From Flavobacteriaceae bacterium GF1 (GTDB lineage: Bacteria; Bacteroidota; Bacteroidia; Flavobacteriales; Flavobacteriaceae), in assembly GCA_009797885.1 (NCBI GenBank), contig WNKP01000007.1, positions 186,001 to 250,000 on the forward strand: a stretch of 64,000 bases of DNA, written 5' to 3'. The notes under the pieces are model-generated. The model searched no databases. It was not told where the DNA came from and saw only the letters and a program-made list of their open reading frames with translations. Both the position numbers and the translations under genes were made by a program. This document shows positions 1 to 64,000 of this stretch, in pieces (positions within the stretch are counted from its first letter, which is position 1; each line of letters opens with the position of its first letter).

Positions 1-78
1 ATGAAGAATGATAATGGGCTTCCCTTCACCAATTTCAATGTAACGGTATTTACCGTCTGTTATGATTTCGTCTTCCAT
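1..78 (-). CDS. alpha/beta-fold hydrolase, N-terminal fragment
   Basis: Reading the minus strand from an ATG at 78 gives 26 open codons running off the window start. The peptide starts MEDEIITDGKYRYIEIGEG and continues KPIIILH. The hydrophobic KPIIILHG-type strand after 'EIGEG' is the usual start of an alpha/beta hydrolase, with the oxyanion histidine just after strand beta-3. A hydrolase diverging from mraZ is a common arrangement in flavobacteria. The nucleophile and the rest of the catalytic triad lie outside the window, so substrate cannot be judged. Confidence 0.72.
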   Translation of the reverse strand, partial: MEDEIITDGKYRYIEIGEGKPIIILH

Positions 79-215
79 CTAAGTTGGTTCGGCATCGAGC
101 GGCAAATATAGGCATTTCAAAACACAACATTTTGGGATGGGAATGGGTAGGGAAAGTGTAGAAATGTGCAAAAGTGAGTGTCTTTTAGTGGATTAAGTTA
201 TCAACAAAGTGGAGA

Positions 216-251
216 TTTGTGGATTATTAGGTAATAATTTATATATATTTG
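216..251 (+). promoter_or_regulatory. putative promoter of the dcw cluster
   Basis: TATATTTG at 244-251 is an exact match to the Bacteroidota -7 element TAnnTTTG, and TTTG at 216-219 resembles the -33 element. The spacer is 24 bp, longer than the usual 19-21, so the -33 assignment is weak while the -7 match is good. Transcription would begin near 256, leaving a leader of about 29 nt before mraZ. Confidence 0.45.
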
Positions 252-284
252 GGTTAGTAATTACAATAAAGGGTTTTCTAAGAA

Positions 285-773
285 GTGACTTCCATTGTTG
301 GACAACATGATTGTAAAGCGGATGCCAAGGGTAGGATTATTCTGCCCACATCGCTAAAAAACAAATTAATGCCCTTTATGGGGGATGATTTTGTTATTAA
401 GCGTTCCGTGGACCATGATTGCTTGGAATTGTATCCACGGGTGAAGTTCGATGAATTGATGAAACAGGTCATGTCCCATCCCAACAAGGGTAAAAAATTT
501 CGTCTTTGGTTGCGAAAATACACAGCAGGGTTAAAAGATGATGTCACTATTGATAGGGATTCGGGAAGACTTCAGATACCAAAGAACCTAATAGGGTTTG
601 CGGGGATTGAGAAGGAAGTCGTGCTGAATGCGGCCCATACGTTCGTAGAAATATGGGCTAAACCAAAATATGAGGAGAATCTGGATTCCATGACCGATAT
701 GGAATTTGACGATTTCTCCGAAGAGATTTTCAATGGAGGAGCACAGGGCATACCACCTACCGGTACTTCTTAA
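285..773 (+). CDS. mraZ: MraZ transcriptional regulator / division protein
   Basis: This 162-residue protein has the duplicated SpoVT/AbrB-like fold of MraZ. The signature HDCKADAKGRIILPTSLK appears near residues 8-25 and is echoed by a second half, IDRDSGRLQIPKNLI, around 88-102. MraZ is a DNA-binding protein that usually represses its own dcw operon. It is first in the cluster, as in most bacteria. The start is GTG at 285, which places the conserved DAKGR motif at the usual distance; no ATG in frame would retain that motif. The 3' end overlaps rsmH by 41 bp, so the two are probably co-translated. The length is slightly longer than the E. coli protein, which is normal for flavobacteria. Confidence 0.95.
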   Translation: MTSIVGQHDCKADAKGRIILPTSLKNKLMPFMGDDFVIKRSVDHDCLELYPRVKFDELMKQVMSHPNKGKKFRLWLRKYTAGLKDDVTIDRDSGRLQIPKNLIGFAGIEKEVVLNAAHTFVEIWAKPKYEENLDSMTDMEFDDFSEEIFNGGAQGIPPTGTS

Positions 774-1641
774 GGAATCGGTAGATGGATTAAACATAAA
801 AGAAGATGGAGTTTATGTGGATGTCACCTTTGGTGGAGGGGGCCATTCCACTGAAATATTGAAACGGCTGGGCAGTAAGGGAAGGTTGATTGCCTTTGAT
901 CAAGATGAAGATGCGCTGGCCAATACCATTAAGGATGGGAGATTCCAATTGATCAATGAGAATTTTCGATTCCTTAAACGATTTTTAAAGTTCTATGGCA
1001 TTCTAAAAGTTGATGGAATCTTGGCTGACTTTGGGGTGTCTTCCCATCAGTTTGATGTGGCGGAACGAGGATTTTCCACAAGGTTTGATGCGGCATTGGA
1101 TATGCGAATGGACCAAAGAATGGCCAAAAGTGCCTATCATTTGGTGAATCAACGTAGTGCGGAGGAGTTGACCAGGGTCTTTCTTGAATTTGGGGAACTG
1201 CGAAGTGCTAAGGGCATAGCGCATGCCATTGTGGCCGAAAGGTCGCGGAGGCCGATTAAAACAACGGAAGGCCTTAAGCGTGCCATTGCAAAGTTTTTAC
1301 CAAGGGGAAAGGAGAATAAAACTTTGGCAAAGATTTATCAAGCCATTCGGATTGAGGTGAATGAAGAGGTCTTGGCGTTGAAGGAATTCTTGGAGCAGGT
1401 TCCCGAAGTGTTGGAGAAAGGGGGGAGGTTGAGTGTCATAAGTTACCATTCCCTGGAAGACAGGTTGGTAAAGCGGTTCATCCGGGATGGCAAATTTGAA
1501 GGTCAGGCAGAAAAGGATTTTTATGGTAATGTAAACGTGCCATTGAAAAAGATAGGGGGGCTCATAGTTCCGTCAAGTGGGGAAATAGCAAAAAACAATA
1601 GGGCACGTAGTGCTAAGCTCCGGATAGCGGAGCGAATTTAG
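733..1641 (+). CDS. rsmH: 16S rRNA (cytosine-1402-N4)-methyltransferase RsmH
   Basis: RsmH (MraW) uses S-adenosylmethionine to methylate N4 of C1402 in 16S rRNA. The protein begins MEEHRAYHLPVLLKESVDGL, followed by the SAM-binding segment YVDVTFGGGGHSTEIL. Later landmarks are ILADFGVSSHQFD, a DMRMD motif, and the C-terminal ISYHSLEDRLVKRF, all diagnostic of the family. I chose ATG at 733 because HxPVLLKE should lie close to the N terminus; a TTG at 706 would add nine unsupported residues. The resulting 302 residues fit the family. The gene begins inside mraZ and is followed 25 bp later by the ftsL-like gene. Confidence 0.95.
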   Translation: MEEHRAYHLPVLLKESVDGLNIKEDGVYVDVTFGGGGHSTEILKRLGSKGRLIAFDQDEDALANTIKDGRFQLINENFRFLKRFLKFYGILKVDGILADFGVSSHQFDVAERGFSTRFDAALDMRMDQRMAKSAYHLVNQRSAEELTRVFLEFGELRSAKGIAHAIVAERSRRPIKTTEGLKRAIAKFLPRGKENKTLAKIYQAIRIEVNEEVLALKEFLEQVPEVLEKGGRLSVISYHSLEDRLVKRFIRDGKFEGQAEKDFYGNVNVPLKKIGGLIVPSSGEIAKNNRARSAKLRIAERI

Positions 1642-1666
1642 GATTGGAAAAAACAATCGGCAGAAA

Positions 1667-1984
1667 ATGAAAAAAGGATTATTGGATATTTTAAAAGGCG
1701 GGTTTTTGGTGAGTGGGGATGCTCCCAAAAACTGGCTGTTCCTTCTTTTTGCATCCTTTCTGGCGGCCCTAATGATTTCCAGTAGCCATCGTGCGGATAA
1801 AAAAGTTACCAAAATTTCCGAATTGAACGAAGAAGTGCGTGCAATGCGCAGCGAGTTTGTGGCTTTGCGACAACAACTTCAACAAATGCGTTTGGAATCC
1901 ACTTTGCGAGTGGAAGTAGTGGATAATGGATTGAAACCTACAGCAGTTCCCCCTCAAAAAATAATAGTTAAATCCGAAGAATAG
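1667..1984 (+). CDS. ftsL: FtsL-like cell division protein
   Basis: A 105-residue bitopic membrane protein. A short cytoplasmic stretch (1-21) is followed by a transmembrane helix at about 22-40 (WLFLLFASFLAALMIS) and a heptad-rich coiled coil at roughly 47-80 (VTKISELNEEVRAMRSEF). This is the topology of FtsL, which forms the FtsQLB complex that activates FtsWI septal synthesis. Sequence conservation in FtsL is poor, so the call rests on size, topology and its fixed place between rsmH and ftsI. Its TAG stop shares one base with the GTG start of ftsI. Confidence 0.85.
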   Translation: MKKGLLDILKGGFLVSGDAPKNWLFLLFASFLAALMISSSHRADKKVTKISELNEEVRAMRSEFVALRQQLQQMRLESTLRVEVVDNGLKPTAVPPQKIIVKSEE

Positions 1985-3993
1985 TGCCCATTACCGAGAA
2001 ACATATCATGAATAGGTTGTATCTGGTTGCCGGGGGATTGTTCGTTTTTGCCATTGGGGTAGTGGCCAAACTTGTGGATATCCAAATGGTAAAAGGGGAA
2101 ACCTACAAGGCCAAGGCCCTACAAAAGACCGAACGTATGTTCACCATTGAGCCCAATCGCGGCAATATCTATGCCGATGATGGAAGTCTATTGGCGGCTT
2201 CGGTGGCCAAATATGAAATCCGGTTTGATGCCAACACCGTGAAACCCAAGGTTTGGGAAGAGCATATTGGTCCACTGTGTGATTCCTTGGGCCAATTGTT
2301 CAATAAGCCCTCATCCCATTACCTTCAAATGCTACGCAAGGCAAGGGCCAATAAGAACGGCTATAAGCTCATTGCCCGTAATGTCTCCTATTTGGATTAT
2401 GCCAGAATGCGAAAGTTTCCCATGTTTCGATTGGGTCCCAACAGAGGGGGATTTATAGAAAAGCATCGCGTTGTTCGTGAATATCCATTGGGAAAAATGG
2501 CGGCTCGGACCATTGGTTATGAAAGGGTGGATGAAAACGGATACTTTACCCGTGTGGGATTGGACGGTGCTTTTGGCTTTAGTTATTTACGCGGGAGGGA
2601 AGGCAAGCGTCTTAAGCAGAAAAGTGCGGGCAGCCAGTGGAAACCTGTGGGGTTTAACAACACCGTGGAACCAAAGGACGGTCAGGATATCGTAACGACA
2701 ATCAACACCAATATTCAAGATGTGGCCCATCATGCCCTATTGGCACAATTGGAGAAATACAAAGCAGACCATGGTTGTGTTGTGGTCATGGAAACAAGAA
2801 CAGGGGAAATCAAGGCCATTTCAAATCTGGGGAGGACTGAAGAAGGCACGTACTACGAAAAGTTAAACTATGCCATTGGGGAATCCCATGAACCGGGCTC
2901 CACCTTTAAATTAATGAGTTTGTTGGCGGCATTGGAAGATCAGGTGATCGATACAAGCACTGTTGTGGACACCGGAAAGGGAAAATATAAGGTCTATGAT
3001 CGTATTGTCAAAGATTCCAAATGGGGCGGATACGGTGAAATCTCGGTGGCAGAGGCCTTTGCGGTTTCCTCCAATACGGCATTTGCCAAAATCATCCATG
3101 AAAACTATAAAGAAAGGCCGGAAAAGTTTGTAAACCGCTTAATGAATATGGGACTGCATCAAGATTTGGATTTGCCGATCGTTGGTGAAGGTCAGCCCGT
3201 ATTGAGGTATCCAGGGGACAAGGGATGGTCTGGAATTTCATTGGCCTGGATGTCCCATGGGTATGAGGTGGCCATGACCCCAATACAGACATTGACATTT
3301 TACAATGCTATTGCCAATGATGGGGAAATGGTACGTCCCCGTTTTTTAAAAGAAGCCCGGATAGGGGGCAAGGTGATCAAGGAATTTAAGAAAGACGTTA
3401 TCAATTCCTCCATCTGTTCCAGGGAGAATGTAAAAAAAGCACAACAACTGCTCAAAAATGTAGTGGATAATGATATTGGAACAGGAAACGGGCTGTATTC
3501 GGCCAATTTTTCCATGGCTGGAAAAACAGGGACCTGTCAAAAGAATTATGTGGCCAAGGACCCGGACAAATTGGCCTATATTTCTTCATTTGTAGGTTAT
3601 TTTCCAGCGGACAATCCCAAGTATTCCTGTATTGTGGTCATTCATGAACCGGATAAAAGTGTGGGGTATTATGGTGCGGACGTATCTGGCCCCGTATTTA
3701 AGTCCCTTGCACAAAAAATATATTCCAATTCACCGGTAGTGGAAGAGATAACATCTTTAACCCCGAAAAACGAAGGGTTGGAAGGGAATTATGGGCGATT
3801 CTATGCCAGGGCCCAAGAAAAGTTGAATGCGATTCCCAACCTCCGTGGCATGAGTGCCATGGATGCCATTTCCCTATTGGAAAATATGGGACTGGAAGTT
3901 GAGGTCAAGGGGAATGGGAAGGTAAAAGCACAATCCGTAAAGGCTGGGACCCATACCAAGGAGGTCAATAAAATTGTTTTGGAACTGTCGTGA
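1984..3993 (+). CDS. ftsI: penicillin-binding protein FtsI (class B transpeptidase with PASTA domain)
   Basis: FtsI is the septal peptidoglycan transpeptidase, working with FtsW in the divisome. The 669-residue protein has a membrane helix at about 10-28, a dimerisation region containing the RGNIYADDG box, and a transpeptidase domain. The penicillin-binding motifs are visible: S306-T-F-K309 (active-site serine), S362-S-N364 and K514-T-G516. A C-terminal PASTA domain (residues about 612-669, NLRGMSAMDAISLLENMGLE) may bind wall peptides. The start is GTG at 1984, overlapping the ftsL stop by one base; this keeps the N-terminal 'EKHI' stretch that I expect in relatives. An internal ATG at 2008 is an alternative. 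The gene overlaps murE by 4 bp. Confidence 0.95.
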   Translation: MPITEKHIMNRLYLVAGGLFVFAIGVVAKLVDIQMVKGETYKAKALQKTERMFTIEPNRGNIYADDGSLLAASVAKYEIRFDANTVKPKVWEEHIGPLCDSLGQLFNKPSSHYLQMLRKARANKNGYKLIARNVSYLDYARMRKFPMFRLGPNRGGFIEKHRVVREYPLGKMAARTIGYERVDENGYFTRVGLDGAFGFSYLRGREGKRLKQKSAGSQWKPVGFNNTVEPKDGQDIVTTINTNIQDVAHHALLAQLEKYKADHGCVVVMETRTGEIKAISNLGRTEEGTYYEKLNYAIGESHEPGSTFKLMSLLAALEDQVIDTSTVVDTGKGKYKVYDRIVKDSKWGGYGEISVAEAFAVSSNTAFAKIIHENYKERPEKFVNRLMNMGLHQDLDLPIVGEGQPVLRYPGDKGWSGISLAWMSHGYEVAMTPIQTLTFYNAIANDGEMVRPRFLKEARIGGKVIKEFKKDVINSSICSRENVKKAQQLLKNVVDNDIGTGNGLYSANFSMAGKTGTCQKNYVAKDPDKLAYISSFVGYFPADNPKYSCIVVIHEPDKSVGYYGADVSGPVFKSLAQKIYSNSPVVEEITSLTPKNEGLEGNYGRFYARAQEKLNAIPNLRGMSAMDAISLLENMGLEVEVKGNGKVKAQSVKAGTHTKEVNKIVLELS

Positions 3994-5453
3994 AGTTGTT
4001 GAAGGACATATTATACGGGGTTGGCCTAAAGGCAGTACATGGGGATACCAATGTTGTGGTAAATGCCATTCATTTCGATTCCAGAAAAGTCGATATGGAT
4101 GATGTTTTCGTGGCTATTCCGGGGACACAAATGGATGGGCATAAGTTCATACCACAAGCGGTCAATACGGGTGCAAAAGCTATTATTTGCGAGGAGTTCC
4201 CAGAATTGATGGTCAACGGGGTGACCTACCTTCAGGTAGACAATAGTCAAAAGGCATTGGCCATTATGGCGGCCAATTTCTATGGAAATCCCTCCAAAAA
4301 CCTAAAACTTGTTGGAGTTACCGGCACCAATGGGAAAACAACGGTAACCACCTTGTTGTATCGACTCTTTAAAAAAGCCGGTTATAAAGTGGGTTTAATT
4401 TCCACCATTAAAATTATGGTGGATGATAACGAACACCCAGCCACCCATACCACTCCCGATTCACTGACCATCAATAGTTATTTGGATATGATGAGCGAAG
4501 AAGGGGTCGAGTACTGTTTTATGGAAGTGAGCTCCCATGGCATTCACCAAAAACGTGCGGAAGGCTTATTTTTTGAAGGCGCCATTTTTACCAATTTATC
4601 ACATGATCATTTGGATTACCACAAAACGTTTGCCGCCTATCGCGATACCAAGAAAAAGCTGTTCGACGGTTTGCCTAAAACGGCCTTTGCGCTCACCAAT
4701 GCGGATGACAAGAATGGAATGGTGATGTTACAGAACACCAAAGCAAGAAAAGTCACCTACGCCTTAAAATCATATGCCGATTATCGGGGTCAGATCCTGG
4801 AGCGGCAAATCAATGGACAGCTGTTAAAGTTTAATGACAATGAGCTGTGGTCCAAACTTATAGGGGACTTTAATGCGTACAATCTGTTGGCCATTTATGC
4901 CATGGCGGATATGCTTGGATTGGAAACCCTGGAAATATTGCGCCTGGTGAGCGAATTGGAAAATGTGGACGGGAGATTCCAATATTTTATATCGAAAAAG
5001 AAAATTACGGCAATTGTTGATTATGCCCATACACCGGATGCACTTAAAAATGTGCTGATTACCATCAACGCATTGAGGACTGGAAATGAAAACGTCATCA
5101 CCGTAGTGGGGTGTGGTGGTGATCGTGATAAGTCGAAGCGTCCGGTTATGGGTCATATCGCATCGGAAATGAGCAATCAGGCCATTTTTACATCGGACAA
5201 TCCAAGAAGTGAATCCCCGAGTAAGATCATTGATGAAATGGAAAAAGGTGTGGAAGCCCAGAATACCAAAAAGGTACTGTCCATAGAAAATAGGAAGCAG
5301 GCAATTAAAACCGCCTGTAAACTGGCCATGGCCAATGACATCATATTGGTTGCGGGAAAGGGGCATGAGACCTATCAGGAAACGCAGGGCGTACGTGCGG
5401 ATTTTGATGATTTTAAAGAAGTGACCACAGCATTAAAGGAATTAAATAAGTAG
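3990..5453 (+). CDS. murE: UDP-MurNAc-L-Ala-D-Glu:meso-diaminopimelate ligase MurE
   Basis: MurE adds the third residue of the peptidoglycan stem peptide in an ATP-dependent reaction in the cytoplasm. The N-terminal domain carries the HFDSRKVDMDDVFVAIPG segment that binds UDP-MurNAc. The P-loop GVTGTNGKTT sits at about residues 108-117, and the SSHGIHQKR and LSHDHLDYH motifs follow. The substrate-selecting motif D403-N-P-R406 is the signature of ligases that use meso-diaminopimelate, not lysine, so the wall is predicted to be of the mDAP type. The start is GTG at 3990, in a 4-bp overlap with the ftsI stop. Length (487 aa) is typical. Confidence 0.95.
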   Translation: MKLLKDILYGVGLKAVHGDTNVVVNAIHFDSRKVDMDDVFVAIPGTQMDGHKFIPQAVNTGAKAIICEEFPELMVNGVTYLQVDNSQKALAIMAANFYGNPSKNLKLVGVTGTNGKTTVTTLLYRLFKKAGYKVGLISTIKIMVDDNEHPATHTTPDSLTINSYLDMMSEEGVEYCFMEVSSHGIHQKRAEGLFFEGAIFTNLSHDHLDYHKTFAAYRDTKKKLFDGLPKTAFALTNADDKNGMVMLQNTKARKVTYALKSYADYRGQILERQINGQLLKFNDNELWSKLIGDFNAYNLLAIYAMADMLGLETLEILRLVSELENVDGRFQYFISKKKITAIVDYAHTPDALKNVLITINALRTGNENVITVVGCGGDRDKSKRPVMGHIASEMSNQAIFTSDNPRSESPSKIIDEMEKGVEAQNTKKVLSIENRKQAIKTACKLAMANDIILVAGKGHETYQETQGVRADFDDFKEVTTALKELNK

Positions 5454-5459
5454 ATAAGG

Positions 5460-6680
5460 ATGCTTTACTATTTGTTTGAATATTTGGAACAACAATACCA
5501 ACTTCCCGGAGCTTCCCTGTTTCAGTTCCTCACCTTTCGGGCAGCTGTAGCAGTAATCCTTTCCCTGCTTATTGCCATGGTATATGGTAAGCGAATCATT
5601 CTTTTTCTTCAAAAGCAACAAATAGGGGAAACCATCCGCGATCTGGGATTGGAGGGGCAACAGCAAAAAGCGGGTACTCCAACCATGGGTGGTATCATTA
5701 TTATTATGTCCACTTTAATACCGGTACTGTTGGTCGGGGACCTAAAGAATATTTATGTCGTCCTATTGATCGTTACCATGCTCTGGATGGGAATTATCGG
5801 GTTTATTGACGACTACATTAAAATATTTAAAAAGGACAAAAAGGGCCTAAAGGGCCGCTTTAAGGTAATGGGCCAAATTGTTTTGGGACTCATTGTGGGT
5901 GCCGTGCTGTATTTCCATCCCATGGTCACCATGAAAGAAAAGGATACCATGACCATTACCCAGGACTTTAAGGTGGAAAAGGTCTATGGGCAGGAAATTA
6001 AATCCGTTCGTACCAATATTCCTTTTTTCAAGAATAATGAGTTGGACTACGCGGACCTCATTTCATGGATAGGGGATGGCACAGCGGATTATGCATGGTT
6101 GATTTTTATTCCAATTGTGATTCTTATCGTAACCGCGGTGTCCAATGGTGCCAATTTAACCGATGGGATCGATGGTTTGGCAGGAGGATCCTCGGCAATC
6201 ATTGTGTTGACTTTGGGCATATTCGCCTGGGTATCGGGTAACATACAGTTCTCTGACTACCTGGATATTTTCTATATCCCAAGGGTAGGGGAATTGGTGG
6301 TTTTTATAGCGGCCTTTGTAGGTGGACTTGTAGGTTTTCTTTGGTACAATACCTATCCTGCCCAGGTCTTTATGGGAGATACGGGAAGCTTGACAATTGG
6401 TGGGGTCATAGCCGTAATAGCCATCATTGTTCGCAAGGAGTTGTTGATTCCATTGTTATGCGGAATTTTTTTCGCCGAGTCCATATCGGTGATGTTACAG
6501 GTTGGATATTTCAAGCATACAAAGAAAAGATACGGAGAGGGCAGGCGTATCTTTTTAATGGCGCCATTGCACCATCACTACCAAAAGAAAATGTACCATG
6601 AAAGCAAAATTGTGACCCGTTTTTGGATCGTGGGAATTTTGCTGGCCATACTAAGTATAGTAACACTTAAAATACGCTAG
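5460..6680 (+). CDS. mraY: phospho-MurNAc-pentapeptide translocase MraY
   Basis: MraY transfers phospho-MurNAc-pentapeptide from UDP to undecaprenyl phosphate, producing lipid I at the inner membrane. The 406-residue protein has about ten hydrophobic helices. Family landmarks seen are KAGTPTMGG, the aspartate motif [17 protein letters not shown] and MGDTGSL, and the histidine cluster [11 protein letters not shown] near the C terminus. The loop at roughly 150-210 ([11 protein letters not shown] and following) is longer than in proteobacteria; such an insert is usual in Bacteroidota. The gene starts 6 bp after murE and ends 2 bp before murD, so it is translated as part of the operon. Confidence 0.96.
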
Positions 6681-6682
6681 CA

Positions 6683-8017
6683 ATGAAGCGTTTAGTGGTG
6701 CTTGGTGGAGGGGAGAGTGGTGTAGGTACGGCCATTTTGGGAAAACAAAAAGGGTTTGGGGTCTTTGTTTCGGACAAAGGGGAAATCAAACCTGAATATA
6801 AGGAAGTTCTTGAACATTTTGAGATTGAATGGGAAGATAACCGGCATACCGAGGAAAGGATTTTAAATGCTGACCTGGTGATGAAAAGTCCGGGCATCCC
6901 GGACAAGGTACCGTTGGTGCAAAAATTGGTAGGGCAGGATACCCCGGTGATTTCAGAAATTGAATTTGCATCCCAATATACGGATGCCACCATTATTGGA
7001 ATCACGGGAACCAATGGAAAAACAACCACTACGAGCCTTGCTTATCATTTGCTGAAAGAGGCAGGCTTACATGTGGGTTGCGCGGGAAATATTGGGGACA
7101 GTTATGCCAAAATGGTTGCCGAAAAAGACCTGGATCATTATGTGTTGGAAATAAGCAGTTTTCAACTGGATGGCATTGTTGATTTTAAGCCAAAAGTCGC
7201 GGTGATAACCAATATTACGGAAGACCATTTGGACCGCTATGAGTACCAATTTGAAAAATATATCGCGGCCAAATTCAGGATAGCCATGAATCAGGATGAA
7301 AATGACTATCTGATTTATGATGCCGATGACAAGATTATTCAGGAGGGGCTGCAAAAGCACACCATTCGATCAAAACAGGTTCCTTTTTCCTTGACCACAA
7401 GGCAGGAAATGGGCGCTTGGATGGAAAATGAGATAATACGATTTAAACTAGAAGCTAATACGATAGATATGAGTACGGATTTTTTGACTTTGGAAGGACA
7501 ACATAATATTAAGAATACCATGGCCGCAGGTTTGGCAGCTATGTTGGTCGGTGTTCGTAAGGAGGCCATCAAACAAAGTATCCAATCATTCCAAGGGGTG
7601 CCACACCGATTGGAAAAGGTGTTGAAAATCAATCATGTGGAATATCTGAATGATTCCAAGGCCACCAATGTAAATGCTGCGTATTATGCTCTTGAAGGTA
7701 TAAAAAAACCAATTGTTTGGATTGTTGGCGGGGTGGATAAAGGTAACGACTACACGCCGCTAATGCCTTTGGTAAGGGAAAAGGTAAAAGGCATTATTTG
7801 TTTGGGAATGGACAACACCAAGCTCATGAACACCTTTAGTGGGGTAGTGGAACCCATGGTAGAGACCTTTTCAATGGAACAAGCCGTGAAGGTGGCCTAT
7901 AAAATGGCCACTCGTGGGGATGCCGTTCTACTTTCCCCGGCCTGTGCAAGTTTCGACCTGTTCGAAAACTACGAGGATAGGGGTAATCAGTTTAAAGCGG
8001 CAATCAGAAAATTATAG
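6683..8017 (+). CDS. murD: UDP-N-acetylmuramoylalanine:D-glutamate ligase MurD
   Basis: MurD adds D-glutamate to UDP-MurNAc-L-Ala with ATP. The N-terminal Rossmann-like region begins KRLVVLGGGESGVGTAIL. The ATP-binding loop GITGTNGKTTTT lies near residues 110-121, followed by LEISSFQLD and the ITEDHLDRY motif. The C-terminal domain contains VEYLNDSKATNVNA and LLSPACASFDLFENYEDRG, both characteristic of MurD and not of MurC/E/F. Length (444 aa) is normal. It lies 2 bp after mraY and 2 bp before ftsW. Confidence 0.96.
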   Translation: MKRLVVLGGGESGVGTAILGKQKGFGVFVSDKGEIKPEYKEVLEHFEIEWEDNRHTEERILNADLVMKSPGIPDKVPLVQKLVGQDTPVISEIEFASQYTDATIIGITGTNGKTTTTSLAYHLLKEAGLHVGCAGNIGDSYAKMVAEKDLDHYVLEISSFQLDGIVDFKPKVAVITNITEDHLDRYEYQFEKYIAAKFRIAMNQDENDYLIYDADDKIIQEGLQKHTIRSKQVPFSLTTRQEMGAWMENEIIRFKLEANTIDMSTDFLTLEGQHNIKNTMAAGLAAMLVGVRKEAIKQSIQSFQGVPHRLEKVLKINHVEYLNDSKATNVNAAYYALEGIKKPIVWIVGGVDKGNDYTPLMPLVREKVKGIICLGMDNTKLMNTFSGVVEPMVETFSMEQAVKVAYKMATRGDAVLLSPACASFDLFENYEDRGNQFKAAIRKL

Positions 8018-8019
8018 GG

Positions 8020-9225
8020 ATGAAAGCACTATTGCACAACTTAAAGGGAGATCGGGCTATTTGGGGCATTGTTGCCCTTTTGGCATTGTTTTCCTTTTTG
8101 CCGGTATATAGTGCAAGTACCAACTTGGTCTACGTAAAGGACGCAGGTACGACCATTGGTCATTTGGTAAAACATGGTGTGTTACTGTTTTTGGGTTTCA
8201 TGATCATTTATGCCATACACCGGGTACCCACACATTACTTTAAAGGTCTGTCCCTAATAGCAATGCCCATTATCATACCACTCTTGGCATACACCTTGAC
8301 TGTGGAAACCCAAATTGGGGAGGTAACGGCAAATAGATGGATTCGCATACCGGTCATCGGAGTGAATTTTCAAACCTCCACCCTGGCCTCTGTGGTCCTG
8401 ATGATTTGGATAGCCCGGTACTTGACCAAAATCAAGGATAGCCACATCACCTTTAAGGACAGTATTTTACCACTATGGATTCCCACGGCTTTGGTTATTG
8501 TCCTGATTTTACCCGAAAACTTTTCCACGGCAGCCATTTTAAGCTTTATGGTATTGATGTTGTGCTTTCTGGGCGGCTATCCGTTGAAGTATCTTTTGAG
8601 CATGGTGGGTGTCGGTCTTCTTGTTGTGGCCATGTTCATAACCGTACTGTTTGCAGCCCCGGACAAGATTCCGTCCCAAAGGGCAATTACCTGGAAAAAC
8701 CGTATAGAGACCTTTTTATATCCCGAAAAAGCTTCGGCAGATGCGTCAAGACAGGTGGAATATGCAAAAATGGCCGTTGCGGAAGGTGGCCTAGTGGGTA
8801 AGGGCGCTGGAAAGAGTGTGATGAAAAATCTGTTATCACAGAGCACCTCGGATTTCATATTTGCGATTATTATAGAGGAATATGGACTTATTGGTGGTTT
8901 GGGCTTACTGTTCTTTTACCTATTGCTGCTATTTCGAATCGTGGTCGTAGCGAATTCGGCCAAATCGGTTTTTGCCAAATTACTGGTGATAGGAGTGGGG
9001 TTGCCCATCGTATTTCAGGCATTTATAAATATGGCCGTGGTTGTGGAATTATTTCCAACTACAGGTCAGCCATTGCCGTTGATAAGTATGGGGGGGACCT
9101 CAATATGGATGACCTGTTTGGCCATAGGAATAGTGCTGAGCGCGAGTGATAAAAAACAAGAGGAAACAGCTTCGGCGGAAGTTGATGATACCAACCCTTT
9201 GGAAGTATTAAGTGGGCAATTATAA
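8020..9225 (+). CDS. ftsW: FtsW, SEDS-family septal peptidoglycan glycosyltransferase
   Basis: FtsW polymerises lipid II at the septum together with FtsI. The 401-residue protein has about ten transmembrane helices, starting with [18 protein letters not shown]. The SEDS signature appears late as [17 protein letters not shown], and the preceding segment [17 protein letters not shown] matches the FtsW/RodA family. Position inside the dcw cluster between murD and murG favours FtsW over RodA. Its last 14 bp overlap murG. Confidence 0.94.
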
Positions 9226-10300
9226 AATCATACTATCCGGAGGAGGGACTGGCGGACATATTTATCCCGCCATAGCAATTGCCAACGAAATAAAAAGGCG
9301 GTATCCCACTACCAACTTTTTATTTGTAGGGGCAAAGGACAAAATGGAAATGGAAAAAGTTCCGCGGGCAGGCTATAAGATCAAAGGTCTTTGGATAAGC
9401 GGACTCCAACGGAAACTGACGTTTAAAAATCTGATGTTTCCCATAAAATTGATGCATAGTTTGTGGAGTGCAAGAAAAATAGTGAACCAATTTAAACCCG
9501 ATGTTGTCATTGGCACCGGAGGTTTTGCAAGCGGTCCACTTTTAAGGGTGGCGTCTGGCAAGGGAATTCCCTGTGTGCTACAAGAGCAAAATTCCTATGC
9601 CGGTATTACCAATAAGCTTTTGGCCAATAAGGCCGAAAAAATATGCGTCGCCTATGATGGTATGGAGCGCTATTTCCCAAAGGAAAAAATCGTGAAAACT
9701 GGAAATCCCGTTCGGGCAGATTTGGTAAATACACAATCGGATAAAGGCACAACGGCATCAGTTTTTGGATTGGAACCAAACAAGGCCATACTCCTCATTT
9801 TAGGGGGAAGTCTGGGAGCGAGGCGAATCAATCAGTTGGTGGAGGCCAAGTTGGATTTTTTTAAGGAGTTGGGCATTCAGCTCCTTTGGCAATGTGGGAA
9901 ACTGTATGTGGAGGACTATGGAAAACATACTTCGGAAGAAGTCAAAGTAGTGCCATTTATCAACGATATGGACAAAGCCTTTGCAACTGCCGATATTATT
10001 GTTTCAAGGGCTGGGGCAAGTTCGGTCTCCGAGCTGTGTATTGTGGGTAAGCCCGTACTCTTTATTCCATCACCCAATGTTGCGGAAGACCATCAGACCA
10101 AAAATGCTTTGGCATTGGTAAAGGAAGACGCTGCTTTGATGTTGAAGGAATCCCGGTTGGATGGGGAATTTGAGGCCACCTTTACGGAATTGATGCATTC
10201 AAAAGAGCGGCAGGCAACGCTTGGAAAGAATATAAGGAAATTGGCCTTGCCCAATGCAACTGGGCATATTGTAGATGAGATAGAAAAACTTTTGAATTGA
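9212..10300 (+). CDS. murG: UDP-GlcNAc:lipid I N-acetylglucosaminyltransferase MurG
   Basis: MurG converts lipid I to lipid II on the cytoplasmic face of the membrane. The glycine-rich loop [16 protein letters not shown] near residues 9-24 and the acceptor-side loop GTGGFASGP are present. [15 protein letters not shown] and [11 protein letters not shown] form the UDP-GlcNAc site of the GT28 fold. The start is GTG at 9212, inside ftsW; no ATG is available before the essential first loop. Length is 362 aa. The stop overlaps the murC start by 4 bp. Confidence 0.95.
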
Positions 10301-11649
10301 AAATAAAGGATATACATAGCGTTTACTTCATTGGAATAGGAGGCATTGGAATGTCGGCCTTAGCGCGCTATTTCCTTTACATTGGCAAGGAAGTGGCTGG
10401 ATACGATAAAACGGCCACCCCACTGACCAAGGAATTGGAAAATCTTGGGATAGCCGTCCACTATAAGGATTCCGTGGAGCATATTTCCAAAGGATTCACC
10501 AGGGCGGGTTCCACCCTTGTGGTGTACACTCCTGCCGTTCCAGACACACATTCGGAGCTCTGTTATTTTAGGAAGAACAGATTTGAGGTCAAAAAACGTT
10601 CCGAGGTTTTGGGCCTCATCACAAAGGATACCTTCTGTTTTGCCGTTGCCGGTACCCATGGGAAAACAACCACTTCCTGTATTCTGGCCCATTTGTTAAA
10701 GGAGGTGGACAGTTCGTTTACGGCTTTTCTCGGCGGGATTTCGGAGGACTTTAACAGCAATTTTGTTTTTGAGGGCAATACCTATTCCGTAGTGGAAGCA
10801 GATGAGTTTGATCGGTCCTTTTTACAGCTTTCCCCAAATGTGGCCTGTGTGACCTCGATGGATGCGGACCATTTGGACATTTACGGCACGGTATCCGATT
10901 TGATCGTGGCATTTGAGGAGTTTACCAAAAAACTCGGTGTGGCGGGTAAGCTGCTGGTGAAAAAGGGTTTGCCTTTGGAAGGTATCACCTACGGTATTGA
11001 GGACGGTGCGGATTATTGTGTAAAAAACATTCGGATCGAAGAGGGTGTTTATCTTTTTGACATCCGTACCCCTTCCGGGACTTTACAGGAGGTAATGTTC
11101 CAAAAACCGGGAAGACATAATCTATTGAATGCGCTCGCTGCCTTTGCCATGGCAGTGGAAGCTGGATTTCCGGCAGAACCACTGGCTCGGGGACTTCAAT
11201 CCTTTAAAGGGGTACAGCGAAGATTCTCTTATCAAATTAAGGAAAAGGACTTTGTATTTATTGATGACTATGCCCATCATCCAACAGAGATAGAAGCAGT
11301 CTATGACGCGGTTTCGGAGATGCACCCCAATCTGTTCATGACGGTGGTGTTCCAACCCCATCTGTTCAGTCGGACCAGGGATTTCGTGGACGGATTTGCG
11401 ACTTCCTTGGCAAAGTTCGACAGGATATTCCTTCTGGATATCTATCCTGCAAGGGAGAAGCCAATTCCAGGGGTTACCTCGGACTGGCTATTGAAGAAAA
11501 TCGATAATCCCAATAAAAAATTGGTTGAAAAAGCAGGCCTTTTGGTAGAGATACAAAATGATAGACCGGATGTATTGATCACCCTGGGTGCAGGGGATAT
11601 TGGTTTGGAAGTTCCTAAAATCAAAAAAGCACTAGCCTATGCGAGTTAA
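10297..11649 (+). CDS. murC: UDP-N-acetylmuramate:L-alanine ligase MurC
   Basis: MurC adds L-alanine to UDP-MurNAc, the first step of stem peptide synthesis. The N-terminal signature [17 protein letters not shown] and the ATP loop [12 protein letters not shown] (near residue 114) are diagnostic. [15 protein letters not shown] and [10 protein letters not shown] follow in the C-terminal half. The start must be TTG at 10297: the GIGGIGMS motif lies only 14 residues downstream and no ATG or GTG precedes it in frame. The TTG overlaps the murG TGA stop. The 3' end overlaps ftsQ by 11 bp. Confidence 0.95.
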
Positions 11650-12358
11650 TTGGAATTATATAAAGTTGTCGGTTTTGATTCTGGCCATTGCAGGGCTGTA
11701 TGGTTTTGCGGACTACCGGGGAAAAAATAGAAAGATTGATGATATACAGATTAAGTTTCTGGGAGAGAGCGATTTGTATATAACCGAAGATGCAGTTAAT
11801 AAATTGTTAATACAAAATTACGGCAGCGTAAAAAACAGGAAAAAAGAACAAGTAGTTTTGAATACCATAGAAGAGATCATCGAGTCCAATCCTATGGTTA
11901 AAAATGCCCAAGTCTACTTCTCAATTGAGGGGAAACTTATTTCAGAAATCGTTCAACGTAATCCTATTGGAAGAATAGAAGGGGTCAACAGGTTCTATCT
12001 GGATGATGAGGGAAAACATATGCCGCTGTCAAGGTACCACTCGGCCCGTGTTCCCATTATTACAGGTAAGATTACGGGCAAGAGCCTGGAGGATGCCTAT
12101 GTTATCCTGGATTACATCAATAGGGATGACTTTTTGAGAAAAAATGTAATAGGGATTCATATCAAGGATGAAGGGGACTACCAATTGAAGTTAAGGGTGG
12201 AGGATTTTGTGGTACATCTTGGCGATGTGGAAAACCTGGACGAGAAGTTCAAGAACTTCATGGCTTTTTACTTAAAAGCAACCAGGGACAAGACGTTGGG
12301 AAAATATGCTGTAGTGAGTTTGGAATTTGATAATCAAGTGGTTTGCACCAAAATATAA
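11639..12358 (+). CDS. ftsQ: FtsQ/DivIB-like cell division protein
   Basis: A 239-residue bitopic protein with a short cytoplasmic end and one membrane helix at about 8-23 (LSVLILAIAGLYGFADY). A POTRA-like region follows with SDLYITEDAVNKLLIQNYG and NPMVKNAQVYFSIEGKL, then a beta-rich C-terminal domain. This is the arrangement of FtsQ, the scaffold of the FtsQLB complex. Identity rests on topology, these segments and location between murC and ftsA, since the family diverges quickly. Confidence 0.88.
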   Translation: MRVNWNYIKLSVLILAIAGLYGFADYRGKNRKIDDIQIKFLGESDLYITEDAVNKLLIQNYGSVKNRKKEQVVLNTIEEIIESNPMVKNAQVYFSIEGKLISEIVQRNPIGRIEGVNRFYLDDEGKHMPLSRYHSARVPIITGKITGKSLEDAYVILDYINRDDFLRKNVIGIHIKDEGDYQLKLRVEDFVVHLGDVENLDEKFKNFMAFYLKATRDKTLGKYAVVSLEFDNQVVCTKI

Positions 12359-12361
12359 ATT

Positions 12362-13684
12362 ATGGAACAAGGTAAGTATTCAGTCGGGTTAGACATTGGG
12401 ACAACCAAAATTGTAGCCATCATTGGCCGCGAGAACGAATATGGTAAAATAGAGGTTTTGGGCACGGGTCGTTCAAAAAGTTTGGGTGTCCATAGGGGCG
12501 TTGTCAATAATATTACCCAAACAATCTCTTCCATACAACAAGCAGTGGAACAGGCAGAATTGAATGCAGGTTTGAAAATTGGTTCCGTTGTGGTGGGTAT
12601 TGCCGGACAACATATACGAAGCTTACAGCATAGTGATTATATCACCAGATTGGACGCTGAAGAAGTCATCAATGAAAATGATTTGGACAAATTGTGTAAC
12701 CAAGTCTACAAATTGGTGATGTTGCCCGGGGAGGAAATTATCCATGTGCTACCACAGGAATATCGGGTGGATGGCCAATCGGAGATCAAACAACCCATTG
12801 GAATGTACGGTGGTCGACTAGAAGCCAATTTCCATGTGGTGGTAGGTCAGGTTTCATCCATAAAGAATATTGGCAGGTGCATTAAAAGTGCTGGATTGGA
12901 TTTGGGGAATATCACCTTGGAACCCCTTGCTTCCGCAGAAGCGGTACTGAGCCAGGAAGAGAAGGAAGCAGGTGTGGCTTTAATAGACATAGGTGGCGGT
13001 ACCAGTGATTTGGCGATTTTCAAGGATGGGATCATCCGCCATACCGCAGTTATCCCTTTTGGGGGCAATGTCATTACCGAGGACATTAAGGAAGGCTGTT
13101 CCATAATAGAAAAGCAGGCAGAGTTGCTCAAAATCAAATTTGGATCGGCCTGGCCTGGGGAAAACAAGGATAATGAAATTGTGTCCATACCCGGACTTAG
13201 GGGAAGGGAACCCAAGGAAATTACCCTGAAAAACCTTTCCAAGATCATCCACGCCAGGGTTGTTGAAATTATAGAGCAGGTGTATGTGGAAATCAAGAAT
13301 TACGGACATGAAGAGCAGAAGAGAAAGTTGATTGCCGGAATCGTACTTACCGGTGGGGGAAGTCAGTTAAAGCACCTAAAACAATTGGTGGAATACATTA
13401 CGGGGATGGATACCAGAATCGGATACCCCAATGAACATTTGGCAGGCGATTCCGATGATGAAATTGCAAGCCCACTGTATGCCACAGCGGTCGGACTTCT
13501 TATGAATGCAGTACAATCCGATGCCAAAAATCAGCAACAGGAAGATGTTGACCCAGAACCTGAAAAGGTGTTGGCTGGCGAAGAGGCCCAAGCTGCAGGA
13601 AATACTGTTCAGGTAAAAGAACGAAAGACCATTTTTGATAAATGGTCAGAAAAACTGAAGGACTTTTTAGACAACGCAGAATAA
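12362..13684 (+). CDS. ftsA: cell division protein FtsA
   Basis: FtsA is an actin-like ATPase that anchors FtsZ to the membrane. Actin-fold landmarks include GLDIGTTKIVAIIG at residues 9-22, ALIDIGGGTSDLAIF in the phosphate-2 region, and IVLTGGGSQLKHL. The 1C subdomain that replaces the actin 1B domain corresponds to about 85-165. The C terminus ends in an amphipathic helix (TIFDKWSEKLKDFLDN), the expected membrane-targeting sequence, after a low-complexity Gln/Glu-rich linker. It begins 3 bp after ftsQ. Confidence 0.95.
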   Translation: MEQGKYSVGLDIGTTKIVAIIGRENEYGKIEVLGTGRSKSLGVHRGVVNNITQTISSIQQAVEQAELNAGLKIGSVVVGIAGQHIRSLQHSDYITRLDAEEVINENDLDKLCNQVYKLVMLPGEEIIHVLPQEYRVDGQSEIKQPIGMYGGRLEANFHVVVGQVSSIKNIGRCIKSAGLDLGNITLEPLASAEAVLSQEEKEAGVALIDIGGGTSDLAIFKDGIIRHTAVIPFGGNVITEDIKEGCSIIEKQAELLKIKFGSAWPGENKDNEIVSIPGLRGREPKEITLKNLSKIIHARVVEIIEQVYVEIKNYGHEEQKRKLIAGIVLTGGGSQLKHLKQLVEYITGMDTRIGYPNEHLAGDSDDEIASPLYATAVGLLMNAVQSDAKNQQQEDVDPEPEKVLAGEEAQAAGNTVQVKERKTIFDKWSEKLKDFLDNAE

Positions 13685-13720
13685 GAATTTAGATACACAC
13701 CCACAAAATACAACAGCACC

Positions 13721-15679
13721 ATGAGTAAGAACAATGAATTTGATAACATCGCATTCGATTTACCAAAGAACACAAGCAACGTCATAAAGGTAATTGGCGT
13801 TGGCGGTGGAGGTAGTAATGCCATAAACCATATGTACCAGGCCGGCATTAACGGCGTGGATTTTGTTATTTGCAATACGGACTCACAGGCACTTGACAAT
13901 AGTTCGGTGCCCAACAGGATCCAACTGGGGGTTTCCCTCACCGAGGGCCTTGGCGCAGGGGCCAATCCGGAAATCGGGGAACAGGCTGCCCTGGAAAGTA
14001 TGGAGGATCTTAAGGAGATGCTGGAAAGTACCACCAAAATGGTATTTATTACAGCCGGTATGGGTGGTGGAACGGGTACGGGAGCAGCGCCTGTCATTGC
14101 CAAGGTTGCCAGGGAAATGGATATTCTCACGGTGGGTATCGTCACCATTCCATTTCAGTTTGAAGGTGCCATGCGTTGCAAACAAGCTCAGTTGGGTATT
14201 GAAAAACTTCGTTCCAATGTGGATTCATTAATCGTTATCAATAACAATAAGCTTCGGGAAGTTTATGGTAATCTCGGTTTCAAGGCCGGGTTCTCAAAGG
14301 CAGATGAGGTATTGGCCACAGCAGCTCGTGGTATCGCTGAAGTGATTACCCACCATTATACACAGAATATTGACTTAAGGGATGCTAAAACCGTCCTGTC
14401 CGATAGTGGTACGGCAATTATGGGATCCGCAACCGCTTCAGGTTCGGGAAGGGCCAATGAAGCCATTATGAAAGCTTTGGATTCTCCATTATTAAATGAC
14501 AACAAAATTACTGGTGCTAAAAACGTTTTGTTGCTCATTGTTTCCGGTACGCAGGAAATTACCATAGACGAAATCGGTGAAATCAATGACCATATCCAAA
14601 TAGAGGCTGGTCACGGCGCAAATATTATTATGGGGGTGGGTGAAGATGAGAATTTAGGGGATGCCATAGCAGTAACCGTTATTGCTACCGGTTTTGCAGT
14701 GGACCAGCAAGATGACATTGTGAATACGGAATCCAAAAAGATTATCCACACCTTGGAAGATGAGCAAAAAGCAGTTCAAAACTTGAGCTCGGAAAGCACT
14801 ATGGTCAGTAAGCCCGCTTTCACTGAACCTTCGGAAGGGGAACCGGTAATCAAGCATACTTTGGAAGAAGAGTCTGGAGAACCGGAATCCGATATCATAC
14901 CCACTACCAACTATATTCGAAACTTCAATGTGTTTTACGAGGAAGTGCTGCCAAAGCCTGTGGAAGAGGTTGTGGCCAGTACCACAATGGATGACGATTT
15001 CATTATTATAGAAGCTAAGGACGTTATTAATGACATCAATGTCATTGATGCTGAAGTTGTTTCGCCAAAACTCGAGGAAGACCAAATCACATTAACCTTT
15101 GATATGCCTTTAAACGAGGTGAAAGAGGAAAAGCCTTTTGAGAATACCATCACTTTTGATCTGGACAAGGAAACAAAGGACATGGAAGTTCAGGAATATG
15201 TGGAAGTGAGTCCGGTCCTGGATTACAATTTGGATGGTGAAACACGATATAACCTGGAAGAGTATATGGAGTTGGAGACCCAACTCACCGGTGCCCGTTC
15301 CGTTGCGGAGACCCATGAACCAAAATTAGTGGAGAACGAATTGGTCTTTGAGAAAAAGACCATAAAAACTGAGGCTTCCTCAGACAAGGAAACAGGAGGG
15401 GATGGCAACGTAGATCCCTTTAATACGTCAATAAGCGATCTGTTAAAAGAACGTGCCGAAGAGCGCAAACGTAAACTTAAAAATTTCAATTACACCTTTA
15501 AGAACAATAGAAAGAGTGTGGATGATATTGAAAAGGAGCCTGCGTATAAGCGCCAGGGAATTGATTTGAATGAAAACCCAAAGGAACAAAAGGTATCCAG
15601 GATGAGTTTGGGGGAAGACAGTAATGATGAAATTCAACTGCGCTCCAATAATTCATTTCTCCATGACAATGTTGATTAG
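13721..15679 (+). CDS. ftsZ: cell division GTPase FtsZ
   Basis: FtsZ polymerises into the division ring. The GTPase core covers about residues 1-325, with VGGGGSNAINHMYQ, the tubulin signature GMGGGTGTGAAPV, and the synergy-loop region IEKLRSNVDSLIVINNNKL. A long acidic, disordered region of more than 300 residues follows, giving 652 aa against about 380 in E. coli. Long tails of this type are usual in flavobacteria. The final residues, NSFLHDNVD, are the likely conserved tail peptide for FtsA binding. The gap to ftsA (36 bp) is the largest in the cluster, and a strong terminator follows. Confidence 0.96.
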   Translation: MSKNNEFDNIAFDLPKNTSNVIKVIGVGGGGSNAINHMYQAGINGVDFVICNTDSQALDNSSVPNRIQLGVSLTEGLGAGANPEIGEQAALESMEDLKEMLESTTKMVFITAGMGGGTGTGAAPVIAKVAREMDILTVGIVTIPFQFEGAMRCKQAQLGIEKLRSNVDSLIVINNNKLREVYGNLGFKAGFSKADEVLATAARGIAEVITHHYTQNIDLRDAKTVLSDSGTAIMGSATASGSGRANEAIMKALDSPLLNDNKITGAKNVLLLIVSGTQEITIDEIGEINDHIQIEAGHGANIIMGVGEDENLGDAIAVTVIATGFAVDQQDDIVNTESKKIIHTLEDEQKAVQNLSSESTMVSKPAFTEPSEGEPVIKHTLEEESGEPESDIIPTTNYIRNFNVFYEEVLPKPVEEVVASTTMDDDFIIIEAKDVINDINVIDAEVVSPKLEEDQITLTFDMPLNEVKEEKPFENTITFDLDKETKDMEVQEYVEVSPVLDYNLDGETRYNLEEYMELETQLTGARSVAETHEPKLVENELVFEKKTIKTEASSDKETGGDGNVDPFNTSISDLLKERAEERKRKLKNFNYTFKNNRKSVDDIEKEPAYKRQGIDLNENPKEQKVSRMSLGEDSNDEIQLRSNNSFLHDNVD

Positions 15680-15715
15680 TAGTGTTTAGTTTGTTTCCAT
15701 TTTAATGGAGCGTTT

Positions 15716-15756
15716 AGACCCGAAAATAGTACAATATTTTCGGGTTTATTTTTTAT
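15716..15756 (+). terminator. rho-independent terminator after ftsZ
   Basis: A perfect 11-bp stem (15718-15728 with 15735-15745), loop GTACAA, is followed by a T-rich run to 15754. It ends the dcw transcript. The stem is AT-rich apart from its CCCG base. Confidence 0.85.
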
Positions 15757-15783
15757 CTTCGCAGCCCTTAACAATAGTATGGT

Positions 15784-16236
15784 ATGGGATTGCAAGAAAA
15801 CATAATGACGGAGCTAAAAGCAGCAATGAAGGCAAAGGATACCGTTGCTTTGGAAGCGTTGCGTGCCATTAAATCGGCTATATTGTTGGCGCAGACCGAA
15901 AAGGGTGGGGGAGCAGGACTTTCTGAGGAAGATGAAGCGAAGTTGGTGCAAAAGCTGGTAAAGCAGCGCAAGGACAGTGCCACCATTTTTAAGGAGCAGG
16001 GCAGGGAAGACCTTGCGGAACCGGAATTGGCACAAGTTGCGGTTATCGAAAGGTTTTTGCCCGAACAATTGACCGAAGAGGAAATAGAAAAAGTGGTGGT
16101 GCAGACCATAGATGCATTGGGAGCGTCCGGAATGCAGGATATGGGGAAGGTAATGGGTGTGGTGACCAAGGAATTGGCAGGACAGGCCGATGGGAAGACC
16201 ATCTCCACCATTGTTAGAAATAAATTGGCCACGTAG
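15784..16236 (+). CDS. GatB/YqeY domain protein
   Basis: A 150-residue protein of the YqeY family, related to the tRNA-contacting tail domain of the GatB amidotransferase subunit. It begins MGLQENIMTELKAAMKAKD and continues TVALEALRAIKSAILLAQ, typical of the family; IERFLPEQLTEEEIEKVV marks the C-terminal half. Function is not firmly established. It starts 28 bp after the terminator tail, so it probably has its own promoter. The 3' end is remarkable: the last four codons plus the TAG stop overlap a tRNA gene by 10 bases, and the stop is formed by tRNA bases U8-A9-G10. Confidence 0.9.
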   Translation: MGLQENIMTELKAAMKAKDTVALEALRAIKSAILLAQTEKGGGAGLSEEDEAKLVQKLVKQRKDSATIFKEQGREDLAEPELAQVAVIERFLPEQLTEEEIEKVVVQTIDALGASGMQDMGKVMGVVTKELAGQADGKTISTIVRNKLAT

Positions 16237-16300
16237 CTCAGCTGAATAGAGCACTGGATTTCGGCTCCAGCGGTCGGGGGTTTGAATCCCTCCGTGGTCA
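16227..16300 (+). tRNA. tRNA-Arg, anticodon TCG
   Basis: A 74-nt cloverleaf. The acceptor stem GGCCACG pairs with the complementary bases 16293-16299, with one G-U pair, and A16300 is the discriminator. TAGCTCAG begins the D arm, the anticodon stem CTGGA/TCCAG encloses the loop TTTCGGC, and the T arm contains GGTTTGAATCC. Anticodon TCG reads CGN arginine codons. CCA is not encoded. The 5' end lies inside the yqeY-like coding region. Confidence 0.9.
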
Positions 16301-16302
16301 CT

Positions 16303-16342
16303 AAAGGGGAGTTTCTACAAATCGAGTGGAAACTCCCCTTTT
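16303..16342 (+). terminator. hairpin terminator after tRNA-Arg
   Basis: A perfect 13-bp stem (16303-16315 with 16329-16341) with a 13-nt loop sits two bases after the tRNA. The 3' arm ends in TTTT. The A-rich 5' flank gives a short T-run on the other strand too, so it may also stop the convergent minus-strand oxidoreductase transcript. Confidence 0.8.
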
Positions 16343-16532
16343 CCATATCCTTCAAACTACCTGCATCCGGATGGTTTTCAGTGTTCATTGGATTCCAAGG
16401 TAGAGGCTCAAAGCTTCCCAACCCTTGGGAACTATTTGATATGCATGGCAATGATAGGCTTCCGATGGGGAAAATACCCAACAACACCTTCCATTTCCTG
16501 TTTAGCTCTATCGTTGTGCTCAATTAAAATAA

Positions 16533-17876
16533 TTACACTACGATTGTTTTTCCTGGCATGGGGATGTTGTAGCTTCCATCCGCATTGGGTTTTACGGGAG
16601 CTGGGGAATCCCAACTTAAATTTTTGGGGACCAACTCCAGATTGGAGGCCATGGCTTCGTCCCATTTAATGATTTTTCCCGAATAGGTGGCCATCCTCCC
16701 CATAATGGCGGTCATGGTGCTTTTTGCCCCATGTTCCGCATCCGCGATTACCGAACCGCTCCTAATGGCCTGAAACAGTTTCACATGTTCCTCCTCGTAG
16801 GGGTTGGGATCATTCCTTTCTTCATATTGAAAAACGTCACGGCCTTTCCAATCTTTGATTTTGGTGGTATAACCTTCTGTGGAAATGGTTCCCTTGGTTC
16901 CCTGGAAAAACTCGGATACCCTGGTCATGGTGTCCGGTTGATGCCTACATTGGCTGGCTACCACCGCTCCGCCGGGATATGTGAATTCAACAAAATGGTG
17001 ATCGTAGATTTCCCCATATTCATTGCCGGTGCGTACTAGTCTCCCTCCCATTCCCTGGGCGGAAACCGGATACTCCCCAATGAACCAATTGGCCACATCA
17101 ATGTTATGTATATGCTGTTCCAGGATGTGGTCCCCGCATAGCCAGTTAAAATAGTACCAATTCCGCATCTGATATTCCAATTCCGTCTGCCCAGGTTGTC
17201 TTTCTTTGACCCAAACTCCACCACTGTTCCAGTATACTTGACCCGACACAATTTTCCCAACGTCCCCTTTTTTTAGCCGGTTGATTGCGGCAAGGTAATT
17301 GCCTTGATACCTCCTCTGCAGCCCAACTACAACATTCAATTTGTTTTCCTTTGCTTTCTTTGCCGCGGCCAAAACCTTTCTTACCCCGGGCACATCCGTG
17401 GCCACTGGTTTTTCCATGAAAACGTGTTTTCCGTTATTTACCGCATATTCAAAATGTTCCGGTCTAAATCCGGGAGGCGTGGCCAAGATGACCACATCTG
17501 CCATATCCATTGCTTTTTTTGCCGCTTCAAAACCGGAAAAGAGGTGCTCCTCCTTCACATTAATTTTCTCCGTATCGCCCATGGCCCCTTTTATATTGGC
17601 CAAGCTTTCCCTGGTTCTATCTTCAAATGCATCCGCCAAAGCGACCAGTTCAATGTTGTCATCTGCGTTCAATGCCTGTACCGCAGCTCCGGTACCGCGT
17701 CCGCCACAGCCCACCAATGCCACTTTTAATTTTTTTTCGTTAAAAACGTTTACCATACCGCTCATTTGTAAACTGGGCAATAACATTGTACCGCTGGCAA
17801 ACAATGTAGTGTTCTTCACAAAAGACCTGCGGGAATCCTTGTTGTTTTTTATTGCTTTTTTCTTGGAAGTTTTCAT
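16533..17876 (-). CDS. Gfo/Idh/MocA-family oxidoreductase, Tat-exported
   Basis: A 447-residue NAD(P)-dependent oxidoreductase of the glucose-fructose oxidoreductase / inositol dehydrogenase type. A twin-arginine leader occupies residues 1-45 (SRRSFVKNTTLFASG), so it is probably folded with cofactor and exported to the periplasm. The Rossmann loop is VALVGCGGRGTGAAVQAL at about 52-69, and the family lysine motif appears as FMEKPVATD near 155. The C-terminal domain carries GDHILEQHIHNIDVANW, matching the substrate-side His region. The substrate is unknown; such exported members are thought to oxidise sugars. It stands alone, downstream of an IS remnant. A related copy is at 41598-42926. Confidence 0.88.
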   Translation of the reverse strand: MKTSKKKAIKNNKDSRRSFVKNTTLFASGTMLLPSLQMSGMVNVFNEKKLKVALVGCGGRGTGAAVQALNADDNIELVALADAFEDRTRESLANIKGAMGDTEKINVKEEHLFSGFEAAKKAMDMADVVILATPPGFRPEHFEYAVNNGKHVFMEKPVATDVPGVRKVLAAAKKAKENKLNVVVGLQRRYQGNYLAAINRLKKGDVGKIVSGQVYWNSGGVWVKERQPGQTELEYQMRNWYYFNWLCGDHILEQHIHNIDVANWFIGEYPVSAQGMGGRLVRTGNEYGEIYDHHFVEFTYPGGAVVASQCRHQPDTMTRVSEFFQGTKGTISTEGYTTKIKDWKGRDVFQYEERNDPNPYEEEHVKLFQAIRSGSVIADAEHGAKSTMTAIMGRMATYSGKIIKWDEAMASNLELVPKNLSWDSPAPVKPNADGSYNIPMPGKTIVV

Positions 17877-17947
17877 AGTTCAAAAATTGTCTTTATTCCT
17901 AGGTAAGGTATAAAATATCTCTTTGTGTTCCTTCAGTTAAAATGGCA

Positions 17948-18244
17948 CTAAATCTTTATTTTTTTGTTCAAGTCCATATCATCGGAGTGGTCCAATGGCT
18001 GATAAAACCCTTTCTTGTCAGTGAGCTGTAATCTTTCCACCTTTTCATTGGGCTGTGGCCCTCCCTTTATGTAACGTTGCTCCCTACCGAAATCCTTACT
18101 ATACCGGTTGAACCTGGATTGGAATTCATGCCCATTGCCGGTTTGGACAGTGAGGACACCGAATGTAAACTTATCGACCACGTAGTCACAAGCATTCTTG
18201 TGTAAAACAAGTTGGGTGTTAAATATGGGGGTTTCGACATACAC
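17948..18244 (-). pseudogene. IS481-family transposase remnant
   Basis: The open frame encodes 98 residues, of which about 20-98 resemble the C-terminal part of an IS481-type DDE transposase: VQTGNGHEFQSRF, RYIKGGPQPNEKVERLQLTD and GFYQPLDHSDDMDLNKKIK. Functional relatives have VQTDNGHEF and a downstream WENFYNxHRPHGA block. Here the catalytic aspartate is glycine, and the frame stops before that block. Both ends of the element are missing and no terminal inverted repeats are evident. It is a decayed fragment, not a working element. Confidence 0.7.
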
Positions 18245-18277
18245 AAAAAAAAGACTGCTCTTTTAACAAGAGCAGTC
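18243..18277 (-). terminator. terminator of the ECF sigma factor gene
   Basis: A perfect 10-bp stem (18253-18262 with 18268-18277) with loop TTAAC is followed on the minus strand by an eight-T run. It lies about 50 bp after the sigma factor stop and separates that gene from the transposase remnant. Confidence 0.82.
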
Positions 18278-18329
18278 CCTGCTTGAATAAACTAACTAAA
18301 CTCCTATTTTTATCTTTAAGAAGATCATG

Positions 18330-18944
18330 TTAGAAGCTTTCCTTTAAATTGTTCAGTGCCTTATACATTAAGTTACGAGCCGATTTTATATTGGTCATAC
18401 CCATGAATTCGGCAACTTGTTTGTAACTGTAATTTTCATAATAAAATAACCGAATTGCCTTTCTTTGATTTTCTGGAAGTTTTTCAAAGGATTTTTTCAG
18501 CATTTCCTTTTTCTTTTCATCAGGGTGATTTGAAGTTAAGGTAAATTCAAATGGCATTTCAGAACCCAGTTTGTCCTGAATTTTGTGATTTTCCAAGCCA
18601 AAACTTGTAAATCGCTCTTCTTTTTTTAAATATCGTGTCAATTTTCGCTTGGCTGAGAGAAATAAATATGCTTTTATGGAATGCGCAGGACCTAAATTCT
18701 TTCGGTTTTTATGAATCGTGATAAATAGGTCTTGGATGCAATCTTGTATTACACTGTCGCAATTTGAAAATCTAGAACAAAAATGGTGTAAGGCATTAAA
18801 GTTATCACTGTAAATAAAATTAAAAGCTTCTTCGCTACCTGCCCTAAACTCATCCCAGATAACCCTATCATTGTAGGTTTTGAAATCAAAATTCCCCCTT
18901 CTAATGGGAAGCGAATTATATTCTTGGCGTAACGTTTGGTTCAT
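18330..18944 (-). CDS. ECF-type RNA polymerase sigma factor
   Basis: A 204-residue sigma-70 family protein. Region 2 is seen as IYSDNFNALHHFCSRF and IQDCIQDLFITIHKN. Region 4 carries the helix-turn-helix ENYSYKQVAEFMGMTNIKSA followed by RNLMYKALNNLKESF. This variant, with spacing 'LPENQRKAIRLFYYENYSY', is common in Bacteroidota, where such sigma factors pair with a FecR anti-sigma factor next to a TonB receptor. No anti-sigma gene is adjacent here; the only FecR-like fragment lies 16 kb away upstream of susC. It has its own terminator and a 600-bp upstream region. Confidence 0.9.
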   Translation of the reverse strand: MNQTLRQEYNSLPIRRGNFDFKTYNDRVIWDEFRAGSEEAFNFIYSDNFNALHHFCSRFSNCDSVIQDCIQDLFITIHKNRKNLGPAHSIKAYLFLSAKRKLTRYLKKEERFTSFGLENHKIQDKLGSEMPFEFTLTSNHPDEKKKEMLKKSFEKLPENQRKAIRLFYYENYSYKQVAEFMGMTNIKSARNLMYKALNNLKESF

Positions 18945-18956
18945 TGTTTTGTTTCT

Positions 18957-19010
18957 TTAGAGCGATATCACTTGGATAAGTAGCATCAATAGACTGGTCA
19001 CCAATAGCAT
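18957..19010 (-). CDS. possible 17-residue leader peptide upstream of the sigma gene
   Basis: An ATG at 19010 opens a 17-codon frame, MLLVTSLLMLLIQVISL, whose stop lies 12 bp before the sigma factor ATG. It is almost entirely hydrophobic. It could be an upstream ORF coupling translation, or chance. An overlapping frame beginning at about 19024 (MDNRNIPHAIGDQ) runs into the sigma gene. Neither has independent support. Confidence 0.2.
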   Translation of the reverse strand: MLLVTSLLMLLIQVISL

Positions 19011-19567
19011 GAGGAATATTTCTGTTATCCATCTACACTGCTTTTTTCTTGGTATTCGAATTCTATTCTTCCTACGACACACTATTTGAAATACCTGTGT
19101 GGTAACCCAAAAAAACGCTTGGGTAATCCAGTCTTTAAATTTGTTGTGATGAAAGTAATTGAAGGCCTACACAATCATTTTGCATATTGTCCAAACCTTT
19201 TGACGTATAGTCCAATTGTGAAGTAATTCCTAAAAAAGACTGTTTTTTAAAGATAAATCTGAAGTATTTGGAAGTAAATTCTTAATTTCTATAATGTTGG
19301 AAACATGCTGTTAAAAAGCTTTTTCATTTAGCATGCTGGGGCCTTATCTACTCAAAAGTTAAGTGTCATCCGTTACGCACCGCTTGAGTATCATGTTCGG
19401 CATAAACCCACACGTTAATCGAGTGTCTATCCTTAAAGACGCATTCCTCCAATCTACCTATCGAATCCTGTTTTAATAACCCCATACCGGAAGAGATGCG
19501 CTAAAATGGAAAGCGGAAGCCTATTTGCCTCTTAGGGAGAATTCAGGGACGTTTTGATCATGAACCG
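19011..19567. other. 557-bp intergenic region with one short open frame
   Basis: No convincing gene is seen. The half next to the sigma gene is AT-rich and probably holds its promoter, but I found no clear TAnnTTTG element. On the minus strand 19485-19366 encodes a 39-residue frame (MGLLKQDSIGRLEECVFKD... ending WVYAEHDTQAVRNG) with balanced composition; it lies 82 bp downstream of the DUF4249 gene and could be a remnant. I do not recognise it. Confidence 0.35.
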
Positions 19568-20752
19568 CTACTCCTGTTCAATCCAACCCGGAGGTGCGAC
19601 GGCTGTCCTAAAACGACCTTCCTCACAAGCGATGTTGGTAACAGGGACACATGTCCCGGGTCTTGGGCTTGGTGGGCATCCTTCGGTTGGGCAGACCTCA
19701 AAGCAAGCCTCTACCTGGATAAACCCCCTGCCCTCCAGCGCATTCTCCCGGATATTCGTACGATCCACAAAAATGGTAGCTTCTGAGAAAGAAGCCGCAG
19801 TAAAACGTCCCAGGACAAATTCATCTGGATCTTCTGGATTGGACAAATTGCCTAAAAGTGCGGCTGGCGGCGGCGCGTTTATACTACCATTATTATCCAC
19901 CAAATCATTTAGGATGAGATAGTAATCATATGCACTTTTTGATATTGAGAATTGCCACAAATTGACCAGAATATCTTCTTTTGAAAAAAGGATGATGTTT
20001 CCCACGGGGAGGTTGTTCACGGTATTTCCATTTACAAACTCATCCGAAAAAATATTAATGCTGGCTGAAGTTTCAATATCCCAGCAATCCCCATCACAAC
20101 GATAATCATAGTAGGATTTTCTCCTTACATTTGGGGGATTGGGTTGACATTGGCCCTCTCTAAATATACCGCCTTCACAGCGTTCGCAGAACAATGTTTT
20201 CTCAAAGGACTCAAAATTCCAAAAGTAATAATTGGTTTCGTTTACGGGATCGTCAAAATCCACGGATATGAAATGTCCCGGAACAAAAGTACCCTCGGCA
20301 TCACTGAACAGTAGTTCGGGGTTATATGTTGCGTTGATGGCATTGATCCCTACCGGATCCAATACCGTTTCTACATCGGACATGTAACGTCTTCCATCTG
20401 GAAATTCTACGTGCATTTGCCAGGATTGTCCGGGAGCAACCACAAAACTGGCGTCTGGAAAATAGCGCTCCCCTTCCTCCATTAATTGAACGATCTCTCC
20501 ATTATCAATATTCTGAAAAGACACATTTGCCCCTGGCACAAAAACGTTCTCATAATCCCCATTACTTATTGCCGATTCAGTTATGGAAACATAGGAAGCG
20601 CCGGCATCCGTGGCAGCAAAGGCATCGATGTAAACAATCCCTTCCTCGAAATCGAACTCCGGTTCCACAGCATCTACACATGCATACAATATCAGTACGC
20701 CAAAGAGGTAAAGGAGGTTTTTCAATTTGATGGTATGATTCGGAATATTCAT
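19568..20752 (-). CDS. DUF4249 lipoprotein, partner of the adjacent TonB-dependent receptor
   Basis: A 394-residue outer-membrane lipoprotein: the signal peptide ends at the lipobox LYAC (Cys25). The N-terminal domain has PEFDFEEGIVYIDAFAATD, the usual opening of DUF4249 proteins, and the C-terminal half is cysteine-rich (FCERCEGG, CDGDCWDIE, CPTEGCPPSP), suggesting disulfides. DUF4249 members sit beside TonB receptors that carry a carboxypeptidase-like domain and probably act as a surface lid, as SusD does for SusC. It begins 98 bp after the receptor, in the same direction. Substrate unknown. Confidence 0.85.
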   Translation of the reverse strand: MNIPNHTIKLKNLLYLFGVLILYACVDAVEPEFDFEEGIVYIDAFAATDAGASYVSITESAISNGDYENVFVPGANVSFQNIDNGEIVQLMEEGERYFPDASFVVAPGQSWQMHVEFPDGRRYMSDVETVLDPVGINAINATYNPELLFSDAEGTFVPGHFISVDFDDPVNETNYYFWNFESFEKTLFCERCEGGIFREGQCQPNPPNVRRKSYYDYRCDGDCWDIETSASINIFSDEFVNGNTVNNLPVGNIILFSKEDILVNLWQFSISKSAYDYYLILNDLVDNNGSINAPPPAALLGNLSNPEDPDEFVLGRFTAASFSEATIFVDRTNIRENALEGRGFIQVEACFEVCPTEGCPPSPRPGTCVPVTNIACEEGRFRTAVAPPGWIEQE

Positions 20753-20850
20753 TGTTTTATATAAGCTATTTTAAAAAATGCGACCTATTGTCCCCAAATT
20801 ATTCTTTCCGTTTCCTGACCGCTCAATAGAATCCTTTTCGCCTTCTTTCT

Positions 20851-23259
20851 TTACTGAAATGTGAAATTATAGGACAACGAAAACAATGGCGCATTAAGGA
20901 CTGATATCTCATAAGTTCCGAGCGGGTTGTCCAAAAAGATATCCGTGTTTTCGTCGCCAACACGTTGTGCATAATATCTGTTGTAAGGATTTCTCCTGCC
21001 ATATACATTGTAAATGGTAAATGTCCAATCCCCAATCCAGCGTCTTTTCTCTTTTTTGGAGTACTTAATGGTCCATGAGAAATCCAGGCGGTGGTAGGTT
21101 GGCAATCTTGCATTGTTACGCTCCAAAAAAATGGGAACATCAATACCGTCTACTTCTACAAAGCCATTGGCTATCGTGTAAGGGCGCCCTGTCTGGGCCG
21201 TGAAATTTAGACTTACCGTATTGAATTTGTTTCCTTCAAAATTAACGGTACCATTGAACACATGGGGGCGGTCAAAGTCAGATGGGAACCAATCATTGTC
21301 ATTGATTCTGCTCCGGAGGTCTTCGTCCACTGTGCGCATAAGGCTCCGGGACCAGGAATAATTGAACCATCCATTTACCTTACCGGTTGGCTTTCTATAG
21401 CTCAGTTCCAATCCATAGGCCCTTCCCTGTCCCTGAACCACAAACTGGTCTAAAAACTCTTCCAAAAAGAAATCGGCACCAGGCTTATAGGTCAATACAT
21501 TTTGAATGTCCCTGTAGTATGCTTCCACCCCAATTTCCACACCGCCATCATTTAGATTTTTAAACCATCCCACACTGTAATTATCACTTATCTGCGGTTG
21601 AATATTGGGGCTGGCGACGGTCCACCGGGATGTGGGCAAGGGTGTTGTACTATTGAACACATTTTGAAGATATTGATTCAACCTGGCATAGCTCGCTTTT
21701 ATGGATGAACTTTCCCCCAACCTAAGGCTCAAGCCTAGTCTGGGTTCCAAACTGTTATATGAAGTTACACCTTCCCCTTCTTCAAAAAATTGGGAGTCCG
21801 TAATTTCGCCCGTATCATCAAAACTGGCCAGATTATAAGGCCCCACCAACGAAAAATGGTTGTAACGCAACCCGCCCGAAAGGCTTAAGTTTTCTGTGGG
21901 TTTCCAATCTACATTGACGTAACTTGATAATTCATAGCTGTTTTCCTCTTCCAAGGAAACGGACAGGACATTATCCGCACCCCCCGGGTCAAGGTCTCCG
22001 GGGTGAATATTATAGTGGTTGGCCTGTACCCCCAGATAGTAACTGAAATCCTTGCTTTTACGTTTGTTGAATTCCGTAATCAAACTGTAATAATTGATTT
22101 TTGATTCATACACTATTTCGTTATCACTATCAACTTCAGGAAAAATGATTTTAGGAAAATAGGTACTGCCCACCAAAACGGTCTTTAGGTTCGTATCCTC
22201 ATCAAAGCTGTGCAGCCAGTCCAGAGTTCCATTTAGAATGCCAAAATCGTACTGGTTGTTTTCCGAGTTTACATTTTCTATGCGGGTCACCAAATCCAAT
22301 TGATAAAAGTCTTCGCTATAAAAACCGGATAATGACAGTTGGTCTTTTTCTGTGGGCAAATACAACAACTTCAAGGTCCCATCGGCGAATCTGGCTTTGG
22401 TATTCTGCAATCGTTCAGAAAATAAGGGCAATAGAAAATCATTGAGCCCAACCCTACCCCCTGCAATCATCATAAGTTTATCCTTGATCAAAGGAGTTTC
22501 AAAAGTAAGGTTACTGGACACCAGCCCAATACCACCACTTAACTTTGGGATGGGGCTGTAAGGCTTTTTCATCCTAACATCAAGAACCGATGTTGTTCTT
22601 CCGCCATATTTTGCGGGTATGTTTGCCCGGAACAAATCCGCTGAAGCCACCAAATCAGGAGTGAAGACAGAGAACAGCCCGAACAAATGTGTGGGATTGA
22701 AAACCGGTGCATAATCATACAATACCAAGTTCTGGTCCAAAGATCCCCCTCTTACGGAAAGCCCATTGCTTATTTCCCCGGCATCATTCACTCCCGGCAA
22801 TAAGACTAAGGAACGAAGTACATCGAACTCTCCCAGGGCCAAAGGTATTTTTTTTATGTCCTGTGCACTTAACTGTAGCACTCCCATTTGTGGTCGTTCC
22901 AGGTTCTCATTAATTCTTTTGGCTCGCAACACCACCTCGGAAAGTTGTTCTTCTTGTTCGGCCAGATCAAAACGTAGTTCTCGATCATTATTGAGCAATA
23001 AGGTTCTGGACTGCTCCTTAAAGCCCAGGAAATTTACGGTAATGGTATAGGTGTTGGGGGGAAGGGAAATTGTAAAACGCCCACCATTGTCCGTAATTCC
23101 CCCGCAATTACAGGGGGTAATGGATATTTGGGCACCATCCATTGGACTATTGTTGGACAATTCATTTACCTGAAAAGAAAGCTGGTATGCTGCGGTTTGG
23201 CCACATAGATAGTGTACTGTAAAAACAAAAAAACCGATCAGTAGCGTTTTTGGGGCCAT
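20851..23259 (-). CDS. TonB-dependent outer-membrane receptor with carboxypeptidase-like N-terminal domain
   Basis: An 802-residue receptor. After a signal peptide (cleavage near LCGQ) comes a carboxypeptidase-D-like regulatory domain (SPMDGAQISITPCNCGG and TYTITVNFLGFKEQSR), then the plug (MGVLQLSAQDIKKIPLALGE, NGLSVRGGSLDQNLVLYD), then a 22-strand type barrel ending in LFSLSYNFTFQ. The aromatic C terminus is the expected signal for outer-membrane insertion. This subclass differs from SusC and usually pairs with DUF4249, exactly as here. Likely substrates are iron chelates, peptides or oligosaccharides; the sequence does not decide. Confidence 0.9.
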   Translation of the reverse strand: MAPKTLLIGFFVFTVHYLCGQTAAYQLSFQVNELSNNSPMDGAQISITPCNCGGITDNGGRFTISLPPNTYTITVNFLGFKEQSRTLLLNNDRELRFDLAEQEEQLSEVVLRAKRINENLERPQMGVLQLSAQDIKKIPLALGEFDVLRSLVLLPGVNDAGEISNGLSVRGGSLDQNLVLYDYAPVFNPTHLFGLFSVFTPDLVASADLFRANIPAKYGGRTTSVLDVRMKKPYSPIPKLSGGIGLVSSNLTFETPLIKDKLMMIAGGRVGLNDFLLPLFSERLQNTKARFADGTLKLLYLPTEKDQLSLSGFYSEDFYQLDLVTRIENVNSENNQYDFGILNGTLDWLHSFDEDTNLKTVLVGSTYFPKIIFPEVDSDNEIVYESKINYYSLITEFNKRKSKDFSYYLGVQANHYNIHPGDLDPGGADNVLSVSLEEENSYELSSYVNVDWKPTENLSLSGGLRYNHFSLVGPYNLASFDDTGEITDSQFFEEGEGVTSYNSLEPRLGLSLRLGESSSIKASYARLNQYLQNVFNSTTPLPTSRWTVASPNIQPQISDNYSVGWFKNLNDGGVEIGVEAYYRDIQNVLTYKPGADFFLEEFLDQFVVQGQGRAYGLELSYRKPTGKVNGWFNYSWSRSLMRTVDEDLRSRINDNDWFPSDFDRPHVFNGTVNFEGNKFNTVSLNFTAQTGRPYTIANGFVEVDGIDVPIFLERNNARLPTYHRLDFSWTIKYSKKEKRRWIGDWTFTIYNVYGRRNPYNRYYAQRVGDENTDIFLDNPLGTYEISVLNAPLFSLSYNFTFQ

Positions 23260-23396
23260 CTTTTACACTTAAATAGTTGTTGTATTTGGTCTGGTAGGCA
23301 TCCCAGCATTACTGCTTTCCATCTAATAGCGTTCATCATAGGGTATCCCATCCAAATAATTTTCCTTGTCTTCTCAAAAAACACAGGGAAGCATTT

Positions 23397-26300
23397 TCAC
23401 TGTTTTATTTTATAGAGATGAGCCCCATCATTGTGTAAAGAAACCAAAAGATGGGGTTCGTCTTTTATGTGCAATAGGCCTAGGCCACGTGTCACTTTAT
23501 GTTGTAACTCCAATCCCAACTCGTTCCCATGGATGATGGTAGTTTCATCTTCGATAAGAGCAGATGAAAAACCATCAAATCTTCCGTGATATGGGGTGAC
23601 ACCGAAAAAATTTCCTGCGCACAGCACTTCGTTTTTGTTGTCCGAATCAAAATCGAAGGACAAAAAACAGTTAATGGGGGCTACTTGAAGGGCGTCTTGG
23701 AACGGTTCAAAGATGAAGTTTCCCTGGTCATTTCGTAAAAACCCGGAAGCCAAGGTATGTACCTGCAATACATTGGCCTTTTGTAACAAGCCCCCAAAGA
23801 TTTCCTCGATATCTTGACCGGCAAAATCTCGATAGGAAGTATATTTTTTCCGTATTGGATTGGGCAACTGTTCCGAAAGCTCATCATATCCCTTGGTTGT
23901 ATAATACCTTCCCTTTTTTTCAATGGCAACTATACTTTCCGAGGTTCCGTTTTGGTCAATATCTCCGTGATATAACAAAAGCGGGAATTCTTTGCTTGCG
24001 GTAAACTTGGAATTCATTCCCCAGTTCCCCAAGAGGTAGTCCATATCACCATCATGGTCAATATCAAAAGGGGTTATGGCCCTCCAAAGACCATTGAGTT
24101 TTTCTGGTAAATATCTCGGAGTTACATTGGTAAAGTCACCATTTTTGTTGCGGAAGAATTGGGGTTTTGTCCATTCCCCTACTACAATAAGGTCTTTTAG
24201 GCCATCTTTATCAAAATCTGTCCAAAGAGCGTCGGTGACCATACCAATTTTATCAAAAGCATCTATTTTTTTGTGTTTTAATATCCCTTTATCGTTTTCA
24301 AGGATATATGAGGAAGGGAGTGCACCAAAGTTGTTCGCAATGGCAGATACTCCAATGAAAATGTCCACGTCACCATCCTGGTCAAAATCATAAGGCCGTG
24401 CAATACTGCTATTGGCGTAAGGTTCGGGAATGGTCATCTTTGTTAGGCCACCATTTGAATTAAGGTACAATTTGTCTAGAAGCGCGTTGGATTCCCCAAA
24501 AAATTCACCTCCCCCCGAGGCCACGAACAAATCTTGTTTTCCATCGGCATTAACGTCCAGAAAAAGAGCCGTTTCAGTCTCTAAAAGGGAATCCATTTCA
24601 AATACTTTTTGGTACGAGCCTTCAAAAACTCCGGTGTTGTTCTGAAGGAACAATTTGTTCTTTACATGTTTCCCATTCCCAAAAAAGACATCTTCCAGGC
24701 CATCCCCATTAAAATCATCTATTGCAAAGGCCGGGCCCCGGTCGGAAATTTTGTATGGAATAAGCTTGGATCGATTAAAATCGATATAAGAATTTTCTTC
24801 ATGGATGTACGCTAAACCAAGGGAATCTTCCCGTTCAAAAAGTATTCTTTCATAGGGATGGGACTTTGCAAACGTGTTTTTGTTCCCTTGTTCATAAATT
24901 ACGTTAAGGTGTTGGTTTGCTTTAATATTATACAGTCGTTGTACTTTTCTGTCTGGCCATACGACTTGCAAAGAGTCCACCATTTTGGACGGTCCCAGTC
25001 CAAAATGGATGGTATACTGCGAAGAAGATTGGAAACCTCTTGAAGGAATCAGCTGTTTATACTGCAGTTGGCCTTGGCAATACGCATAAACCTCGGCTCC
25101 TATGGCGAAAGGATTTTGTTGTCCGTATTTCAGGTTTAGTCTTAGAAAATGATTTTTTGAATTATCGGTCAAATTTTTATAAAGGGTGGGGGGTTGGTTT
25201 AAATTGTTGGTGATTAAATCCAAATCGCCATCATTATCAAAATCCGCAAAGGCCGAACCATTGGATATTATTGGGGTTTTTCCATCCCAACGACCACTCA
25301 TGTCCTTAAACTTTAGAGAAGAACTGCCCTTGAAAAAGTAATTGGATATCATCCCTGGGGGCATCTTTTCCAAAGCTTGGTTATCCATTATTTTGGTCTC
25401 ATTCAGATGTCTTTGAATTTCTTCATTGGATATAAATTTGATGTAATCCAAATCATTGGGTCTTTTGGAAATACCGTTTGTCACGAACAAATCCTGTTCC
25501 CCGTCTTGATCAAAATCCGCAAATAGAGGGCTCCAACTCCAATCGGTACTGGCAATATTGGACATTAGGCCCTGTTCTGAAAAAAACTGACCGTTACGAT
25601 TGATTTGTAGCATGTTTCTGGCATATTGATAATGGTAACCCAGGTTTTGGGTCCTGATGCGCATACGGGAATAATTATCATCACCTGCAGAAGATTTTAG
25701 CACTTTCTCATCTTCCGGAAGCATGTCCAAAGAAATCAGGTCGGGATAGCCATCGTGGTTAATATCGCTTGCATCATTCCCCATGGAGAATTTACTGGTA
25801 TGCCCAAAGAACGCTTTAAGGGACTCTTTAAAAGTTCCATCACCGTTATTGAGGTAGAAATAGTCGTCCTCGTGGAAATCATTTCCCACATAAATATCTG
25901 GGTAACCATCTTGGTTAAAATCCGCTACGGATAATCCTAAGCCATATCCGTTGACGCCCCCAAAAATCCCAGCCGCCTCACTTACGTCAACAAACCTGCC
26001 CATGTTGTTCCGTAAGAGTTTGTCCCCACTTTCGTAGTCTCTTTTATTTCTTATGTTGGCATTTCCAAAGGAGGTTTCGGTATGGACTGCATGATTTAGA
26101 AGATACACATCCAAATCCCCATCCAGGTCATAGTCAAAAAAGCTTGCGGACGAACTAAAGTTGTCGATATCCAGTCCGTACTCTTCGGATTTCTCCTCAA
26201 AGGTACCGTTGCCATTATTGATGAATAGTTCATTATGCCCTCTAAAGCCATGTATCCCCACTACGGCACATACATAGATGTCCAAAAAGCCATCTCCGTT

Positions 26301-26657
26301 AATGTCCGCCATGGTGACTCCTGTATTCCAATCACTATTTCCGGCTACTCCTGCTTTTTCGGTAATATCCTCAAAACGTAGGTTACCCTTGTTCAAGTAG
26401 AGTTTGTTCTTTACCATATTTCCGGAAAAATAGATGTCCGATAGGCCGTCATTATTGATATCTCCCACGGCAACCCCACCTCCATTGTAGAAGTATAGAT
26501 AGTCCAAAATGTTCAAATCTTCGGTTGGGGAGAGCTTGTTCACAAATTTTAGACCCGTTTCGGAGGCTTCAGGAGTGGAAAACAAGGTTTCCTTTGGTTC
26601 TGTACAGCTATGAGTTAAGCATAACAGTACTATTACTATGTAAATATTAGTTCTCAT
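23397..26657 (-). CDS. large FG-GAP/VCBS-repeat lipoprotein with ASPIC/UnbV domain
   Basis: A 1086-residue lipoprotein (lipobox LTHSC, Cys18). Many FG-GAP/VCBS repeats with calcium-binding DxNxDGxxD loops are visible, such as DINNDGLSDIYF, DINGDGFLDIYV, DYDLDGDLDVYL and DFDQDGEQDLFV. An ASPIC/UnbV module lies at about 515-595 (SRGFQSSSQYTIHFGLG, VVWPDRKVQRL), followed by a second propeller. Such CRTAC1-like proteins probably form calcium-dependent beta-propellers displayed on the cell surface; their biochemical role is unknown. It overlaps its paralogue upstream by 11 bp, so the two are co-expressed, downstream of susCD. Confidence 0.88.
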   Translation of the reverse strand: MRTNIYIVIVLLCLTHSCTEPKETLFSTPEASETGLKFVNKLSPTEDLNILDYLYFYNGGGVAVGDINNDGLSDIYFSGNMVKNKLYLNKGNLRFEDITEKAGVAGNSDWNTGVTMADINGDGFLDIYVCAVVGIHGFRGHNELFINNGNGTFEEKSEEYGLDIDNFSSSASFFDYDLDGDLDVYLLNHAVHTETSFGNANIRNKRDYESGDKLLRNNMGRFVDVSEAAGIFGGVNGYGLGLSVADFNQDGYPDIYVGNDFHEDDYFYLNNGDGTFKESLKAFFGHTSKFSMGNDASDINHDGYPDLISLDMLPEDEKVLKSSAGDDNYSRMRIRTQNLGYHYQYARNMLQINRNGQFFSEQGLMSNIASTDWSWSPLFADFDQDGEQDLFVTNGISKRPNDLDYIKFISNEEIQRHLNETKIMDNQALEKMPPGMISNYFFKGSSSLKFKDMSGRWDGKTPIISNGSAFADFDNDGDLDLITNNLNQPPTLYKNLTDNSKNHFLRLNLKYGQQNPFAIGAEVYAYCQGQLQYKQLIPSRGFQSSSQYTIHFGLGPSKMVDSLQVVWPDRKVQRLYNIKANQHLNVIYEQGNKNTFAKSHPYERILFEREDSLGLAYIHEENSYIDFNRSKLIPYKISDRGPAFAIDDFNGDGLEDVFFGNGKHVKNKLFLQNNTGVFEGSYQKVFEMDSLLETETALFLDVNADGKQDLFVASGGGEFFGESNALLDKLYLNSNGGLTKMTIPEPYANSSIARPYDFDQDGDVDIFIGVSAIANNFGALPSSYILENDKGILKHKKIDAFDKIGMVTDALWTDFDKDGLKDLIVVGEWTKPQFFRNKNGDFTNVTPRYLPEKLNGLWRAITPFDIDHDGDMDYLLGNWGMNSKFTASKEFPLLLYHGDIDQNGTSESIVAIEKKGRYYTTKGYDELSEQLPNPIRKKYTSYRDFAGQDIEEIFGGLLQKANVLQVHTLASGFLRNDQGNFIFEPFQDALQVAPINCFLSFDFDSDNKNEVLCAGNFFGVTPYHGRFDGFSSALIEDETTIIHGNELGLELQHKVTRGLGLLHIKDEPHLLVSLHNDGAHLYKIKQ

Positions 26658-29600
26658 TCAAGCGGAAAAATCTGGGCTTCGCATTGTTCAGAATAGCCAT
26701 AATGGATATATCCCCTTCTTTATCTTTAATCGTGGCCAAACGCTGAATCTGTCCCTTTACGAAAAACCCGGATTGTTCAAAAGGCACCCATTCGTATCCT
26801 TCGGATTGTCTGGTAAATACACTTCCAAAGCTGGCATCCAATCTAGAAAACTGGGGCTTTAAGCTGTAATTGTTACCACCAATAAGCAAATCTGGCAAGC
26901 CATCAGCGTTTACGTCCAAATCCAAAATGGTATTGATACAGGAAAATTGAGCTTCTTGTGGTAACTGTTCCAAGCGAAATTCCTCTCCTCCTTCATTGAT
27001 CAACAGGACGCTTTCACAGATCACATTGGTTTTGACCGTGATTTCATCCAAAATACTAGCATCAAAAAGATCCTCCATGGATTTTGTGGCATATTCCGAA
27101 AACTTAAGATTCTCTTTTTTAAGAAAGTTTAGCTGTCGTGTGAGTTCCCCTTTAATGTGTATGGGCTTGTCCTTTTTACCTACGGTTTGCGTTGTGATTT
27201 GCTCAATGGTGCCATTTTTGTCAAAATCACCGATATAAAGTTTCATAGGAGCGCCTGGGGCAGGTCTATAGGGTAGATTGGAACCTTGATTACCAAGAAC
27301 TATGTCTTTGTCGCCATCATTATCAATATCCAAGACCCTTACCGTATTCCATTTTCCTGAAAGACTGTCCAGAGTAGTGTTTTGCAGCAATTGTAAGCGG
27401 TTTCTTTCCACTTTGAATATTTTTGGCGTACCCCAATCCGAAACTGTGATAAGTTCATTGGCCCCATCATTATTGAAATCTACCCAGGTAGCATCGGTGA
27501 CCATACCTATATTTTGTAACGGATACCCTCTTCTTTCGGTAACATCCTTAAAATTCCCTGAACCGTCGTTTTCAAGTAACAAATGCTTTGGATCCATTCC
27601 ATAGATTCCAGGTACGCTCCGAGAGGTAATAACAACATCAATATCTCCATCGTTGTCAAAATCCTCCGGTGCAATAGTGGAAATGTTGTGCTGGGTAGCG
27701 GGCAGGTTTCTTACCTGTGTAAAGGTTCCCTTTCCATTGTTGAGGAACAAACGGTTTGTTGATCGTTGGTTTGGGTCGTTCCCTCCATAGCCCAACAATA
27801 AATCCAAATCCCCATCTCCGTCTGCATCAAAAAGCGCTGCAGCGGTCTCTTCGAGCGGCTTATTGGATTCAAATAGGGTTTGGGATTTAGGGGTGAACTT
27901 GCCTTTTTCGTAAAGATAGAGGGTTCCAATAGTGCCAAATGCGCTACCAATGTAAATGTCTTCGTTTCCGTCCCCATTAACGTCACCAACAGCAACGGCG
28001 GGTCCTTCCCTGGAAAGCATTTGTGATATGAGCCCTTCATAATCAAAGTCAACAAAGGCATCCTCTTCATGGGGTTCTAGGGTGTGAACCATTTTTTTTA
28101 GAAGGTGCTTCGATTCTTGTCCTCCATGAAATTTTGATGTTGACGGGGTTGCGGCTTTTTGCTCCAGGGTAAGTGTGGTATTTGTAGGAACCTGGATGAT
28201 GGATTGTCGTTTGAGATCTGGCCAAACAATGACAAGGGAATCTATGGTAACCTGTGTACCCAAGCCAATTGTCATCGTGTGTGGGATTGAAGATTGAAAC
28301 CCTTTGGCAGTAATCATTTCTTGACGGACAACTCCTTTGTCCTTGGTATAAATTTCCAAGTTACTTCCAATGCCGAACGTATTGGGTTGTTCTCCTTTTA
28401 ATCTAATTTTAATGTAGTTGTGGTCGAATCTGGAATCTGTTTTGTTTTCGTAAATAAATGCGGGTTGATTCACATTGTTGACTACAAGATCTAAATCGCC
28501 GTCATTGTCCAAATCGCCATAAGCGGCACCATTGGAAAAACTGGGAATGTCCATCCCCCAGGCTTTCGATACTTTTTTAAAAGTAAGATTCCCATTATTT
28601 TTAAAAGCATAGTTGGGGATAGGTTTTTTGGGCATTTTGTCGATGACGTCCTCTACCTCTTCCTTATTCCCCGTCAACACCATTTTCCTAATAATATCAT
28701 TGGCGAAAAAGTCTATAAAGTCCTGATTGGTCAAATCGTGGTAGATGCCATTGCAGACGTAGATATCTTTATACCCATCATTGTCCATGTCAAAAAGCAG
28801 GGCACCCCAGCTCCAGTCTGTCTTGGACACATTGGCATAGTGGGCAATTTCAAAAAAGCTTTCATTTCCCGTATTGATTTGCAACGTATTTTGCATAAAC
28901 TGGTTGTAGAAACCCAGATTATATTTTCGATTAAAAACATCATAGGAATCAAAATTGGTGGTGTTTTTAAGACGTTCATCATCCTCCGGCAACATATCCG
29001 TGACAAAAATGTCAGTTTTGTTGTCATTGTTGATATCGGCCATATCTGCACCCATGGAAAACAGGCTCAAGTGGGAGACATAGTTTTCCAAATCCTCCGT
29101 AAATGTCCCATTTTGATTATTGATGTACAGATAATCCCTCTCAAAAAAATCGTTTGAAACGTAGATATCAGGATAATGGTCACCATTAATGTCCCCTACG
29201 GTTACGCCAAGACCAAATCCAATGAGGCTGCCATAGATCCCGGCCTCCTGGCTGGCGTCTTCAAAACGCCCGTCCACGTTTTTCAATAGTTTATCGCCTC
29301 CTCCCCTGTAAACTTCCGGTAAATTCCAGTTTTCTGCCCGCAAGTCCCGTTTATTGGAGTAGTTCAATGTATTTGCGGGAATAAAACTATTATTCAAAAT
29401 ATAGGCATCGAGGTCACCGTCAAGATCATAATCAAAAAAAGCGGCGTGGGTGGTAAATCCACTATCGGCCAGATTATATAGTTCTGCGCTTTCCGTAAAA
29501 GTCAAATCCCCATTGTTAACAAAGAGCTCGTTTTTTTGGTCATCCCCTTTGATGTTTCCGGAATTGCAGACATAGATGTCCAATAAACCGTCAGCGTTGA

Positions 29601-30003
29601 TATCTACCATAGTAACTCCAGTGGACCAGGAGCGCTGGCCCCCAGTTCCGGAGCTTTCGGAAATATCTTTGAATGTAAAGTTTCCGGTATTTAAATAAAG
29701 CTTGTTTTTACCTAGATTTGAGGTGAGGTATATGTCTACAAGACCATCATTGTTGATATCGCCCAAACCAACCCCACCACCATTATAAAAATTCCGGTAG
29801 CTGAATATATTGAAATCCCTATCGTTGTAAATGGTATTCTGGAACGACACCTTGGTTATGGTACTATCCAACAATACAAATAACCGATCATCATTAAGAA
29901 GCTGTTTTTGAGAAGTTGTATCGCTATGGGTACAAGAAAACAATGCGCTTTTAAAAACAATGACCAGGGATATCAAAAAAAAAGACTTTGGTGAGGTGTT
30001 CAT
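26647..30003 (-). CDS. large FG-GAP/VCBS-repeat lipoprotein with ASPIC/UnbV domain (paralogue)
   Basis: An 1118-residue paralogue of the next gene, with the same order: lipobox LFSC (Cys24), propeller 1 (DINNDGLVDIYL, DINADGLLDIYV, DYDLDGDLDAYI), ASPIC/UnbV module (AKGFQSSIPHTMTIGLG, VIVWPDLKRQ), then propeller 2 (DVNGDGNEDIYI, DADGDGDLDLLL). The two are clearly duplicated but diverged. Placement directly after susD suggests a surface role in binding or presenting the same glycan, but enzyme activity cannot be claimed. A hairpin lies between susD and this gene, so part of the susCD message may stop before it. Confidence 0.88.
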   Translation of the reverse strand: MNTSPKSFFLISLVIVFKSALFSCTHSDTTSQKQLLNDDRLFVLLDSTITKVSFQNTIYNDRDFNIFSYRNFYNGGGVGLGDINNDGLVDIYLTSNLGKNKLYLNTGNFTFKDISESSGTGGQRSWSTGVTMVDINADGLLDIYVCNSGNIKGDDQKNELFVNNGDLTFTESAELYNLADSGFTTHAAFFDYDLDGDLDAYILNNSFIPANTLNYSNKRDLRAENWNLPEVYRGGGDKLLKNVDGRFEDASQEAGIYGSLIGFGLGVTVGDINGDHYPDIYVSNDFFERDYLYINNQNGTFTEDLENYVSHLSLFSMGADMADINNDNKTDIFVTDMLPEDDERLKNTTNFDSYDVFNRKYNLGFYNQFMQNTLQINTGNESFFEIAHYANVSKTDWSWGALLFDMDNDGYKDIYVCNGIYHDLTNQDFIDFFANDIIRKMVLTGNKEEVEDVIDKMPKKPIPNYAFKNNGNLTFKKVSKAWGMDIPSFSNGAAYGDLDNDGDLDLVVNNVNQPAFIYENKTDSRFDHNYIKIRLKGEQPNTFGIGSNLEIYTKDKGVVRQEMITAKGFQSSIPHTMTIGLGTQVTIDSLVIVWPDLKRQSIIQVPTNTTLTLEQKAATPSTSKFHGGQESKHLLKKMVHTLEPHEEDAFVDFDYEGLISQMLSREGPAVAVGDVNGDGNEDIYIGSAFGTIGTLYLYEKGKFTPKSQTLFESNKPLEETAAALFDADGDGDLDLLLGYGGNDPNQRSTNRLFLNNGKGTFTQVRNLPATQHNISTIAPEDFDNDGDIDVVITSRSVPGIYGMDPKHLLLENDGSGNFKDVTERRGYPLQNIGMVTDATWVDFNNDGANELITVSDWGTPKIFKVERNRLQLLQNTTLDSLSGKWNTVRVLDIDNDGDKDIVLGNQGSNLPYRPAPGAPMKLYIGDFDKNGTIEQITTQTVGKKDKPIHIKGELTRQLNFLKKENLKFSEYATKSMEDLFDASILDEITVKTNVICESVLLINEGGEEFRLEQLPQEAQFSCINTILDLDVNADGLPDLLIGGNNYSLKPQFSRLDASFGSVFTRQSEGYEWVPFEQSGFFVKGQIQRLATIKDKEGDISIMAILNNAKPRFFRLNEN

Positions 30004-30091
30004 AAAAAAAATATGATGGCATCAAAAAACAGTTCATTGTTGTAGCCATCCTTGTAATTGATATAAATAAAAGTTAGGTCAATATCGCCCG

Positions 30092-30128
30092 GAAAAATGA
30101 AAAGGGTCCAAATAGGTTTGAACCCTTT
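30092..30128 (-). terminator. possible attenuating terminator after susD
   Basis: A 7-bp stem (30101-30107 with 30122-30128) extended by one mismatch and a further pair, with a T-rich minus-strand tail (TTTTCATTTTT). It lies 22 bp after the susD stop and could reduce read-through into the FG-GAP genes. Confidence 0.5.
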
Positions 30129-30149
30129 ATCATCCAACCTTGTAAAAGT

Positions 30150-31661
30150 TTATTGGTTTTGGGTCAAATTGGGATTTGCATCCAACTGTTGCTGCGGAAT
30201 AAAGAAAAACCTACGGTTAGGATCGGTTACCTCTTTGAATTCCCAGGTTTCCGTGGTGAATCTACCATGGCGTATCATATCCGGACGTCTTTTGCCTCCT
30301 AATATCAGTTCACGTCCACGCTCGTTGTAAACATCATCCAATGTAGGGTTTGGTATTGGATCCACCCCGGCCCGTTCCCGTATGGGATTGATCAATGCCG
30401 CTGCCTCGCCTACCTGTCCCAGTCTAATATGGGCTTCGGCTTTTGCCAACATAATCTCGGCCAGGCCAAAGACCACAAAATCAATGGCATGTTCATTACC
30501 GACCGGCGTGGCCGTCCTGGGATCATATTTGTTCCAACGGACACCCGCAGTTTCAATATCATCACCAGTAAGTCTCGGTGCAGAAATCTCCCTTGTGAAA
30601 ATCAACGGCCGACCTTGGCGATTTTCCAGCGGAGTAACCCCATCTGCATCAAACTGTTGCCCTTCCAAAAACCAAGCTGCTTTTCGGGCGTCAACATCTT
30701 CATAACGATCATAAAAAGAGGCCAACGTGGCCCAGCCGTTCCATCCACCACCGGGAGTGTTCATGGATTCCCCTTGGTTATAGTGAATCGTTCTTCTCGC
30801 AAAGTTCATACTATTTTGGGTTCCCGTACCCGGAACATTTTCGGGTACGACCCAGATATTCTCGGTCGAGGTCTCATTATCACCGGAGTAGTTGTTGGGC
30901 AGACCATCGGTAACAAGGGTGAATTGACCTGAATTAATGATGGCATCCGCTTGTGCAATAGCGTCTTCCCATCTTGGTGTGCCAAGATAGGTTTCAGCAT
31001 TTAAATACAGGTTGGTAAGTACAGCTCTTGCGGCATCTTGATCAATGGTACCCCTGGCATCAGCACTGGGAGCAAGATTTGGAATCGCCTCCAATAGTTC
31101 AGATTCAACAAACGAGAATAAGGCTTCCGGTGTGGAATTTGTGGGCAGATTGTTGGGGTCAATCTGTGCGTCGGTGACCAAAGGCGGGGTTTGGAAGAGA
31201 TCCAATAACTGCCAATAGGCATAAGCCCTTAGGGTCTTGGCCTGTGCAAGACCGTCCAACTGTGAGGCGTTTAGATCGCCAAGACTTTCAATGGTTTCAA
31301 TAAGCGAATTAGACCGAGCCACAAATCTATATAAGTCTACCCAAGTGTTGTTTGCCGGGGGATGCTCTACGGTCCACGTATGTTGGTGGGTAGCCAATGG
31401 AATACCACCATCGTCCCAATCCCCACCCCTTATGGGGATGAACAACTCGTCTGTGGATAGCGTCTGCAGACCCAAAATACTACCTGCAATCTCATTTTGG
31501 GCCCTATATACACTGGCCAATCCCTGGGCAATCTCCCCTTCGGTAGTAAAGAAAGTGGATCCTTCAAATTGGTCAAATAATTCTTCGTCCAAATCGGTAC
31601 AGGCCGAAGCTAGCAGTAGGGCCGCACCTAAACTCAATGTTAAAAATTTACTTTTTTTCAT
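30150..31661 (-). CDS. susD: SusD/RagB-family surface glycan-binding lipoprotein
   Basis: A 503-residue lipoprotein (lipobox LASAC, Cys21) that caps the SusC channel and binds oligosaccharide at the cell surface. Family landmarks are the N-terminal DLDEELFDQFEGSTFF, the TPR-helical core with ALRAYAYWQLLDLFQTPPL near residue 140, and the C-terminal ERGRELILGGKRRPDMIRHG. It starts 9 bp after susC, the standard SusCD order. SusD here is a family symbol, not proof of starch use. Confidence 0.94.
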   Translation of the reverse strand: MKKSKFLTLSLGAALLLASACTDLDEELFDQFEGSTFFTTEGEIAQGLASVYRAQNEIAGSILGLQTLSTDELFIPIRGGDWDDGGIPLATHQHTWTVEHPPANNTWVDLYRFVARSNSLIETIESLGDLNASQLDGLAQAKTLRAYAYWQLLDLFQTPPLVTDAQIDPNNLPTNSTPEALFSFVESELLEAIPNLAPSADARGTIDQDAARAVLTNLYLNAETYLGTPRWEDAIAQADAIINSGQFTLVTDGLPNNYSGDNETSTENIWVVPENVPGTGTQNSMNFARRTIHYNQGESMNTPGGGWNGWATLASFYDRYEDVDARKAAWFLEGQQFDADGVTPLENRQGRPLIFTREISAPRLTGDDIETAGVRWNKYDPRTATPVGNEHAIDFVVFGLAEIMLAKAEAHIRLGQVGEAAALINPIRERAGVDPIPNPTLDDVYNERGRELILGGKRRPDMIRHGRFTTETWEFKEVTDPNRRFFFIPQQQLDANPNLTQNQ

Positions 31662-31670
31662 AACTTTTTT

Positions 31671-34646
31671 TTAAAAATTAACATTTATGCCCACAGAAAT
31701 CGTCGTGGGCCTTGGGTAAGTCAGGTAGTCTACACCGACTATTTGTATGTTTCCGTTATCATCATCCACAATCTGGGTATTTACCTCAGGATCTGGGCCA
31801 TTATACGATGAGATCAAGAAAACATTCTGTGCGGACAGGGTGATACGTGCGGTATCCCCCAAGTTGAAAAAACCGTTTTGCAAGGTATAGCCCAGTGACA
31901 CATTATCCAATCTAAAGAAAGATCCGTCTTCCAAAAACCGTGAAGAGAACTGTCTTGAGGCACCTTCGGTACTTTCACCCTCTTCAATAAAGCCACGAAT
32001 TAGGTTACGACTACTGACCCGTGTCGGCAGGCCGAAGGTCTGGTTGGTATTGTTGAAGATGTCAATGCCGGAAACACCCCTAAAGAAGAGTCTAAAATCC
32101 CAGTTCTTATACTGTAGGTTTGACGTCAGGGAATAGGTAAAATCTGGCTGGGAATCCCCGATAAAGGTACGGTCGTCAATATCTACATCCCCATCGCCAT
32201 TTAAATCCGCATAGGTTTCCTGGCCGTCTACAATACCATCAAATACCCGCCCGTAAAATGCGCCCAAGGGCTGACCAACTTCAATCCGGAAAATATTGTC
32301 GCCACTGGCACCTTCCCCGGATACATTGCCATAGGCAATGAATTCACGTGAAAATTCGGAACTGCTTAAAGAGGTGACCTCATTGTCAAGAGTGGCAAAT
32401 ACCGCACCCAAATCCCATTTCAGGTTGGATGTGCTAATGGCGGAAAAATTGATGCTCCCCTCAAAACCCTGGTTGCGAACACTGCCCACGTTGGCTAAAA
32501 TCTGATTGGGATCGGCAGGTTGCGGTAAGGGTATTTCAAACAAAAGGTCATCGGTATCCGATATGTAGTATTCAAAAGTACCGGAAAGCCGCCCGTCCAG
32601 AACGCCCCAATCCAAACCTATGTTAAGCGTAGAGGTCTCCTCCCACTTCAAATCAGGGTTGGCAAAATTATTAAAGAAAACAGCCTGTAGTATCTCATTA
32701 CCATTGTTAAACTGGTCTTCCGCTTCCAACGTGGCCAGAGATCGATAATTCCCAATTTCTTGGTTACCAATGGTACCATAAGAGGCTCTTAATTTAAGAT
32801 TGGTAAAAGTGTTCTGGGATTCCATAAAATCTTCGTTCGTAATATTCCATGCACCCGAAAATGCGGGAAAATAGCCCCACTTATTGTCATCACCAAATCG
32901 CGTGGATCCATCAGCCCTGAAAGTAACCCCTAAGATATACTTGCTTTGATGGCTGTATTGCGCCCTACCGTAAAATGAGACCAATTTGGAACCTTCGCGC
33001 TCAACTCGTGGTCTTTCCGGAGCAGGTTGGTTGGTATCAAAACTATTACTTCCAAGATTTGGGAAGGAAAGGTCTATCGCACGAACTCCGAAACCACTAT
33101 TATCAAACTGTTGAAAAGAGTATCCCCCCACAATTTGTAGGTTGTTTGCATCGTTGGCACCAAAAAAATTGTCATAGGTAAAAAAGGTTTCCAAGACTTT
33201 TGACTGTACCGTAGCGGTATTTCTTTCGACACTACTGAATGCGTCGCCGGGTATTTCATCGGATCGAAGGACACTTCGTTCCCCTTGGTTGTAATCAAAA
33301 CCAAGTCTTGCTGTTCCCGTGAAATTTTTGAACAGTTTGGCGTTCGCCTCGAAGCTACCCAATAAACGGGTTTCAAAACCACGGTCGGTGACACCTTCAA
33401 TTAACTGAACAGGATTGTTAAAGTTACCATTTACGGAAAAACTTCCATCCTCCTGACGAACGGGCTGCGTTGGACTGTAATTGAATGTTCCATTTAAAAG
33501 ACCACCGTTAAAACCACCGGCTTGTTCATTTGGGGCAAACCCTCTATTGATTCGTGAAACCGTCAGGTTGGTTGATAAGGTCAGTTTGTCATCCAACACG
33601 GATTGTGAAAAATTAAAACGCCCTGTAATCCGTTCTAGATAGGAGTCTGGAAGCACACCTTCAGTGTCACTATAGTTTAAAGAAGCAAAGTAATTATTGC
33701 CTTCCCCACCACCGCTCATGGTGATGTTATGGTTTTGGCTATATCCAACCTGATAGATTTCATCTTCCCAGTCCGTGTTTCCACCTGAATCAGTGATGTC
33801 TACCGGAACATTTAAGCTTCGCAATTCATCGGCAGAGTAGGTGTCAAACCCTTTGCGCACAAAAGAAATGGAACTGTTATGGGTATATGAAAACTTGGCT
33901 TCCCCGGACTGCCCACGTTTGGTGGTAATCAGAATAACACCATTTGAACCCCTCGAACCATAAATGGCAGCCGCGGCAGCGTCTTTTAAGACGTTGATGG
34001 AGGCAATGTCCTGAGGGTTTAAAAACGCCAATGGATTTCCGGTATCCTCGTTAAAGCTCCCTTCATTCGACAATGATGATCGGTTATCGATTGGCACACC
34101 GTCAATAATATAGAGCGGGGCATTACTTGCCGTTATGGACTTACCACCACGAATTCTAATATTTAAACCGGCTCCCGGTTCACCACTGGATGGGGTTATA
34201 CTGACACCGGCGGCTTTCCCTTGAATTAATTCTTCCGGAGCATTGATAACCCCCTGGTAAAATTCGTCCTCACCTACGGAGATTACCGATGTAGTCTGAT
34301 CTTCTTTTCTTACCGTACCATATCCAATAATGACCACCTCATCCAAAGCTTCGGCATCCTCTACCAAAGTAACGTTAATCGTTGAGCGTCCATTGACTCC
34401 AACTTCTTGTGAGGCATATCCAATATAACTAATCACTAGGGTCGCATTGTTTGCAACACCATCCAATGTATAATTTCCATCAAAATCGGTTTGTGTACCG
34501 TTGGTTGTGCCCTTAACTACAACACTTGCCCCTGGTAAAGGCCCGTTTGCATCAGATACTGTACCCGATACGGTTTGGGCTTGCATTGTTACCATGCATA
34601 AAAGTGTGCTGGACAACAGTAAACTTTTAAGTAACGTAATCTTCAT
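31671..34646 (-). CDS. susC: SusC/RagA-family TonB-linked outer-membrane transporter
   Basis: A 991-residue TonB-dependent oligosaccharide importer. After the signal peptide (ends MVTMQAQ), a carboxypeptidase-like domain shows QTVSGTVSDANGPLPGASVV and VISYIGYASQEV. The plug then begins DEVVIIGYGTVRKEDQTTS, the SusC hallmark, with IRIRGGKSITASNAPLYIID and YGSRGSNGVILITTK. The barrel ends in PRPTTISVGINVNF. It is co-transcribed with susD. The regulator diverging on the other side probably controls it. Confidence 0.95.
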   Translation of the reverse strand: MKITLLKSLLLSSTLLCMVTMQAQTVSGTVSDANGPLPGASVVVKGTTNGTQTDFDGNYTLDGVANNATLVISYIGYASQEVGVNGRSTINVTLVEDAEALDEVVIIGYGTVRKEDQTTSVISVGEDEFYQGVINAPEELIQGKAAGVSITPSSGEPGAGLNIRIRGGKSITASNAPLYIIDGVPIDNRSSLSNEGSFNEDTGNPLAFLNPQDIASINVLKDAAAAAIYGSRGSNGVILITTKRGQSGEAKFSYTHNSSISFVRKGFDTYSADELRSLNVPVDITDSGGNTDWEDEIYQVGYSQNHNITMSGGGEGNNYFASLNYSDTEGVLPDSYLERITGRFNFSQSVLDDKLTLSTNLTVSRINRGFAPNEQAGGFNGGLLNGTFNYSPTQPVRQEDGSFSVNGNFNNPVQLIEGVTDRGFETRLLGSFEANAKLFKNFTGTARLGFDYNQGERSVLRSDEIPGDAFSSVERNTATVQSKVLETFFTYDNFFGANDANNLQIVGGYSFQQFDNSGFGVRAIDLSFPNLGSNSFDTNQPAPERPRVEREGSKLVSFYGRAQYSHQSKYILGVTFRADGSTRFGDDNKWGYFPAFSGAWNITNEDFMESQNTFTNLKLRASYGTIGNQEIGNYRSLATLEAEDQFNNGNEILQAVFFNNFANPDLKWEETSTLNIGLDWGVLDGRLSGTFEYYISDTDDLLFEIPLPQPADPNQILANVGSVRNQGFEGSINFSAISTSNLKWDLGAVFATLDNEVTSLSSSEFSREFIAYGNVSGEGASGDNIFRIEVGQPLGAFYGRVFDGIVDGQETYADLNGDGDVDIDDRTFIGDSQPDFTYSLTSNLQYKNWDFRLFFRGVSGIDIFNNTNQTFGLPTRVSSRNLIRGFIEEGESTEGASRQFSSRFLEDGSFFRLDNVSLGYTLQNGFFNLGDTARITLSAQNVFLISSYNGPDPEVNTQIVDDDNGNIQIVGVDYLTYPRPTTISVGINVNF

Positions 34647-34735
34647 AAATCATTAATTTTAAGTTTTGGTTATTTATTTCAGTTTCAAGTTTTTCGTTTT
34701 GTTCAATTTTTAAGGATTAACCCTTTCATCCAGCC

Positions 34736-34939
34736 TTATTTTTCCTGTGGTAAACAGGATTCTTTCATAAACCATTTAACTATTGGTATTCCCCTGCCCA
34801 TTAAGGTTTCCAACTTTGGATTCTGCTTTATTTGTTCTTTCCAATACGCATTGCCCTCCTTAGTGGGGGCATTTACCCAGTTTTTGAATTTTTCATCCAG
34901 CAACAGTTGAGTCAGTTGGGTGTACTCAAAGGGAGTCAT
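34736..34939 (-). CDS. FecR-like N-terminal stub (truncated anti-sigma factor or free-standing domain)
   Basis: A 67-residue frame whose sequence LLLDEKFKNWVNAPTKEGN and YWKEQIKQNPKLETLM resembles the N-terminal sigma-binding segment of Bacteroidota FecR proteins. Full FecR proteins continue for 250 or more residues with a membrane helix and periplasmic domain; here the frame ends with KWFMKESCLPQEK and nothing similar follows before susC, 89 bp on. It may be a relic of a sigma/anti-sigma pair that once controlled susC, or a functional mini anti-sigma factor. No sigma gene is adjacent. Confidence 0.5.
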   Translation of the reverse strand: MTPFEYTQLTQLLLDEKFKNWVNAPTKEGNAYWKEQIKQNPKLETLMGRGIPIVKWFMKESCLPQEK

Positions 34940-35086
34940 TACTATTAAATTCTTGATTTAATCTCAATACTTTATATAGTAAAGACACGACTCTTAAAAA
35001 GAACATTCTGAATATTGAGGGCAGCTATCGAGAAATTCATTAAAAAAACGGATTTCTTTTTGCGAATGCCATATTTTTATCATCTT

Positions 35087-35106
35087 TACTCTATTGGGGT
35101 AGAGTA
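35087..35106 (+). promoter_or_regulatory. leader hairpin at the start of the hybrid regulator gene
   Basis: TACTCTA at 35087-35093 and its complement at 35100-35106 form a perfect 7-bp stem with loop TTGGGG, ending two bases before the ATG. Such a structure at the ribosome landing site could limit translation, or it could be a protein-binding dyad. No T-run follows, so it is not a terminator. Confidence 0.45.
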
Positions 35107-35108
35107 AA

Positions 35109-38100
35109 ATGCGGTTACGATTGTTGAGGCGACATATTGTCATTTTCCTATTGGCCATACCGGCCTATGCTTGGAGCCAAGCACTTAATGGCTTTGAGCA
35201 TCTTTCCATATCGGATGGTCTGTCCCATAATGAAGTACAGTGTATAGTACAGGACAAAAGCGGGTATCTATGGATAGGCACCTATGATGGCCTAAACCGA
35301 TATAATGGATGTTCATTTGATATTTTTCAGAAAGGAAGTGGAGATGATTCCGGTTTGCCCGATGGCAATATTTACTCCCTATTGGTTGATCGTTACGGAG
35401 CACTATGGGTAGGTTCCAAATACGGAGGATTAGCGCGATTTGACCCCGAAAGGGAAACTTTCGAAAAATGGCAGCATGATCCCAATGACCCTAACAGTAT
35501 ATCGGACGACTGGATTTTTACCATGTACGAGGATGCCATGGGCCAAATCTGGATAGGGACAAGCTACGGCTTGAATAAAATTGTATTCCAGGAGTTCCAG
35601 GAACCAAACCAAAGGGAAATAGCTTTTTTTGAACAGTACCACCACACCCAGGATCCCGACCGAAAGATTCAGAAGATAGTACAACAAGGAGATATCCTTT
35701 ATTTGGCCACTTCTGAGGGAATACTGCTTTTTGATACTCAAAAGAAAGCTTATATATCATCCTATCTGGACCATGACAATCATACTTTTAAAGACAAGAA
35801 CGATATTTCTGGGGGTATACTCTTTGCTAAACAGGACAGCTTGATCGTAGGGTCCCATTCAGGAATCTACCATCTTGATCTTAAGGATTCCAGTTTAGAA
35901 CCTATGACGTTTGATTTTCAGGATAAAATGGAGATTTCACGTGTTAATGCCATTCTGGAAGACAAAGGGAAAAACCTCTGGATTGGTTTTAATGACGGTT
36001 TGGTCCTTTACGATACAAAAGAACACCATTCCCAACGGTTTATGCACGATTTCAGAAATCCGGTATCCCTTTCGGACAACCAGGTCCTGGCACTCTATGA
36101 GGATGCCTCTGGAATTGTTTGGATAGGAACAGGGGCAGGGGTTAGCAAATATGATCCCAATAAGGCAAAGTTCCCCCTCACCCATCCTGAAATAAATCTT
36201 GCCCCGGATCAGTATAAACGATCGTTTAAATCGGCCTTTACAAGTTCTGATGGGCATGATTGGATCGGAAACGACAGTGGACTTTATGAGTTTTCCGGGG
36301 ATACTTTGATCAATTCCTTTGTTCCGGATGACAATAGGTATTCCATTTCCAGAGGAGGTGTCACTAAAATCATGGAAATGGACAATGGGGATATGATGGT
36401 GGCCACATGGGGTGGTGGACTGAACCGTTTGGATCGAAAAATCAATCGTTTCCACCGCTATGGCTATTCTTTCAGCGAAGGGATGAACACCAATGATCAA
36501 TTGAGTTGTTGTATAACCGATATGCTGAAAGATGCCAACGGAACCCTATGGTTAAGTACGCTTTACGGCTTTTTGGAAAGGTTTGATAGTCAAAAGGATA
36601 CTTTTAAATCGTTTAAACTAGGGGAGTGGATATGGGACATTTGGTTGGATGAAGGTTCTCAGGAACTGTTTGCGGCAACCGAGAACGGCCTGGTTCTGTT
36701 TGATGTCAATACGGGGCAAATGGAGCATTTTGTCCACCAGGAAGACAATCCCAACAGTATAGGCCATAACCGTACATGGGCCGTTTTCAACGATTCCAAC
36801 AACAGAATTTGGGTGGGCACATATAGAGGATTGGAAGCTTTTGACCGTACCACCAACACCTTCACCCTCCATACGGATACTACATTAGATCACCTTTCGG
36901 TCTATACCATTTTAGAGGATGAAACGGGCAATCTGTGGTTAGGGACACAAAACGGTATTTCCAAGTTTGATCCCGATCTCAATGTATTTAGACATTTCAC
37001 GGCGGAAGACGGTGCCTATCCAGAATCCAAATGGGCGTATAAAAGTCCAGATAAAAAAATGTTCTTTGGGGGCGCTGGGGGTTTCAATCATTTTGATCCC
37101 ACTTCCATTAAAATCAATGAGCGTATTCCAGAAGTCGTTTTTACAGAGTTCAAAATTTTCAACGAATCCGTGGAACTGGGAGCTGATTCACCCCTTCAGC
37201 GCGCGATCAATGTTTCCGAACAAATAACCCTTCCGTATCGATCCAACGTGTTTTCCATAGAATTTGCCTCACTCAATTATTCTTCTACATCCAAAAACAA
37301 CTATGCCTATAAACTTGAGGGTTTTGATGAGGACTGGAACTATTCGGGTGCCCGAAGAACGGCCAGCTACACCAATCTAAACCCTGGGGAGTACCTGTTC
37401 AGGGTAAGGGGATCAAATAATGACCACGTCTGGAACAATGAAGGTGCATCCCTAAAAATCCATATTACACCACCTTTTTGGGGCACATGGTGGTTTAGGA
37501 TTTTGTTGGTCGTTTTTATCCTTGCCATTGTTGTAGTATGGTTTCAAGTCCGTTTCCATCAAATCAGGAAGAAGAAGCTTATCCTGGAAAAATTGGTCCG
37601 AAAACGTACCGGGGAACTGGAAATCATAAACCGATCACTAGAAGAACAAAAACAGCAGGTATTGGTCAAAAACGAGGCTTTGGAAGTTATGGCGAAGGAA
37701 GTGCGGCGATCGTCCCAAATGCGAACCAATTTTTTTACCAATGTCTCCCATGAATTCCGAACCCCCCTTACTTTGATCATAGCCCCACTGGAAAAGCTTC
37801 TGGAAGAAACCAGGAACAGTCCCAAAATAAACAGGTCCATAGAACTGGCCACTAAGAATTCGCGAAGGTTGCTTAGGTTGATCAATCAATTGTTGGACGT
37901 TTCCAAAATCGATGGCGGTTTTATGAAATTAAAATTGGAAGAGGGAAACATAACGGCCCTTATTGAGCAAATATTCCACTCCTTTAATTTTAGGGCGGAA
38001 AAACATAATATTCAATACAAGTTTTTTTCGCAATTGGATAATTCCCGGTGCTATTTTGATGCCGATAAATTGGAAAAAATAATTTATAACTTGATTGACA

Positions 38101-39314
38101 ATGCGTTTAAGTTTACTCCCGAAGGAGGAAAAATTGAGGTAATCCTCAAGGGGGAGTATTGCAGGGGCGTACTGAAATATGTAAACGTAAGCGTTTCGGA
38201 TACCGGTTCCGGGATAAGACCGGAAGATTTGAAGGTTATATTCGAAAGGTTTGTGCGAAGTGAGGAATTTAGCAATTGGGAAGGTACATCCACTTCCACA
38301 GGGATAGGACTCTCTTTGGCCAAGAGTTTGGCAGAGCTGCACCGTGGGGGCATTACCGTAAAGAGTAGGGAGAACGAGGGCGCCCTTTTCACTGTTAAAC
38401 TGGGAGTTGATAGGAACATGTATTCAGATAGTCGGATTGAGGTCAATCCGTTGCAGGATACTAGCGAAGGAAGCATGGAACTCGCGGATTATGAAGATTA
38501 TGTGGACACACTTTCAGAAAACCGGATGAACGAACTGCACCAGGATTCGCCCTTGATCCTTATCGTTGAGGACAATGTGGAACTTGGTCATTTCATGGCT
38601 ATGGAATTATCCTCGTCTTATAATGTTATTGTGGCACGTAATGGACGAGAGGGCTGGAAAAAATGCAGACAAAACCTTCCCGATATGGTAATTTCGGATA
38701 TCATGATGCCCGAAATGAATGGAATTGAGCTTTGCAAACGCATTAAGGAAGACGCGGGCACCTGCCATATTTTAACTATTTTATTGACTGCCAAGGCCAC
38801 ATATGAAGATCAAAAGATCGGATTGGGGATAGGGGCGGACGGTTATGTTACCAAACCCTTTAATATAGCGATACTTCACCTTAAGATCCGAAACCTTTTA
38901 CAGACCAAGGCCAATATGCAGAAAAGGTTAAAGAAAGGTGGGTTCGCCCCGGAACTTATTGTTGGGGACCGTAGGGACAAGGTTCTTTTGGATGCCTGTG
39001 TTACTTTGGTGAACGAAGAAATAGCCAATCCTGATCTGGACGTCCATTTTTTATGCAAGAAAATTGGAATAAGCCGTTCATTACTTTATTCCAAGATGAA
39101 GGCCATCACTGGAGAGTCCGTAAATGCCTTTATCCGGAACATAAGGCTTCAGGCGGCCGCGGAAATCCTACTCCGCTATCACGATAGGCCTTTGGGACAG
39201 ATTTTTACGGATGTGGGCTTCTCCAATCAATCGCATTTCAATAGGAGCTTTAAGGAAAAATATGGCGTACCCCCCCAAAAATACCGAAAACTCCATCTTA
39301 ACGAATCGGAATGA
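35109..39314 (+). CDS. hybrid two-component system regulator (HTCS)
   Basis: A 1401-residue one-chain sensor, kinase and activator of the type that controls glycan-use loci in Bacteroidota. After a signal peptide (ends AWSQ) come two-component propeller repeats (YLWIGTYDGLNRYNG, LWVGSKYGGLARF and others) to about 720, a Y_Y_Y domain, and a membrane helix near 795-815. The cytoplasmic part has HisKA with H881 in VSHEFRTPLTL, an ATPase domain (IIYNLIDNAFKFTPEGG), a receiver with D1197 in MVISDIMMPEMNG, and an AraC-type helix-turn-helix at about 1300-1398. It faces away from susCD, its probable target; the ligand is likely an oligosaccharide in the periplasm. Confidence 0.95.
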   Translation: MRLRLLRRHIVIFLLAIPAYAWSQALNGFEHLSISDGLSHNEVQCIVQDKSGYLWIGTYDGLNRYNGCSFDIFQKGSGDDSGLPDGNIYSLLVDRYGALWVGSKYGGLARFDPERETFEKWQHDPNDPNSISDDWIFTMYEDAMGQIWIGTSYGLNKIVFQEFQEPNQREIAFFEQYHHTQDPDRKIQKIVQQGDILYLATSEGILLFDTQKKAYISSYLDHDNHTFKDKNDISGGILFAKQDSLIVGSHSGIYHLDLKDSSLEPMTFDFQDKMEISRVNAILEDKGKNLWIGFNDGLVLYDTKEHHSQRFMHDFRNPVSLSDNQVLALYEDASGIVWIGTGAGVSKYDPNKAKFPLTHPEINLAPDQYKRSFKSAFTSSDGHDWIGNDSGLYEFSGDTLINSFVPDDNRYSISRGGVTKIMEMDNGDMMVATWGGGLNRLDRKINRFHRYGYSFSEGMNTNDQLSCCITDMLKDANGTLWLSTLYGFLERFDSQKDTFKSFKLGEWIWDIWLDEGSQELFAATENGLVLFDVNTGQMEHFVHQEDNPNSIGHNRTWAVFNDSNNRIWVGTYRGLEAFDRTTNTFTLHTDTTLDHLSVYTILEDETGNLWLGTQNGISKFDPDLNVFRHFTAEDGAYPESKWAYKSPDKKMFFGGAGGFNHFDPTSIKINERIPEVVFTEFKIFNESVELGADSPLQRAINVSEQITLPYRSNVFSIEFASLNYSSTSKNNYAYKLEGFDEDWNYSGARRTASYTNLNPGEYLFRVRGSNNDHVWNNEGASLKIHITPPFWGTWWFRILLVVFILAIVVVWFQVRFHQIRKKKLILEKLVRKRTGELEIINRSLEEQKQQVLVKNEALEVMAKEVRRSSQMRTNFFTNVSHEFRTPLTLIIAPLEKLLEETRNSPKINRSIELATKNSRRLLRLINQLLDVSKIDGGFMKLKLEEGNITALIEQIFHSFNFRAEKHNIQYKFFSQLDNSRCYFDADKLEKIIYNLIDNAFKFTPEGGKIEVILKGEYCRGVLKYVNVSVSDTGSGIRPEDLKVIFERFVRSEEFSNWEGTSTSTGIGLSLAKSLAELHRGGITVKSRENEGALFTVKLGVDRNMYSDSRIEVNPLQDTSEGSMELADYEDYVDTLSENRMNELHQDSPLILIVEDNVELGHFMAMELSSSYNVIVARNGREGWKKCRQNLPDMVISDIMMPEMNGIELCKRIKEDAGTCHILTILLTAKATYEDQKIGLGIGADGYVTKPFNIAILHLKIRNLLQTKANMQKRLKKGGFAPELIVGDRRDKVLLDACVTLVNEEIANPDLDVHFLCKKIGISRSLLYSKMKAITGESVNAFIRNIRLQAAAEILLRYHDRPLGQIFTDVGFSNQSHFNRSFKEKYGVPPQKYRKLHLNESE

Positions 39315-39376
39315 ATTAACCCGTCTTGAGTTTACCCCGAAGCCTTGAGGCTACAAAAAGAGTCCAAAGATACCCG

Positions 39377-39568
39377 TTGTGCATTTTGAATGTGAAATGA
39401 CCAAAGGCTGTCAGTTCGAGTGATTTTGAGGCACGAAAAACCGTATCGAGAACCAATCTGAAAGATAAAACTCTTGCCTGTCTGCCGACAGGTAGATTTT
39501 CGATACAAATTTTACTCCTTTCAATAGAAAATTCACTCGAACTGACGAGTTTATCTCAAAATGCACAA
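39377..39568. repeat. nested palindromic intergenic element
   Basis: Four inverted repeats are nested within 192 bp: 13 bp (39377-39389 / 39556-39568), 14 bp (39410-39423 / 39533-39546), 7 bp (39443-39449 / 39500-39506) and an inner 6-bp hairpin CCTGTC-TGCC-GACAGG (39477-39492). All arms are perfect. As RNA or extruded DNA it would form one long interrupted stem. The inner hairpin resembles short palindromes common in flavobacterial intergenic regions. It sits between convergent genes. The remainder of 39315-39683 has no gene, only a direct repeat of GAAAGCAAATG 22 bp apart (39628 and 39650). Confidence 0.75.
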
Positions 39569-39683
39569 GGGGTTTCAAAGCTATTTTATGGTCATGTCCA
39601 TTAGTGGAGCCCAGTTCCCTTTCCGTTGAAAGCAAATGTCCTTGGAAGGGAAAGCAAATGGGAACCCTTTGCTTTTAAGGTGT

Positions 39684-41036
39684 TTATTTGAGCTTGAATT
39701 CGGTGTTCCCTGCGTCCAGTATAAGCACCCAATCTTGGGCAGATGGAGAAGTAAAGTCAATACTACCCTTGGTGGAATAGCTACCCAGATAATCCACTTT
39801 GCCATTAATAGGGTTATACCAATAGGCGTCAAGCTTTTTGCCCTTTAACGTTTGTGGATTTACGGTAAAAGAACGTTGTGATGGCACGTAAGACAAAGCA
39901 AAACCCCCGTCATGGGCTATCACTGAAGTTGCGTAGTCATTGGTGGCGTAGGTGTCGTTTCCCCCTACGATCAGGCTACCTGAAATATCCGGCCTTACTT
40001 TAGTCCACGGCAGGGAATGGAACAAATTCTTAAGATGCACCAAGGTTATTGCACCCTTAAAATTCCTGAGGTTCTCTTTCCATTCAGGTGGGATATTCCA
40101 ATTGGCCGAGCCATAGGCATGGCCTGCACCTCCCGAAAAAACGGACCAGTAGGCCTGCTTTCGTATTTGCAATGGACTTCCCATAGGGTCGTGCTCCCTT
40201 TCATAGGTGGATTCGCCAAGGAAAAACGGTCTTTTGGGAGTTTTTTGATACTCTGTATAGCCTACCTCATACACATCTGGTTGCCTCCAGTTCCACGCTT
40301 TATTAAAACCCCGGAAGTAGGTGTAGATCATGGAGACGTCCAACCAATCCGGATTGTCCCAAACATCGGTGCTGGAGTGTGTTGATGCGGCGTGATAGGT
40401 CATTAATTGGTGTGGGGCATTTGCCTTTAGGGCTTTGGCCAATGCATCATACTCCTCAACGCTGGTTTTGGGGTCATTGTCTCCACCAATGATCCAAAAT
40501 ATGTTATCAAACTTCCCAAACTTTTGGGCCAGATATTCGCCAAACCATCGGCTTTTATCTATCCCATTGTTGTTCATAAATTCATTACGGCCACCATATC
40601 CCTCCCCGCAGCACCCGGCCCATAAGGGAGCAATGGCAATTACCAGGTTCAGGGATTCTGCTATTTGAATAACTTCCTGAACATGTCCCATATATTCGTC
40701 ATTTACGGTACTAAAATCATTTGAGTCCGAAAAGGGACGGCGTCTTGCGATGTCCGTGTTTCCGTCAAAGCCAGTGAGCATGGTCTGTACCACGGTAAAT
40801 CCGTTTCTCTTTCGATCCTCAAGATAGTGTTGGGCTTCCTCAAGGTCTAGCTTTAAAAACAGCTTCCAGGCCGTATCCGCACTATAGAAGAAAGTCTTTC
40901 CCGATTGGTCTTCAAAATACCGTTGGTCAGGAGAAATCCTAAGTGGAAAAAGATAATCTTGTTCTTGGCCGCAAACCGTTGATATCCATAGTAAAAAAAA
41001 TAAAACTATTTTAAAATATGATGTTTTAATTGCCAT
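39684..41036 (-). CDS. apiosidase-like glycoside hydrolase (DUF4038 / GH140 type)
   Basis: A 450-residue secreted protein (signal peptide ending TVCGQ). The TIM-barrel domain opens with FFYSADTAWKLFLKLDLEEA, then shows WIIGGDND with candidate catalytic Asp186 and LGESTYE with candidate Glu275, the Asp/Glu pair expected for this clan. A small C-terminal beta domain, formerly called collagen-binding (about 365-450), ends DWVLILDAG. Characterised GH140 enzymes release apiose-linked side chains of rhamnogalacturonan II. The gene converges with the HTCS and is near susCD, so it may act on the same glycan. Specificity is inferred from family only. Confidence 0.85.
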   Translation of the reverse strand: MAIKTSYFKIVLFFLLWISTVCGQEQDYLFPLRISPDQRYFEDQSGKTFFYSADTAWKLFLKLDLEEAQHYLEDRKRNGFTVVQTMLTGFDGNTDIARRRPFSDSNDFSTVNDEYMGHVQEVIQIAESLNLVIAIAPLWAGCCGEGYGGRNEFMNNNGIDKSRWFGEYLAQKFGKFDNIFWIIGGDNDPKTSVEEYDALAKALKANAPHQLMTYHAASTHSSTDVWDNPDWLDVSMIYTYFRGFNKAWNWRQPDVYEVGYTEYQKTPKRPFFLGESTYEREHDPMGSPLQIRKQAYWSVFSGGAGHAYGSANWNIPPEWKENLRNFKGAITLVHLKNLFHSLPWTKVRPDISGSLIVGGNDTYATNDYATSVIAHDGGFALSYVPSQRSFTVNPQTLKGKKLDAYWYNPINGKVDYLGSYSTKGSIDFTSPSAQDWVLILDAGNTEFKLK

Positions 41037-41437
41037 TAACCCCTGATAAATAGTTATTGTTCAATTCCTTTGGTAAATTCCAATCCTAGCGCTGGAATAA
41101 TTCAGCGTTCAACGCTTAAGAGTACTAGGACGTTCACCTTAATAAGAATGGAAATCCTCAAATAACATCGCTATAACCATTTTTTATTGGATTTTTTAAA
41201 ACATCTTAGGGCCACCGGAACGCTTGCCTTTTTAATTCTATATGTTTTTTTCTTGGGTATTGCTTATCCGACCAAAAAACGGATATATAGTAGAGCTAAG
41301 GAATAAATGATAAGGTGGGATGCGGGCATGCGTCACTAGTTTCGCAACTCTTGAGGTTTAGGGATAGGTTAAGGACAAGTCTTTGTTTTCATATGCTTAT
41401 ACAAGGTCAAGGATAAAGGGTTTATGTGGTATTTTTT

Positions 41438-41460
41438 ACCCCTACCTTGGGGTTTTTTTT
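41438..41460 (+). terminator. orphan plus-strand terminator
   Basis: ACCCC (41438-41442) pairs with GGGGT (41449-41453), loop TACCTT, followed by eight T residues to 41460. It is a clear plus-strand terminator shape, yet no plus-strand gene lies upstream within 2 kb. The region 41037-41437 has no coding frame I believe; it may carry a small plus-strand RNA or only leader DNA of the minus-strand glycosidase gene. Confidence 0.55.
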
Positions 41461-41464
41461 ATCT

Positions 41465-41509
41465 CCCTAAAAGAAAACAAGCGGGAAATCCAAATTGGAA
41501 ATCCCGCTT
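41465..41509 (-). terminator. terminator of the apbE-yceI-FGE-gfo operon
   Basis: AAGCGGGA (41479-41486) pairs perfectly with TCCCGCTT (41502-41509); the loop can pair further (TCCA/TGGA). On the minus strand the stem is followed by GTTTTCTTTT. It lies about 90 bp after the oxidoreductase stop. Confidence 0.65.
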
Positions 41510-41554
41510 AAACCCTATGTCCATGGTTCCCTTTTTCAACGAGCACAAAACTAG

Positions 41555-41600
41555 GAATTGGCTCTTTTTTGGTCTTAGAATTGGCTCTTTTTTGGTCTTA
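41555..41600. repeat. perfect 23-bp tandem duplication
   Basis: The 23-mer starting GAATTGGCTC occurs twice in tandem at 41555-41577 and 41578-41600 without mismatch. The second copy contains the TAA stop (41600-41598) of the minus-strand oxidoreductase, so each unit begins with a TAA on that strand. It looks like a recent slippage duplication. Confidence 0.9.
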
Positions 41601-42926
41601 TACTTGGGTCTTGCCTGGAACGGGAACCGGGTAATCCCCATTGGCCAAAGGCAAAATTGGGGGTACACTATTGAAGTCCGTTTCGTCCGTATAGTCAAAT
41701 AGCTTTACTTCAGATGCGATTGCGTCCTCCCATTTCATATTCCTTCCCGACCATGCGGACATACGTCCAAAGGTTCCGGTCATGCATGATTTTGCTGCAT
41801 AGAAGGCGTCATTTATGTATTTTTTCTTGTTGTAGATGCCTTCCAATAAATCCTTTTGTACAATTCCATGAACTCCATGAAAGTTGCCATCGTATTCCTT
41901 TTTGCTGTCAAAAATTAGCTTTCCTTTGCTGTTAAAGGCCTGCGCATTGTCTCCGGTAATGACAACCCTACCTTTTGTGCCATAAAACCATTCCCCGTTC
42001 TTGACCGAACAATTGGGAAGATTACGGCTATAACTATGAACCGAGATATCATTCTCATATATAAAATGGGATGATATGCTATCAAAGCCACCAAGGGAGC
42101 CCGAATATAGTTTCTCCGATATTTTCCCGCCGTGTGCCGTTACCGTCAATGGGTTCTCCTGTTGCAATGCCCAGTTTACAACATCAATATTGTGTACATG
42201 ATATTCTTCTATGTTACCGCCGCTGACCCATGAGAACGAACGCCAATGCCTGTTTTGAAACTCCATCTCTGTCCACGAGTCCTCTCGTGGCCTGCTCAAA
42301 TCGCCAATGGGACCGCCAAACCAGTAGCACTCCGCAGAAAATATATCCCCAATAATCCCATCATGTATGAGCTCCACTATTTTTTGGTAACCCGGGGAAT
42401 ACCTTCTTTGCAGCCCTCCTGCCACATAAAGTCTGTTCTTTTTGGCCAAAGCTGCGGTTTCCATGATCTTTTTGAATCCATAGGCATCCACACTTACGGG
42501 TTTTTCAATAAAAACATGTTTTCCTTGTTTAATGGCCTCTTCAAACATAATGGGTTTGTATGCCGCCGGTGTGGTCAAAAAAGCAATATCGCAAAGGGCA
42601 ATTGCTTTTTTGTAGCCTTGAAACCCCGTAAACCTGGTATCCTCGGTGACCTTCAACTGCGTTTTGTCCTTCACCCTTTCCACCAATGCGTTGTAGTGGA
42701 GATCGATCCTATCCGAAAACAAATCGGCCATGGCAACGAGTTCTGCAGGCACTCCGCAGTTAAGGGCGTCCAATACGGCCCCCGTTCCCCTACCTCCACA
42801 ACCAATTAGGGCAATTTTGAGCCTATCCTGACCTTGGGATCCAATATTTGCCCCCAATATACCGGGTGCGGCCAACGCCCCTGTGCCGGCTATGGCTGTT
42901 GATTTTACAAATTCGCGTCTTTTCAT
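41598..42926 (-). CDS. Gfo/Idh/MocA-family oxidoreductase, Tat-exported
   Basis: A 442-residue NAD(P)-dependent oxidoreductase with a twin-arginine leader (MKRREFVKSTAIAGTGALA). The Rossmann loop KIALIGCGGRGTGAVLDAL lies near residues 36-54, and FIEKPVSVDAYG near 140 holds the catalytic-region lysine. GGNIEEYHVHNIDVVNW matches the substrate-side segment of the paralogue at 16533-17876, and the two share a closing PVPGKT-type end. It is the last gene of a four-gene operon after the FGE-like gene (33-bp gap). The substrate is unknown, probably a carbohydrate. Confidence 0.87.
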   Translation of the reverse strand: MKRREFVKSTAIAGTGALAAPGILGANIGSQGQDRLKIALIGCGGRGTGAVLDALNCGVPAELVAMADLFSDRIDLHYNALVERVKDKTQLKVTEDTRFTGFQGYKKAIALCDIAFLTTPAAYKPIMFEEAIKQGKHVFIEKPVSVDAYGFKKIMETAALAKKNRLYVAGGLQRRYSPGYQKIVELIHDGIIGDIFSAECYWFGGPIGDLSRPREDSWTEMEFQNRHWRSFSWVSGGNIEEYHVHNIDVVNWALQQENPLTVTAHGGKISEKLYSGSLGGFDSISSHFIYENDISVHSYSRNLPNCSVKNGEWFYGTKGRVVITGDNAQAFNSKGKLIFDSKKEYDGNFHGVHGIVQKDLLEGIYNKKKYINDAFYAAKSCMTGTFGRMSAWSGRNMKWEDAIASEVKLFDYTDETDFNSVPPILPLANGDYPVPVPGKTQV

Positions 42927-42959
42927 TATTCCTATTTTTTTGGTTCGTATTCTTTTGAT

Positions 42960-43916
42960 TCATTCCAAAAACGATGAGAAAAAGGCTTCCGCTTCTTCTT
43001 TTGTGGGTTGCTTCAATGGGCGTACCAAACGAAAGCCCACAAATTCGGAATCGGTGTTCCACCAAAAGCTCTTGGGGATTTGTGGGTCGCGCGCTTTCCA
43101 CTTATCGATGGAACGCTCACGGTTTGAGGTTCTACAGCTAAGGGCATCATCCCTAAACGAGCCTCCCCTCACCGAACGGGGGTTCAATGCTGTTGGTTTT
43201 CCCCAGGGGCCTTTTTCATTCTCCTTGATGGTCGAATAAAAATCCGGGTAATATTGATCCAGGCACCATTCGGCAACGTTTCCATAGATATCGTAGAGGC
43301 CATTGGGGTTGGGTTCCTTTAATCCAACTTCATGAAACTCGCCATTGGAGTTTTCACTGTACCAGGCATAATCCTTAAGTTTTCGCTTCTTCTTACCAAA
43401 AAAATAAGGTTCGTCCATTCCCGCTCCTGCGGCGTATTCCCATTCGAGTTCCGTGGGAAGGCGATAAAAAATACCTGTTCTTTGGTACAACCATCGGCAA
43501 TAGGATAGTGCACTGTATTGGGTCATTCCAACAGCAGGCTCCCTATCCTTGTCCCCAAGACCTTTTGAAGGATCTTCATACGGGCTGGAAGGTCTTGAAA
43601 TCACTACATCGTTCATTTCTCCGCTGGGCAGCAAGTCTCGCGTTATATCCCTAAAAAGAAGAAATTCACCGTGGGTCACTTCAAATGCACCCATCCAGAA
43701 AGAGGAAAGCTCCACTTGTTTTCTGGGCAATTCATCGGTTTCCGCGTTTTTATCCTTTTTTGATGCCCCAATCGTAAAAATGCCTCCCTCGATGGGAACC
43801 ATTTTAAATGTAATCTCCGTACCGTCGATTCGTTGGTCATATTCCTTAAAATCATCCTGCCCGAAGGCGTAAGCACTCCAAAGTGCCATTCCGAATAAAA
43901 AAACTGTTATTTTCAT
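42960..43916 (-). CDS. formylglycine-generating-enzyme-like (SUMF1 domain) secreted protein
   Basis: A 318-residue protein with a signal peptide ending YAFGQ. The SUMF1/FGE fold is marked by FTIGASKKDKNAETDELP, WMGAFEVTHGEFLLF, RLPTELEWEYAA, NVAEWCLDQYYPD, VRGGSFRDDALSC and VGFRLVRP. True FGEs have two copper-binding cysteines in this last region. Here only the second (SCRTSNRER) remains; the first position is aspartate. It is therefore unlikely to be a standard sulfatase activator, and no sulfatase is encoded in the window. Related domains serve in gliding and T9SS proteins. It starts only 3 bp after the yceI-like gene. Confidence 0.85.
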   Translation of the reverse strand: MKITVFLFGMALWSAYAFGQDDFKEYDQRIDGTEITFKMVPIEGGIFTIGASKKDKNAETDELPRKQVELSSFWMGAFEVTHGEFLLFRDITRDLLPSGEMNDVVISRPSSPYEDPSKGLGDKDREPAVGMTQYSALSYCRWLYQRTGIFYRLPTELEWEYAAGAGMDEPYFFGKKKRKLKDYAWYSENSNGEFHEVGLKEPNPNGLYDIYGNVAEWCLDQYYPDFYSTIKENEKGPWGKPTALNPRSVRGGSFRDDALSCRTSNRERSIDKWKARDPQIPKSFWWNTDSEFVGFRLVRPLKQPTKEEAEAFFSSFLE

Positions 43917-43919
43917 TGA

Positions 43920-44519
43920 TTAGGATTGCTTTATAAATGTTAAATCCAATTGAATGGTGATATCATCATCGGTGGAAAGCTGTCCAAAAAAAGCTGTTGG
44001 TCGCTCAATATTGAAAGCCGATAGTTTTAAAGGCTTGCTCCCCTGCATTTTTAAGGTTTTCCCGTCATTGCTTAGTTGTGCCTTAACGTTGACATCTATG
44101 TTTTTTTCTTCTCCCGCCATTTTCAATATGCCATGGAACACCATGGTCACTTCATTGCCATTTGCTTCCGTGACCTCATTTGAGATGGCCGCATAGTTTA
44201 CTTGGGGATACTGCTCAAATTTTAGGGCGTTTTGAACCTTTTTGTCCATGATGGGGCCTCTTCCACCGGTCATTTTATCAGCTGGTGCCGAGAATGTCAG
44301 TTTAGAGATGAATTTAGAACCCAATTCCAGGGGAACTGAATCATTCACTTGCAGTTCGCCCTGAAATCCCTGAACGTCCAGTTGCCAGTCGCTGACATTG
44401 GAAGAACCGTCAACATGTATTTTGGTACCTTCCTCATCAAGAATAAAGATACTCTGTCCATTGGCTAAGGAGCTTAACGTAATGAACAATGCCGTGAAAA
44501 TCATTTTAGTTTTGGTCAT
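43920..44519 (-). CDS. YceI-family periplasmic lipid-binding protein
   Basis: A 199-residue exported protein (signal ending LANGQ). The lipocalin-like YceI fold is indicated by IHVDGSSNVSDWQLDVQGFQG, then DKKVQNALKFEQYPQVNY near residue 95, FHGILKMAGEEKNIDVNV, and the final MQGSKPLKLSAFNIERPTA. YceI proteins bind polyisoprenoid or other amphipathic ligands in the periplasm. It is the second gene of the operon headed by apbE. In combination with ApbE a redox or quinone-linked role is possible but unproven. Confidence 0.87.
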   Translation of the reverse strand: MTKTKMIFTALFITLSSLANGQSIFILDEEGTKIHVDGSSNVSDWQLDVQGFQGELQVNDSVPLELGSKFISKLTFSAPADKMTGGRGPIMDKKVQNALKFEQYPQVNYAAISNEVTEANGNEVTMVFHGILKMAGEEKNIDVNVKAQLSNDGKTLKMQGSKPLKLSAFNIERPTAFFGQLSTDDDITIQLDLTFIKQS

Positions 44520-44575
44520 CGATATATACTTCTAATAGTTTGTGCCTTTATTGTAAGGTTCCCATGGAAATCCGC

Positions 44576-45568
44576 TCATTTAACATCCTCCAGTATTGGA
44601 AATGATTCACTTTTCAGGATAATCCCATCTCTGGAAAACAATATAAAATCGGTGTTCTTTTCTTTTTTTGTTATAGCCTCAATCAATTTTGAATCTTCGA
44701 CAATATTCAAGGTCGACGCCAAATAATCGGCAGCTACCGCATTATCCGCAATTACGGTGGATATCGTGTTATGGGTAACCGGTGTCAAGGTTTTTGGATC
44801 GATGATATGCGAATACCTACGCCCTTTTATTTGTCTAAACCGATAGGTGCTTCCTGAGGTTGCAATTGCCTGCCCGGATTTAAGTTTTACGTAAAAACCC
44901 AAACGGGCATCCGGTGAAACACTTATGGGCCAATACGGACTTTCCGGGGGGCTGCCACAAACCCTGATATCCCCTGCCGCTTCAACCAAGAAATCTTCAA
45001 ACCCTTGGTCATACAAAAACAGGTACACTTTGTCAATGATATATCCTTTTGCGATTCCGCCCAAATTCAATGTTATGTTGCTGTTTATTTCCAGACGAAG
45101 TGAATCCATCCTAATCACAGCATTGGAGAACCCGACCGAAGTTCGCGCTTTTTTCAACTTGCGCTTTGATGGTAACCGTTTCTCCCTGGCCGCCTTGTTC
45201 CAGATATCGATAGCCGATTGAATGGAAATGTCAAAATATCCTTCACTGTTTTCAAAAGCCTCCCGGCTACGAATCAATAAGTTTACCAAATCGGTCGGTG
45301 GGGCAACAAGGGTTTTGGATGCATTCAATCTGCTCAGGTGACTATCGTTTGAATAACTGCTGAATATTTCAACCAAGGAATCCACAAGTTGATAGGCTTC
45401 TTCTATTGGGGCCAGCACCCCTTTGTCATCTTCTGAATAGATCACGATCCTAAAATCGCCCCCCATTTTTTCCCTGTTAAATTCAATGCGCTTTTCTTGC
45501 GCGTTTTCATGTGCAAATGAAAATGCCGTGGCCAGGACTGGAAGCAAACAGACATATTTTAGTTTCAT
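44576..45568 (-). CDS. apbE: FAD:protein FMN transferase, ApbE family
   Basis: ApbE covalently attaches FMN from FAD to a threonine of partner proteins outside the cytoplasm. Family motifs are present: NLGGIAKGYIID, VEAAGDIRVCG, AIATSGSTYRF, YSHIIDPKT and VIADNAVAADYLAST, the last with the magnesium-binding Asp. I place the start at ATG 45568, giving MKLKYVCLLPVLATAFSFA as a normal signal peptide; ATG 45577 is an alternative, and an extension to 45607 would need a TTG. No FMN-binding-domain partner is seen nearby. Upstream lie three 11-bp-spaced heptamers, the presumed operator. Confidence 0.9.
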   Translation of the reverse strand: MKLKYVCLLPVLATAFSFAHENAQEKRIEFNREKMGGDFRIVIYSEDDKGVLAPIEEAYQLVDSLVEIFSSYSNDSHLSRLNASKTLVAPPTDLVNLLIRSREAFENSEGYFDISIQSAIDIWNKAAREKRLPSKRKLKKARTSVGFSNAVIRMDSLRLEINSNITLNLGGIAKGYIIDKVYLFLYDQGFEDFLVEAAGDIRVCGSPPESPYWPISVSPDARLGFYVKLKSGQAIATSGSTYRFRQIKGRRYSHIIDPKTLTPVTHNTISTVIADNAVAADYLASTLNIVEDSKLIEAITKKEKNTDFILFSRDGIILKSESFPILEDVK

Positions 45569-45642
45569 TGCCAACATAGCGATCTGAAATAAAAGGATTC
45601 TTGACAATTGCTCTTAAAGATATTGATGGCTTTATAAATAGA

Positions 45643-45671
45643 CCTTACACAAGCCTTACACAGACCTTACA
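45643..45671 (-). promoter_or_regulatory. candidate SARP operator: three heptamers at 11-bp period
   Basis: On the minus strand TGTAAGG occurs at 45671-45665, 45660-45654 and 45649-45643, exactly 11 bp apart with 4-bp spacers. A TATTTATA element follows within 2 bp and resembles the -7 box (TAnnTTTG, partial). SARP-type regulators bind direct heptamers with 11-bp spacing on one DNA face close to the -10 region. The site is about 75 bp from the apbE start and about 190 bp from the divergent regulator gene, so apbE is the likelier target. Confidence 0.6.
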
Positions 45672-45860
45672 AAAAAGGAAGGAATCACGTAAAAGCAACC
45701 ATTAATCACGGATTAAAAAAGCATAACCAATTTTTTGACAAAAAAAATCCTCGTATTTTTCAACTCCTATTTCAATGGGTTTCCCATAAAATTACGGTTG
45801 ATATGCGTGCGCTGCACGGCTTAAATGTATTAGGCTCACAAAGGAGCTTACCAGTATTGG

Positions 45861-48359
45861 ATGAATGAAATGAATGATTACTGTACTCATAGATATAGGC
45901 GGTTTGTCCCCACCGTATGTGCCATAGTCTGCATGCTGTTCTGCAGATTGGATCTAAAGGCCAATAACATTACCAGATATTCCTTTGCCATTGGGGAATT
46001 TTCAACAAGGGTGGGCTTGAACGATTACTTGGAGTCCCTGGTAAAAATGCAAAATCCCGGGCTTTCACTATCACTTCAGATCAAAGCGACCAATGGGGCA
46101 ATGCATGTGGTAATGCAGGACTCCATCGAAATGCCCTTTTCCAAGGTACTGCGCGAAATTGATAGCTATCTGACACAAAGAAGCATGATATTTCCGTTAT
46201 TTATTGATTATGATGGGAACGAGGAAAGCTTTGTCGGAGCATTGGAAGAATACGGTCTTTTAGATCAAGTATTCGTGTTGCCTGATGACGGAGTATGGCC
46301 GGATATCGATGACCTCATACGGAACAAAAGAAAGCTCATTGTTTTTAACACATCAAACAATGCGGTGGCAAGCAGGTTTTGGGCCAATTTCAACAAACAT
46401 GTGTATGAATATCCCTTGCGTACCTCTGTTATAAGAAAAGGCGAATCGGTTTGGAACGGCAATGGCCAAACACAACGGTTCATGTCGCTGAAAAGTTTCA
46501 CCAGACCTTTTTTGAACACAAATAGTTTCAACGATGACTCGTACAATATAAACACAAATGCCTACCTTCTTGAGCATTCCCTGGAGTGTTGGGAAAGAAC
46601 CGGTAAGGTGCCCAATTTTATTTTTTTTTCAGACAATAGATCGGGAGGCCAGATCAGAAGGTTGACCGAACTGCTAAACAAATACCCCAGAACACATGGG
46701 ATCGTGACTTTCAACGGGGCCGTGCTAAGCCAACTATCCTGGAAGCACAACAAACAGTCATTGACCCACGGGATGTTCACTTTCCCGCTCCAAGAGAACG
46801 CGGACATTTCCCTTACCCCTGTTAAAAGTGGATACCAATTTTCGCCCAAACAGTTTCCGTTGCGTGCAGACGTCCCTGGTCCGCATCTGGAATTCGTAGG
46901 GAAGCAATCAGAAATCAACAAAGGAATTTCTGCGTATTACAAGTTCGATAATACGCTAAAAAATGCCGTCCTTCCTTTTCAGGAACATGAAGGAGGAGTG
47001 TTTGTTAATGACCCGGAGCGGGGAAAGGTGTTAAAACTTGAAAACAGATCATTTCTGGAGTTGGACGATGTGGAAAAATATAAAATTGTAAACAGTAGTT
47101 TTACGATAAGTATTTACGTTAAGTTCTCGAGCCAGGAGGATCATGAAGATTATTGTATCCTGGGCAGCAATACCAATCTATACCGCAAAGGCTTGCATAT
47201 CAATATTCGAGAAGGCAAGCCTTACTTTGGTTTTTATACCAACGATATTTCTTCTTCAGATATCTTACATCCATCAAGATGGTATCATATAGTTGCGCGC
47301 TACAACGTCGAAAACGGTGAACAGAGCATTTTTGTAGATGGGAAAAAAGTTGGCGTGTCTTGGAACCACCCCTCCTTTATAGGGGGAGGTCCTTTGCTTC
47401 TAGGGCACGGGATTCAACAGGAGAACTACATCGATGGCCTACTGGATGATTTATACATATGGAACAGGGCGTTAAGTGATGAAGAAATAGAAGTAGTTAG
47501 CATTAGAAGTATTGAAAACATAAATCAAGGGAAATGGATCAAAATCACGGTTGTGGTTTTACTTGCCCTTTTGTTGGGAACCGTTTTGTTTATAGGGATT
47601 GTGCAAAAGAGGTTGTCAACAAAAAATAGTTCGGATGTCCCGGAAGTCACAGGCTCCATTCACCTGTTCGGTGGGTTCAAGGTCCACAATACTACTGGAG
47701 AGGACATTACCCCAATTTTCACGCCAAAGAACAGAGAGCTTTTTTTGCTATTACTTTTCCATACGATCAAAAATCCAAAAGGTATTGCCAAGGATGAACT
47801 GACACAGATACTATGGGGGAATCTTGCACGTTCAAAAATATCCAACAACAGAAGTGTTTCTTTTAACCGGCTCAAAAAAGTATTACGGCATTTTGATGAA
47901 ATCAATGTTGTTTTTGAAAACAATTTTTGGAAATTGGACGGTGTTTTAGCCGTTCCCTGTGATTATAAAGAGGTGTTCTCATTAATTCAAAATGATGATG
48001 CATCATTGCATCATTTTATTCCCTATATCAAGAAGGGCAAATTTTTGCCGGAAATTCAAAAAGAGTGGCTTCTGGATTTTCGGGCCGCTTTCAACTTTGA
48101 GCTGATGGACAAGTTGCTTTTTCTGATAAAGAAAAACGAAGATGAACCTGAAGACATATACTTGGCTTGCCACTATGTCCTGGAACTGGATGACCAAAAT
48201 GAAACAGCGCTGTTTTATTTAATGCGTAACATGCTTCATTCCGGAGGTAGTAATAAGGCTAGATTTATATTTGATAAATTCTGCAAGACCTACAGATTGA
48301 TAAACGCTTCGGATTTTCCCTATGATTTCGATTCGTTCGTACAGGCCGACTATTCTTAG
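45861..48359 (+). CDS. transmembrane SARP-type regulator with PI-PLC-like and LamG ectodomains
   Basis: An 832-residue protein I read as a one-component membrane sensor. Residues 16-36 are hydrophobic. About 40-330 resembles a PI-PLC X-domain barrel (MPFSKVLREIDSYL, WPDIDDLIRNKRKLIVF), but the positions of both catalytic histidines appear changed, for example VVMQDS near 83-88. A LamG jelly roll follows (GISAYYKFDNTLKNAV at 353; GLLDDLYIWNRALSDEEIE). One membrane helix lies at about 560-582. The cytoplasmic part has an OmpR/SARP-like winged helix (SIHLFGGFKVHNTTGED, FTPKNRELFLLLLFH, LTQILWGNLARSK) and a helical BTAD-like region to the end. No kinase or receiver is present. It diverges from the apbE operon. 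Confidence 0.75.
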   Translation: MNEMNDYCTHRYRRFVPTVCAIVCMLFCRLDLKANNITRYSFAIGEFSTRVGLNDYLESLVKMQNPGLSLSLQIKATNGAMHVVMQDSIEMPFSKVLREIDSYLTQRSMIFPLFIDYDGNEESFVGALEEYGLLDQVFVLPDDGVWPDIDDLIRNKRKLIVFNTSNNAVASRFWANFNKHVYEYPLRTSVIRKGESVWNGNGQTQRFMSLKSFTRPFLNTNSFNDDSYNINTNAYLLEHSLECWERTGKVPNFIFFSDNRSGGQIRRLTELLNKYPRTHGIVTFNGAVLSQLSWKHNKQSLTHGMFTFPLQENADISLTPVKSGYQFSPKQFPLRADVPGPHLEFVGKQSEINKGISAYYKFDNTLKNAVLPFQEHEGGVFVNDPERGKVLKLENRSFLELDDVEKYKIVNSSFTISIYVKFSSQEDHEDYCILGSNTNLYRKGLHINIREGKPYFGFYTNDISSSDILHPSRWYHIVARYNVENGEQSIFVDGKKVGVSWNHPSFIGGGPLLLGHGIQQENYIDGLLDDLYIWNRALSDEEIEVVSIRSIENINQGKWIKITVVVLLALLLGTVLFIGIVQKRLSTKNSSDVPEVTGSIHLFGGFKVHNTTGEDITPIFTPKNRELFLLLLFHTIKNPKGIAKDELTQILWGNLARSKISNNRSVSFNRLKKVLRHFDEINVVFENNFWKLDGVLAVPCDYKEVFSLIQNDDASLHHFIPYIKKGKFLPEIQKEWLLDFRAAFNFELMDKLLFLIKKNEDEPEDIYLACHYVLELDDQNETALFYLMRNMLHSGGSNKARFIFDKFCKTYRLINASDFPYDFDSFVQADYS

Positions 48360-48592
48360 GCTTTTGGGATAGGGGTAACGTCTTCTTTGCTATTTTCAAT
48401 TTGACCTATCCCAGGATGCCGGGCTTGAATTGGAAACGGTAGATGCGGAATCATCCCTATTTCTATACTATCTTTATGAACTAACTTGTATTTGTGCTAT
48501 GGAATTCGAGTTTTGTAAAACAAATCTTCATCGCCCTGGCTTCCAATCCAAAAAAGACCTAAATCACTTCAAGTAAAAGAAAAAACCATACT

Positions 48593-49903
48593 ATGAAAAC
48601 CATGCGCATAAAAACCAACCATTTGTTTTTTTTATTGCTTTTGATCATCACAGCTCATTCCTGCATACAACAAAACATTCAACCCACTTTGAAAATCACG
48701 GATAAAAACAAATTGAATGAGGTATTGGATTCTTTTGTTACAGAAGATTTTTACCCTTTTGTTTATGCAAGATTGGAAGATTTGGATGGAAATGTTATTT
48801 ATGAGCATAGTTCGGTGAACAAAGACTTACTTCCAAACACTGAAGTAGATGGAAATACCTGGATCCGAATTTGGTCAATGAGCAAGATAGTGACCATCTC
48901 CGTTGCCCTGGATTTAATAGAGGATGGGATTTTAAAAATGAATGACCCGGTTACGAAATATATTCCTGAATTCGAAAATCTCCAAGTAGCGGTTTCCAGT
49001 ACTGGAAAGAGTTTAACAGAATACAAATGGAATGAAAGAAATAATGCCTGCCCGGTGGAGTTTGTCCCAAATGATTCCGTTATGACCGTTCTTCATCTCA
49101 TTAACCATGAAGCAGGATTTTATTATGCTACTACGGGTTTCCCCTGTATAGATTCTTTAATTGCTGAACAGAATTTACCGATGGCAAAAAACTCGGATGA
49201 CCTCATTAAAAGGATGTCTGGTTTACCTTTAATACAACATCCGGGCACCGATCATTTTTATGGTACCAACACTACAGTATTGGGTTTGGTTGCTGAGAGG
49301 GCAACAGGCAAAAATTTAAACCAATTGGTTGTCGAACGAATAACCGATCCAATGAAGATAAAAGGGCTAAAATATGGACTGCCTGTTAACGAAAAACTGT
49401 TGCCAAAGTTTACAGGGAGGGATTCCATTTTGCGGAAAGCTAAAAGGGGAGAGTTGGACATCTTTGGTCCCGATGTTCCCGATTATGATTTAAATCATCC
49501 ATTGTATTTAGGTGGAGAAGGAATGATAGGAACGGCAGATGGGTATGCAGATTTTATCAGGATGCTACTGAAAAGAGGGGAATTGAATGGTCATAGATTT
49601 TTGGAAAAGGAAACAGTTGAAGATATATATGCACCGCACACCCAAAAAGATAATCCCTATGGGTATAATGGATATAACCTATGGGTTAGTAGTGATTCCA
49701 TGAAAATAAAAAAACAAGGAGATGCCGGGCTTTGGATTGGTGGGGGATATGAATGCACTCATTTTTGGGCAGACCCTAAACGAAATTTTGTAGGAATTGT
49801 AATGTCCCAAAATAATGAAGTACGTGAACCAGGTAATACGTTGAATGATACATTCCGTGGTGAATTATATCAACAAATTTGGGCAAATGAAAAAAAGAAC
49901 TAA
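48593..49903 (+). CDS. serine hydrolase of the beta-lactamase / class C penicillin-binding family, lipoprotein
   Basis: A 436-residue lipoprotein (lipobox TAHSC, Cys24). The nucleophile motif S95-M-S-K98 sits after the hydrophobic IRIW segment, followed by ALDLIEDGILKMNDPVTKYIPEF, typical of the family. Y223 in HFYGTN may be the second-motif tyrosine. GGEGMIGTADGYADFIRMLL and the GLWIGGGYECTHFW segment complete the fold. Members are esterases, D-aminopeptidases or transesterases as often as beta-lactamases, so resistance is not implied. The sequence is more AT-rich than the genes to its left. A 9-bp inverted repeat (48365-48373 / 48405-48413) lies upstream. Confidence 0.87.
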   Translation: MKTMRIKTNHLFFLLLLIITAHSCIQQNIQPTLKITDKNKLNEVLDSFVTEDFYPFVYARLEDLDGNVIYEHSSVNKDLLPNTEVDGNTWIRIWSMSKIVTISVALDLIEDGILKMNDPVTKYIPEFENLQVAVSSTGKSLTEYKWNERNNACPVEFVPNDSVMTVLHLINHEAGFYYATTGFPCIDSLIAEQNLPMAKNSDDLIKRMSGLPLIQHPGTDHFYGTNTTVLGLVAERATGKNLNQLVVERITDPMKIKGLKYGLPVNEKLLPKFTGRDSILRKAKRGELDIFGPDVPDYDLNHPLYLGGEGMIGTADGYADFIRMLLKRGELNGHRFLEKETVEDIYAPHTQKDNPYGYNGYNLWVSSDSMKIKKQGDAGLWIGGGYECTHFWADPKRNFVGIVMSQNNEVREPGNTLNDTFRGELYQQIWANEKKN

Positions 49904-50155
49904 AAATATTTGACAAGAAAACCAAAGCATAACAGTGGATATGGATTATTGTTGCTCTTTGCCAAATCAGAACAAAATAGTCATTAACAGCTGTTTTCTC
50001 CGAGGAGTAATTCTATGGATGCTTCCGTAAAAAAGCAAACCCGAAACCATTAACTACAGTTAAAACCTGCATTGAATGGAATATTTACAATGCAGGCTAT
50101 ATTTCCTTTCGTGATATTCATTTCCAACATTTGTGTACTCCTATCTAAAGCGTAA

Positions 50156-50386
50156 AACGGTGTTCATTTTGGAGTTGGCGCTAAGGAAAAAGTAATTCCA
50201 TATGTCAATGGTATCTCAAAAGGAAACTGTATACGTCCGTTATTGGGTCTTTTGGAGGTTTTAATGTTACTATCACAGGAAAGACTTTTATTGCCCTTGT
50301 TTGCGATGGTGTTGGTTATTACCTTTATTCCGGGGTTTGGTTTATGGATTCCCATCTTATTTGATGTATCAACTTTTTTAAAATGA
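50156..50386 (+). pseudogene. C-terminal remnant of a TRAP transporter large permease (DctM-like)
   Basis: From a stop at 50153 an open frame without a start codon runs to TGA at 50384-50386. Its end, LLLPLFAMVLVITFIPGFGL then WIPILFDV, resembles the last membrane helix and the 'TYIPxxxLWLP' tail of TRAP large permeases. The TGA overlaps the DUF1080 ATG as ATGA, as if the two were once translationally coupled. The rest of 49904-50155 is AT-rich and holds no gene I can see. Confidence 0.5.
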
Positions 50387-51765
50387 AAAATATGAAGCAA
50401 TATGCAATGCCCATGCTAATAGCGGCTTTCCTTATGTTGGGATGCGCTGGAACGGAAAGGGATGGGACGCCGTGGGTGGCACTTTTTGATGGGGAGACCT
50501 TAAATGGGTTTACCCAAAAAGGAGGTGAAGCAAGATATGAGGTTAGGGACGGCATGATAGTAGGCACTACGGTACATGGAACACCCAATTCTTTTATGGC
50601 CACCGAAAAAATGTATGATGATTTTATATTGGAATTGGAGTATAAAGTAGATCCTTCCATGAATTCGGGCATACAGATACGGAGCAATAGCTTTCCCCAT
50701 TACCGAAATGGGCGTGTGCATGGGTATCAAGTTGAAATCGATCCCTCCGATCGGGCTTGGAGTGCAGGAATTTATGACGAGGCCCGTCGAGGATGGCTTA
50801 ACCCATTGGACGGCAATTCGGAAGCTCAAAAGGCTTTTAAACAGAACCAATGGAACCAATATCGTATTGAGGCTATTGGGGATACGCTAAAAACTTGGAT
50901 CAATGGGGTGCCAGCGGCCCATTTGATCGATGACAAGACCGCAAGTGGATTTATTGCCTTGCAGGTGCACAGTATAGGGGACGATCAGGAGGCTGGAACG
51001 GAAATCGCATGGCGCAACATAAAAATATTGACCGATAGCCTTCAAAAGTACTCCAAACCTTCGCCTTTGCAACCTATAGTCACCAAAAACCAACTCACGT
51101 TGGACGAAAGGAAAAATGGTTGGAAACTACTCTGGGACGGCCAAACCACAAATGGCTGGCGCGGAGCCAAACTTGACGGTTTCCCTGAAAAAGGGTGGAT
51201 CATTGAAAACGGGGAATTAACGGTACTGGCCTCGGGAGGCTCGGAATCCGCTGCGGGTGGTGATATTGTAACCACGGATGCGTACGGTGATTTTGAGTTG
51301 ACGGTGGACTTCAAATTGACCGAAGGGGCCAATAGTGGCATCAAGTATTATGTGGATACCGAACTCAACAAAGGTCCGGGCTCTTCCATAGGGTTGGAAT
51401 ACCAGATTTTGGACGATGCCAAACATCCAGATGCCAAACTGGGCAATCATGAAGGAAGTCGTACGCTTGCCTCTTTGTACGATTTGATTCAAGCCAACCC
51501 TGACAAACCTGCCCATCCCATAGGAGAATGGAACACGGCTCGGATTTTGTCCCAAGATAACAACGTGGAACACTGGCTCAATGGCTCCAAAGTGTTGCAA
51601 TATGAGCGCAAAAGTGATGCGTATCGAAAACTGGTGTCCGAAAGCAAATACGAAAAATGGCCCGATTTTGGAGAGCTGGATAACGGCCAAATCCTGTTAC
51701 AGGACCATGGTGATCGGGTAAGCTTTAAGAATATCAAAATCAGACCAATCACAAAAAAAGACTAA
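50383..51765 (+). CDS. lipoprotein with two DUF1080 (3-keto-glycoside hydrolase type) domains
   Basis: A 460-residue lipoprotein (lipobox MLGC, Cys21) built from two concanavalin-like DUF1080 domains. The first opens TPWVALFDGETLNGFTQKG (about 30-48) and has LEYKVDPSMNSGIQIRS; the second opens WKLLWDGQTTNGWRGAKLDG (about 247-266) and has FKLTEGANSGIKYYVD. DUF1080 members are now linked to cleavage of 3-keto-glycosides made by Gfo/Idh/MocA oxidoreductases. The two downstream Tat-exported oxidoreductases, 2 and 6 bp away, fit that pathway. An internal start at 50392 is possible. Confidence 0.88.
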   Translation: MKNMKQYAMPMLIAAFLMLGCAGTERDGTPWVALFDGETLNGFTQKGGEARYEVRDGMIVGTTVHGTPNSFMATEKMYDDFILELEYKVDPSMNSGIQIRSNSFPHYRNGRVHGYQVEIDPSDRAWSAGIYDEARRGWLNPLDGNSEAQKAFKQNQWNQYRIEAIGDTLKTWINGVPAAHLIDDKTASGFIALQVHSIGDDQEAGTEIAWRNIKILTDSLQKYSKPSPLQPIVTKNQLTLDERKNGWKLLWDGQTTNGWRGAKLDGFPEKGWIIENGELTVLASGGSESAAGGDIVTTDAYGDFELTVDFKLTEGANSGIKYYVDTELNKGPGSSIGLEYQILDDAKHPDAKLGNHEGSRTLASLYDLIQANPDKPAHPIGEWNTARILSQDNNVEHWLNGSKVLQYERKSDAYRKLVSESKYEKWPDFGELDNGQILLQDHGDRVSFKNIKIRPITKKD

Positions 51766-51767
51766 AC

Positions 51768-53099
51768 ATGACCTCAAGAAGAAGTTTTATTAAGAAGACC
51801 GCCGGTGGAACGACCGCGATAACCTTGGGTGGCATTTTTATGCCCCAAATGGCAAAATCCAACATCCTTGGTGCCAATGATCAAATCAATTGTGCGGTAA
51901 TTGGGGTTAGAAGTAGGGCAAAAGCCCATGTGTTGGCCATTCACAAAGACCCCAATGCCAAAATTCTTTACAATTGTGATGTGGATGAGTTGATCATCGA
52001 GGAACACAATACATGGTGCCAAGAGAAAATCGGTTACGTGCCCAAAGTAGAGCGGGATTTTCGTAAAATTTTGGAAGATAAGGATGTAGATGCGGTGTTC
52101 ATTGCCACTCCGGAACATTGGCATGCCCCCATGGCCATAATGGCGCTACAGGCGGGAAAACATGTCTATGTGGAGAAACCCTGTAGCCACAATCCCCATG
52201 AAAACCAACTGTTGGTCGCTGCACAGAAGAAGTATGGTAAAAAAGTACAGATGGGAAACCAACAACGTTCTTCAAGAACATCCAAAAGGGCCATCGAAGA
52301 CATTAAGAACGGGATAATTGGAGAGGTTTACAAGGGCGAGGCCTACTACTCCAATAATCGAGGTTCCATCGGAAAGGGTTTAAAAGTGGATGTGCCCAAA
52401 ACCCTGGATTGGGAACTATGGCAAGGTCCCGCCCCTAAAGAAGATTACAGGGATAATGTACACCCTTATAACTGGCATTGGTTCCGCACTTGGGGCACTG
52501 GTGAAATCCATAATAACGGTACCCATGAAATAGATATTTGTAGATGGGCCCTGGGCGTAGATCTCCCCGAATCCGTTACCTCGTTTGGGGGGATATATAC
52601 GTATGATGATGATTGGGAATTTGTGGACAACCAACAAGTGACCTACACCTTTCCAAACAACAAGTTCATTACCTGGACTGGGCATAGCAGGGGAATGATG
52701 AAACCCAAAAGACCGGGTAGGGGAATTACCATTTACGGGAGTAAGGGTACCATTGAACTGAGTAGGGAATTCTATAGATTGTACAATCTAGGGGGCAGCC
52801 CCATAAAATTTGAATTTGAGTCCGGGCAACAGAGCAACTCCACCAATACCGTGGGTGCGGGGGATTTGGATTTGGACCATGTAGGGAATTTTTTTAAGGC
52901 GATTCGCGAAGACGTTTCCCTGAATTCGGATATCAATGATGCCAGCATTTCTACCATGTTGTGCCATTTGGGGAACATGGCCCAAGACGCGGGACATACC
53001 TTGCAAATCGATACCCAAACAGGAAAGGTGTTGAACAGTGAGAAGGCCATGAAAAGTTGGAAACGGGAATATGCCAAGGGATGGGAACCTAAATTGTAA
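51768..53099 (+). CDS. Gfo/Idh/MocA-family oxidoreductase, Tat-exported
   Basis: A 443-residue oxidoreductase with a twin-arginine leader (TSRRSFIKKTAGGTTAITLG). The dinucleotide-binding strand reads INCAVIGVRSRAKAHVLAI, which departs from the usual GxGxxG (GVRSRA), so cofactor binding may be altered. ATPEHWHAPMAIMALQAGK and VYVEKPCSHNPHE are the classic family segments, and HNNGTHEIDICRWALG marks the substrate side. It is translated 2 bp after the DUF1080 gene and 6 bp before another oxidoreductase. Likely role: periplasmic oxidation of a sugar or glycoside. Confidence 0.88.
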   Translation: MTSRRSFIKKTAGGTTAITLGGIFMPQMAKSNILGANDQINCAVIGVRSRAKAHVLAIHKDPNAKILYNCDVDELIIEEHNTWCQEKIGYVPKVERDFRKILEDKDVDAVFIATPEHWHAPMAIMALQAGKHVYVEKPCSHNPHENQLLVAAQKKYGKKVQMGNQQRSSRTSKRAIEDIKNGIIGEVYKGEAYYSNNRGSIGKGLKVDVPKTLDWELWQGPAPKEDYRDNVHPYNWHWFRTWGTGEIHNNGTHEIDICRWALGVDLPESVTSFGGIYTYDDDWEFVDNQQVTYTFPNNKFITWTGHSRGMMKPKRPGRGITIYGSKGTIELSREFYRLYNLGGSPIKFEFESGQQSNSTNTVGAGDLDLDHVGNFFKAIREDVSLNSDINDASISTMLCHLGNMAQDAGHTLQIDTQTGKVLNSEKAMKSWKREYAKGWEPKL

Positions 53100-53105
53100 C
53101 ATTGG

Positions 53106-54293
53106 ATGAAACGTAGGGATTTTGTAATCAATGGAGGATTGGCCATCCCCGGAGCAATGTACGCCACTTCAACAGTTGGACTAAATGATTTCACTACTGC
53201 CAATGAAACCATCAATATCGGTATCATAGGTACGGGTGACCGTGGTGGTGGGCTTATTCCTATTATCAATGAAATCCCTGGTTTTCGGGTAGTGGCCTGT
53301 TGCGATATTATCCCATTTCGTCTCGATGAAGCACTGGCCAAAGTACAGGGCAAGGTAAAAGGATACCAAGATTATAGAAAGTTGTTGGACAAAAAATCCA
53401 TTGACGCAGTACTCATAGCGACACCATTTAGTACCCACGCCCAAATTGCCTTGGAGGCTTTGGATGCGGGAAAGCATGTGTTTTGTGAAAAGACCTTGGC
53501 CAAAGGATACGATGCCGTAGAAGGCCTGGTAAGAGCATCCAAAGCGTCCAAAACCATTTTTCAGACGGGGCACCAATATCACAGTTCACGACTCTATACC
53601 CATATCGTGGGACAAATAAAACAAGGAAAAATTGGCAATATCACTGCTTTTGAGTGCCAATGGAATAGAAATGGGGATTGGCGAAAACCTGTACCTGACC
53701 CTAGATGGGAAAAAATGATCAATTGGCGTATGTACCGTGAATACTCTGGAGGACTCCTGGCCGAACTCTGCTCCCATCAGCTGGACTTTGTGAATTGGGT
53801 GACCGAAAGTGTCCCGGATAAAGTGATGGGGACTGGAGGCATTGACTACTGGAAGGATGGTCGGGAAACTTATGACAATATCCATTTAATTTACAATTAT
53901 CCCAATGGAATAAAAGCGAAGTTTACTTGTTTGACCAGCAATAGCATGGGAGATTACAAAATAAAGGTGCTGGGAGACAAGGGCAGCTACATTTTGGATT
54001 ATGTAAAAGCATGGTATTACCCCGAAGGAACATATGAGAAGAAATTAGGGGAAGTGGACGGGGTTTCCGGGGCCACGGTGAACTGGAATCGAGGCTTGGG
54101 AATTCCGTTGGAAGTACAGCATACCGATCCCAGCAAACAGGCCCTAATTGATTTTAAGGACAGTATTGTGAACAATAGGGAGCCCGTCTCCAATATCGAA
54201 ACCGGGGCAAAAGCGGCCTTATGCGTGCAAATGGGGCTGGATGCAATGTATGACCAAAAGATAGTGGATTGGCCTAATAACCATGGGATGTGA
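53106..54293 (+). CDS. Gfo/Idh/MocA-family oxidoreductase, Tat-exported
   Basis: A 395-residue oxidoreductase, third in a DUF1080-gfo-gfo operon. The leader is twin-arginine (MKRRDFVINGGLAIPGAM). The Rossmann loop INIGIIGTGDRGGGLIPII has a normal GTGDRG, unlike its neighbour, so the pair may work as non-identical partners. ATPFSTHAQIALEALDAGKH and VFCEKTLAKGYDA replace the common EKP with EKT. GGLLAELCSHQLDFVNW is the substrate-side motif. Residues D318-G-V-S-G-A-T324-V-N resemble an ApbE flavinylation site, apart from the final Asn. The product and substrate are unknown. Confidence 0.88.
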   Translation: MKRRDFVINGGLAIPGAMYATSTVGLNDFTTANETINIGIIGTGDRGGGLIPIINEIPGFRVVACCDIIPFRLDEALAKVQGKVKGYQDYRKLLDKKSIDAVLIATPFSTHAQIALEALDAGKHVFCEKTLAKGYDAVEGLVRASKASKTIFQTGHQYHSSRLYTHIVGQIKQGKIGNITAFECQWNRNGDWRKPVPDPRWEKMINWRMYREYSGGLLAELCSHQLDFVNWVTESVPDKVMGTGGIDYWKDGRETYDNIHLIYNYPNGIKAKFTCLTSNSMGDYKIKVLGDKGSYILDYVKAWYYPEGTYEKKLGEVDGVSGATVNWNRGLGIPLEVQHTDPSKQALIDFKDSIVNNREPVSNIETGAKAALCVQMGLDAMYDQKIVDWPNNHGM

Positions 54294-54501
54294 TGGTTGC
54301 CATAGATACGGGATGCCACCCCTTTAAATGCCGTTTAGGGGAATGTACCCACTGTAGTGCGCATTGTGACGATAGGATTACTGTTTTATTCCTAAGGTGG
54401 TGCCAGCAATAGCACTCCAGAAAACAGGGTGCAAATCCGTCCAAAAACCTTCGGGGGAGGAAGTCTTGGTACCTTGGCACCTGTGAATGGTATTTTACAT
54501 T

Positions 54502-55788
54502 TTAATCTTTTGAACTCCAGAATACTTCTTCCTTTTTCCAGATATCCGGATCGTATGCGATACCCAGTCCGGGAACTGTGAAGATTTGCATACTCCCATT
54601 TTCAGGAACTACGGGAGAGTGCCAATCTTTTTGGCTTTTCTCACCACCTACTGCGTATTCCTGGTGGTGTGATAATACAGGGCAAACGGCAAATACCTGG
54701 TTGGCCGCCGCTGCCATAGGCCCAGCTTTTGGGGAATGGGGCGTAAACCCAATTCCATAATAATTCGCCAGATGTGATATTTTTAAAGTGCGAACCATAC
54801 CTCCATGATAGTATACATCAGGTTGGAGTGTATCCATAGCTCCTATTTCTGCCATCAATTTGAACTGATCAAAACTGAAATCCTGCTCTCCCCCTGCAAT
54901 AGCGCAGGTGGTTGCAGCATCCTTAACCAATTTATGTGACCACAGGTCCTGCCAGTAGCAAGGTTCTTCAAAAAACGCTATGTTATGATCCTCTAGCATA
55001 TGAAGTACCTCAATGGCCTCGTGGGCAGAGTATGAACCGTTTCCATCAACGTACAGCGTGATGTTTTCGCCCACTCGTTTGCGCATGTAGGGCACCCATT
55101 GGTTGGTGCGGGTAATATAGGGCTCGATATTTTTCATTCGTCCCCCAATCTTAAATTTTATGGCTTCGGACCCCGTAGCCTCAATGGTATTCATAATTCT
55201 ATCGGTTTCAACCTCGTAGGGATTTTCCCGTTCAAGACTGGATATGTAGACAGGATATTTTGTTCGCACTTGTTCACCTAAAAAGGAGTGGGCAGGGGCA
55301 TTGGCCAACTTTCCCAATAAATCCCATATGGCAATCTCAACGGTACCAATACCGTTCCAGTAGGGCAGTCCTACAAATTTGTAATTTCGTCCGTATCTCA
55401 AAAATTCGTTGGGCAAATTGGCGACTTCCCTTGCATCTTTGCCCGCAAAGTTCTTGGCGGCCAGTTGGGTAAATATGGTCTGGGTTGCCAAAAAGCGGCC
55501 CGTGTTCATGACCGTTACCCCTTGGTTACCCTCTGTATCGGTGACCCGAAGAAAGAAACGCTTTTTCGTATCGACCACCTCGACCTTGTCAATAATTATC
55601 GGAGCGGAAAATGTGGCCTTTACCCTTTCGGTGATATCGGCCTCTAAGGTACCCCCAGCATAAGGTTTTTTATTGCTTTCTTCGGCTTTGATGCCCTGCA
55701 CCGCATCATTGCAGCCCGTAATAGGTAAAGTAACTGCCGCAGCACTTGCCACGGTCGTTGTTCTTAAAAATTTTCTTCTATCGAACAT
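54502..55788 (-). CDS. enolase-superfamily (mandelate racemase / muconate lactonising type) Tat lipoprotein
   Basis: A 428-residue enzyme that should abstract a proton alpha to a carboxylate. Catalytic-fold residues are visible: K211-F-K213 in EAIKFKIGG, metal ligand D248 in YVDGNGS, EEPCYW, GGEQD and TPHSPKAG. The leader DRRKFLRTTTVASAAAV is twin-arginine and ends in the lipobox ITGC (Cys26), so the enzyme is predicted to be folded, exported and lipid-anchored, unusual for a superfamily mostly cytoplasmic. Sugar-acid dehydratases are the likeliest relatives. It converges with the oxidoreductase operon and shares direction with the MFS gene 236 bp upstream. Confidence 0.87.
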   Translation of the reverse strand: MFDRRKFLRTTTVASAAAVTLPITGCNDAVQGIKAEESNKKPYAGGTLEADITERVKATFSAPIIIDKVEVVDTKKRFFLRVTDTEGNQGVTVMNTGRFLATQTIFTQLAAKNFAGKDAREVANLPNEFLRYGRNYKFVGLPYWNGIGTVEIAIWDLLGKLANAPAHSFLGEQVRTKYPVYISSLERENPYEVETDRIMNTIEATGSEAIKFKIGGRMKNIEPYITRTNQWVPYMRKRVGENITLYVDGNGSYSAHEAIEVLHMLEDHNIAFFEEPCYWQDLWSHKLVKDAATTCAIAGGEQDFSFDQFKLMAEIGAMDTLQPDVYYHGGMVRTLKISHLANYYGIGFTPHSPKAGPMAAAANQVFAVCPVLSHHQEYAVGGEKSQKDWHSPVVPENGSMQIFTVPGLGIAYDPDIWKKEEVFWSSKD

Positions 55789-56024
55789 AGTATTCTTGCT
55801 TTTTAATTGTGCTGATATCTTTTTCCAGAATAGTACTTAGTTAATGTTCTAAGGAAAAAAGTTTACGGAATTCCGGATTTATCAGAAATCAGCGGTCTCC
55901 AAAAAATGGCTGCGTGACTGTTATCCAATTGTCTACTTTTTTGCTGCAAGTCCAACTAAGTAGAGGTAACTTTTATTGATGGGGGCAAACCCATTTTGAT
56001 GGCTTTACTATGATTATTCGATAG

Positions 56025-57350
56025 CTACTCAGCCCCTTTTCTTCTATTGATCCAAACATAAAGAACTATAAACAATACAACCAATATTGCAGGAAGCACT
56101 GACATGTTTCGAAGTGTTGTGGCGGCACCTGCGGTTTCAATGGATTTTCCCATAATTGGAAGAATCATCGATGTAGCTACGAAACCTGCTCCGCCAAGGA
56201 TCGACATTCCCAGGGCACCACTTTTAGGTACATACTCCGAAGTAACCCCAATCATCGTAGGCCAGAAGTAACAAACACCAACGGCAAATACAGCGGCAGA
56301 AGCAACGGTCATGACCGGTCCGCTTGAGATACTTAGCAGTAACAATCCGGCCACTGAGAATATTGCCGAACCCAGCAATACCCCGGTCGGATTTAAGCGA
56401 TGAATCAAACCGCCGGCAAAATAACGCCCTACTGCCATAATTCCAGTAACTACCGCCAGAATTATCATCGGATGAATTCCATTCTCCGCCAACAATGCGT
56501 TGATCCACTGTGTGGTTCCCAATTCGGTCGATGCTGTAAGCAACATGCAGAAAAAGATGAATGGAAACAACAGACTCATCTTGTTGACCACTTTACCTTC
56601 AATGACAATAAATAGGGTAATTACGGCTATGATAATTAGTGGGAGTGCATAGTTCGAAGTAACCATTGCGGCTACATCTGGTCTGGTCGCTACCAAGATC
56701 ATAAAGATTACTGCCAAGGTTATGGTGTATGGCGCTCCAATATTTCTCATCATTTCCTTATAGGTAACTCCGGTCGTAACTCTTTCTGTTTCAGGTATTT
56801 CTTGTCGGAAAAACAAGAACCCGTATAACGCCAAGGGAATAAATAACAGGCTGACCAACACCTGCCATGACAGGTCCATTTGATCCATTACCAAAGCTGC
56901 AAGTAAACTTCCGACTACAATTCCACCTGGAAACCAAACATGGAAACGGTTCAACATTTTTGTTTTCCTATCAGGAAAAATCGTTGCGACCAGCGGATTG
57001 CATGCCGCCTCAACACTACCATTGCCCAAACCAATAAATACATTGGCAAGAAATAGGGAGGTATAGTCTTTTGCCATAAGTAATGAAACAATACCAACTA
57101 AGTGTAGTGCAAATGCAAGCCATACAATGGTTTTGGTCTTAACGATATCGATAATATATCCACCCGCGAACATGGCCACCGCAAAACCCCAAAAAGCCGG
57201 CCCAAATGCACGCCCAACTTGTTCTTTAGTAAGTCCATATTCATCAGTAAATACGCCTTCTATCTTTGCACGAATGGCAAAGGTTATGGCAGTTACGAGC
57301 AGTGCCAAGCAAGATGCGACAAATAGTCTTTTTTGATTTATATTTTTCAT
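56025..57350 (-). CDS. MFS transporter
   Basis: A 441-residue inner-membrane transporter with about 12 hydrophobic helices, from LFVASCLALLVTAITFAIRA to VLPAILVVLFIVLYVWIN. The loop between helices 2 and 3 (GYIIDIVKTKTI) is a weak form of the MFS loop. The stretch GLGNGSVEAACNPLVATIFP resembles fucose/glucose-type and nucleoside-type family members in Bacteroidota. A sugar or sugar-acid substrate is plausible given the racemase-like gene downstream, but is inferred. A 20-bp dyad lies 43 bp upstream of the start. Confidence 0.88.
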   Translation of the reverse strand: MKNINQKRLFVASCLALLVTAITFAIRAKIEGVFTDEYGLTKEQVGRAFGPAFWGFAVAMFAGGYIIDIVKTKTIVWLAFALHLVGIVSLLMAKDYTSLFLANVFIGLGNGSVEAACNPLVATIFPDRKTKMLNRFHVWFPGGIVVGSLLAALVMDQMDLSWQVLVSLLFIPLALYGFLFFRQEIPETERVTTGVTYKEMMRNIGAPYTITLAVIFMILVATRPDVAAMVTSNYALPLIIIAVITLFIVIEGKVVNKMSLLFPFIFFCMLLTASTELGTTQWINALLAENGIHPMIILAVVTGIMAVGRYFAGGLIHRLNPTGVLLGSAIFSVAGLLLLSISSGPVMTVASAAVFAVGVCYFWPTMIGVTSEYVPKSGALGMSILGGAGFVATSMILPIMGKSIETAGAATTLRNMSVLPAILVVLFIVLYVWINRRKGAE

Positions 57351-57392
57351 GGTTTGGTTATTTAATCGGTTTCACGATAAGAAAATTAAAAA

Positions 57393-57412
57393 TTTTGTAC
57401 TACTGTACAAAA
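57393..57412. promoter_or_regulatory. palindromic operator upstream of the MFS gene
   Basis: TTTTGTAC (57393-57400) and GTACAAAA (57405-57412) form a perfect 8-bp dyad around TACT. It is 43 bp from the transporter start, where a repressor would block transcription. The TTGTAC-N4-GTACAA core is of GntR-type appearance. No regulator gene is adjacent. Confidence 0.5.
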
Positions 57413-57812
57413 ACATTTATCATCTTCATTGACCATCAAGGTCCTTTTGCAAATGGGCTTTTTGCTAAGACTACAAATCCGTTTTTATGGTTCTCCAAAG
57501 ACGGAACAATAGTCTTATCGAATATCTTTTTTGCACATCCAAGAAGTAATCCAAAAGGCAAGGGTATTGACGGGGAAAGGGAAAAACCTTCGAGAACACC
57601 GATCATAGCAATGACTACCGAGGATAGACCTGGAGATAAGGACTTCATTACCAAAACCGGCTACCACGGACAAAGGCGCTCATTATATTTTAAAAGTGAA
57701 CCCGGTAAAGTTAGGCTTCAAACGTTCCGTATACGTGCCAAACACGTCGCTCAAAAAAGATGCAAGTCTTATACCAACAATCCATTCCTTTGACGGCGGT
57801 ATCACCCTATGA
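57413..57812 (+). pseudogene. decayed, frameshifted coding remnant of unknown family
   Basis: A plus-strand frame reads DHQGPFANGLFAKTTNPFLW, then SKDGTIVLSN and AMTTEDRPGDKDF, with coding-like codons; an alternative frame takes over near 57640 and reads PATTDKGAHYILKVNPVKLG then PNTSLKKDASLIPTIHSFDG to a TGA at 57810. Neither frame alone looks natural, but joined they do, which suggests a frameshift in a former gene. 'SFDGGITL' and 'FLWFSKDGT' hint at a BNR/sialidase-like repeat protein, only as a guess. The 526-bp gap 57351-57876 holds no intact gene. Confidence 0.35.
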
Positions 57813-57876
57813 TTGTATTCTTCCCAATGCCCCGTTAAGTCATAGTGATTTCATGCATTTGTGTAATAACAAGTTC

Positions 57877-60504
57877 TTATCTCTTAATAATTTTTTTGTA
57901 ATAGTTTTTAGTACCCTTTTTTATCCTTAGGATGTAAATTCCATTTTTTTTCTCACTTAAATCTATTTTTATCAAATTAGGATTTGATTCGTCTATTGTA
58001 TACTTATCTATAAGTTCTCCTAGCAAGGACCTGACTTCCAGTGTTCCTTGAATTATTTTTTCCCTATTATTGATTTCCAAATAAAAAACACCTCCGTTAC
58101 TGGGATTTGGTGAAACTATAAAATCATTTTTTTCAGATAATACGTTCGGAGGATTATTTTGAGTTGTTTTTTCCGTTAGGGAATAATCGTAATTTTCCCA
58201 CCTAAGTTTTGCAGGTATATTTTGGTTAATGATGATTTGATTAAGAGTCATGGGTCCTATTGCCGGCCATGAAACATCACCGTAGTTATTAAAGAAACTT
58301 GGTTTTTCGCTTAAGTATAATGAAGATTCTCCTAAAAATTTATAAGTTTCTCGTATACCACCATCTTCGTTATAAAGATTATAGCTAAAATCATACAATA
58401 TAAATGTGCTTGGTTCTGATATCGTATCGTTTTTTCCATAGATGATTTCGTTATACTGATTGCCAACGATATTAGTTTTTTCAGTATGATCTAAATAGAT
58501 ATTACCTAATTTATCTGGTTCTTTGTAAACATAATTTCTGAAAAGGGTATTATTTTCCCCATTTCGGTTTTCTCCACTTTGATAATCAGAAACTATATAT
58601 TCCACATAATTTCCTTCGAATAAATTGCTATTTGGATTACCGCCGTGTAAAATAAGGTCACCTACATCATTACTGGTTTTTTCACGTGAATAATTATATG
58701 CAAAAACATTATATTTTGCATTATGGTTCAATAGCATTGAGTGTCGGAAATTTTTAAAAATATTGTTTTCTATTTTATTATACTTTCCTTCCAAATCTTC
58801 TGTACAATCTTTTCCCGAAATAGCTATCCCATAACCCTGTCCTCCACCTCCAAAGCATAAAGCGTCATGAAAAAAGCTATCCCTAATTTCAATATTATTT
58901 GAACAGGCCAGGCTTATCCCAACATTATAAATCCCTGATAGCTCTATGTTTTTTACCCAACAATTATCAGATTTTCTAAATTCTATTAGCCTAAATCCTT
59001 TTAAGTTTACATTGCATTCTATCGTATTTCCTGGCCCATATCTAAGAGACAAATTTTCTATACCTATTTCTGAGCCATTGGTAATTTGTATGTAATTGTT
59101 ATTGTTAGGAATACCAGATGAATCCACGTTAATGTCAAAAATTATTTCGGTATAAGTGGGATTATTATCCGCCACAGTACCTTTGCCTTTTAAAATAATG
59201 TTTGAAAGATTATATCGATTGCTATCAATTGTTATGTCATCTCCTAAATAAATTGCATCAGAAAAATGATATGTTCCGGATTGAAACTGTACGATTATAT
59301 GGTCGTCGGGATGTTGATTTTTAAGATTATTGGCTTCAATCAGTGCATTCTTAAGGTTTAAATAATTCTGATTTGAATCCAATACGGGATTCTGTACATT
59401 AACAACACAATTGGCACAAGTGTTTTCTGGAATCGAAATAATATTGGATTGATAACCCGCATTTCTCCATTCTGATATTGAAAACTCTTGATTTTCCCTA
59501 TCTAGAGGAACTGATTTAAAGTTTAAATAAGAATGCTCCTTATAAGTAAAGACATTCCCATAACTATTATAGGCCCATATATTTGTACCCTCATTAACTA
59601 TTAAATCGTCCGTTCCATCACCATCCAAATCTCCAAATGAAAGAAGTCTATCATTATGACTTGCTAGTGTATTTGTAATTTCATAGTTAAACCTTGCCCC
59701 ATCCGATTCATAGAGCCAGAGCTTTTTGCCTTCTGTAGTATTGCTGGCTAAAATCAAATCCGAAAAATTATCTTTGATTCTATTTGAATTCAGAAAAAAG
59801 ATTTCTTTTCCTTTTTGATCGACTAAGTTGGTATATGCTAGGTAGTCAAATTTAATTCCGTCAGATTTATAGACCCAAACCCGCTGATCATGGTTGTAAT
59901 CCTGTACAAGGATTAGGTCTTTTTTGTTATCCCCAGTTATATCAGCGAAATACTCCTTTTTTAGATACGCATCAATAAACTTGGTATATGAGTTGTCTTG
60001 ATAAACAAAATCCCCACCGATATAGTTATATGTCCATAGTTCTTTATCTGGACCAGAATTCTTGATTAGGACTAATTCTTCTTTATTGTCATTATTAATA
60101 TCTGCGAATATTTGATTGGTTTCGTCACTTCCAGAAATAGGAATAAATGTCTGTCCTTTACTTGGGAAATGTTCTGGTAATATCTCAAAATACCATAAAT
60201 TCTTACCGGTAGGTGTGTTTTCTATTAAAATCAAATTGGCCCTATTATCTCCATTGATGTCAGCAATGGTGAAAGAGTCAAAATTATTGGAAGGACTAAA
60301 CATAATCTCGCTTAGAAAAGTAAAAACATAATTACTATTTCCTATATAGTTTTGTCTTATTAATAACTCATCTCCCTCTTTGGATATAGTTATAAAATCA
60401 TCTTTATGATCTCCGTTTATATCCGTCAAAAACTTTTTTTCTTGACTGAATAGATTTAGTACAACTAAGAATAATAAAATTGTAAGTAGGTAATAGTTTT
60501 TCAT
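57877..60504 (-). CDS. secreted FG-GAP plus parallel beta-helix protein with T9SS sorting domain
   Basis: An 875-residue protein from ATG 60504, which gives a proper signal peptide (MKNYYLLTILLFLVVLNLFS); an ORF extension to 60612 lacks support. Residues about 20-360 hold FG-GAP repeats (DINGDHKDDFITISKEG, DINGDNRANLILIE, DLDGDGTDDLIVNEG). About 390-750 is a right-handed beta-helix (YNLSNIILKGKGTV, NNIEIRDSFFHDALCFGGGG), as in polysaccharide lyases. The last 80 residues (VSPNPSNGGVFYLEI, KNGIYILRIKKG) form a type A sorting domain for type IX secretion. Strikingly AT-rich beside its neighbours, so recently acquired DNA is possible. Catalytic residues cannot be assigned. Confidence 0.85.
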   Translation of the reverse strand: MKNYYLLTILLFLVVLNLFSQEKKFLTDINGDHKDDFITISKEGDELLIRQNYIGNSNYVFTFLSEIMFSPSNNFDSFTIADINGDNRANLILIENTPTGKNLWYFEILPEHFPSKGQTFIPISGSDETNQIFADINNDNKEELVLIKNSGPDKELWTYNYIGGDFVYQDNSYTKFIDAYLKKEYFADITGDNKKDLILVQDYNHDQRVWVYKSDGIKFDYLAYTNLVDQKGKEIFFLNSNRIKDNFSDLILASNTTEGKKLWLYESDGARFNYEITNTLASHNDRLLSFGDLDGDGTDDLIVNEGTNIWAYNSYGNVFTYKEHSYLNFKSVPLDRENQEFSISEWRNAGYQSNIISIPENTCANCVVNVQNPVLDSNQNYLNLKNALIEANNLKNQHPDDHIIVQFQSGTYHFSDAIYLGDDITIDSNRYNLSNIILKGKGTVADNNPTYTEIIFDINVDSSGIPNNNNYIQITNGSEIGIENLSLRYGPGNTIECNVNLKGFRLIEFRKSDNCWVKNIELSGIYNVGISLACSNNIEIRDSFFHDALCFGGGGQGYGIAISGKDCTEDLEGKYNKIENNIFKNFRHSMLLNHNAKYNVFAYNYSREKTSNDVGDLILHGGNPNSNLFEGNYVEYIVSDYQSGENRNGENNTLFRNYVYKEPDKLGNIYLDHTEKTNIVGNQYNEIIYGKNDTISEPSTFILYDFSYNLYNEDGGIRETYKFLGESSLYLSEKPSFFNNYGDVSWPAIGPMTLNQIIINQNIPAKLRWENYDYSLTEKTTQNNPPNVLSEKNDFIVSPNPSNGGVFYLEINNREKIIQGTLEVRSLLGELIDKYTIDESNPNLIKIDLSEKKNGIYILRIKKGTKNYYKKIIKR

Positions 60505-60688
60505 TTTTTTGGGATGTTTATGTAATACATCGTAAGAATATAAGCCATAAATCCATATATCCATTATGTAAAGAACCAAGATAAGCGCTTCTTTCCCGTT
60601 AAATACTGACAACGGTCATTTTTGCCCATAATACCAATTCGTACCTTTCCCAATATTGTTTTGTCAATTGATATGTAAAAAATTGGTT

Positions 60689-61180
60689 ATGGTACCTAAA
60701 AAGAAAAACTACATTTCACCTATTCTAAGTTTTGATTTCTATCTGGAGAATTACCACAAGCTATTGAAAAAATTGAAAGTGGAAAACGATTTGAAACAAT
60801 TGGGATCCCTATTAAAAAGAAACATCGATCCAAGCATCCAGGAAGTTCTAGAAACTGCTGATTATGAAGCACTTGTGGTTACCGATTCCAATAGGGAAAT
60901 TGTATGGGCCGATAACGGATTTAGGGAAATGACGGGATATGCCAAGGACTTTGCCATAGGCAAACGACCTACCTTTTTGCACGGTACGAACACATCAGAA
61001 GCTACTAGGGGTGAAATACGGCAGTTATTAAAGGAAGAGAAGCGTTTTAAGGCCGCTATTACCAATTACCGCAAAAATGGCGAAGAATATCAATGCCAGA
61101 TTGATGTTTTGCCCTTATATGACTCGGAAAACAGACTTACCCACTTTCTTGCTATGGAGCGCGAAAAAAAAGCAGCTTAG
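60689..61180 (+). CDS. LOV-like PAS domain protein lacking the photoactive cysteine
   Basis: A 163-residue cytoplasmic protein. A helical N-terminal segment (YISPILSFDFYLENYHKLL) is followed by one PAS domain at about 55-160: ALVVTDSNREIVWADNGFRE, MTGYAKDFAIGKRPTFLHG, AITNYRKNGEEYQCQIDVLP and RLTHFLAMERE. Layout and the GKxxxFLxG-TNTSEA segment resemble LOV domains, where the sequence is GxNCRFLQG; here Pro94 stands at the cysteine position. No output domain is present, so it may act as a protein-interaction module. ATG 60689 is preferred over a TTG at 60656. Confidence 0.8.
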   Translation: MVPKKKNYISPILSFDFYLENYHKLLKKLKVENDLKQLGSLLKRNIDPSIQEVLETADYEALVVTDSNREIVWADNGFREMTGYAKDFAIGKRPTFLHGTNTSEATRGEIRQLLKEEKRFKAAITNYRKNGEEYQCQIDVLPLYDSENRLTHFLAMEREKKAA

Positions 61181-61185
61181 TCGGA

Positions 61186-61662
61186 TCAGTCCGCAAGTAT
61201 CTCCAACATCACTTTCGGTGGAATATATTCAAAATAGCGTTCACGCATCTGGAACCTCTCGTTCAGGATTACAATAGCGGGCAACGAAAAGGGGCTTCCT
61301 TCCCTAGAAGCTAGGAGCAAAGGAATTTCATGGGTTGGGTTTCGTTTTTTGCCCAATTCCCTGTTATAAAAAGTATCCCCTCCAAAAGATATGGTGTCCT
61401 TGGATTCGACATTCATTTTAACCGCATAGTAATTACTGTTCAATTGGGCAACGACCCCTTCATCCCTAAAGGCCGCCCTGTCCATTTTCTTGCAGTAGGC
61501 GCACCAATCCGCATAAAAATCAATGAATACCTTTTTGGGCTTTAGGGCAAGGGAGTCTTCCAACTGTTCAAAATCCAACCAATTGATTGTTACCTGTTGG
61601 GAATGGCATATGCCTATGAAGAACAAGCAACAGCCAAACCATAACGATATCCTCAACTTCAT
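61186..61662 (-). CDS. exported thioredoxin-family protein
   Basis: A 158-residue thioredoxin-fold protein with a signal peptide (ends ICHSQ). The active site is WCAYCK near residue 57, inside VFIDFYADWCAYCKKMD, and the cis-proline strand is likely FSLPAIVILNE near 128. This Trp-Cys-x-x-Cys-Lys arrangement in a short exported protein is of the DsbD-gamma/thiol-disulfide type. It converges with the PAS gene and begins 11 bp after the TonB receptor downstream end, so both may share a transcript. Confidence 0.87.
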   Translation of the reverse strand: MKLRISLWFGCCLFFIGICHSQQVTINWLDFEQLEDSLALKPKKVFIDFYADWCAYCKKMDRAAFRDEGVVAQLNSNYYAVKMNVESKDTISFGGDTFYNRELGKKRNPTHEIPLLLASREGSPFSLPAIVILNERFQMRERYFEYIPPKVMLEILAD

Positions 61663-61673
61663 AGCTTCCCGAT

Positions 61674-64000
61674 CTAGTGCAACTTTCCAAATTTAACTCC
61701 AAAGAAAAAGGTCCTTGGCGCAGCGGGTCCGTAAACATAGTCCGAATCCCGCATTGGTCCTATATCAAAGTCGTCCTGAAAACTATTGAAAATGTTTCGT
61801 ACCCCGGCAAAGAATGTTGTCATAAAGTTTTCATTAAAATCGATATGGGATTCCAATTTGATATTGAGATCAAAAAACGTATCCACCTCGTTCAGCTGTA
61901 AAAAACCCGTATCACTTATGACCAACGGTACCGTCATACTTCCCGTATAGGTCCCAGTGAGGTCTACATTGAAGGTTTTATTGGGAATCCAAGTGGAATT
62001 TAGATATCCATAGAGGTTGGGCACGCGCACAAATTCTTCAATAATAATATCCGATTCTCCTGGAGTCCCGTCGGATTCAAATAAAATCTGGGGTTCGTCA
62101 AATTCAGCTTTTTGCAGGGTGCCTCCCAATTGAAATTGCCATTTTGGATTGGGGGAAACCCCAAATTCAAAGTTGGTACCATAGACCTGAGCCCCCTCTC
62201 CATTACGCACTTCTTCCAAAATGGAGCCATTTTCCAATACTGCTCCCGTACTCACCAAAGTAAAGGGATTTTCCAGGGTGGTGTAAAAACCCTCTATCAG
62301 AAAATCCATTTGTAGCAACCCTACATTTTTTGAGTAATTCAACGAACCGGTATAGGCATTTGAGTATTCCGTGTCCAGCTCATTGGAGAGAATAACGAAC
62401 TGCGGCTCACCCCCAACGCTTGAAATATGAAGGTCTTCATTAAAGGCCTGTGGTGCCCGGAATCCCCTTGCATAGCCTCCCCTGAACTTGAGTTCCTCGG
62501 TCAATTGATAGGAAAGCGTTATGCGGGGGGAAAAGGCCGTTTGGTCAATATCAACCCCCCGGTCAATTCCGCCAATGGTATAGTCCCCATCCACACGTAC
62601 ATTATCCAAACGGGTACCGATAAGGGCAGTGAATTTCTCGGTGGGTTTCCACTCGTATTGCGCATATGCTCCCAAAGAGTTTACGCTTTGATCGATCAAA
62701 CGATTGTAGCCGGGAATAATATCCTCGGTATTTGCATGGTTGTATTCGGTACCCACGGTAAGGACATCTTTGTTTTGAAAGGTCTTGGTATACTGTACTC
62801 CATTTACCCAGGCCAAATCCCTGGTACTGCCAAAGGCATTGTTGGCCAAAACACTGTCCTGTTCGGTACGTCCTCCACCAAGGCCACCATAAAAACTATC
62901 CCTATTGGTGTAGGATGCGGAGGTATAGATCTGAAACTTTCCGGTATTGTCCTTACTTGTGAGTTCGTAGTCCGCTCCGCCAATAAAGGTATCGTGATCC
63001 AATTCCTCAGTAATATCCGTAAACTGTGGGGCCAGATTCAAACGGTCCCCTCCCCGGCGATATTCCCGTATGGCATTTAAATTGACCGAGATCCGACTGC
63101 GGTCGGTAGGGCGCAAAAATGCTTTTGCCCCCACGGTATTGTTCCTAAGTTCCACTATTTCCGTAAAACCATCGTCATTGGCATCGTATGCTTCCCGATT
63201 CCTATAGGTACCGAACATGGTTATTCCACTTTTAAGGTCATCGGCCACAATAGAAGCATTAAAGGTCAATAAGCGATCGGGTTGTTCGCCATCGATAAGG
63301 GCAAGATTGCTTCCAATTTCCCAGGTATTTAGAACGGGGTCCTTGGTAATTACGTTAACGGTTCCCGCTATGGCATTGGAGCCATAGAGTGCGGAACCAC
63401 CGCTACGGACCACCTCAACGCGTTCAATTATATTTGTTGGAATCTGTTCCAGGCCATATACCCCCAATAATGAAGTAAATACGGGCCTGCTATTCAGCAG
63501 AATCTGGGTATATGCCCCATCCAGACCATTTAAACGTACCTGTGTAAAACCACAGTTCTGGCAATTGGTCTCCACACGAACCCCGGGAGCAAAATTCAGG
63601 CCATCGGCCAGGGAAATGGATTGTGTTGCCGTGAGCAACCTGGGTTTTAAAGTAGATACCACAACAGGGGCACTCCTGCGTTCCACACGGTTTCGTGTGG
63701 CACTGATGACCACTTCATCCAAGCCCAATATATCTTCGATCATCTCAAAGTTAAGGGTAACCGATTCATTGGCAGAGACCGTAATGGTCGTTTCTGTTTT
63801 TCGGTAGCCCTGCGAACTGACCTGCAACGATAATGCTCCAGGGTCTACCTTAAGTTCATAATACCCATCGGCGTTTGAGGTAGTACCATTGGTGCCATTT
63901 TGCACAAATACGGTGGCAAAGGGTACGGGCTCATTGTTGGAGGTAACTTGACCCGAAATCGTTGCTTGATCGTTCTGTGAAAAGACGGATGTGGCAGCGA
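61674..64000 (-). CDS. TonB-dependent receptor, N terminus beyond window
   Basis: The frame stays open to the window edge (64000), so the true start lies outside; the GTG at 63905 is internal. The first visible residues AATSVFSQNDQATISGQVTS show the end of a signal peptide and the start of a carboxypeptidase-like domain. The plug follows (GLDEVVISATRNRVERRSAP, VRLNGLDGAYTQILLNSRPV, RVEVVRSGGSALYGSNAIAG), then the barrel, ending in APRTFFFGVKFGKLH. Plug motifs match siderophore/vitamin B12/copper-type receptors more than SusC. At least 775 residues are present. Confidence 0.92.
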   Translation of the reverse strand, partial: AATSVFSQNDQATISGQVTSNNEPVPFATVFVQNGTNGTTSNADGYYELKVDPGALSLQVSSQGYRKTETTITVSANESVTLNFEMIEDILGLDEVVISATRNRVERRSAPVVVSTLKPRLLTATQSISLADGLNFAPGVRVETNCQNCGFTQVRLNGLDGAYTQILLNSRPVFTSLLGVYGLEQIPTNIIERVEVVRSGGSALYGSNAIAGTVNVITKDPVLNTWEIGSNLALIDGEQPDRLLTFNASIVADDLKSGITMFGTYRNREAYDANDDGFTEIVELRNNTVGAKAFLRPTDRSRISVNLNAIREYRRGGDRLNLAPQFTDITEELDHDTFIGGADYELTSKDNTGKFQIYTSASYTNRDSFYGGLGGGRTEQDSVLANNAFGSTRDLAWVNGVQYTKTFQNKDVLTVGTEYNHANTEDIIPGYNRLIDQSVNSLGAYAQYEWKPTEKFTALIGTRLDNVRVDGDYTIGGIDRGVDIDQTAFSPRITLSYQLTEELKFRGGYARGFRAPQAFNEDLHISSVGGEPQFVILSNELDTEYSNAYTGSLNYSKNVGLLQMDFLIEGFYTTLENPFTLVSTGAVLENGSILEEVRNGEGAQVYGTNFEFGVSPNPKWQFQLGGTLQKAEFDEPQILFESDGTPGESDIIIEEFVRVPNLYGYLNSTWIPNKTFNVDLTGTYTGSMTVPLVISDTGFLQLNEVDTFFDLNIKLESHIDFNENFMTTFFAGVRNIFNSFQDDFDIGPMRDSDYVYGPAAPRTFFFGVKFGKLH

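Follow-up and report, generated by a model that had tools for sequence, protein, structure and literature searches.

The gene at positions 45861..48359 of the window, the whole 64 000-nucleotide stretch of the Flavobacteriaceae bacterium GF1 genome analysed here, probably encodes a transmembrane one-component SARP-type activator of the adjacent operon for exported sugar-oxidising enzymes. Its periplasmic ectodomain, comprising a degenerate PLC barrel, a β linker and a LamG domain, probably binds a sugar or a sugar-oxidation product, and one helix would connect this ectodomain to a cytoplasmic SARP-type winged helix and BTAD region. The winged helix–BTAD module is proposed to bind head-to-tail on 7 bp direct repeats spaced approximately one helical turn apart; these repeats would sit at the −33 region of a σA promoter, where BTAD would recruit RNA polymerase. 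In most LamG-type relatives the promoter is predicted to drive a Gfo/Idh gene (some GH109-like), often together with a 3-keto-glycoside hydrolase gene, and in the clade of the target a divergent ApbE–YceI–FGE–Gfo/Idh operon.

Domain architecture and family of the regulator

The window lies within G000:C60 of a 5.28 Mb genome. The regulator comprises the following features.

45861..48359 (+): regulator gene, 832 amino acids; open reading frame with an ATG start
45861..45962 (+): N-terminal signal peptide, approximately residues 1–34, recognised by eye
45978..46634 (+): degenerate PI-PLC-X-like domain, approximately residues 40–258, catalytic His absent; from BLASTP, profiles and alignment
46683..46895 (+): conserved β-rich linker segment, approximately residues 275–345; from alignments, without a database match
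46926..47501 (+): LamG/ConA-like jelly roll, approximately residues 356–547 (Pfam 411–543)
47529..47615 (+): single transmembrane helix, residues 557–585, from hydropathy
47649..47900 (+): OmpR/SARP-type winged helix, approximately residues 597–680, from family profiles
47901..48356 (+): BTAD/TPR-like region, approximately residues 681–832, from profiles, with weak Pfam BTAD matches in two relatives

At the level of family profiles, this layout bears out the original prediction of a SARP module tethered by one helix to a degenerate PLC-like domain and LamG outside. The predicted order of PLC-like domain, LamG, helix and winged helix/BTAD also stands, except that it omitted the conserved segment at approximately 275–345 between PLC and LamG, which may be CNA-B/carboxypeptidase-regulatory-like but gave no database match.

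The target is 88% identical over residues 1–832 to a gene of a Croceivirga MAG (JANQSA010000007.1; L088), which has the same divergent upstream genes. Croceivirga belongs to the Flavobacteriaceae and the MAG is classed in the genus of the window, in which one of ten genomes contains the target gene. The hydrophobic segment 14–34 exceeds the hydropathy cut in L088 and falls below it in the target. A search of genome contigs with the target protein alone returned one relative. Of the 299 Flavobacteriaceae genomes sampled, 25 encode a relative of the C-terminal module, with a LamG or a propeller ectodomain; this count includes G113, whose sole contribution is a BTAD-AAA protein lacking this architecture. 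The order sample (family members included) gave one genome in 246, the window's own, and the phylum sample gave 33 of 395 Bacteroidota genomes at E ≤ 0.001, SARP-like proteins of other build included; only part of the first-look candidates was scored in the wide genome samples, and the counts are possibly low. SARP/BTAD proteins turned up across the Bacteroidota, including one elsewhere in the target genome, and are therefore not confined to Actinobacteria. The one in the target's own genome (L135; G000:C60:46819-47457) is a separate BTAD protein of 269 residues that matches Trans_reg_C weakly.

The 33 loci fetched comprise 26 of LamG type, PF13385 being found in all 26, six others and L087, a BTAD-AAA protein. 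Five of the six (L058, L073, L076, L078 and L085) have kelch matches; L075, cut by a contig end, has none. In a tree of the module, which has several long branches and an unsure deep order, the 45 rows of the membrane family separate from ten other Bacteroidota SARP-like proteins with support 100/99, and the target clade groups with L070, also at 100/99. Ectodomain labels change five times on this tree compared with 25.9 times when shuffled. The propeller label covers 19 rows, 13 with kelch matches; L075, L123, both rows of L128 and the short forms of L129 and L130 were labelled by position and sequence. Outside the Flavobacteriaceae, L128, L129 and L130 carry tandem pairs of regulators of the same kind, side by side.

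In the ectodomain, Pfam places LamG (PF13385) at residues 411–543 of the target with an E value of 1.4e-20. Pfam and NCBIfam scans of the target protein gave nothing above cut-off besides LamG, and phmmer matches of the target in the PDB were confined to the LamG region. The PLC-like part of the target has no direct Pfam match; residues 70–254 match a PF00388-positive secreted PI-PLC-X protein of a relative in BLASTP (E = 2e-12), and a profile of eight PLC-like regions matches the secreted PI-PLC-X protein at 98% (E = 1.9e-13). PF00388 itself matches two family members weakly, at 0.019 and 2e-4, neither of which reaches the curated cut-off, and a PF00388 search of the target's own genome returned no match, an uninformative outcome as the control was equally silent. 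Assignment to the PI-PLC-X fold follows sequence homology to the X domain, the two top PDB entries for the PLC-like profile being PI-PLCs at an E value of just 0.03. None of the 26 LamG-type members has a His at either aligned catalytic column, in line with the barrel without catalytic histidines that had been foreseen, and the two His of a PI-PLC enzyme are absent; the first column sits at the end of the signal peptide, where the alignment is doubtful, and at the second there is another residue in nine members and a gap in 17. The N-terminal part is, as judged from its sequence, a decayed PI-PLC-X domain. The linker and LamG persist through the family even where the barrel has shrunk or vanished. 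Because several relatives without most or all of the barrel still have LamG and the Gfo/Idh linkage described below, the barrel is not indispensable, and it may be accessory or a relic. In genome G034 the propeller-type regulator L058 directly follows a secreted PI-PLC-X protein on the same strand (L019), in which both histidine motifs still look intact; no other standalone relative of the PLC-like part of the target was encountered.

One segment of the target exceeds the hydropathy cut, residues 557–585, and the membrane helix anticipated between residues 555 and 585 was thereby located. A hydrophobic helix precedes the module, over the same cut, in 30 of the 32 membrane-type members; L074 and L086 fall below it, as does L126 from outside the Flavobacteriaceae, and L086 has instead a segment inside the module. 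With a DNA-binding domain and a transmembrane segment in one chain and neither kinase nor receiver, the protein has the build of a one-component transmembrane transcription regulator. Signalling across the membrane would proceed without proteolysis. A membrane-held latent factor, from which signal-triggered proteolysis frees a soluble winged helix–BTAD fragment to act on DNA, is improbable: the single transmembrane segment and the juxtamembrane linker ahead of the module would suit it, but nothing positive points to it and no protease was found among the few neighbours scanned.

The assignment of residues 597–832 to a winged helix and BTAD fared differently at two levels. Pfam finds neither domain in the target protein itself, but a profile of 31 modules aligns by hhalign with five other BTAD proteins, themselves obtained in searches with the family profiles, at 99.4% (E = 2.8e-21, 228 columns) over winged helix and BTAD. 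Four of these five have Pfam BTAD at ≤8.7e-9 and the fifth, L087, at 3.9e-13. Against the PDB the module profile matches a designed TPR protein (8.5e-4, with no single significant stretch), PhoB-family winged helices (E = 0.0012) and AfsR (E = 0.09 over 25–220, amid unrelated entries of similar E); the Pfam BTAD matches of two relatives, at 0.0016 and 0.04, are under cut-off. The SARP arrangement of a winged helix followed directly by BTAD is accordingly seen in the family profiles and not in the target alone with Pfam. That the C-terminal module is instead a protein-interaction scaffold is most improbable; the lack of a direct Pfam DNA-binding match in the target would fit such a role, but the profile match spans winged helix and BTAD jointly and a putative operator is linked to the gene.

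Gene neighbourhood and the probable ligand

The +1 gene on the same strand encodes a Gfo/Idh/MocA oxidoreductase at 19 of the 26 LamG-type loci, after a gap of 60–459 bp, and at none of the six others. PF01408 was confirmed in all 19, against a background of approximately 0.5%, estimated from 320 matches in 17 genomes at an assumed gene length of 1.15 kb, and a twin-arginine-like leader was recognised by eye in the +1 Gfo/Idh genes. The six belonging to one clade are GH109-like (Glyco_hydro_109_C, ~1e-56). At 13 of the 19 loci the +2 gene falls in a 3-keto-glycoside hydrolase (PF06439) cluster, members of which occur in 15 of the 26 LamG-type loci, and four loci also have a GMC oxidoreductase and a gluconate-2-dehydrogenase-subunit-3-like protein (one of each checked). 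The regulators L073, L075, L076, L078, L084, L085 and L086, of propeller type or in some cases LamG type, have sulfatase-like or SusC-like genes (named by eye) nearby in place of Gfo/Idh.

A +1 Gfo/Idh gene is absent from seven of the 26 LamG-type loci, those of the target's clade included. The common partner of the target, L060 and L088 is a divergent operon, and their downstream genes vary. In the window this operon reads as follows.

44576..45577 (−): ApbE family protein, encoded by the leading gene of the putative target operon (PF02424, 3.4e-59)
43920..44519 (−): YceI-like protein (PF04264, 5.3e-9)
42960..43916 (−): FGE-sulfatase (SUMF1-like) domain protein (PF03781, 3.3e-38)
41598..42926 (−): Gfo/Idh/MocA oxidoreductase with a twin-arginine-like leader, by eye (PF01408, 3.2e-8)

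Further downstream the window contains a two-domain 3-keto hydrolase and two Gfo/Idh genes, which are absent from that place in L088. An apiosidase-like protein is encoded at 39684-41036, and a few genes away, at 35109-39314 (+), lies a hybrid two-component system with its full set of domains (propeller, Y_Y_Y, HisKA, HATPase, receiver and AraC).

The Gfo/Idh, 3-keto-glycoside hydrolase and GMC oxidoreductase genes beside the LamG-type relatives resemble the periplasmic 3-ketoglycoside route as set out in passages of one report (PMC9007349). Of the ligands first put forward, a lipid headgroup, a glycan or peptidoglycan, the glycan is favoured, or a sugar, because the neighbours are mainly exported sugar-oxidising enzymes; our best guess from these neighbours and LamG is a sugar or an oxidised sugar. 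The lipid option is kept on account of YceI, as the YceI family is lipid-binding. In a rival reading the PLC-like barrel would be the main sensor, of an inositol phosphate, a glycolipid or a lipid headgroup, and sugar oxidation would be secondary. Besides YceI in the divergent operon, this reading draws on the preservation of the barrel, which is best in the target's clade and in L070, L077, L079–L081 and L083; it is rather unlikely, as the barrel is eroded or lost in many relatives that retain LamG, the operator and the Gfo/Idh linkage.

Putative operator and promoter

Between the regulator and ApbE the following elements were found.

45643..45671 (no strand assigned): putative operator made of three CCTTACA copies spaced by 11 bp, read as TGTAAGG on the ApbE strand; from a repeat scan and comparison
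45633..45641 (no strand assigned): conserved TATAAATAG element between the operator and the ApbE-side −7 box; from comparison
45615..45622 (−): putative σA −7 box TATCTTTA, separated from the operator by 20 bp in the ApbE direction; from the TAnnTTTG consensus

SARP sites are described, in the sections available of a review, as heptamer direct repeats, classically at 11 bp, overlapping −35 (PMC10972967), and the −7 consensus TAnnTTTG is taken from an excerpt of PMC9723704. In the comparison of three related genomes the CCTTACA triple is retained in L025/L088, and L060 has two exact heptamers and a third with one change; the 4 bp spacers differ in L060 while the heptamers persist. The triple is a single site in the 5.28 Mb genome at ≤3 mismatches, its backward control gave none, and window shuffles contained no such triple. 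Repeats at 11 bp with p < 0.02 were found in the three upstream gaps of the target clade and downstream of L078 and L082. SARP-like heptamer direct repeats at approximately 11 bp near a promoter are thus present and conserved as candidate sites; adjoining the gene, they lend indirect, sequence-level support to the earlier claim that the protein acts on DNA directly from the membrane. Control of the target's +1 serine hydrolase by such repeats was considered and rejected, its gap being silent (p = 0.83 at 11 bp and 0.98 at 12 bp). A promoter scan with the σ70 consensus was also set aside, with 15 found compared with 14.1 in shuffles; that consensus is unsuitable for this phylum.

In other clades the gap before Gfo/Idh contains 7 bp direct repeats at 12 bp, TTACCCC in two clades and TTCACCC in a third; the target operator has the opposite sense to the TTAC core of these relatives. 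Repeats at 12 bp with p < 0.02 occur in 12 of 31 downstream gaps (11 of the 19 before Gfo/Idh, plus L070) and in one of 32 upstream gaps (L070). The upstream gap of L070 holds a 12 bp triple repeat of different sequence (TATTAAT type) before the regulator. In the 903 kb of fetched loci TTACCCC-N5-TTACCCC is present ten times, on every occasion between the regulator and the Gfo/Idh gene; the looser TTACCC-N6-TTACCC is present 13 times, 12 of them before Gfo/Idh and one inside the L122 regulator gene. Across the 299 genomes the stricter motif has 19 sites, ten at regulator loci and nine elsewhere, and is found in 10 of 25 regulator genomes versus 8 of 274 others (Fisher 7e-8), whereas its backward control is found in 7 of 25 versus 76 of 274 (p = 0.57). 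A hand count gave the backward control, CCCCATT-N5-CCCCATT, 86 matches in 83 of the 299 genomes, well above the number for the motif; because this control is the commoner overall, the 14-letter motif speaks by position and not by frequency. When the motif is combined with a −7 box, 16 sites remain in the 299 genomes, 12 of them at regulator loci (backward control, seven sites), and 12 of 25 regulator genomes compare with 3 of 274 others (Fisher 2e-12). These counts assume one 299-genome sample behind the regulator, motif and motif-plus-box searches, and the p values overstate the case because the motif was derived from the loci counted, these loci share ancestry and the pattern of each clade was fitted by eye.

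In 21 of 22 operators, that of the target included, a −7-like box matching at least five of six letters lies 19–22 bp past the proximal repeat, compared with a background of 13%. In clade A the box is without its A, and an equally good box lies at offset 0 in four of six loci; the clade C locus L082 is without a −7-like box. The same protein and operator could hold the neighbouring operon repressed until ligand binds, and the closeness of the repeats to the promoter, together with a third, degenerate repeat in relatives that would extend to approximately 9 bp from the −7 box, is compatible with repression. This is unlikely, however, as the proximal strong repeat ends 20–21 bp upstream of the −7 box, a position typical of activators. 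BTAD is, moreover, the activation domain in known SARPs as summarised in parts of PMC10972967. We therefore infer activation by the DNA-bound regulator.

Relation to known systems and implications

ToxR/CadC-type regulators (TTRs) combine in one chain a transmembrane segment, an OmpR-like winged helix inside and a sensor outside. The target shares all of these, but its order is reversed, with the sensor N-terminal and the DNA-binding domain C-terminal, and it differs in its BTAD and its LamG/PLC ectodomain. The main text of a TTR survey, in the portions available, mentions neither SARP nor BTAD (PMC10269533). Like the target, members of the SARP family (AfsR, ActII-ORF4 and DnrI type) are described, in the extracts at hand, with a winged helix followed by BTAD and heptamer repeats at approximately 11 bp by the promoter. 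Small SARPs, according to the available sections of PMC10972967, have an N-terminal DNA-binding domain and no membrane anchor, whereas the module of the target is C-terminal to a transmembrane helix and a large ectodomain, and no antibiotic cluster was noticed.

Two further systems of the Bacteroidota are comparable. SusR-like regulators of Bacteroides, compared here by description only from parts of one paper, also control glycan genes from the membrane with a periplasmic sensor, a cytoplasmic C-terminal DNA-binding domain and direct-repeat sites; their repeats are 67 or 77 bp apart, unlike the 11–12 bp of the target and its relatives, and the SusR DNA-binding domain is described as unlike others (PMC3878776). 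SusR4 is BT2160; in passages of PMC9007349 BT2157 is named a 3-ketotrehalose hydrolase, and from their locus tags BT2160 and BT2157 are probably neighbours. HTCS likewise connect periplasmic glycan sensing to DNA binding in a single chain, but with kinase, receiver and AraC domains; Pfam found no HisKA, HATPase, receiver or AraC domain in the target, which is not an HTCS. SARPs, TTRs, SusR and HTCS are thus already known, and their combination in the target is without description among the literature matches listed. Those matches, to open-licence PMC papers, contained no account of this architecture or of SARPs in Bacteroidota, consistent with the earlier statement that no named system is known to have it, and, besides the SusR-like BT2160, no regulator of periplasmic oxidative glycoside breakdown.

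We lean slightly towards the view that Bacteroidota possess, beside HTCS, SusR and sigma/anti-sigma systems, a further class of single-chain periplasm-to-DNA sensors, namely transmembrane SARPs with swappable ectodomains (pseudo-PLC/LamG or lectin/β-propeller). One branch would serve exported Gfo/Idh, GH109-like and 3-keto-glycoside enzymes, with a readable operator code that changes along with the DNA-binding domain (TTACCCC, TTCACCC and TGTAAGG) at a fixed 20–21 bp from the −7 box. If so, a module known from antibiotic regulators, SARP, would have been carried into membrane sensing in the Bacteroidota. Experiments could then start from a short DNA site with a fixed promoter geometry and from an operon that is the likely target, and the regulation of periplasmic oxidative glycoside breakdown would become directly testable.
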